Of a DNA stretch of 38,116 nucleotides, positions 1 to 38,116 are shown piece by piece. Numbering within the stretch: position 1 is the stretch's first letter; the number at the start of each line of letters is the position of its first letter. The notes under the pieces are model-generated. The model searched no databases. It was not told the DNA's origin and worked only from the letters and a program-made list of their open reading frames with translations. A program made the position numbers and the translations under genes. This stretch comes from Methylovirgula sp. (lineage in GTDB: Bacteria > Pseudomonadota > Alphaproteobacteria > Rhizobiales > Beijerinckiaceae): assembly GCA_030036945.1 (NCBI GenBank), contig JASHSB010000028.1, positions 1-38,116 of the forward strand. The letters are read 5' to 3'.

Positions 1-221
1 GCCGCGAGGTGTTCCATCAGCGTCAGAAAGTAGGGCAGGTCGGCGGCCGCGACGCGCTTTTCGTAGAGCGTCAGGATAAAAAGCCCCGCTTCCGCCTGCA
101 CCAAAAAATTGGAATTTTCGACGCCTTCCGCGATGCCCTTGAAGGCGAGCAGTTTGCCGAGTCCGTAATCGGCAAGGAACGACTCGAGCGCAAGGTCGGA
201 AATTTCCGTATAGACGGCCAT
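1..221 (-). CDS. thrB: homoserine kinase ThrB (type II, APH-like fold), N-terminal part, runs off the window edge
   Basis: Reverse complement of 1-221 reads [74 protein letters not shown], the characteristic start of alphaproteobacterial ThrB. Absent from the ORF track because it is truncated. Confidence 0.9.
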
Positions 222-233
222 GACGTATCGCGG

Positions 234-971
234 CTAGGCCGCGTTCTCCTCGCGCATCGGGGCGTTGGCGGGCGGTTCGGCCGGCAAGGTCGGCAAAGTT
301 TCCGGACGGATGACGCCGCAGGAGACGATGAGCTTGACTGCCTCGTCGGGGCTTAATGCCACTTCGATGACCGCGGTCGCCGGCAAAAAGAAATAAAATC
401 CGGTCGTCGGATTGGGTGTGCAAGGCAGGAACACCGAGACGTACGGTTCGTCGATCGGCGGAAGTTTTGCCACGACCGCCTCGGCAGGCGGTACCGAGAG
501 AAAGACGAGCGTCCATGTGCCCTTGGTGGGGAATTCGATCAATCCGACCTTGCGGAACGATGTGCCCGATTGCGAGAACAGGGTCTCGAAAACCTGTTTC
601 ACGCTCTTATAGATCGAGCGGATGACCGGCATCCGTCCGAGAATCGCTTCGCCGAGCGCGATCAAGCTGCGGCCGGCGAGGTTGGCGGCAAGGAATCCGA
701 GCAGCGTCAGGGCGAGAAAGGCAATGATCACGCCGAAGCCCGGCAGCGGGAACGGCAGATAGGTATCCGGCCAAAAGCTCGCCGGCACGAGCTTTTTCAC
801 CCATCCGTCGATCGTATCGACGAACCACCAGACGATGTAAACCGTGATGGCAAGCGGTCCGGCGACCACGATTCCGGTCAGGAACCAGTTGCGGATGCGC
901 GCGCCGATACTCGTTCCGCGCGAGGCGCGGCCTGGCTCGCCTTCCGGCGGTTCGGCAAAAAATTGCGTCAT
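234..971 (-). CDS. DUF502 family membrane protein
   Basis: ORF 234..1061; likely start MTQFFAEPP at 971. Two hydrophobic segments and the LTGIVVAGPLAITVYIVWWFVDTIDGW and GFGVIIAFLALTLLGFLAANLAGR motifs of DUF502. Confidence 0.85.
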   Translation of the reverse strand: MTQFFAEPPEGEPGRASRGTSIGARIRNWFLTGIVVAGPLAITVYIVWWFVDTIDGWVKKLVPASFWPDTYLPFPLPGFGVIIAFLALTLLGFLAANLAGRSLIALGEAILGRMPVIRSIYKSVKQVFETLFSQSGTSFRKVGLIEFPTKGTWTLVFLSVPPAEAVVAKLPPIDEPYVSVFLPCTPNPTTGFYFFLPATAVIEVALSPDEAVKLIVSCGVIRPETLPTLPAEPPANAPMREENAA

Positions 972-1352
972 GGTTCGACTCGCGCTTCGAAAGCTCATAG
1001 CAGGAGGAGGGAATTCGCGGGCGAAAAAACCAAACCCCGTCGACGCATGATGCACTTCCATATCCGGACGGCGCTATTTTAGTCTACAATTTTCATGAAC
1101 TATTTGTTCGGGGGAAGTGCGAGAAAAAAGATACCATTCGGTGCTGATTTTGCAGGCAACGTGCTGCAAGACACGTGACATTGCGTCACGTCTAAGCTAG
1201 AAACCCTACGCCATCCGAAAGGCCGTTCTGGACCTCCGGCATGCGCACTGTCCAAGTCGTGGGAGGAACCCTTCCCCTCGAGAGCCTGGCGGAGCCGCCC
1301 CTTTTCCAGAAATGGAAAGCGCCCGAGGGAAGGTCTAGGACGAGGGAGTGAG

Positions 1353-1379
1353 AAGGCGAGGCGGATTCCGTCTCGCCTT
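1353..1379. terminator. Hairpin downstream of tgt
   Basis: AAGGCGAG..CTCGCCTT inverted repeat (1353-1360 / 1372-1379) followed by TTTCC on the + strand; sits in the gap between the tgt stop and DUF502. Confidence 0.4.
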
Positions 1380-1441
1380 TTCCTTGAGACGCGATCCCCG
1401 ATTCCTGAATCTTCATTTCTCACGCATTTGCGCGCCCGGCT

Positions 1442-3620
<2,179 letters not shown>

Positions 3621-3690
3621 CTCACGCGTCCCTTGGACGCCGCCGCATGTTTCGGGACATTCGCTTCGCGTACTCCTCGGCATGGGAAAC

Positions 3691-3768
3691 GTCATTGCGA
3701 GGCGCGCAGCGCCGAAGCAATCCGGAGGCATCCGCGAAGCCGGATTACTTCGCGGCGCTCGCAATAAC
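3691..3768. repeat. Intergenic palindromic repeat (GTCATTGCGAG..CGCTCGCAATAAC), copy 1
   Basis: GTCATTGCGAGGCGCGCAGCGCCGAAGCAATCCGG ... CCGGATTACTTCGCGGCGCTCGCAATAAC: near-perfect inverted repeat; a related element lies at 9174-9287. Confidence 0.8.
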
Positions 3769-3817
3769 ACGGCGGGCAAGCATCACCAAGGGAAGACCGG
3801 GTTGAGAATCGGCGTTT

Positions 3818-4273
3818 TCAGCTCACCGTTGCGGAAATAATCTTGTCGGGATCTTTCACCGGCTCGCCGCGCTTGATCTTGTCGACGTTTTCCATGCCCG
3901 AGATCACTTTGCCCCAGACCGTATATTTGCGGTCGAGGAACCGGGCGTCGCCGAAGCAGATGAAGAATTGCGAATTGGCGGAATCGGGATTTTGCGCGCG
4001 CGCCATGGAACACGTGCCGCGCACGTGCGATTCGGCGTTGAACTCCGCCTTCAGGTCCGGATAGTGCGAGCCGCCGGTGCCGGTGCCGTGCGGGCAGCCG
4101 GTCTGCGCCATGAATCCTTCGATCACCCGATGAAAGACGATGCCGTCGTAGAATTTCTCGCCCACCAGCTTTTTGATCTGCGCGACGTGGCCGGGGGCCA
4201 GGTCGGGACGCATTTCGATCATCACCTTGCCCTTCGTGGTATCGAGCGTGAGCGTATTGCCGGGTTCCGGCAT
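3818..4273 (-). CDS. peptidyl-prolyl cis-trans isomerase, cyclophilin type (cytosolic)
   Basis: [36 protein letters not shown] and NSQFFICFGDARFLDRKYTVWGKVISGMENVDKI cyclophilin motifs. Confidence 0.95.
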   Translation of the reverse strand: MPEPGNTLTLDTTKGKVMIEMRPDLAPGHVAQIKKLVGEKFYDGIVFHRVIEGFMAQTGCPHGTGTGGSHYPDLKAEFNAESHVRGTCSMARAQNPDSANSQFFICFGDARFLDRKYTVWGKVISGMENVDKIKRGEPVKDPDKIISATVS

Positions 4274-4418
4274 GGCGAAACTCCTCCTGGACTTTGGCGG
4301 GCCCCTGCAATAATCGAAGCGCGGGGCAAGGTAAACCTGACGCTCCTACCGGCCGCAAGCTCCGACTTAGGCGAGGGCGCGGAAACAGACGCCTCGTGCC
4401 ACGATTGGTGAGGTGAAT

Positions 4419-5069
4419 ATGGCGGATCTACCTTCTGCTTCTCCCGATCTCGATGAGACCGCGACCCGCCGCGACTTCCTCTTCCTCGCGACCGGGGCTT
4501 TCGGAATCGTCGGCGCGGCGGCGGCGATCGTGCCGCTCGTTTCGCAGCTCGAGCCCGACGCTTCGACAATTGCCGCCGGCGGTCCGATCGACATCGATTT
4601 GAAAAGCGTCGCGCCGGGGCAGATGATCATCGTGCGCTGGCGCTCGCGGCCGGTCTTCATCGTCAATCGCCCCGCCAAGCTGCTTGCGGCGTTGCAGAGC
4701 CAGCCGCTCGTCGCGCTCTTATCCGACCCCAATTCGCAGAATCATCAGCAGCCGGAATATGCGGCCAATTGGCACCGCTCGATCAATCCGGAATACGGGG
4801 TGCTGGTTGGCATCTGCACGCATCTCGGCTGCATTCCGGAGTTTTTTCCCAACCCGAGCGCAACCACGCCGACGAACGCCTGGCCGGGCGGCTATTTCTG
4901 CCCGTGCCACGGCTCGAAATACGATCTGGCGGGCCGCGTCTTCAAAGGCGTCCCGGCACCCTACAATCTGCCCGTGCCGCCGTATTGCTTCGTGAACGCC
5001 ACGACGCTCAGGATCGGCGAAAATCCGCCGGGCAGCGACTACGATTTCGATTCAATCGTTCAGCTCTAA
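4419..5069 (+). CDS. petA: ubiquinol-cytochrome c reductase Rieske iron-sulfur subunit
   Basis: Twin-arginine TRRDFLFLATGAFG signal/anchor; Rieske boxes GICTHLGCIPEF and GGYFCPCHGSKYD; C-terminal LPVPPYCFVNATTLRIGE. Confidence 0.96.
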   Translation: MADLPSASPDLDETATRRDFLFLATGAFGIVGAAAAIVPLVSQLEPDASTIAAGGPIDIDLKSVAPGQMIIVRWRSRPVFIVNRPAKLLAALQSQPLVALLSDPNSQNHQQPEYAANWHRSINPEYGVLVGICTHLGCIPEFFPNPSATTPTNAWPGGYFCPCHGSKYDLAGRVFKGVPAPYNLPVPPYCFVNATTLRIGENPPGSDYDFDSIVQL

Positions 5070-5079
5070 GGCACGCGCG

Positions 5080-5643
5080 CTATTTGGCGTCCGCGGCGAG
5101 CTGCATCTTTACGATCTTGTCGGGATTGGTCACCGCCCCGTTGTTGTCTTTGTCGCCTTTCTTGATCTTGTCGGCAACCTCCATGCCGGAGACGACCCGG
5201 CCGAAGACCGTATATTGGCCGTCGAGAAAATCGGCGTCGGCGAGGCAAATGAAGAACTGCGAATTGCCGGAATTCGGATCCTCGGCGCGTGCCATTCCCA
5301 CGGTGCCGCGCTTGAAGGGTACCTTGGAGAATTCGGCCGGCACGTTGGGCAGATCCGATCCGCCCATGCCGGTGCCGGTCGGATCGCCGGTCTGCGCCAT
5401 GAATCCGTCGATCACCCGATGAAAGACGATGCCGTTGTAAAAGCCGCGCTTGGTGAGTGTCTTGATCTGCGCCACCGTCTTCGGCGCGAGATCGGGGCGC
5501 AGCAGGATGGTGATGCGGCCATCTTTCGTGTCGAGATAAATGGTGTTTTGCAGATCAGACGCAGCAGCAAGCGGCGCCGCGAGAAACGTGAAGGCGAGGG
5601 CGAGAAAGACACTGCGTCGATCGAGTTTCATGATCGGTTTCAT
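5080..5643 (-). CDS. peptidyl-prolyl cis-trans isomerase, cyclophilin type, with signal peptide
   Basis: N-terminal signal [86 protein letters not shown]. Start overlaps the coaD stop (ATGA). Confidence 0.95.
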
Positions 5644-6155
5644 GATTCGTCCTTGGGGGTTCTGCGTATTTTTTCCGCGAGCGCGGCGGCCACGACGTCA
5701 GGCACGAAGCTCGATATGTCACCGCCGAGCAAGGCGATTTGCCGGACCAAAGTCGCGGCAATATGGCGGACGCTGGGCGAAGCGGCGAGAAACACGGTCG
5801 GGATTTCAGGCGCCAGCATGGCGTTCGCGCCGGCCATCTCCATCTCGTAGTCGAGGTCAGTGCCGTCGCGCAGGCCGCGCAGCAGCAGCGTTGCGCCGGC
5901 CTCTCGCGCCGCCGTGACCGTGAGACCGGAGAAGGTCAGAACTGAAAGCTTGCAGGATTGTGCGCCGGCAAGATGCGCACCGACGCGGCGCACGAGCTCG
6001 GCGCGTTCCTCGGCCGAGAAAAGCGGCATTTTATTGGGATGTACGCCGATGCCCACCACAAGCTCGTCGCAAAGCCGGACGGCGCGCTTGATGATGTCAA
6101 CGTGGCCGTTGGTCAGGGGATCGAACGTGCCCGTGTAAAGCGCTTTGCGGATCAT
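5640..6155 (-). CDS. coaD: phosphopantetheine adenylyltransferase
   Basis: [25 protein letters not shown] with TFDPxTx[36 protein letters not shown]. Confidence 0.96.
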
Positions 6156-6195
6156 GGGTGACGTTTAGCGGAGGGCAGGGGCGGGAGCAAATGGT

Positions 6196-6224
6196 GTTCC
6201 CTCTCCCCCGAACGGGGAAAGGGG
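6196..6224. repeat. Palindrome of the CCCTCTCCC type downstream of gyrA, possibly acting as terminator
   Basis: CCCTCTCCCCCGAACGGGGAAAGGGG between the gyrA stop and coaD. Confidence 0.55.
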
Positions 6225-6225
6225 A

Positions 6226-8976
6226 TTATGCCTCGCTTGCACCGTTGCCCGCGTCCTCTTCGCTGATCCGTTCGACCCCGACAACGCGTTCTCCGTCCGC
6301 GGTATTGAAGACGATGACGCCTTGCGTGCTGCGGCCGGCGACGCGAATGTCCTCGACCGGGCAGCGGATCAGCCGTCCGCCGTCGGTGACCAGCATGATC
6401 TCGTCGTTTTCTTCGACCGGCATCGAGGCGACGAGCGGGCCGTTCCTCTGGTTGACCGCCATGGCGACGATGCCTTTGCCGCCGCGCCCGGTGATCCGGT
6501 ATTCGTAAGACGAGGTGCGTTTGCCGTAGCCTTTCGAGGAAATCGTCAGGATGATTTCTTCCGCCGCCGACATTTCAGCGTAGCGTTCCGACGCGAGCGG
6601 CACGGCCTGCGCCTCTTCGCCGCCGTTTTCTTCGTTTGTCGCCTCGCCGGCGCCTTCCGGCGCGGCTTCGGTGGAAGTCTCGCCGGCGATCGCGCGGCGC
6701 ATCTTGAGATAGGCCATGCGCTCGCCGCTTTCCGCCTCGATGTGGCGCAAGATGGCGAGCGAGATCATCCGGTCGCCTTCGCCGAGCGCGATGCCGCGCA
6801 CGCCCATCGAGTCGCGGCCCTTGAACACGCGCACGTCGGTGACCGCGAAGCGGATACATTGCCCGTTGGCGGTCGTGAGCAGCACGTCGCCGCTCTCCGT
6901 GCAGATTTGCACGTCGACGATTTCTTCGCCCGCGTCAAGCCGCATGGCGAGCTTGCCTGAGCGGTTCACCTGCGTGAAGTCGGAGAGCTTGTTGCGGCGT
7001 ACCGTGCCGCCGGTGGTCGCGAACATCACGTCGAGCGTGCCCCACTGCGTTTCGTCTTCGGGCAACGGCATGATGGTCGTGATCCGCTCGCCCTGTTCGA
7101 GCGGCAGGATGTTGACGAGCGCCTTGCCGCGCGCCTGCGGCGCCGCCAGCGGCAGGCGCCAGACCTTCTCTTTGTAGACCTTGCCGAGCGACGAGAAGAA
7201 CAGAACCGGCGTATGCGTCGAAGCGATGAACAGCCGGGCGACAAAATCCTCGTCGCGCGTCTGCATGCCGGCGCGGCCCTTGCCGCCGCGCCGCTGGGCG
7301 CGATAAGTCGAAAGCGGCACGCGCTTGATGTAGCCGGCGTGCGAGACGGTGACCACCATATCCTCGCGCTGAATCAGGTCTTCGTCCTCGAATTCGGTGT
7401 CGGCGTCGCTGTCGAGGATCAATGTGCGGCGCGGCGCGGCATGCGCCGCCTTGATCGCCGCGAGTTCGTCCTTGATGATCGCGAATACGCGGGCGCGCGA
7501 GTGCAGGATGTCGAGATAATCGGTGATCTCGGCGGCGAGTTTCTGCAGCGCTTCGGAAATCTCCTCGCGGCCGAGCGCGGTCAACCGTTGCAGACGCAAG
7601 TCGAGAATGCCGCGCGCCTGCACCTCGGACAGGTGGCAGGTGCCGGTTTCGCTCAGCGCGTGGCGCGGATCGGCGATCAGTGCGACGAGTGGCGCCATGT
7701 CGCGCGCCGGCCAGTCGCGGTTCATCAACGCTTCGCGCGCCGCCGCGGCGTCGGACGAAGAGCGGATCAGTCGCACCACTTCGTCGATATTGGCGACGGC
7801 GATGGCGAGGCCGACCTGCAGATGCGCCGCGTCACGCGCCTTGTTGAGCTTGAACTTGGTACGCCGGGTGACCACTTCCTCGCGGAAATCGACGAAGGCG
7901 GAGAGAAAATCCTTGAGCGTCAGCGTCTCGGGGCGGCCGCCGTTCAGCGCGATCATATTGGCCGGGAAGGCCGATTGCAGCGCCGTGAAGCGCCAAAGCT
8001 GGTTCAACACCACGTCGGCGACGGCGTCGCGCTTCAATTCGATCACAATGCGCATGCCGTCGCGGTCGGATTCGTCGCGCAGGTCGGCGATGCCTTCGAT
8101 CTTCTTGTCGCGCACCAGTTCGGCGATGCGTTCGAGCAGCGCCGCCTTGTTCACCTGATAGGGAATCTCAGTGACGACCAACGCCTCGCGTTCCTTGCGG
8201 ATCTCCTCGATTTCGATTTTGGCGCGCACCAGGATCGAGCCGCGCCCCAAATGATAGGCGGCGCGGATGCCGGCGCGGCCGAGGATCGTGCCACCGGTCG
8301 GGAAATCCGGGCCGGGCACGATGGCGATCAAGTCGTCGATCGAAATATCGGGCCGGTCGATGAGCGCGATCACCGCATCGACCACCTCGCCGAGATTGTG
8401 CGGCGGGATGTTGGTCGCCATCCCGACCGCGATGCCGCCGGCGCCGTTGACGAGCAGGTTCGGATATTTGGCGGGCAGAACCGTGGGCTCGCGCTCGCGC
8501 CCGTCGTAGTTCGGCTGAAAATCAACCGTCTCGCTGTCGAGATCATCGAGAAGCGGGATCGCGGCGGTCGCCAGCCGCACTTCCGTATAGCGTTCGGCGG
8601 CGGGCGGATCGCCGTCGACCGAGCCGAAATTGCCCTGGCCGTCGATCAACGGCAGGCGCATCGAAAACGGCTGCGCCATGCGCACCAGCGCGTCGTAGAT
8701 CGCGAGGTTACCGTGCGGATGGTATTTGCCCATCGTGTCGCCGGTGACGCGCGCCGATTTGTTGTAGGCGCGATCCGGCGTGTAATTGTTCTCATACATC
8801 GAGTAGAGGATGCGCCGATGCACGGGCTTCAGGCCGTCGCGCACGTCGGGCAGGGCGCGACTGACGATCACGCTCATCGCATAATCGAGATAGCAGCGGC
8901 GCATTTCGTCGGAAATGGAAACCGGCCGGACGTCGGAGCCCGGCGGGGCCTGTCCGGTGCTGTCTTCGTTGGCCAA
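6226..8976 (-). CDS. gyrA: DNA gyrase subunit A
   Basis: [31 protein letters not shown]-like N-terminus, active-site region [28 protein letters not shown], GyrA-box QRRGGKG. Confidence 0.98.
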
Positions 8977-9173
8977 GAGGGATCAATCCAAAGATTCGGA
9001 AAACGCTGCTTTTAATATAGGCGAAGCCGCCTCGAAACGCCACCCGCGGCGGGCCGAAATGCGCCAAAAATGCGATGTCTTTCCAATTACTTGCACGGCA
9101 ATCCCAAGATGCGCACAGGTCTTGGGGCGGACCCCGGAAGCGCGCAAGATCCTCGACCAAAAAAGAAATAGGC

Positions 9174-9287
9174 GTCATTGCGAGCGCAGCGAAGCGATCC
9201 AGGTTCACCGGGCGTTTCTGGATTGCTTCGTCGCGGAGTCGTCATTGGGCCGGCCAAAGGCCGGACCCGTTGGCTCCTCGCAATGAC
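9174..9287. repeat. Intergenic palindromic repeat (GTCATTGCGAG..CTCGCAATGAC), copy 2
   Basis: GTCATTGCGAGCGCAGCGAAGCGATCCAGG...CTGGATTGCTTCGTCGC...GGCCGGCCAAAGGCCGG...CTCCTCGCAATGAC between gyrA and ssb. Confidence 0.8.
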
Positions 9288-9312
9288 GAGCCTCCATTCC
9301 GAAGGACCTCAT

Positions 9313-9804
9313 CTAGAACGGAATGTCGTCGTCGATCATTTCCGCGACGCGGCCGGGACGTTTCTCGGACGTCTCCATCGGCGACGAACGGCCGAAGTTG
9401 CCGGCACTCTCCGCCGCATCGCCGCGCTCCTCGGGCGTCTCGCTGCGCGCCCCGCGGCTGTCGAGCAGCGTGAGCTCGCCGCGGAACCGCTGCAGCACGA
9501 CTTCCGTGGTCTTGCGCTGGTTGCCGTCGCGGTCGGTATATTCGCGCGTCTGCAATTGGCCCTCGAGATAGATCTTCGAGCCTTTCTTGCAATATTGCTC
9601 GGCGATCTTGCCGAGGTTCTCGTTGTAGATGACGACGTTGTGCCACTCGGTGCGTTCCTTGCGCTCGCCGCTCGCCTTGTCGCGCCAGGAATCCGTCGTC
9701 GCCACGCTGAAACTCACGACGGAATCGCCCGAATTCAGCCGCCGCACTTCGGGATCGCGGCCCAAGTTGCCGATCAAAATGACCTTGTTGACGCTTCCCG
9801 CCAT
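9313..9804 (-). CDS. ssb: single-stranded DNA-binding protein
   Basis: MAGSVNKVILIGNLGRDPEVRRLNSGDSVVSFSVATTDSW..., acidic C-terminal tip EMIDDDIPF. Confidence 0.97.
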   Translation of the reverse strand: MAGSVNKVILIGNLGRDPEVRRLNSGDSVVSFSVATTDSWRDKASGERKERTEWHNVVIYNENLGKIAEQYCKKGSKIYLEGQLQTREYTDRDGNQRKTTEVVLQRFRGELTLLDSRGARSETPEERGDAAESAGNFGRSSPMETSEKRPGRVAEMIDDDIPF

Positions 9805-10047
9805 GACACTTCTCCATCACTCTCCGAAATCTCTACGACCTTATCCGCAACCTCGGGCCGGCGCTGCGAGCGCGCGCTTTGTCCACAAGCGAATCGACGT
9901 CGACAAGCGAATGGACAAGCGCGGGCTGCGGTGTTCTGCTTTTGTTCTAGCAGGAGCGTTTGCCCGGCGCAAGGGGATTCTGGGGCAGACGCGGCGGGGA
10001 TTTCGGCAGTTTGCCATGCGCGCTCGGCGGGCGGGGAGGAGGAAGCC

Positions 10048-10536
10048 ATGGTTCGCAGTTCTTTGTTGCTGATTGCGCTGCTGGCGGCGCCGGCCTTCGC
10101 GCAGGAGCCGACCGGCTGCGCCACGCTCAAATGGCCGCTCGACAAAGAGCGCGCGCTGCTCGTCAAGCCCGCCAGGTCGTTTCCGCCAGCCAAGGCGTAA
10201 CAGTATCGAGCCCGGTCGCGGTGGCGCTGCAGCCGCTCGCCGCCGCGAAATTGCCGCAGGCGCCGTCGCGCGCCCCGCTATCCTGATTCTTATGCCGGCT
10301 TCGTGCAGGCCTCGGCCCTCGCGAGCGCCGGCACCTACCGGACCACGCTCTCACACGGCGCCTGGATCGACGTGATCCAGGATGGGCATGCGTTGCGGTC
10401 GGTGGGTTTCACCGGCGCCAAAGGATGCGACGGCGTCGCCAAAAGCGTGAAGTTCGATCGCGCCGCCGCGCCCTATGTCATCGAGCTCAGCGGAACTTCG
10501 ACGCATACGATCGCGCTCGTGGTAACGCCGGATTGA
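10048..10536 (+). pseudogene. Small secreted hypothetical protein split by two compensating frame changes (pseudogene or sequencing error)
   Basis: Signal peptide MVRSSLLLIALLAAPAFAQEPTGCATLKWPLDKERALLVKPA in one frame, then SASQGVTVSSPVAVALQPLAAAKLPQAPSRAP in a second frame, then RYPDSYAGFVQASALASAGTYRTTLSHGAWIDVIQDGHALRSVGFTGAKGCDGVAKSVKFDRAAAPYVIELSGTSTHTIALVVTPD back in the first frame. Confidence 0.7.
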
Positions 10537-10546
10537 CGCGGCGCCG

Positions 10547-11860
10547 TTAATTCGCTCGGCTTCCCGCCATTTCCGCCCTCGCTCCCTTTTCGAGCGCGCT
10601 TGCCAGCTTGCCGCGGTCAAGTTCACCTTCGGAGCGCGCGATGACGATGGTCGCCACGCCGTTACCGATGAAATTGGTCAGCGCCCGGCATTCGCTCATG
10701 AATTTGTCGATGCCGAGCAGGATCGCCATGCCGGGCACGAGGGCGGGCGAAATCGCCGCAAGCGTTGCGGCAAGCGTGATGAAGCCCGCGCCGGTGACGC
10801 CGCTGGCGCCTTTCGAAGTGAGCATCGCGACGACGAGGATCGTCGCCTGCTGGCCGAGCGTCAGGTAATAGCCGAGCGCCTGCGCGACGAACAGCGTCGC
10901 GAGCGTCATATAGATGTTCGTGCCGTCGAGATTGAAACTGTAGCCGGCCGGCACGACGAGCCCGACGACCGGCTTCGAACAGCCGAGCCGTTCGAGCTTT
11001 TGCATGAGCTGCGGCAGCGCGCTTTCCGAAGAGCTGGTACCGAACACGATCAAGAGTTCGTCCTTGATGTAGGCGAGGAACTTGAAAATGCCGAAGCCCG
11101 CGATGCGGGCGATCGTACCGAGCACCAGGACGACGAAGATCGCCGCCGTCAGATAGAACGTCGCGATGGCGCCGGCGAGAGGGCCGAGCGCGGCCGGCCC
11201 GTATTTGCCGATCGTATAGGCCATGGCGCCGAACGCGCCGAGGGGCGCGGCGCGCATCACGATGTTGATGACGCCGAACATCGCCTGTGTCGCCTCTTCG
11301 ATCAACGCGCGCAGCGCTTTGACGCGCTCGCCCAGCACCAGCAGCGCGAAACCGAAGAGGATCGAAAAGAGCAGAACCTGCAGAATGTCGCCGCGCGCGA
11401 AGGCGCCGACGACGCTGTCGGGGATGACGTTGAGGACGAACTGGACAACGTTTTCGGCGCCGGCGGTCTTCGCGTAGGTCGCGACCGCGGCGTTATTGGC
11501 GCCCCCGCCGAACCCGGCGCCGGGATGCAGCAGATTGCCGGTAAGGAGGCCGATCGCCAGCGCGAATGTCGAGACGATCTCGAAATAGACGATCGCCTTA
11601 ATGCCGATCCGGCCGACTTTGCGGGCATCCGAAATATGCGCGATGCCCGAGCTGAGCGTGAGGAAGATGATCGGCGCGATCACCATTTTGATGAGTTTGA
11701 CGAAGCCGTCGCCCAGCGCCTTCGTCCAATCGCTCGTCGCCAAGTGCGGAAAGAGCCAGCCGACCAGCACGCCGAGCACCACCCCGGCGAGGACCCGGAC
11801 GTAGAGGAGCCGGTAGAAGGGCTTGCCGGCATCGGTTCGCGGTCCGCCAGGTGCGCCCAT
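10547..11860 (-). CDS. dicarboxylate/amino acid:cation symporter (DAACS family, GltP/DctA-like)
   Basis: [89 protein letters not shown] and [26 protein letters not shown] motifs. Confidence 0.95.
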
Positions 11861-12002
11861 GATCGTTCCCGTTGTTTGGGGGATACGGCAAGCCCGCGCT
11901 TGGCGTTATCCCGGCGAGACCTTATCTTTGGGCGGCAGCCTGCTTTGTGCCACGTGACCCGACGGCCCCTCCGGCCGAGGCTACGCACGCCGAGATAGAT
12001 TT

Positions 12003-15000
12003 GTGAAGACACCGCGCAAACCAGCCGCTCCCCGCAGGCCGAAGGAGCCCGAGCTCGACCTGCCTTTTCCCAAGGACGAGCGACGGATGATTTCGATTCG
12101 CGGCGCGCGCGAGCATAACCTCAAAAACGTCGATCTCCTCGTCCCGCGCGACAAGCTGGTGGTGTTCACCGGGCTGTCCGGGTCTGGCAAGTCGTCGCTC
12201 GCCTTCGACACGATCTATGCCGAGGGGCAGCGCCGCTATGTCGAATCGCTTTCCGCCTATGCCCGGCAGTTCCTGGAGATGACGCAAAAGCCCGACGTCG
12301 ATCAGATCGACGGGCTTTCGCCGGCGATTTCCATCGAGCAGAAAACGACCTCGCGGAACCCGCGCTCGACGGTCGCCACGGTCACCGAGATCTACGATTA
12401 TATGCGGCTCTTGTGGGCGCGCGTGGGCATTCCCTATTCGCCGGCGACCGGCCTGCCGATCCAGAGCCAGACGGTGAGCCAGATGGTCGATCGCGTGCTC
12501 GCTTTGCCGGAGCGCACGCGGCTCTATCTGCTGGCTCCCGTGGTGCGCGGCCGCAAGGGCGAATATCGCAAGGAAATCGCCGAATATATGAAGCGTGGCT
12601 TCCAGCGCCTGAAGATCGACGGCGCGTTCTACGAAATCTCGGAAGCGCCGGCGCTCGACAAGAAACTCAAGCACGACATTGAGGTGGTGGTCGATCGCAT
12701 CGCGGTGCGCGCCGACATGGGGGCGCGGCTCGCCGAGAGTTTGGAGACGGCACTCGATCTTGCCGAGGGGATCGCGATCGTCGAATATGCCGACGAGACT
12801 CCGTCTCCCCGATCACGGGGAGAGGGCCGGGGTGAGGGGCCTCGTCCTAACCCTCTCCCCGCCAGCGGGGAGAGGGGACCTAGGCAGATCGTCTTTTCTT
12901 CGAAATTCGCTTGTCCGGTTTCCGGCTTCACGATCCCCGAAATCGAGCCACGGCTCTTTTCGTTCAACAATCCGTTCGGCGCGTGCCCGGTTTGCGACGG
13001 GCTCGGCAGCGAAGAGACGGTCGATGCGGAACTGGTCGTGCCCGATCCGAAGCTCACCTTGCGTAAGGGCGCGATCGTGCCATGGGCGCGCTCGACGTCG
13101 CCGTATTATTTGCAGACACTCGAGTCGCTCGCCAAACATTACAAGTTCCGGCTCGACGCGCCGTTCGAGGATCTGCCGGAGCGGGTACGGGATATCATCC
13201 TCTATGGGTCGGGCGAGGAGCAGATCCGCTTTTCCTATAACGACGGTCTGCGCTCCTATGACGTGAAAAAGCCGTTCGAGGGCGTCGTCAGTAACCTTGA
13301 GCGCCGCTATCACGAGACGGAAAGCGAGTGGGCGCGCGAGGATATCGCGCGTTTCATGACGGCGACGCCGTGCACCGCCTGCAAAGGCTATCGGCTGAAG
13401 CCCGAGGCGCTGGCGGTGAAGATTGATCGCAAGCACATCGGCGAAGTGGCCGAGCTCTCGGTGCGCGAGGCGCGCGTCTGGTTCGCCGACCTGCCCGACA
13501 AGCTCAACGAGAAACGCGGCGAGATCGCCAGACGCATCCTGAAAGAGATCGGCGAGCGGTTGCGGTTTCTGGTCGACGTCGGCCTCGACTATCTGACATT
13601 GTCGCGCGCCTCGGGCACGCTGTCGGGCGGCGAAAGCCAGCGCATCCGGCTCGCTTCGCAGATCGGCTCGGGGCTCAGCGGCGTGCTTTACGTGCTCGAC
13701 GAGCCGTCGATCGGCCTGCATCAGCGCGACAACGCCAAGCTGCTCGAAACGCTGCGCCGGCTGCGCGATCTCGGCAACAGCGTCATCGTGGTCGAACACG
13801 ACGAGGACGCGATCCTCACCGCCGATCATGTCGTCGACGTAGGGCCGGGCGCCGGCATCCATGGCGGTGAGATCGTCGCGCAAGGCACCGCCGCCGAGAT
13901 CATGGCCGAACCGAAGTCGCTCACCGGCCAGTATCTGTCGGGCGAGCGGCAGGTGCCGCTGCCGCGCACGCGGCGCAAGCCGCGGCCGGGACGCGAGCTC
14001 AAGATCGTCGGCGCCACGGGCAACAACCTAAAGCATCTGTCGGTCGATATTCCGCTCGGCCTATTCACCTGCGTCACCGGCGTCTCCGGCGGCGGCAAAT
14101 CGACTTTGATCCTCGATACGCTTTACAAGGCGGTGGCGCGCCGCCTCAACGGCGCGTTCGAACATCCGGCGCCGCTCGAGGCGATGGAGGGATTGCAGCA
14201 TCTCGACAAGGTGATCGACATCGATCAATCGCCGATCGGCCGCACGCCGCGTTCCAATCCCGCCACCTATACCGGTGCGTTCACCCCGATCCGCGATTGG
14301 TTCGCCGCTTTGCCGGAAGCCAAGGCGCGCGGTTATCAGCCAGGGCGTTTCTCGTTCAACGTGAAAGGCGGACGCTGTGAAGCCTGCCAGGGCGACGGGG
14401 TCATCAAGATCGAGATGCACTTCCTGCCCGACATCTACGTCACCTGCGACGTTTGCAGGGGAAAACGCTACGAGCGCGAAACGCTGGAGGTGAAGTATCG
14501 CGACAAGTCGATCGCCGACGTGCTCGATATGACGGTGGAGGAAGCGGCCAGCCTGTTCAAGGCCGTCCCGACGATCCGCGAGAAGCTGGAGACTCTGTCG
14601 CGCGTTGGGCTCGGCTACATCAAGCTAGGCCAGCAGGCGAATACGCTGTCGGGTGGCGAGGCGCAGCGCGTGAAACTCGCCAAGGAACTGGCGCGCCGCG
14701 CCACCGGCCGCACCCTTTACATCCTCGACGAGCCAACTACGGGCCTGCACTTCCATGACGTGGCCAAGCTGCTCGAAGTGCTGCATCAGCTCGTTGATGC
14801 CGGAAACAGCGTCATCGTCATCGAGCACAATCTCGATGTCATCAAGACCGCCGATTGGGTCATCGACCTCGGCCCGGAGGGCGGCGACGCGGGGGGCGAG
14901 CTTGTCGCGCAGGGCACGCCCGAAGAGGTCGCCAAAGCGCCGCAGAGCTACACCGGCCAATATCTGAGGCCGATTCTGGCTCGCCCGCCGGCCCGCAAAC

Positions 15001-15014
15001 AGGCGGCGGAGTAG
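12003..15014 (+). CDS. uvrA: excinuclease ABC subunit A
   Basis: [60 protein letters not shown]; two ABC signatures ([27 protein letters not shown]); zinc-finger cysteines CEACQGDG...[12 protein letters not shown] start. Confidence 0.98.
12804..12876. repeat. Palindromic repeat inserted in frame within uvrA
   Basis: TCTCCCC-GATCAC-GGGGAGA hairpin followed by CCCTCTCCCC-GCCAGC-GGGGAGAGGG, encoding the low-complexity peptide [26 protein letters not shown]. Confidence 0.85.
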
Positions 15015-15315
15015 CTAAGGGACAGGGTCCAAAGACCCGTTACCCCGCAAAATTCAGGGCAATTTTTAGCGGTACATGAAGCATAAACCACGTTTGCTCG
15101 CGTGGGGCGGGCCCACCGCTGCCAAAATATCGCAGCTTCTCCGCAACGGAATTACCAATTCGTCAAGCAAATTGCTCTTCTTTATGGGTCTCGGGCGGAA
15201 GCCTGACCGTGAAAAAATGATGCGGCACGCGGTGCACCAAACTTGGCGAACACCGTCGGCTTTAGAAAATTCCGAGCCGGAAAGCGTGGATATCGAACGT
15301 AGAAAGTTGGAAGAC

Positions 15316-15849
15316 ATGGGTATTCTCCGGTCATTCGCATTAAGGCGCCGCGTCGGCGCTTTGCTCGCCGACCGGGCTTCGATCGGCGTGATCACCGCGA
15401 TGACGCTCCTGGCGTTGTGCGGCGTGATCGGGTTCGGCACCGACGCCGCGATCTGGTACTCCAATGCGCACCGGGTGCAGACGATGGTCGAAACGACCGC
15501 CTTGAGCGCCGGGCGTTTGCTGTCGAATTCCAGCCAAACAAGCTCGACGATCACCGCGGTCGCAAAAAACGACGCGATGCTGAATGGATTTTCGGGCTCG
15601 TCGGATACGATTTCCGTCGCGTTCGGACCGTCCGGCAATACGCCGCCCAGTGCGACGACGGTCACGGTAACCGTAAAGCGTACGCTGCCGCTGTTATTTT
15701 CGGGCCTGTTCTTCCACTCCGCGCCCGCGGTCACGGCAAGCGCGACGGCAACCGCCAGCGGGCCGGCGGTTTGCATTTACGTGCTCGGATCGGGTTCTCA
15801 AACGCTGCTGGTCAACAGCAACTTCAGTCTGAACGCGCCGAATTGCTAA
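15316..15849 (+). pseudogene. Tad/TadG-like pilus-assembly family fragment, ended by an in-frame TAA
   Basis: RRRVGALLADRASIGVITAMTLLALCGVIGFGTDAAIWYSNAHRVQTMVETTALSAGRLL (TadE/G-like N-terminal TM) ... GPAVCIYVLGSGSQTLLVNSNFSLNAPNC* then, same frame, IDVASTTSGAAIFDSGAKNAW. The longest ORF starts at 15076. Confidence 0.6.
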
Positions 15850-16053
15850 ATCGACGTCGCCTCGACGACTTCGGGCGCCGCGATCTTCGATTCGGGCGCC
15901 AAGAATGCATGGATGGATAGCGTTTTCCGGGCTGGCCCAGTGGAGCGAAGTGCGCTACGCAACCGCCACTTGCCAGACCGCCGCGCGCCGTTGCCCTCGT
16001 TGGCGCGGGCGATCTGGCTTCCGCCGTGAGGAGCCCCCGCCTCTCGCGCACCC

Positions 16054-16091
16054 AAGACGCCCGCCGGCGTTCCTCCCCCGGCGGGCGTCTT
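16054..16091 (-). terminator. Strong hairpin downstream of cimA
   Basis: AAGACGCCCGCCGG-(10 nt)-CCGGCGGGCGTCTT perfect 14-bp stem just past the 3' end of cimA; limited U tract. Confidence 0.7.
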
Positions 16092-16104
16092 ACTATGTCT
16101 GCCC

Positions 16105-17700
16105 CTACTGCGCGTCGGCCTTCATGAGCTTAAAGACGATGGCGTCGGCGAGTGCCTGGAACGATGCATCGATGATGTTGGCCGAGACGCTGACCGTCGA
16201 CCAGTGTTCGCCGCCACCGTCGCGGAACTCGACGAGCACGCGGGTCACCGCGTCGGTTCCGCCTTGGAAGACGCGAACGCGATAATCGACGAGTTCGAGG
16301 TCCTCGATCAACGGCTGATATTTGCCGAGGTCCTTGCGCAGCGCGAGGTCGAGCGCGTTGACCGGCCCGTTGCCTTCGGCGACCGAAACGGACGTTTTGC
16401 CGTCGATGCGGATTTTCACGGCCGCTTCCGAGATCGTGACGAGCTTTCCCTTCGCGTCGCGCCGCCGCGCTACATCGACGTGGAACTCCTCGACTTCGAA
16501 ATAATCCGGCACCGTGCCGAGACTGCGCCGCGCCAGGAGCTCGAACGACGCGTCGGCGCCCTCGAAAGCATAGAGCTGCGCTTCCTTCTCCTTCACCTCC
16601 GCGAGGAGGCGGACGAGGCGCGGATCGTCCTTGTCCAGATGCACGCCGAGCCGCTCGAGCTCGGCCATGATGTTGGATTTGCCGGCGTAGCCGGAGATCA
16701 GCAGACGGCGGCGGTTGCCGACGCTTTCGGGCACGACGTGCTCGTAAGTCTTCGGCTCCTTCATCACCGCCGAGGCGTGAATGCCAGCCTTGGTCGAGAA
16801 GGCCGCGGCGCCGACGTAAGGGCGATGCCGGTCGGGAGCACGGTTCAACAATTCGTCGAGCGTATGGCTCACCTTGGTGAGGCCGCCGAGCTGTTGCAGC
16901 GAGACGCCGATCTCATAGGTTTCGGCGTAGTCGGGCTTCAAGAGCAGCGTCGGAACGAGCGAAACCAGATTGGCGTTGCCGCAACGCTCGCCGAGCCCGT
17001 TGAGCGTGCCTTGGATCTGCCGCGCCCCGGCGCGCACCGCGGCGAGCGAATTGGCGACCGCGTTCTCGGTGTCGTTATGGGCGTGAATGCCGAGGTTTTC
17101 GCCGGGAATATGCGCCGCCATTTCGCCGACGACGCGCTCCACTTCGTGCGGCAACGTTCCGCCGTTCGTATCGCAAAGCACGATCCAGCGCGCCCCGCAT
17201 CGGTAGGCGGTCCTGGCGACATCGAGCGCGTAGGCGGGATTGGCCTTGTAGCCGTCGAAGAAATGCTCGCAATCGAGCATCGCCTCGCGGTTTTTCGCGC
17301 GCGCAGCTTCCAAGGACTGGGCGATGCCGTAGAGATTTTCTTCGAGCGTCGTCTGCAGCGCCACGTGCACGTGGAAATCCCAGGCCTTGGCGACGAAACA
17401 GATCGCATCGGCATCGGCCTGCAGCAAGGCGGCGAGACCGGGGTCGTTGGCCACCGAGCGGCCGGCGCGGCGGATCATGCCGAAGGCGGCGAAGCGCGCG
17501 TGTTTTAGCGGTGGCTTCTTGGCGAAGAGTTCCGTATCGAGCCGGGTGGCGCCGGGGTAGCCGCCTTCGATGTAATCGAGGCCGAGTGCGTCGAGCAGCG
17601 CCACGATGCGGCGCTTGTCCTCGAGCGAGAAATCGACGCCGGTGGTCTGCGCGCCGTCGCGTAGCGTCGTGTCGTAGATGGTGAGGCGAGCGCGGGTCAT
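16105..17700 (-). CDS. cimA: citramalate synthase (LeuA/CimA family)
   Basis: MTRARLTIYDTTLRDGAQTTGVDFSLEDKRRIVALLDALGLDYIEGGYPG; GIHAHNDTENAVANSLAAVRAGARQIQGTLNGLGERCGNANL. The ORF extension to 17778 is repeat-derived. Confidence 0.92.
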   Translation of the reverse strand: MTRARLTIYDTTLRDGAQTTGVDFSLEDKRRIVALLDALGLDYIEGGYPGATRLDTELFAKKPPLKHARFAAFGMIRRAGRSVANDPGLAALLQADADAICFVAKAWDFHVHVALQTTLEENLYGIAQSLEAARAKNREAMLDCEHFFDGYKANPAYALDVARTAYRCGARWIVLCDTNGGTLPHEVERVVGEMAAHIPGENLGIHAHNDTENAVANSLAAVRAGARQIQGTLNGLGERCGNANLVSLVPTLLLKPDYAETYEIGVSLQQLGGLTKVSHTLDELLNRAPDRHRPYVGAAAFSTKAGIHASAVMKEPKTYEHVVPESVGNRRRLLISGYAGKSNIMAELERLGVHLDKDDPRLVRLLAEVKEKEAQLYAFEGADASFELLARRSLGTVPDYFEVEEFHVDVARRRDAKGKLVTISEAAVKIRIDGKTSVSVAEGNGPVNALDLALRKDLGKYQPLIEDLELVDYRVRVFQGGTDAVTRVLVEFRDGGGEHWSTVSVSANIIDASFQALADAIVFKLMKADAQ

Positions 17701-17713
17701 GAGCAGAGGCCCA

Positions 17714-17765
17714 AACCCTCTCCCGGCGGAAGAGGGTACCGCCGGAGGCGACGAGTAAGGGGTTG
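17714..17765 (+). repeat. CCCTCTCCC palindromic element, left copy
   Basis: AACCCTCTCCCGGCGGAAGAGGGTACCGCCGGAGGCGACGAGTAAGGGGTT; matches the reverse complement of 18272-18324. Confidence 0.8.
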
Positions 17766-17798
17766 CGACGTCCGCCATCTACGATCAGACTGTGGAGC

Positions 17799-18179
17799 AT
17801 GATCAAACGGCTGGTCGCAATCGCGCGTCGTCTGCGGAGAAACAGCACCTCGTCCGAAGACCTGCTTTGGCGGCAGCTTCGAGACCATAGGCTCGACGGA
17901 CTGAAGTTTCGGAGGCAGGCACCGCTTGCGGGGTTTGTCGCGGATTTCTGTTGCTATGATTTGGGCCTCCCCATCGAACTCGATGGTAAGTAACATCTCG
18001 GACAGATCGAGGACGATGCCGCGCGCGCCGCAGCCATCGAGAGCCACGGTTTCATCGAGCTTCGCTTCATCAACGACGAAGTGAAGGAAAGGCTGGATTG
18101 GGTGATCGAAGAAATCCGTCGCGGAGCCGATATTGCTCGCGCGCGCGTACCAAGGCCTCCGTTTCCGCGCTACAGGTGA
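17799..18179 (+). pseudogene. DUF559 (Vsr/restriction-endonuclease-like fold) protein interrupted by an in-frame TAA at 17991-17993
   Basis: MIKRLVAIARRLRRNSTSSEDLLWRQLRDHRLDGLKFRRQAPLAGFVADFCCYDLGLPIELDGK*HLGQIEDDAARAAAIESHGFIELRFINDEVKERLDWVIEEIRRGADIARARVPRPPFPRYR*; both sides of the stop are DUF559-like and in the same frame. Confidence 0.82.
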
Positions 18180-18186
18180 GCGCGCC

Positions 18187-18224
18187 AACCCTCTCCCAGA
18201 GGGAGAGGGTGGCTGCGGGGTTAC
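18187..18224 (+). repeat. CCCTCTCCC palindromic element, middle (short) copy
   Basis: AACCCTCTCCCAGAGGGAGAGGGTGGCTGCGGGGTTAC. Confidence 0.8.
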
Positions 18225-18271
18225 GATCTTCTGAGAATAAAGGCGACTGGCGCGGATTAGCGGTCGAGTTG

Positions 18272-18324
18272 GTAACCCCTCACCCGCCGCCTCCGGCGGC
18301 ACCCTCTCCCTCTGGGAGAGGGTA
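18272..18324 (-). repeat. CCCTCTCCC palindromic element, right copy, inverted relative to left and middle copies
   Basis: Reverse complement reads TTACCCTCTCCCAGAGGGAGAGGGTGCCGCCGGAGGCGGCGGGTGAGGGGTTAC. Confidence 0.8.
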
Positions 18325-18349
18325 AGCGCGCGTTGTTTCAGGAGGTCGC

Positions 18350-19891
18350 TCATCGCCTCACCTCCCAGGTCGTCGTGCCGTCCTTGTTGTCCTCCAGCGT
18401 AACTCCTATCTCTCCAAGTTCAGCGCGGATACGATCAGATTCATTAAATTTCTTGGCCTTGCGCGCTTCCAGCCGACTTAAAATCTTTTCGTTTATGGTC
18501 TCGATTTTTCCATTCAACCGGAGTGCATCGCCGGTGCGTGTAGCAGGATGCGCAAACCTAAGTCGATTACATACAAATGCTACTTCGTTCTCGAGATTCT
18601 TCGATGACTTCTGCAGTACATACAACGCCCTGGCGACCGGATAATTCTTTGGAAATAACATCATAAAAGCTTCAAACACCTCGTCCTTTGCTGCACCGTG
18701 AGAAAATGTCGGTATCACCCAACCAGTTTCGCGTTCGTTGGTTGCAAGCCCAATTAGCATCAGGGAACTTCTGAGTGCCGCTCCAGATTCGATGTGTCCG
18801 CGAGCGGCCGATGTTCGCAGTTCATAGAGTCTCGCGATTGCCTGCGGCGTATTCAGATCATCAAACAATGCTTCAATGAATTCTTTGTCGAGCTTATCCG
18901 GTGCATATTCCTCCGCCACATCGAGCAATTCAAAATAGGTATCAAAGGATTCCTCCAGGCTTCGGGCTGTCCAGTCTATCGGTTGCCGATAATGTGTGCG
19001 TAGCATGTTGAAGCGGATGACCTCGCCGGGCCAGTCTTTGAGCGCCTCGTGGATCGTCACGAAATTCCCCAGGCTCTTCGACATTTTCTCGCCTTCGACC
19101 TGGAGGAAGCCGTTGTGCAGCCAGTAATTGGCCATCGCCTCATGATGGAAGGCGCAGCAGGTCTGGGCGATCTCGTTCTCGTGGTGCGGAAAGACGAGGT
19201 CGATACCGCCGCCGTGAATGTCGAAGACTTCGCCCAGATATTCCCAGCTCATCGCCGAACATTCGAGATGCCAGCCGGGACGGCCGCGGCCCCAGGGACT
19301 TTCCCAGCCGGGCTCGTCGGGCGCCGAGGGTTTCCAGAGGACGAAATCCATCGGCCTTCTCTTGTAAGGCGCCACTTCGACGCGCGCGCCGGCGATCATT
19401 TCGTCGAGCGGGCGCCGCGACAGCTGGCCGTACTCCGGCATCGAGGGGACGTCAAAGAGAACGTGTCCTTCGGTACGATAAGCGTGGCCTGCCGCAAGCA
19501 GCCGCTCTACGATGTCGATCATCGCGGTGACATGCTCGGTGGCGCGCGGCTGCGCGGTCGGCTCGAGACAGCCGAGCGCCTGGACATCGGCCTGGAAGAT
19601 CGCGTTAGTCTCTTCCGTCAGTTCGCGAATTGAGATACCGCGCTCCGCGGCGCGCGCGTTGATCTTGTCATCGACATCGGTGATGTTGCGTACGTAAGTG
19701 ACGTGCGCGGCGCCGTAGATCTCGCGCAGCAGCCGGAACAGCACGTCGAAGATGATCAGCGGGCGCGCATTGCCGATGTGCGCGTAGTCGTAGATGGTCG
19801 GCCCGCAGACGTACATCCGCACGTTGGCGGGATCGATCGGTGCGAATTCCTCCTTCCGGCGCGTCAACGTATTATAGAGCTGCAAGGCCAT
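18350..19891 (-). CDS. cysS: cysteinyl-tRNA synthetase
   Basis: [76 protein letters not shown] motif; C-terminal [37 protein letters not shown]-like end. Confidence 0.96.
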
Positions 19892-20253
19892 GGATTCCCT
19901 CTGCCTCGAACTGGCCCTGGCGTCGGATCGGAACTCTTGAAGGAGACGAGACGGCTCAGGCCAGCGCGAAGGCTAGCCAATAATAATCCGGCTGCTGCGG
20001 ATGAAGCACGTCATCGCCCGAACATGCGCGAGAACCCGCATAGCGTCAAGCGCTTCGCGCGTTTCCGGCGCGCTCGTCCGCTTAACGCTTTCTTAGCGGC
20101 GCAAACGCACACTGCGCAGCGGATTGGACGCTGACTTCGCGGCGCGAACGCGCCGGCTCGGCGTCGTGATCTTTCCAGGTCGGATCTGAAAAGCGCTTCC
20201 AGATCAAAGGACTGCATGGGCCGGCGTGTCGCGGCAATCATTCGGGGGATGTT

Positions 20254-20595
20254 ATGGCGGCCATCGCTCGCAACTATCGCAAATTCCTGCAGGTCGCTCT
20301 CGCGATCCTCGCCGGTTTCCTCGCTCTGACGGCGCTCAGGGACAAGGTATCGGCCGAGACCACGCACACGTTTATCATCCCCGTGGATGACGGGTACGGG
20401 CTGAACGATTGCATCGGAAAGGATCGATCCTGCGCCGAGGTGGTCGCCGCCGCCTGGTGCGAGGCGCACGGCTACGCTGCGCCGATCGTCTTCGGCAGCG
20501 CCCAAGATATCGTCACCGGCGCCATCGTCACCGGCACGGCGCCGCGCCCGGCGCATATCGACCCCGACTCCTTCATCGTCACCTGCAAGGAATAG
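20254..20595 (+). CDS. small exported hypothetical protein
   Basis: N-terminal hydrophobic signal (FLQVALAILAGFLALTAL) then THTFIIPVDDGYGLNDCIGKDRSCAEVVAAAWCEAHGYAAPIVFGSAQDIVTGAI; even cysteine spacing, no overlapping plausible gene. Confidence 0.7.
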   Translation: MAAIARNYRKFLQVALAILAGFLALTALRDKVSAETTHTFIIPVDDGYGLNDCIGKDRSCAEVVAAAWCEAHGYAAPIVFGSAQDIVTGAIVTGTAPRPAHIDPDSFIVTCKE

Positions 20596-20596
20596 A

Positions 20597-21475
20597 TCAG
20601 AGTCCGAGCGCGGCGCCGGCAAGACCCGCGCAAAAGATGAGGCCGGCGTCGCGGTTGGAACGGAACAGCCGTAGCGCCAGAGCGGGATCGGCGGGGTCGA
20701 GCGTGACGATCTGCCAGAAGAAATGCGCTCCCATACCGATGAGGCCGGCGATCGCCAGCGGCCGAACGATGCCGGCGGCGAAAAGCGCCAGCCCGAGCAA
20801 CACGAACGCGGCGCCGTAAAAGGCCGCGACAGCGCGCCGGACACGGCTCCCGAAATAAAGCGCCGTCGATTTCACCCCGGCGGCCAAATCGTCGCTCGCG
20901 TCCTGCAGGGCGTAGATCGTGTCGTAGCCGATCGTCCAAACGACGGTGCCCGCACAGAGCAGCAGCGCCGGCAATGCGAGACTGCCGTAAGCCGCCGCCC
21001 AGCCGAGCAGCGCTCCGAAAGAGAAGGCGAGACCGAGCACCGCCTGCGGCCAGAAGGTAATGCGTTTCATGAACGGATAGACGGCGACGATCAGCAGCGA
21101 GGCGAGGCCGAGCGCGACCGTAAACCTGTTGAAGCAAAGCAGCACGATGAGCCCGACGAGCGCCTGAGCGACGAGAAACGCGCCGGCGGCGCGCGCTCCG
21201 ACCTGGCCGGAAGGCAGCGGTCGGGCGGCCGTCCGCCCGACCTTGGCGTCGATGTCGCGATCGACGAGGTCGTCGTAGGTGGAACCGGCGCCGCGCATCG
21301 CCACCGCGCCGAGGAAAAACAAAGCGAGATGCGCGAGATTGGGAGGCGCTCCGCGGCTGGCGCTCGCCGCGAGCGACGACCACCAGCACGGCAGCAGCAG
21401 AAGCCACCAGCCGATCGGCCGGTCGAGACGGGCAAGCTGAACGAATGGAAGAAAGGATTGTGGCGTGTGCCGCAT
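20597..21475 (-). CDS. ubiA: 4-hydroxybenzoate polyprenyltransferase
   Basis: MRHTPQSFLPFVQLARLDRPIGWWLLLLPCWWS; GAGSTYDDLVDRDIDAKVGRTAARPLPSG; DTIYALQDASDDLAAGVKSTALYFG. Confidence 0.95.
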   Translation of the reverse strand: MRHTPQSFLPFVQLARLDRPIGWWLLLLPCWWSSLAASASRGAPPNLAHLALFFLGAVAMRGAGSTYDDLVDRDIDAKVGRTAARPLPSGQVGARAAGAFLVAQALVGLIVLLCFNRFTVALGLASLLIVAVYPFMKRITFWPQAVLGLAFSFGALLGWAAAYGSLALPALLLCAGTVVWTIGYDTIYALQDASDDLAAGVKSTALYFGSRVRRAVAAFYGAAFVLLGLALFAAGIVRPLAIAGLIGMGAHFFWQIVTLDPADPALALRLFRSNRDAGLIFCAGLAGAALGL

Positions 21476-21507
21476 AAAAAACGGCGAGGCGTCGGGTAGC
21501 GACGCCC

Positions 21508-21942
21508 TCACAGCGGTCCGGTCGGCAGTTTCTGCGCGGCGGCGGCGCCGGTTTCCTCGTTCTTCTTCATCTGCGCCGCGATCGCGCATGCCCGGCCTGC
21601 CACCATTTTCGAGCGATTGAGACTCATCGTAATGTTGCTGATCGCCTCGTCGGGCACCATGCACCAATCCTTGTTCTTCTGCAGATAGACGAGCAGCGCG
21701 GTTTCGGCACCGGCGAGTTCGCGCAATTTCGGGCAGGAGACGGCCGGATCGAGTTGGTGGTTCGCCGAGTTTTTGGCAAGCTTGTTCAACTGCTCGATGA
21801 TCGACTGCCGCTTTTTGGTCAGATTGCCGATATCGTCGCTACATTCGGCCGCGAACGCCGGCGAAAACGGTGCGAGCCAATACGGCAGGGCAAACGCGAC
21901 GAGCGTACATCCCGCGGCCAAAGCGGAAAGCCGGGATCTCAT
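21508..21942 (-). CDS. exported hypothetical protein
   Basis: MRSRLSALAAGCTLVAFALPYWLAPFSPAFAAECSDDIGNLTKKRQSIIEQLNKL... signal peptide plus hydrophilic helical body with four cysteines. Confidence 0.75.
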   Translation of the reverse strand: MRSRLSALAAGCTLVAFALPYWLAPFSPAFAAECSDDIGNLTKKRQSIIEQLNKLAKNSANHQLDPAVSCPKLRELAGAETALLVYLQKNKDWCMVPDEAISNITMSLNRSKMVAGRACAIAAQMKKNEETGAAAAQKLPTGPL

Positions 21943-22031
21943 GACGCGATCCTCACAATCGGCTTGAATATGACCATGCGGTTTCCTAGCAAATATGCAC
22001 CGTGACGGGCAAGCCGCCCGCGGAGAGGCGC

Positions 22032-22775
22032 ATGGCACGCTACGACTTTACCGCCCGGCGGCTCTATGTCGAAGCCCCGCTCGCGGCGGACGCCCGGATA
22101 GAGCTCAATCCCGCCCAGAGCCATTATTTGCGCAACGTATTGCGTCTTTCCGATGGCGCCGAACTGCTTGTCTTCAATGGGCGCGACGGAGAATGGCGGG
22201 TTCGCATGTCGGTCGCGCCGCAGCATGCGGTGCTGACCGCGCTTAGCCAGACACGCCCGCAGGAACAAGGCGCCGATCTTCATTATCTATTCGCGCCGCT
22301 GAAACACGCGCGCCTCGATTACATGGTGCAAAAGGCCGTTGAAATGGGCGCCACGCTCCTGCAGCCGGTATGGACTTGCCGCACGCAGGCCGAGCGCGTC
22401 AACAGCGAACGCATGCGCGCCAACGCGATCGAGGCCGCCGAGCAATGTGGTATCCTGGCACTGCCGCGCGTCGTGGAACCCGAAAGGCTCGAACGTTTGT
22501 TGGCAGACTGGCCGGAAGAGCGATTGCTCGTCTTCTGCGACGAAGAAGCCGACTCCGCCGATCCCCTCACGGCGCTACGCGCGGCCGAAGCCGCTGCGCC
22601 GCTCGCCGTCCTGGTCGGTCCGGAAGGCGGATTCGATCCTTCCGAACGGGCGGCGATCCTCGCAAAGCGTCGCGTCATTCGTGTTTCGCTTGGGCCGCGA
22701 ATTTTGCGCGCCGACACCGCCGCCGTGGCAATTTTGGCATTGGTGCAGGCAGCGCTCGGCGATTGGCGGCGCTAG
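22032..22775 (+). CDS. rsmE: 16S rRNA (uracil(1498)-N(3))-methyltransferase
   Basis: HYLRNVLRLSDGAELLVFNGRDGEW; VQKAVEMGATLLQPVWTCRTQ; VLVGPEGGFDPSERAAI; VSLGPRILRADTAAVAILALVQA. Confidence 0.95.
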   Translation: MARYDFTARRLYVEAPLAADARIELNPAQSHYLRNVLRLSDGAELLVFNGRDGEWRVRMSVAPQHAVLTALSQTRPQEQGADLHYLFAPLKHARLDYMVQKAVEMGATLLQPVWTCRTQAERVNSERMRANAIEAAEQCGILALPRVVEPERLERLLADWPEERLLVFCDEEADSADPLTALRAAEAAAPLAVLVGPEGGFDPSERAAILAKRRVIRVSLGPRILRADTAAVAILALVQAALGDWRR

Positions 22776-22917
22776 CGCGGCATTCCGCGAAAGAAGTGAG
22801 CGAAGACAATCGTCGGGGAGTCGCCGCCGGCAAGATCGATTTGTTCCACGATATTGCCTCAAACGGTCCCTACGGGAAGGAAATTGCAAAGAGTGCGCCG
22901 CGCGGCGGCCGGCCGGA

Positions 22918-23332
22918 AATGCACGTGGAAATGCGAGAAGGGTTACGGATTCGCTTGATGGAATTGCGTCTGCACCCAGCGCGCGCGAGTCGCGGTCTTA
23001 TCGGTCTGATCGGCTGCGGGCTTTTGCCTTTGAGCTTTTCGGCGTCGATCGCCGCGGAGAGGAGCCAAGCAGCCGCGCCGCTCGATGCCTGCGCCGCTTT
23101 TGGACCCGGCTTCACGTCGGAAGAAAGCGGTACGCGCTGCGTCAGAATCGGCGGCCATGTTCGCGTCGAGTGGGCGCGCGGTTATTACCGATATTACGGC
23201 TATTACGGCAGCCGGGGCGATCTTCCCGCGGCGGATCTTGCCGAGCCGCAGCATCTGCGCGTCGGCACCGACGAGCGCTACGGCTACGATCCGTTCGTTC
23301 AGCCGGCGAGCTCGAACAAGACCGCTCAATAG
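22918..23332 (+). CDS. small exported protein resembling a porin N-terminal segment
   Basis: Signal region GLIGLIGCGLLPLSFSASIAAE then LDACAAFGPGFTSEESGTRCVRIGGHVRVEWARGYYRYYGYYGSRGD; start codon uncertain (22918, 22930 or 22960). Confidence 0.6.
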
Positions 23333-24699
23333 GCGCATTCGCGAAAAACCGCGTCGGCGTTGCCGGCCCAAAGCGTCTTGAATCTTTCGATCAGTATTTC
23401 GGCGTGCGTACGGCCGGCGACGACGGCGTCGAGCGGCGCGAGGTAACGCGTTTCGTCGCCTGCTGCGTCGCGTTTGGCGCGCCGGGCGAGCCCGTCGCGC
23501 GCCAGCCCCAGAACATCGCGGCCGACGTCGCGCAAGCCGCGCCCGGCGATTTTGCAATCGAGCCCGAGGCGCGGCACCGTGTCACGCAAATGCCGACGTT
23601 CGTCGGCGTTCCACGAGCGCACGATGTCGAAGGCCGCGTCGAGCGAGGAAGAGTCGTAGAAGAGACCGGCGCAGAGGGCGGGCAGCGCGGTGAGAAAGGG
23701 CAGGGCGCCGGCGTCGGCGCCGCGCATTTCGAGAAAGCGCTTGAGGCGAACTTCCGGAAAAATCGTCGTCAGATGGTTGGCCCAATCCGACAGCGTAGGA
23801 CGCTCCCCCGGCAACGCCGCGAGCCGCCCGGCGAGCAAGTCGCGGAAGCTGGTGCTGGCGACGTCGTGATAGACGTCGCCGCGCTTGACGAAATACATCG
23901 GCACGTCGAGCGCATAGTCCGCATAGCGCTCGAATCCCATGCCCGGCTCGAATGCGAAGTCGAGCATGCCGGTGCGCTGCGGATCGGTATGCCGCCAGAT
24001 CTCCGAACGCATCGAGAGATAGCCGTTGCGCTCGCCGTCGGTGAACGGCGAGTTCGCAAAAAGCGCCGTGATGAGCGGCTGGATGGCGAGCGCGACGCGC
24101 AGTTTCTTGACCATGTCGGCTTCGCCAGCGTAATCAACGCTGGTCTGCACGGTCGCGGTGCGCAACATCATGTCGAGGCCGAGGCTGCCGACCTTGGGCA
24201 TATAGTCGAACATGATTTCGTAGCGGCGCTTCGGCATTCTCGGAATTTCCTCGCGCCGCCAAGTCGGACTCATGCCGAGCCCGAGAAAGCCGATGCCGAG
24301 CGGCGCGGCGACCTTGCGCAACGCCGAAAAATGCCGGGCGAGCTCCGCTCCGGTCGCATGGATCGAATCGAGCGGCGTGCCAGAGAGCTCGAACTGACCG
24401 CCCGGCTCGAGGGAAATTGCCGCCTCGCTGGTCTCGTCGTAGAGGCCGATGATCCGGCCGCTCTCGACGGTTGCCGCCCAGCCTGTTTCCGACCGCATTC
24501 CTTCGAGGAGGGCACGAACGCCGTCGTGACCGGAACGGCCGAGATAGGGGACCGGGGCGTGGTCCGTTCCGTAGAAGGCGAATTTCTCGTGCTCGGTGCC
24601 GATCCGGAACTGGTCGGACGGTTTGGCGCCCGCTTCGAACCAAGCGACGAGCTGATCGCGCGACGTGATGGGCGTTGGATCCGAAACGTCGCGGGCCAT
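23326..24699 (-). CDS. gshA: glutamate--cysteine ligase (plant/alphaproteobacterial type)
   Basis: SDQFRIGTEHEKFAFY; GGQFELSGTPLDSIHATGAEL; MPKRRYEIMFDYMPKVGSLGLDMMLRTATVQTSVDYAGEADMVKKLRVALAIQPLITALFANSPF. Confidence 0.94.
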   Translation of the reverse strand: MARDVSDPTPITSRDQLVAWFEAGAKPSDQFRIGTEHEKFAFYGTDHAPVPYLGRSGHDGVRALLEGMRSETGWAATVESGRIIGLYDETSEAAISLEPGGQFELSGTPLDSIHATGAELARHFSALRKVAAPLGIGFLGLGMSPTWRREEIPRMPKRRYEIMFDYMPKVGSLGLDMMLRTATVQTSVDYAGEADMVKKLRVALAIQPLITALFANSPFTDGERNGYLSMRSEIWRHTDPQRTGMLDFAFEPGMGFERYADYALDVPMYFVKRGDVYHDVASTSFRDLLAGRLAALPGERPTLSDWANHLTTIFPEVRLKRFLEMRGADAGALPFLTALPALCAGLFYDSSSLDAAFDIVRSWNADERRHLRDTVPRLGLDCKIAGRGLRDVGRDVLGLARDGLARRAKRDAAGDETRYLAPLDAVVAGRTHAEILIERFKTLWAGNADAVFRECAY

Positions 24700-24867
24700 A
24701 TCCGAACTTTCGTGACTTACCAGCGGGAGGCCGAGTGCGCCGTGCAAGCACCCAAGCTTTCGGCCAAACGCTCCTTCACCGGCTTTAGATTTTTCAAACG
24801 GTCCGCGAAATCGCGGGCAAGACGGCGTTCGGCAGTTGCCGGATGCCTAGATAGACATGTCGCGGGT

Positions 24868-24909
24868 GCGCCGCAATGGCGCGTCCAGCCGGCGAACCGG
24901 CTGATTTTT
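24868..24909 (+). terminator. Tandem hairpin ending in an intrinsic-terminator-like structure on the + strand
   Basis: GCGCC-GCAAT-GGCGC (24868-24882) then AGCCGG-CGAA-CCGGCT-GATTTTT (24887-24909). Confidence 0.6.
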
Positions 24910-25007
24910 GTATGATTTTCATCATTAAAAACAAGTACTTGCTGGCACCGCGGTTTCTGCACCGGCGTTAACGGTTCTTGCACGCGAGTTGAGGCAAATA
25001 AGACCGA

Positions 25008-25177
25008 TGGAAGCGATTTCGACCTTGCGGCGGTTCTTGTCCGACGAACGCGCGGCGACGGCGATCGAGTACGCCATCATCGGCGGAATGATCTCGATCA
25101 TGATCGTCGTCGGCGCGCGCTCGATCGGCACGACGCTCTCTACCAAATTCAACGCCGTTTCCGCCAATCTGAGCTGA
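25008..25177 (+). CDS. Flp/Fap family type IVb pilin
   Basis: MEAISTLRRFLSDERAATAIEYAIIGGMISIMIVVGARSIGTTLSTKFNAVSANLS; canonical Flp processing region ATAIEYAII with E and Y. Confidence 0.93.
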
Positions 25178-25191
25178 CGACGCTCGCGACC

Positions 25192-25878
25192 TTAAGGCCG
25201 CCCGCTCAGGATCTTGCCGATCGAATCCTGAAGACCCGATTGCGTGATGCTGGCCGGCAACGTGCCTGGCGCGAACAATTTCGTCAGCGCGTTGAGACCT
25301 GCGCTGAGCGACGAACCGTCGCCGGACTGCGATCTCCCGAACAAGCTTCCCAACAGCCCGCTCACCATTCCCAGAAGTCCGCCTCCGCCCGCCGCGGAAC
25401 CGAGATTGCCCTGCTGCGCCGCGCTCGCCAGTTGCCCGAGGACGTTGCCGAGGCCTTGATTGCGCAGCGAAGTCGCCAGACCGCCGAGCGCGATCGAAGC
25501 GACGACCGGCAGCATTTGCGCCAGAAGGTCGGCGCGCAGTCCCGTGACGCGCGCCGCCTGTTGGGCGATCTGCTGGACGATATGGCTCGATCCCAGAATT
25601 TGCGAGAGCGCATCGCTTCCCTTCTGCACGGCGTTCGGCGATTGCGCCGCCGCCGAATTCGAGAAGGACGCCTGGTGATCGGGATCGGCGATGGCGGAAA
25701 TGATCGAGCCGAACGCGCCGGGCTGCGCGGCGCATTTGGCGAGCCCCGCGGAAAGGGCGGGGATCAATGCCTGCACCGCCGTCTGCGCCTGATCCGGCGA
25801 AATGCCGAACCTCTGGGCAAGATTGTTGATCGCTTGGCCGCCTTGGGCGCTTTGCAGGATGTCATTCAGATTGAACAT
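25192..25878 (-). CDS. DUF937 domain protein
   Basis: MFNLNDILQSAQGGQAINNLAQRFGISPDQAQTAVQALIPALSAGL... typical DUF937 (YidB-like) pattern. Confidence 0.85.
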   Translation of the reverse strand: MFNLNDILQSAQGGQAINNLAQRFGISPDQAQTAVQALIPALSAGLAKCAAQPGAFGSIISAIADPDHQASFSNSAAAQSPNAVQKGSDALSQILGSSHIVQQIAQQAARVTGLRADLLAQMLPVVASIALGGLATSLRNQGLGNVLGQLASAAQQGNLGSAAGGGGLLGMVSGLLGSLFGRSQSGDGSSLSAGLNALTKLFAPGTLPASITQSGLQDSIGKILSGRP

Positions 25879-26076
25879 CGAACCCTCCCTCGTCGTCGGC
25901 CGGTCGCCCATGCCGATACGGCATCGATCCTACGTGTTCGGCGACGATTTTGCGAGACTTTGTGCGCCGGCCGCCGGCACGCCGGCGTCGATCCGCGGAA
26001 GGGCGGCCTGCAAAGGTCCGGCAAAAACGAGCTTTTGGTGATACGGCGCGGCGGGACGGCCGCCGTCGCACCGCCG

Positions 26077-27462
26077 TCATTCCGCGGCGGCGGACAAAGA
26101 TGCCGCGCGCCACGCTTCGAGATCGGCGCTGGCGCGGGCGGCGAGCGCATGCTTCTTGGCCGCAGCTCTGTCGCCGCCGCGCCATTGTTCCGAGATTTCG
26201 AGCGGCGGGAACAGGCCGAAATTGACGTTCATCGGCTGGAACGAGCGGCCTGCGCCGAGGATATGCCCGCCGGTGATGTGGTGGAGCAGCGCGCCGACGG
26301 CCGTAGTCGGCGGCGGCGGAGCCAACGATTGCCCTTGCCGCGCCGCCGCGGCGAACTGGCCGGCGATAAGCCCGATCGCGGCGCTCTCCACATAGCCTTC
26401 GCAGCCGGTAATCTGCCCGGCAAACCGCAAACGCAGATCGGCTTTGAGCCGCAGGCGCGCGTCGAGCACTTTCGGCGAATTCATGAACGAGTTGCGGTGC
26501 AGCCCGCCGAGGCGCGCGAACTCCGCTCGTTGGAGGCCTGGAATCATATGGAAAACAGCAATTTGCGCCACGTGTTTCAACTTGGTCTGGAAGCCGACCA
26601 TGTTGAACAGTGTGCCGAGCCGGTTATCTTGGCGCAATTGGACGACGGCGTAAGGCTTGCTCTGCGGCGCGTGCGGATCGGTGAGCCCGAAAGGCTTCAT
26701 CGGACCGTGCCGGAGGGTTTCCCGGCCGCGTTCCGCCATCACTTCGATCGGCAGGCAGCCGTCGAAATAGGGTGTTGCCTCGAAAGTTTTGAATTCGATC
26801 TTATCGGCGGCGAGAAGCGCGTCCACGAAAGCTTCGTATTGGGCGCGCGTCAGCGGACAGTTGACGTAATCGGCTCCGTCGCCGGCCGGTCCGGCGCGGT
26901 CGTAGCGCGACTGCATCCACGCCTTGCCCATGTCGATCGTATCGCGGTGCACGATCGGGGCGATGGCATCGAAGAAGGCGAGGTCGTCCTCGCCGGTGAG
27001 CGTCCGGATTGCCGCCGCGAGGCCGGGCGCGGTGAGCGGACCGGTCGCGACGATGACCTCGTCCCAATCGCGGGGCGGCAAGCCGTCGATCTCGTCGCGG
27101 ACGATCTCGACCGCCGGGCAAGCCGTGAGCGTCTCGGTGACGAACTTGGCAAAGCCCGCGCGGTCGACGGCCAACGCGCCGCCGGCCGGCACTTGATGCG
27201 CGTCGGCGGCGGCGAGGATCAGCGAATTGAGCCGCCGCATCTCGCGATGCAGGATCCCGATGGCGCTCGTTTCCGGATCGTCGGCGCGGAACGAATTCGA
27301 GCAGACGAGCTCGGCGAAATCGCCAGTTTGATGCACGGGCGTAGTGCGGACCGGGCGCATCTCGTGCAGCACGACGGGCACGCCGGCCTCTGCGATCTGC
27401 CAGGCCGCTTCCGATCCGGCGAGGCCGGCGCCGATGACATGGATGGGCCGCTTCAAGGACAT
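26077..27462 (-). CDS. trmFO: methylenetetrahydrofolate--tRNA-(uracil-5-)-methyltransferase
   Basis: [108 protein letters not shown]. Confidence 0.96.
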
Positions 27463-27495
27463 TGCCACCTGCCAGCGTCGCGGCGGGGAGCGCCG

Positions 27496-28137
27496 CTATA
27501 GCCGCGGATCGACGCTTTCCTTCTCCCGGCCCACTGCCGCGGTTCGTTGCGCCGCCGCCTCGAGCATCGGCAGGATTTCTTCGACCCGTTCCGCCACCAG
27601 ATAGCGCACCTCGAAAGCCGGATCGATGAAACGGCGTTCGCGCATATGGGCAAGGAGCGCGAGCAGCGGTCGCCAGAAGCCGCCGATATTGGCGAGAACC
27701 ACGGGCTTCGTATGGCGCCCGAGCTGAACCCAGGTCAATTGCTCGACGAGTTCCTCGAGCGTGCCGATCCCGCCGGGCAACGCGACGAAGGCGTCCGCCT
27801 TCTCGAACATCAGCTGCTTGCGGGTATGCATGTCGGGCACAACCAACAGGTCCTGGGCCGCATCGAGCATTGCTTCGCGTTCCGTCAGGAATTCCGGAAT
27901 GATCCCGGTGACGAAGCCGCCATGATCGAGAACGGCGCGAGCCAGCGCGCCCATAAGGCCGGTGCCGCCGCCGCCGTAGACGAGGCAGACCTTGACCGCG
28001 GCCAGTTCTTCGCCCAGTTCACGCGCCGCTTCGAGATACAACGGATCCGATCCGGGCGAGGAGCCGCAATAGACGCAGATGTTGCGGATCCGGCGATCGG
28101 TGGGGACAAAAGGTGGTTTCAAAGTGATTTCGTGCAT
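27496..28137 (-). CDS. LOG family protein (TIGR00730; nucleoside 5'-monophosphate phosphoribohydrolase-like)
   Basis: ICVYCGSSPGSDPLY; LVYGGGGTGLMGALARAVLDHGG; MHTRKQLMFEKADAFVALPGGIGTLEELVEQLTWVQLG (PGGxGTxxE motif). Confidence 0.95.
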   Translation of the reverse strand: MHEITLKPPFVPTDRRIRNICVYCGSSPGSDPLYLEAARELGEELAAVKVCLVYGGGGTGLMGALARAVLDHGGFVTGIIPEFLTEREAMLDAAQDLLVVPDMHTRKQLMFEKADAFVALPGGIGTLEELVEQLTWVQLGRHTKPVVLANIGGFWRPLLALLAHMRERRFIDPAFEVRYLVAERVEEILPMLEAAAQRTAAVGREKESVDPRL

Positions 28138-28341
28138 GACGCGCTTGTCGCGTGCGGCGTAGCGGAGGGTCAAGGTCGATTTGCCGGGCTTTTGGCCGCG
28201 GCGGGCGAATTTGCGGTTTCGCAGCGCGGAAAACGCCCGAAAGGCAGCCAAATTCGCCGCTTCGTGGGCGAGAAAAGGCAGCAAATCGTGTGGCGGCTTC
28301 CCGATAGGCAGGATATGTATCGGGCGAAAGGTGGCCGGTTC

Positions 28342-29706
28342 ATGACGCGTTCGCAGGTCGTTGCGGTAGTTCTCGCTGTAGGCATCGTCGTGGTCGGCAT
28401 AGGCTATGCGTGGCGCGAAGGGGCGTTTGCGCCGCGCGGCGCAACCTCGCCCGTTGCACCTATGGCATCATCGGCTCCGACGCCTTCCTCGGCCGCGCTC
28501 CCCGCTCCCGCGCCGGCCGAGTCCGCGCCTGCTCCCTCTGTTATGGTCTCTTCCACGCCTACACCCTCTGCAACGCCACTCGTCGCACCCGTCAAGCCGC
28601 AAGAGCAAGCCACGGCGAAACCGAGCGCCGCACCCGTCCTGATTCAGCCGCAGGCCGTGCCGGAAACCCCGCCGCCTTCGCCGCCAGCGCCGAAAGTGGC
28701 GGCGCTACCGCCGCAGCAGCCCGTCAATCCCGGTCGCGATATCCCCGTCTTCGACACGGTCCGCGTCGAGCCGTCCGGCGATACCGTGGTTGCCGGCCAT
28801 GGAGCGCCGGATGCGAAATTCGCGCTCGTCTCGGGCGACAAGATCCTTTCCGAAGCGGACGGCGACGGCGCAGGCAATTTCGTCCTGGTGCCGCCGCCTT
28901 TGGCGCCGGGCAGTTATCTGCTGGCGCTGCGCAGCACCGCCAAGGACGGAACGGCGCTCGATTCGCATCAGAACATCGCCGTCTCCGTCCCGCCCAAGGG
29001 CCAGAGCAACGTCGTCGTCGCACTCGCCGAGCCCGGCAAGCCGAGCGTCATCCTGAGCGACACGCAAAACAAATCCGCGCCGCCGCCGACCGACGCGCAA
29101 CAGGCGCAGCCGCAAGTCGCCTTCAAGACCGCCGAAGTCGACAACGGCGGATTCTATGCTTCGGGAACTGCGACGCCGGACGCGCATCTACGCATCTATC
29201 TCAATGGCAGCATCCTGACCGATGTGACGGCTGGTCAAGACGGGCACTGGTCACTGACGATCGGCAAGGGCATGACGCCGGGGCATTTCGCGGTGCGCGC
29301 CGACATGATCGATGTTGCGGGCAAGGTTCTCGCCCGCGCCGAGGTGCCGTTCGAAGTGCCGGTGGCGCTTGCCGAAGCCGAGGCGGTGCCGCAGCCGCCC
29401 GCATCGACATCACCACCGGCCGCGGCCGCGCCGCCCGACCCGACTCGGCCCGCATCGCCCGAAGCAGCTCCCAGCCGGCAGCAGGTCGTGGCCGTGCCGC
29501 CTGCCGCGAGCGCCAATGACGCGGTCGTGGCACAGATCCAGACGACCACGGTGGTGCGCGGCGACAGTCTCTGGCGGATCAGCCGCAAAGTCTTCGGCCG
29601 CGGCATCCGCTACACGCTGATCTATGAAGCCAACGCCAAGCAGATCCGCGATCCGAGCTTGATCTATCCGGGACAAGTGTTCGTCCTGCCGCATATCGTC
29701 AACTAG
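28342..29706 (+). CDS. LysM peptidoglycan-binding domain protein with N-terminal TM and Pro/Ala-rich linkers
   Basis: N-terminal TM VVAVVLAVGIVVVGIGYAW; C-terminal TTTVVRGDSLWRISRKVFGRGIRYTLIYEANAKQIRDPSLIYPGQVFVLP LysM repeat. Confidence 0.92.
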   Translation: MTRSQVVAVVLAVGIVVVGIGYAWREGAFAPRGATSPVAPMASSAPTPSSAALPAPAPAESAPAPSVMVSSTPTPSATPLVAPVKPQEQATAKPSAAPVLIQPQAVPETPPPSPPAPKVAALPPQQPVNPGRDIPVFDTVRVEPSGDTVVAGHGAPDAKFALVSGDKILSEADGDGAGNFVLVPPPLAPGSYLLALRSTAKDGTALDSHQNIAVSVPPKGQSNVVVALAEPGKPSVILSDTQNKSAPPPTDAQQAQPQVAFKTAEVDNGGFYASGTATPDAHLRIYLNGSILTDVTAGQDGHWSLTIGKGMTPGHFAVRADMIDVAGKVLARAEVPFEVPVALAEAEAVPQPPASTSPPAAAAPPDPTRPASPEAAPSRQQVVAVPPAASANDAVVAQIQTTTVVRGDSLWRISRKVFGRGIRYTLIYEANAKQIRDPSLIYPGQVFVLPHIVN

Positions 29707-29806
29707 ACGGATGCGGCTTGCCGCGCCGTCGCTTATATCTTCGGACGTAAGCCCCAGCCGAACCGAGTGGAGATAGCGCCGGCTCTACCCGGCCGCAATC
29801 CAACCG

Positions 29807-31753
29807 ATGCTGCAATACGTACCAAGGTCGGCCGCGAGGCCGGGGAAAGCGCGAGCGAGCCTTTCCTCGACAGGGCGAAAGCTCTGGCCCTATCTCTGGC
29901 CGACCGGACGGCGCGATCTGATCGCCCGCGTGCTGGCGACTTTCGCCCTGCTGCTGATCGCCAAGCTGGTCACGATCGCGGTCCCTTACTCGTATAAGTG
30001 GGCGACGGATGCGCTCGTCGGCCATGGCCACGCGCACCGCCACGCCGTTATCGGTCTGGTCGTCGGCCCGCTCCTCCTGACGTTGCTCTATGGATTGCTG
30101 CGGATCGCCATGGCGGCGTTCACGCAGGCGCGCGACGCCGTCTTCGCGGCGGTGGCGATGCACGCCGTGCGCCGTCTCGCCAACGACGTATTCGTCCATC
30201 TTCACCTGCTGTCGCTGCGCTTCCATCTTGAGCGCAAGATTGGCGGGCTGACCCGCGTCCTCGAGCGCGGCCGCAACGCGATCGAAACCTTCGTGCGCAC
30301 CACCGTGCTGGTCGCGGTTCCGACCGCGGTCGAGTTCGTGCTGATCCTCGCCGTTTTCTTCTTTCAGTTCGATTGGCGTTATACGCTCGCCGTCGCGGTA
30401 ATGATCATCGCCTATGGCGCCTTCACACTCGTCGCCACGAACTGGCGCATCGGCATCCGCCGCTCGATGAACGAGAGCGACACGGATGCAAATACCAAGG
30501 CGCTCGACAGCCTGCTCAACTACGAGACGGTGAAATATTTTTGCGCCGAGGGACGCGAAGCGACGCGCTACGACACGTCGATGGCGCGTTACGAGCAGAC
30601 CAGCATCAGATCCTATACCTCGCTGACCTTTCTCAACCTCGGCCAAGCGGTGATCTTCACGTTAGGACTCACGATGGTGATGGCGATGAGCATCACCGGG
30701 ATCAGGGCCGGCAGGAACAGCGTCGGCGACTTCGTGCTCATCAACGCAATGATGATCCAACTCTATCAGCCGCTGAATTTTCTCGGCATGGTGTATCGCG
30801 ACATCCGCCAGGCGAAGATCGATCTCGAGATGATGTTCGACATCTTGGCCGTACATCCGGAAATCGCCGACCGGCCGGGCGCCAGGCCGCTCGTCGTCGC
30901 GGGCGGCTATCTGCACTTCGAAAACGTGCATTTCCGCTATGATTTGGACCGCGAGATTCTCAAGGGCGTGAGTTTCGACGTTCCGCCCGGCCGGACGGTC
31001 GCCATCGTCGGCGCTTCCGGGGCCGGCAAATCGACGGTCTCGCGGCTGATCTTCCGTTTCTACGAACCTTGGTCCGGGCGGATCAGCATCGACGGACAAG
31101 ATATCGGCGACGTCACCCAGCGTTCGCTGCGCGCCGCGATCGGCATGGTGCCGCAGGACACCGTGCTGTTCAACGACACGCTGGCCTATAACATCCGCTA
31201 CGGGCGCGCCGAGGCGAGCGACGCCGAAGTGAGGGAAGCCGCGCGGCTTGCGCAGATCGACCGTTTCATCGAGAGCGCGACCGGCGGCTATCAGGCGCAG
31301 GTCGGCGAACGCGGCCTGAAACTGTCGGGCGGCGAGAAGCAGCGCATCGCAATCGCCCGCACGATTCTGAAGGCGCCGCCGATCCTCGTGCTCGACGAAG
31401 CGACGTCGGCGCTCGATACGTTGACCGAACAAGAGATTCAGGCGGCGCTCGATCGCGTATCGCGGGGACGCACGACGCTGGTCATCGCGCATCGTCTCTC
31501 GACCGTCGTCAACGCCGACGAGATCCTGGTGCTCGATCATGGCGAGATCGTCGAGCGCGGTTCGCACGCCGCCTTGCTGGCGCAGCACGGGCTTTACGCC
31601 GGCATGTGGAACCGCCAGAACGAAGTGCGGCGCGCCGAGGAGATCCTGCGCCGGGCGGCGCCCACGGCGGCGCACGTCGAACTTGACGGAGAGGCGAATG
31701 GGCGAGAGGAACAGACCTATCCGGAGGAAAACGAGGATATCGCGCTTGGCTGA
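29807..31753 (+). CDS. ABC transporter permease/ATPase, Atm1/HMT1-like heavy-metal exporter family
   Basis: Six-TM N-terminal region, NYETVKYFCAEGREATRYD; Walker A GASGAGKS, signature LSGGEKQRIAIART, Walker B ILVLDEATSALD. Confidence 0.93.
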   Translation: MLQYVPRSAARPGKARASLSSTGRKLWPYLWPTGRRDLIARVLATFALLLIAKLVTIAVPYSYKWATDALVGHGHAHRHAVIGLVVGPLLLTLLYGLLRIAMAAFTQARDAVFAAVAMHAVRRLANDVFVHLHLLSLRFHLERKIGGLTRVLERGRNAIETFVRTTVLVAVPTAVEFVLILAVFFFQFDWRYTLAVAVMIIAYGAFTLVATNWRIGIRRSMNESDTDANTKALDSLLNYETVKYFCAEGREATRYDTSMARYEQTSIRSYTSLTFLNLGQAVIFTLGLTMVMAMSITGIRAGRNSVGDFVLINAMMIQLYQPLNFLGMVYRDIRQAKIDLEMMFDILAVHPEIADRPGARPLVVAGGYLHFENVHFRYDLDREILKGVSFDVPPGRTVAIVGASGAGKSTVSRLIFRFYEPWSGRISIDGQDIGDVTQRSLRAAIGMVPQDTVLFNDTLAYNIRYGRAEASDAEVREAARLAQIDRFIESATGGYQAQVGERGLKLSGGEKQRIAIARTILKAPPILVLDEATSALDTLTEQEIQAALDRVSRGRTTLVIAHRLSTVVNADEILVLDHGEIVERGSHAALLAQHGLYAGMWNRQNEVRRAEEILRRAAPTAAHVELDGEANGREEQTYPEENEDIALG

Positions 31754-31759
31754 CGACAG

Positions 31760-31802
31760 CCCTAGACACGACAGTTTCCAAAGGAAACTGTCGTGTCTAG
31801 GG
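31760..31802. repeat. Perfect inverted repeat, 20-bp arms, 3-nt loop
   Basis: CCCTAGACACGACAGTTTCC-AAA-GGAAACTGTCGTGTCTAGGG, 7 nt after the ABC exporter stop. Confidence 0.97.
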
Positions 31803-31875
31803 ATCGACCGGTTATCCTATCAACTTTTGCGAAACTGGGCTCTGCAGGCCGCTCGCGGCAGGGGTGATTGACCCA

Positions 31876-32574
31876 ATGAACCTCCTCGAATCGATTCGTG
31901 GGCAGATCGTGCCCGTTCATCGCGACGGCTATTTGTTCGTCGCGATCTTCGCGGTCGTGACGATCATCCTTTTCTTCCTGTATGTGCCGCTCGGCTGGAT
32001 CGCGCTCGTGTTGACCCTGTGGTGCGCGTATTTTTTTCGCGATCCGCCGCGGCTCACTCCGCTCGACGCCGCGCTGGTGGTTGCTCCGGCCGACGGCCTG
32101 ATTTCCGCCGCGGGGCCGGGCGTGCCGCCGCCGGAGCTCGGCCTCGGTCCCGAACCTTTGCCGCGCATCTCGATCTTCATGTCGATCTTCGATTGTCACC
32201 TGAACCGCGCGCCGGTCGCCGGCCGGATCGGCAAGATCGTCTATCGGCCGGGCCTGTTCCTCAACGCCGATCTCGATAAAGCAAGCGAAGACAACGAACG
32301 CAATTGCGTGGTCATCGAGGCGACGAACGGACGCGTCGGCGTGGTGCAGATTGCCGGACTCATCGCGCGGCGGATCCTTTGCTTCGCCGCGGTCGGGGAG
32401 GCGATCGAAGCGGGGCAGCGTTTCGGCCTGATCCGCTTCGGTTCGCGGGTTGACGTCTATCTGCCGTCCGATGCGCGGCTGCTCGTCGCGGCGGGGATGC
32501 GCGCCGTCGGCGGGGAGACGGTCATCGCCGATTTCCGCGCCCTGGAGTCGCCCCGCGCCTTTAAACGCAGCTAA
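31876..32574 (+). CDS. psd: phosphatidylserine decarboxylase (archaetidylserine decarboxylase-like short form)
   Basis: APADGLISAAG, FMSIFDCHLNRAPVAGRI, ERNCVVIE, GLIRFGSRVDVYLP with the Gly-Ser autocleavage site. Confidence 0.95.
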   Translation: MNLLESIRGQIVPVHRDGYLFVAIFAVVTIILFFLYVPLGWIALVLTLWCAYFFRDPPRLTPLDAALVVAPADGLISAAGPGVPPPELGLGPEPLPRISIFMSIFDCHLNRAPVAGRIGKIVYRPGLFLNADLDKASEDNERNCVVIEATNGRVGVVQIAGLIARRILCFAAVGEAIEAGQRFGLIRFGSRVDVYLPSDARLLVAAGMRAVGGETVIADFRALESPRAFKRS

Positions 32575-32610
32575 TTTTGCCGGCTCGGCGATGTGCACTA
32601 TGCTGGCGGC

Positions 32611-33477
32611 ATGCCGACGTTAACGCCACGCAAATTCTCGCTGCGCCCGGGCGAAGCTGTCTCGGGAACGGAGCACGGCAACGAGGCCGAATCGCCGCGT
32701 CTCGGCGTGGTGCACGCCCGCACGTTCCGCGCCGTGCCGCTGCGCATCATCCTGCCCAATCTCCTCACGCTGCTCGCGCTTTCGATCGGTCTCACCGGGG
32801 TCCGATTCGCCGTGGAAGGCCAGTTCGAACTCGCCGTGCTGGCCGTCATCGTCGCGGCGATCCTCGACGGGCTCGACGGACGTCTGGCGCGCGTTCTGCG
32901 CGGCACGTCGCGGTTCGGCGCGGAACTCGATTCGCTTGCTGACTTCGTCGATTTCGGCGTCGCACCGGGATTGATCCTGTATTTCTGGAACCTGCACCAG
33001 ATGAAGAGCCTCGGCTGGTTCGCCGCGCTGGTTTTTGCGATCGCCTGCGCGCTGCGCCTGGCGCGTTTCAACGTCATGGCGGAGGATCCGGACCAGCCGG
33101 CTTGGCGCGTGCACTTCTTTACGGGGATGCCGGCGCCGGCGGGAGCGGTCGTCGGTCTTCTGCCCGTCTACCTCAACCTTTCGGTCGTCGCGTTTCCCGC
33201 GACGCACGGGTTTGCGCCGTTCGAGATCGCCTACGTCCTGATCATCGCGTTTCTGATGGCGAGCCGAATTCCGCATTTCTCCGGCAAGCGGATCGGCCGC
33301 GTGCCACGCGAATACGTGATCGCAGTGTTGTTCGGGATCGCGGTCGGCGTGCTTTTGCTGGCGACTTTTCCGATGGAAATGCTGGCCTTCCTCAGCCTCG
33401 CCTATCTCGCGACGATTCCGTTTGCGATCTATCGCTACAACCGTTTCGCGACTGCCGCCGAGGCGCCGCAGCATTGA
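32611..33477 (+). CDS. pssA: CDP-diacylglycerol--serine O-phosphatidyltransferase
   Basis: DGLDGRLARVLRGTSRFGAELDSLADFVDFGVAPGLILY CDP-alcohol phosphotransferase motif; start 32593 or 32611. Confidence 0.95.
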   Translation: MPTLTPRKFSLRPGEAVSGTEHGNEAESPRLGVVHARTFRAVPLRIILPNLLTLLALSIGLTGVRFAVEGQFELAVLAVIVAAILDGLDGRLARVLRGTSRFGAELDSLADFVDFGVAPGLILYFWNLHQMKSLGWFAALVFAIACALRLARFNVMAEDPDQPAWRVHFFTGMPAPAGAVVGLLPVYLNLSVVAFPATHGFAPFEIAYVLIIAFLMASRIPHFSGKRIGRVPREYVIAVLFGIAVGVLLLATFPMEMLAFLSLAYLATIPFAIYRYNRFATAAEAPQH

Positions 33478-33622
33478 GGCCGGGCGCCGTGTCATTTTCG
33501 GCGGCGCAATGACGCTCCCGCCGGTTCACAAAACCGCCATTCTCCAGTAGGGTCCGGCCGCCAGCGTTCCGAATAACTCCGTGAAAAAGTGGGCGCGGTT
33601 GCGGCGCCTCCGAAGGGATCCG

Positions 33623-33841
33623 ATGTCGAAGGAAGAACTGCTCGAATTTCCGGGTACGGTGACCGAATTGCTCCCGAATGCGACGTTTCGGGTGAAGCTC
33701 GAGAACGATCACGAGATCATCGCCCATACGGCGGGCAAGATGCGCAAAAACCGGATTCGAGTCTTGACCGGCGACAAGGTCCTCGTCGAAATGACGCCGT
33801 ACGACCTAACCAAGGGCCGTATTACCTATCGTTTCAAGTGA
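33623..33841 (+). CDS. infA: translation initiation factor IF-1
   Basis: [72 protein letters not shown]. Confidence 0.98.
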
Positions 33842-33866
33842 GCCGGATGCTCGGGAGCCGGAAGCC

Positions 33867-34505
33867 GTGAGCGGCGAGAGCAAGACCTGGCGGCCCAAGC
33901 TTATCCTCGCGTCGGCTTCGACCCGCCGGCTTGAACTGCTGCAACAGGTCGGGCTCGACCCGGATGCGTTGATTCCCGCCGACCTCGACGAGACGCCGAA
34001 CAAAGGCGAGTTGCCGCGCGTTCTGGCGGTCCGGCTCGCCGACGAAAAGGCGCAAGCGGCGGCGAAAGTCGCCAAGACGCGCCAGGAGTTCGCCGGATTC
34101 TATCTGCTTGCCGCCGACACCGTGGTCGCGATCGGGCGGCGCATCTTGCCGAAATGCGAAGTCGTCGACGAAGCCGCCCAATGCCTGCGGCTGCTTTCGG
34201 GGCGCGCCCACCGCGTCTATTCCGGACTGACACTGATCACCCCGAACGGCGCGTTCCGGCGCCGGTTGGTCGAGACGCGGGTGCGCTTTAAACGCCTGTC
34301 GAGGGACGAAATCGACGCCTATCTCGCGGCCGGCGAATGGCGCGGCAAGGCGGGCGGCTACGCGATCCAGGGGCTTGCCGGCGGATTTGTCGTGAAGCTC
34401 ATCGGCTCCTATTCCTCGGTCGTCGGCCTGCCACTCTACGAGACGTTGTCGCTGCTTGCCGGGGAAGGCTACCCGGCCCATATCCTCTGGCTCAACCGCG
34501 TCTAG
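33867..34505 (+). CDS. maf: Maf family nucleotide pyrophosphatase
   Basis: [79 protein letters not shown] start. Confidence 0.95.
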
Positions 34506-34522
34506 CGCGCCTCGAGGCCGAT

Positions 34523-34729
34523 ATGCAACGCGAGAAAGACGATATGCGCACGGCGCGACCGTGCCCGATTTGCGGCAAGCCGGCGAGCTTCGCCGAGCGG
34601 CCGTTCTGTTCGCGCCATTGCGCCGAGATCGATCTGCACCGTTGGTTGAGCGATGCCTACCGCGTGCCCGGCGAGGTCGCGCCCTCGGATGAGGCGGAAT
34701 CCGCGCCGCCTAAACCCGGACAGAAATGA
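34523..34729 (+). CDS. yacG: DNA gyrase inhibitor YacG (zinc-binding)
   Basis: [37 protein letters not shown]: CxxC...CxxxC zinc site. Confidence 0.93.
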
Positions 34730-34846
34730 TTAGGCGTGATGCGCTAGCCTCACCAGCCGATGCGTTTTCGCTTTTGGAGATCGAATGATCCCAAGCACTT
34801 ACGGGAATGAAGGAAACGCGCGGCGAAGCGGGCGCGGTAAATCTCG

Positions 34847-35641
34847 ATGTTCTTCCTCGTTTCGAAATTGCTCTGGTTCTTCGCGGATCCGTTCAATTTC
34901 ATCCTCCTTCTAGGAATTCTCGGGCTGGCGCTCAGCTTCGGACGGCTGGCGCGTTTCGGCCGGGTGCTGCGCGCCGTGTGCGTGCTTTTGCTGGTGATCG
35001 TTTGCTTTCTGCCGATCGGGACTTTGGCGCTGCGGCCTCTGGAAGGCCGATTTCCACAACCGCCGGCCGATCTGCCGCCGCCCAGCGGAATCATCGTGCT
35101 CGGCGGTGCGATCAATCCGGAACTGACGCTCGCCCATCATCAACCGGCCTTCGCGCAAGGAGGGGCGCGGTTGACCGCCGGCGTCATTCTGGCGCAGCGT
35201 TATCCGACGGCGCGGCTGATCTACAGCGGCGGCAATGCCGGTCTCAGCCCCGATGCGACCAGCGAGGCGGTCGGCGCGCACGAGCTTTGGCTGGCGCTGG
35301 GCGTTCCAGAAGCGCAGATGAGTTTCGAGCCGAAGTCGCGCAATACCTGGGAGGACGCAGTCTTTACGCGCGCGCTCGTCCACCCGCACACGGACCAGAC
35401 GTGGCTGCTCGTCACTTCCGCCTGGCACATGCCGCGCGCCATGGGGATCTTCCGGCGGGTCGGCTTCAAGGTCATCGCTTATCCCGTCGATTACCGAACG
35501 TTCGGGAATTCGCGGGACTTTCTGCATCCACGCACGGGAGGCGAGCAGATCAACATGCTCGAATATGCGATCCACGAATGGATCGGGCTTTTCGCCTACC
35601 GCCTGACCGGCAAGACCGATGCCTGGTTCCCGGCGCCCTAA
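34847..35641 (+). CDS. YdcF family protein (DUF218)
   Basis: GIIVLGGAINPE, RLIYSGGNAG, PKSRNTWEDAVFT, WLLVTSAWHMPRAMGIFRRVGFKVIAYPVDY. Confidence 0.93.
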   Translation: MFFLVSKLLWFFADPFNFILLLGILGLALSFGRLARFGRVLRAVCVLLLVIVCFLPIGTLALRPLEGRFPQPPADLPPPSGIIVLGGAINPELTLAHHQPAFAQGGARLTAGVILAQRYPTARLIYSGGNAGLSPDATSEAVGAHELWLALGVPEAQMSFEPKSRNTWEDAVFTRALVHPHTDQTWLLVTSAWHMPRAMGIFRRVGFKVIAYPVDYRTFGNSRDFLHPRTGGEQINMLEYAIHEWIGLFAYRLTGKTDAWFPAP

Positions 35642-35745
35642 CGCCTTGCGCGCCCACCGATAACGCAATAAAGGAGCCGCTCAGGAGAAGGACGGCGGCA
35701 GGCGCACTCGGCTACGATTGCGGGGGGATAGGAAGGGAAGGGAAC

Positions 35746-36624
35746 ATGCGTTTCTGGTTGGTGCTTACCTCGATCGTTCCGCTTGTCGCGTTTGCAGGCG
35801 CAGTGCGGGCTTCGACGCAAACAGACATGCAAGATTGTCAGCAGATGGAGGAACTCGATCGCAGCATTTCCGGCTGTTCGAGACTTACCGCGGATCAGAG
35901 CCTAGCGGCGAGCGACCGCGCCATCGCTTATTTCGACCGCGGCCTGGCCTATTATGCCAGAACCGATCTCGACCACGCGATCGCCGATTGGAGCGAGGCC
36001 ATCGCGCTCAACCCCACATACGCACATGCTTATAACAATCGCGGCAAGGCATATCGCGCCAAGGGAGACTATGCGCACGCCATTGCCGACTATGGCGAAG
36101 CGATCAAGCTCGATCCGCGACGTCCTATCGCCTACAAAGGCCGTGGCATCGCCTATTTTCTGAGTGGCGATTACGTCAAGGCGCAGGCCGATTTCCGCCA
36201 GGCCGAGAGTATCGAACCGGATGCCTATGCCGTTCTGTGGCTGGATCTCGCCGCGCGCCGCGCCAATCAGCCGATCGACCTCAAGCAGGCGATGGAAGGG
36301 GTCAACATGGGGGAGTGGCCGGCGCCGCTCTTGCTCCTGTATTCCAACCAGGCGACGGCACACGACGTCGCGGTTGCCGCGCAAAACATGGATAAGAAAG
36401 TCACGAACGCGCGGCTTTGCGATGCGTATTTCTACACTGCCGAATCGCTGCTTCTGCAAAACGGCCAGGCGACGCAGCTGTTCCAACGCGCGATCGACAC
36501 CTGCCAGAAGAGCGTCGACGAATATTCCGCTGCCGCCGCCGAACTCAAAGCTTTGGGCAAACCCGTGGAAGCGCAGAGCCCGGGCGCGGAGCAGAAAGCC
36601 GAAGGCGCAAAGCCCACGCCATGA
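35746..36624 (+). CDS. exported tetratricopeptide repeat protein
   Basis: Signal MRFWLVLTSIVPLVAFAGAVRAS; TPR units AYFDRGLAYYARTDLDHAIADWSEAIALNPTYAHAYNNRGKAYRAKGDYAHAIADYGEAIKLDPRRPIAYKGRGIAYF. Confidence 0.9.
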   Translation: MRFWLVLTSIVPLVAFAGAVRASTQTDMQDCQQMEELDRSISGCSRLTADQSLAASDRAIAYFDRGLAYYARTDLDHAIADWSEAIALNPTYAHAYNNRGKAYRAKGDYAHAIADYGEAIKLDPRRPIAYKGRGIAYFLSGDYVKAQADFRQAESIEPDAYAVLWLDLAARRANQPIDLKQAMEGVNMGEWPAPLLLLYSNQATAHDVAVAAQNMDKKVTNARLCDAYFYTAESLLLQNGQATQLFQRAIDTCQKSVDEYSAAAAELKALGKPVEAQSPGAEQKAEGAKPTP

Positions 36625-36718
36625 CGGCCGGCTGGCCGCGGACCTCCTAAGGCCGGAGCGGGATTGGTGTCCCGCCCCTGAGTTCTTTTCTCTTGCATCG
36701 CCGCTTCCTGGATACGCG

Positions 36719-37372
36719 ATGTCACTTACGCTCGTCATCGCCAATAAGGCCTATTCCTCCTGGTCGTTTCGGCCGTTCATCCTGATGCGGCATTTCGGCG
36801 TTCCGTTTGCCGAAATCGTGATCCCGCTCGGCGAGGAGACGACGCACGCTGAGATCCTGCGTTATTCGCCGGCCGGCAAATGCCCAGTGCTGCGCGACGG
36901 CGCGCTCTCCGTTTGGGATTCGCTGGCAATTATCGAATATCTCGCCGAACGGTTTCCGGATCTGCCGATCTGGCCGGCCGTGGCCGCGGCGCGGGCTACG
37001 GCGCGTTCGCTTGCCGCCGAAATGCATTCCGGATTTGCGGCGCTGCGCGCCGACCTGCCGATGAACATGTGCCGCGAGGTCAAGCAACGCCGACCGTCCC
37101 CCGAGGCATCCGCCGACATCGAACGCATCGAAGCTGCCTGGGCGGCGGCGCGCCAAGCGTTCGGCGGCAACGGCGGCTTCCTGTTCGGCGATTTCTCGGC
37201 GGCGGACGCGATGTTCGCCCCGGTCGTGAACCGGCTGCACGTTTACGACGTTCCGGTAAGCGCGGCGACGCGCGCCTATATGGATCGCATGATGGCACTG
37301 CCCGCCTACAGCGACTGGCAAAACGGCGCCGCGGCGGAGCGCTGGCGGATCGGCAAATACGAGGATCTCTAG
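36719..37372 (+). CDS. glutathione S-transferase family protein
   Basis: LVIANKAYSSWSFRPFILMRHFGVPFAEI; SPAGKCPVLRDGALSVWDSLAIIEYLAERFPD; FLFGDFSAADAMFAPVVNRL. Confidence 0.93.
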   Translation: MSLTLVIANKAYSSWSFRPFILMRHFGVPFAEIVIPLGEETTHAEILRYSPAGKCPVLRDGALSVWDSLAIIEYLAERFPDLPIWPAVAAARATARSLAAEMHSGFAALRADLPMNMCREVKQRRPSPEASADIERIEAAWAAARQAFGGNGGFLFGDFSAADAMFAPVVNRLHVYDVPVSAATRAYMDRMMALPAYSDWQNGAAAERWRIGKYEDL

Positions 37373-37387
37373 CCGCCGCGGCGCGCT

Positions 37388-38116
37388 TCATTTCGAAGAA
37401 TTCGATTTTTCCTTCGCCGCAGCGTGATAATCGCGCCAGATCTTTTTGAGATCGACCGACGGCTTTGGATAGGACATGCCAAAATCCTCCATCGTGTCGG
37501 CGAGAATCCGCGAGACGGCGAGGTCGCGAAACCATTTGTGATCGGCCGGGATCACGTACCACGGGGCATGTTTGGTGCTCGTGGCCCCGATGGCGTCTTC
37601 ATACGCGGCGACGTATTCTTCCCAGTGTTCGCGCTCTTTGTAGTCGGATTCGCTGATCTTCCAGTTGCGCGTCCGATCTTCGAGACGTTGCGCGAACCGG
37701 GCAAGCTGTTCGTCTTTGCTGATGTGCAGGTAGAACTTCACGATATGCGTGTTCTCGTCGGCAAGTCCCACTTCGAATTCGCAGATCCGCCGGTAGCGCG
37801 TCTTCCAGGTCGGTTTGTCGATCCGTTTGTGAACGCGCTCGGCCAGCACCGCCTCGTAATAGGAGCGGTTGAAGATCGCGATCTCGCCGCGCCCCGGCGC
37901 ATGAATGTGTACGCGCCACAGGAAATCGTGGGCGAGTTCCTGCGGCGTCGGCTCCTTGAAGGCGGTGACGGTTGCGCCCTGCGGATTCCAAGCCCCCATG
38001 ACATGGGTGATGGTGCCGTCCTTGCCGCCTGCGTCGGGCGCCTGCAGAACGACGAGCAGCGAGCGTTTGCGCTCGGCGTAAAGCAGCTTTTGCATGTCCG
38101 ACAGTTTCTGCCGGTC
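37388..38116 (-). CDS. polyphosphate kinase 2 (PPK2) family protein, N-terminus beyond the window
   Basis: LLVVLQAPDAGGKDGTITHVMGAWNPQGATVTAFKEPT; HDFLWRVHIHAPGRGEIAIFNRSYYEAVLAERVH; KFYLHISKDEQLARFAQRLEDRTRNWKISESDYKEREHWEEYVAAYEDAI. Confidence 0.95.
   Translation of the reverse strand, partial: DRQKLSDMQKLLYAERKRSLLVVLQAPDAGGKDGTITHVMGAWNPQGATVTAFKEPTPQELAHDFLWRVHIHAPGRGEIAIFNRSYYEAVLAERVHKRIDKPTWKTRYRRICEFEVGLADENTHIVKFYLHISKDEQLARFAQRLEDRTRNWKISESDYKEREHWEEYVAAYEDAIGATSTKHAPWYVIPADHKWFRDLAVSRILADTMEDFGMSYPKPSVDLKKIWRDYHAAAKEKSNSSK

Follow-up and report, generated by a model that had tools for sequence, protein, structure and literature searches.

The window analysed here is a stretch of 38,116 nt on contig JASHSB010000028.1, and coordinates refer to positions in it unless a genome:contig label is given. 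Its source genome, G000, is a Methylovirgula-like member of the Beijerinckiaceae with a 1.8-Mb assembly that is 85% complete. In the window, an Atm1-type ABC exporter gene is followed by psd, a pssA-like gene and a maf-like gene (Table 1). Inspection of the sequence reveals a perfect hairpin of 43 nt with 20-bp arms and an AAA loop at 31760–31802, in the junction between the exporter gene and psd. For psd, we placed the start at the ATG at 31876, which was picked by the family model and agrees with the matches to psd relatives, as these begin at residue 4–5 of the longer psd reading; GTG 31864 is also possible. An ABC-type gene lies directly upstream of psd in 44 of the 78 Rhizobiales psd loci with a readable upstream gene, mostly less than 100 nt away, which fits co-transcription of exporter and psd. 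A scan limited to sigma-70-type promoters found none in the spacer between the stem and psd. We infer that exporter, psd and pssA are likely co-transcribed.

Table 1. Features of the exporter–psd junction and the adjoining genes (window coordinates).
Feature	Position	Strand	Basis
Atm1-type ABC exporter gene, 648 aa	29807–31753	+	Open reading frame; best PDB match 4mrn (ATM1-type heavy metal exporter), E=1.2e-173
Spacer CGACAG, 6 nt, exporter stop codon to stem	31754–31759	+	Sequence
5' arm CCCTAGACACGACAGTTTCC (CTAG foot, GTTTCC tip)	31760–31779	+	Sequence; covariance-model match at 31760–31802 on both strands
Loop AAA (TTTT in G008, CAAAA in G009)	31780–31782	+	Sequence; orthologue alignment
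3' arm GGAAACTGTCGTGTCTAGGG, fully complementary to the 5' arm	31783–31802	+	Sequence; folding
Spacer, 73 nt, stem to psd	31803–31875	+	Sequence
psd, phosphatidylserine decarboxylase	31876–32574	+	NCBIfam NF003677, above cutoff
pssA-like CDP-diacylglycerol-serine O-phosphatidyltransferase gene	32593–33477	+	TIGR00473, 101.7 bits, slightly below the cutoff of 107

RNA folding of the 43-mer alone yields –36.5 kcal/mol (z = –11.3), and a 91-nt context of the hairpin yields –44.1 kcal/mol (z = –7.3). The hairpin is the sole perfect inverted repeat of such length within the window, where the arm is present only as the two hairpin copies and shuffles expect 0 occurrences at ≤3 mismatches. On re-checking, the sequence, the coordinates, the perfect 20-bp arms and the AAA loop of the original prediction were all exact, and the lack of a U tract was confirmed, with no T tract after the stem on either strand. 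The stem had been placed 7 nt after the exporter stop, which holds when the count includes the first base of the stem; the spacer itself measures 6 nt, as the reading frame ends at 31753. An extra ACGACAG said to overlap the exporter stop is indeed present at 31753–31759, but neither congener preserves the 7-mer in full: G008 retains only CGACA and G009 nothing. We therefore dropped this echo as a part of the element and treated it as chance. Each hairpin arm contains one CTAG. Across 0.91 Mb of G000, this tetranucleotide occurs 394 times where base composition would predict 3,251, a depletion of about 8-fold.

The hairpin is single-copy in G000, as far as the 85% complete assembly shows. Searching G000 with the 16-mer core of the arm (≤3 mismatches) recovered only this locus, apart from scattered weak matches of the kind expected by chance. 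A covariance model of the three orthologues gave its sole G000 match here, nothing significant in the genus beyond G008 and G009, and no copy in other genera. Uniqueness in the genome, which the original prediction had listed, together with an ordinary transcription end at the hairpin, as what would speak against it, was thus found for the assembled 85% of G000. In a survey of 0.91 of 1.81 Mb of G000 that used no sequence pattern, perfect hairpins with arms of at least 20 bp number only two, including this one. A covariance-model search of 149 family genomes with strict filters (E≤0.01) returned only this locus; no G008 or G009 match was listed, both genomes apparently lying outside the draw. 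Likewise, an exact 18-mer scan of GTDB contigs gave no match elsewhere, the arm had no close match in 100 relatives beyond G008, and BLAST of the element against plasmids and phages gave only chance-level matches. No Rfam family reached its gathering threshold in the window, and the sub-threshold matches were mostly to miRNA-precursor hairpins. A search of 80 further named psd loci for perfect hairpins (arms of at least 11 bp) was positive only in Methylovirgula JOPF209, which is apparently G009 itself.

Several other repeats were noticed in G000. A perfect palindrome with 21-bp arms CCGGTATCATGTAGCAACCGC and a TG loop (L121, G000:C16:829–872), the other of the two long perfect hairpins in the surveyed part of G000, interrupts a comM-like gene. 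We considered it as a relative of the window hairpin and rejected it as unrelated, because it lies inside comM and is linked to inverted ends in relatives. In G005, the comM-like gene is split, and a near-identical 21-mer marks each of the two breakpoints in inverted orientation (C21:4025 and C21:7607, 3.6 kb from each other). G003 carries a copy at the same comM position. This looks like a comM-targeting element that has been reduced to its two ends in G000, or like an assembly collapse. Elsewhere in the assembly (G000:C83:2784–3349), another comM copy is partly broken and adjoins a related end sequence; it represents either a duplicate or a contaminant contig. Inverted repeats of the CCCTCTCCCC type occur at 12801–12876 and 18181–18217 of the window and at L128, L133 and L186, and form a separate dispersed family in G000. 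Hairpins with GAAGCAATCCAG at L110, L119, L138 and L167 represent another short palindromic repeat of this genome.

The window hairpin is orthologous in three species, and its arms covary. It is found at the same exporter–psd junction in two congeners (G008 C128:15246–15289; G009 C184:3953–3997), with a distance from stop codon to stem of about 5–7 nt in G008 and about 14 nt in G009, compared with 6 nt in G000. Relative to G000, the G008 stem carries one two-sided change from A-T to G-C, and the loop is replaced. In G009, two other base pairs have changed on both sides, each arm has gained one base that pairs with its counterpart, and the outermost and innermost pairs of the stem are lost. Among the interior pairs of the three species, three have changed on both sides, and one-sided changes do not occur. 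All three carriers share the same CCTAG foot and GTTTC tip. The covariation score is reached by 14 of 500 shuffles, a signal that, coming from three sequences, is suggestive and not overwhelming. In each of the two adjoining genes, G000 and G009 are identical at about 64% of fourfold sites; synonymous sites are thus well diverged while the stem remains paired.

G005 provides an empty site, in which the stop codon is joined to the GTTATCC anchor by 8 nt. In the psd tree, G005 falls just outside the three carriers (carrier support 85/86), and the exporter tree leaves its placement relative to the carriers unresolved. The simplest history would be one gain in the common ancestor of the carriers. 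The hairpin is absent from most relatives and is thus not essential.

The foot and tip letters link the hairpin to a set of palindromes elsewhere in the family. Searching 199 family genomes with the foot and tip pattern yielded 27 matches in G174, 13 in G188 and several in G137, G152, G214 and G211, compared with 0–1 per genome for a reversed-control pattern; palindromes may match on both strands, so that copies are somewhat fewer than matches. For a random arm, combining a CTAG[AG] foot with a GTTTC tip has a probability of about 1e-5. The dispersed palindromes fold as near-perfect hairpins of the size of the window hairpin, and a related palindrome is found at a Bradyrhizobium locus (L052). 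Copies at L236–L255 (from G174, G188, G137, G214 and G211) read CCTAGA...GTTTC-loop-GAAAC...TCTAGG. On one side of most copies in G174, G188, G137 and G214 lies an AAAACAA / GCGTCAAAACAA module. As the pattern itself favours hairpins with this foot and tip, long hairpins were also surveyed independently of it. In 0.4 Mb of G137, a genome selected because the pattern search had flagged it, five of seven belong to the CTAG/GTTTC class.

Comparing the window hairpin with this class reveals a shared layout: CTAG near the foot, a GTTTC-loop-GAAAC tip, a near-perfect stem of about 20 bp and a short loop of 3–7 nt. Moreover, the dispersed copies lie mostly between genes as predicted by heuristic gene calls, and the window hairpin is likewise intergenic. 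However, the window hairpin lacks the flanking AAAACAA / GCGTCAAAACAA module and is single, whereas matches to the class range from several to 27 per genome. The AAAACAA module gave 4 matches in 0.91 Mb of G000, versus 3 for the reversed control. As the module is absent and the model has no match in other genera, homology to the dispersed class rests on layout. The window hairpin is probably a solitary, flank-less relative of the class, not a proven member, and its origin from a dispersed repeat is plausible. The original prediction of a dispersed repeat or MITE-like remnant thus holds for the layout, which matches a class found elsewhere, but not for G000, where the element is not dispersed and is vertically inherited at one site.

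Palindromes of several published families share features with the window hairpin. The GTAG- and CGTC-tagged REPs are also short extragenic palindromes, some of them in Bradyrhizobium and Rhodopseudomonas (PMC3733652). They have stems of 5–13 bp (GTAG) or 8–9 bp (CGTC) and an unpaired tag (PMC3733652, Table 1), whereas the window stem measures 20 bp, has CTAG inside the stem and carries no unpaired tag. Br-REP1 and Br-REP2 of Bradyrhizobium are transcribed 3'-UTR palindromes, but differ in their consensus (Br-REP1: CCGGAATCTCGAGATTCCGG) and occupy about 50–200 sites (PMC5082802). The Rhizobium RIME and the S. meliloti REP elements are intergenic palindromes as well, some of them transcribed (PMC2873474 and references therein); unlike the window hairpin they are high-copy. 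As cited in PMC5082802, REPs hinder 3'-5' decay and affect translation if they lie ≤15 nt from the stop codon.

With its long stem close to a stop codon, its lack of a U tract and its place in a probably co-transcribed unit, the hairpin fits an exonuclease barrier, an RNase III substrate or an effect on ribosomes, and we infer that it functions at the RNA level. RNase III requires about two helical turns. We give roughly even chances to a vertically inherited palindrome that, in the transcript, serves as a 3' barrier of the REP-like kind, as an RNase III site, or as both, in the stretch separating the exporter gene from psd-pssA. The element would have entered or arisen in the exporter–psd junction in the common ancestor of the three Methylovirgula-like species, and a stem of 19–22 bp would have been kept since. 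The exporter-psd-pssA transcript would then fold a long double-stranded hairpin 6–14 nt past the exporter stop codon. As REP-like elements do, this hairpin would block 3'-to-5' exonucleases and so protect the exporter message. Alternatively or in addition, RNase III could cut the hairpin and uncouple the exporter from expression of the phospholipid genes. Ribosomes may also be affected, as the hairpin lies less than 15 nt from the stop codon. Against an inherited RNA-level element, self-templated correction of the arms could also maintain their matching without selection, and only three sequences carry the covariation. More tentatively, the hairpin may be a lineage-specific, repeat-derived intercistronic RNA element with pairing selected for in all three species, which would set the ratio of exporter to phospholipid synthesis through RNase III or through ribosome or 3'-exonuclease effects. 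Among the candidates of the original prediction, a processing or attenuation hairpin appears to be the best fit, judged by position and compensatory changes.

The same data bear on four other explanations. If the hairpin were what remains of a mobile or repeat palindrome, neutral and without function in the cell, with arms kept matched by template switching, the clean empty site in G005 and the layout reminiscent of dispersed palindromes would be explained. The loops of the sister species, AAA and TTTT, are also what loop inversion or template switching would give. However, the CCTAG foot and the GTTTC tip are identical in three species despite diverged synonymous sites, template switching alone would not fix these letters, and the genus holds no paralogue; we consider a remnant possible but doubtful. 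Likewise possible but doubtful is that the hairpin ends or pauses exporter transcripts, as a terminator or attenuator lacking the canonical U tract, with psd and pssA expressed by partial read-through or from their own promoter. The long stable stem directly after the stop codon is in line with it, as is the T-rich AACTTTTGCG about 20 nt further downstream, which G008 keeps as AACTTTTCGC. Yet on neither strand does a U run follow within 10 nt, a terminator scan makes no call at the hairpin, and a 20-bp stem is much longer than those of typical terminators. The sigma-70-type scan, moreover, offers no promoter-like site before psd. The arrangement of an intrinsic terminator, a GC-rich stem followed directly by a U run, is not present, which argues against an ordinary one.

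As a perfect dyad upstream of psd whose outer and inner letters are conserved, the hairpin could be an operator bound by a dimeric regulator that controls the phospholipid genes, and the original prediction had suggested a regulator site. The dyad is very unlikely to be one: a perfect palindrome of 43 bp far exceeds the usual operator length, and its middle varies freely yet remains paired, which a half-site reader would not tolerate. G000 also contains no second site, and in all three species the position is 6–14 nt behind the stop codon. Most improbable is a recently transposed MITE formed of two terminal inverted repeats. Its near-abutting inverted arms and the G005 site without the element resemble such an insertion, but the hairpin is single-copy, occupies the same site in three diverged species and has no clear target-site duplication, whereas multiple copies and target-site duplications characterise MITEs. 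Neither the 18-mer scan of GTDB contigs nor, beyond G008, the arm search in 100 relatives revealed a close match.

RNA hairpins that separate or protect neighbouring messages are of a kind already known in outline. If the function at the RNA level holds true, the exporter–psd junction would exemplify a palindromic repeat that has become fixed, in single copy, within an operon, for which the empty site of G005 would serve as a natural control; otherwise, the hairpin would be an ordinary solitary palindrome. We found no published name for the CTAG/GTTTC class in the mostly open-access literature, and it may well be described already. The hairpin also points to an abundant and apparently unnamed class of palindromes in the Beijerinckiaceae.
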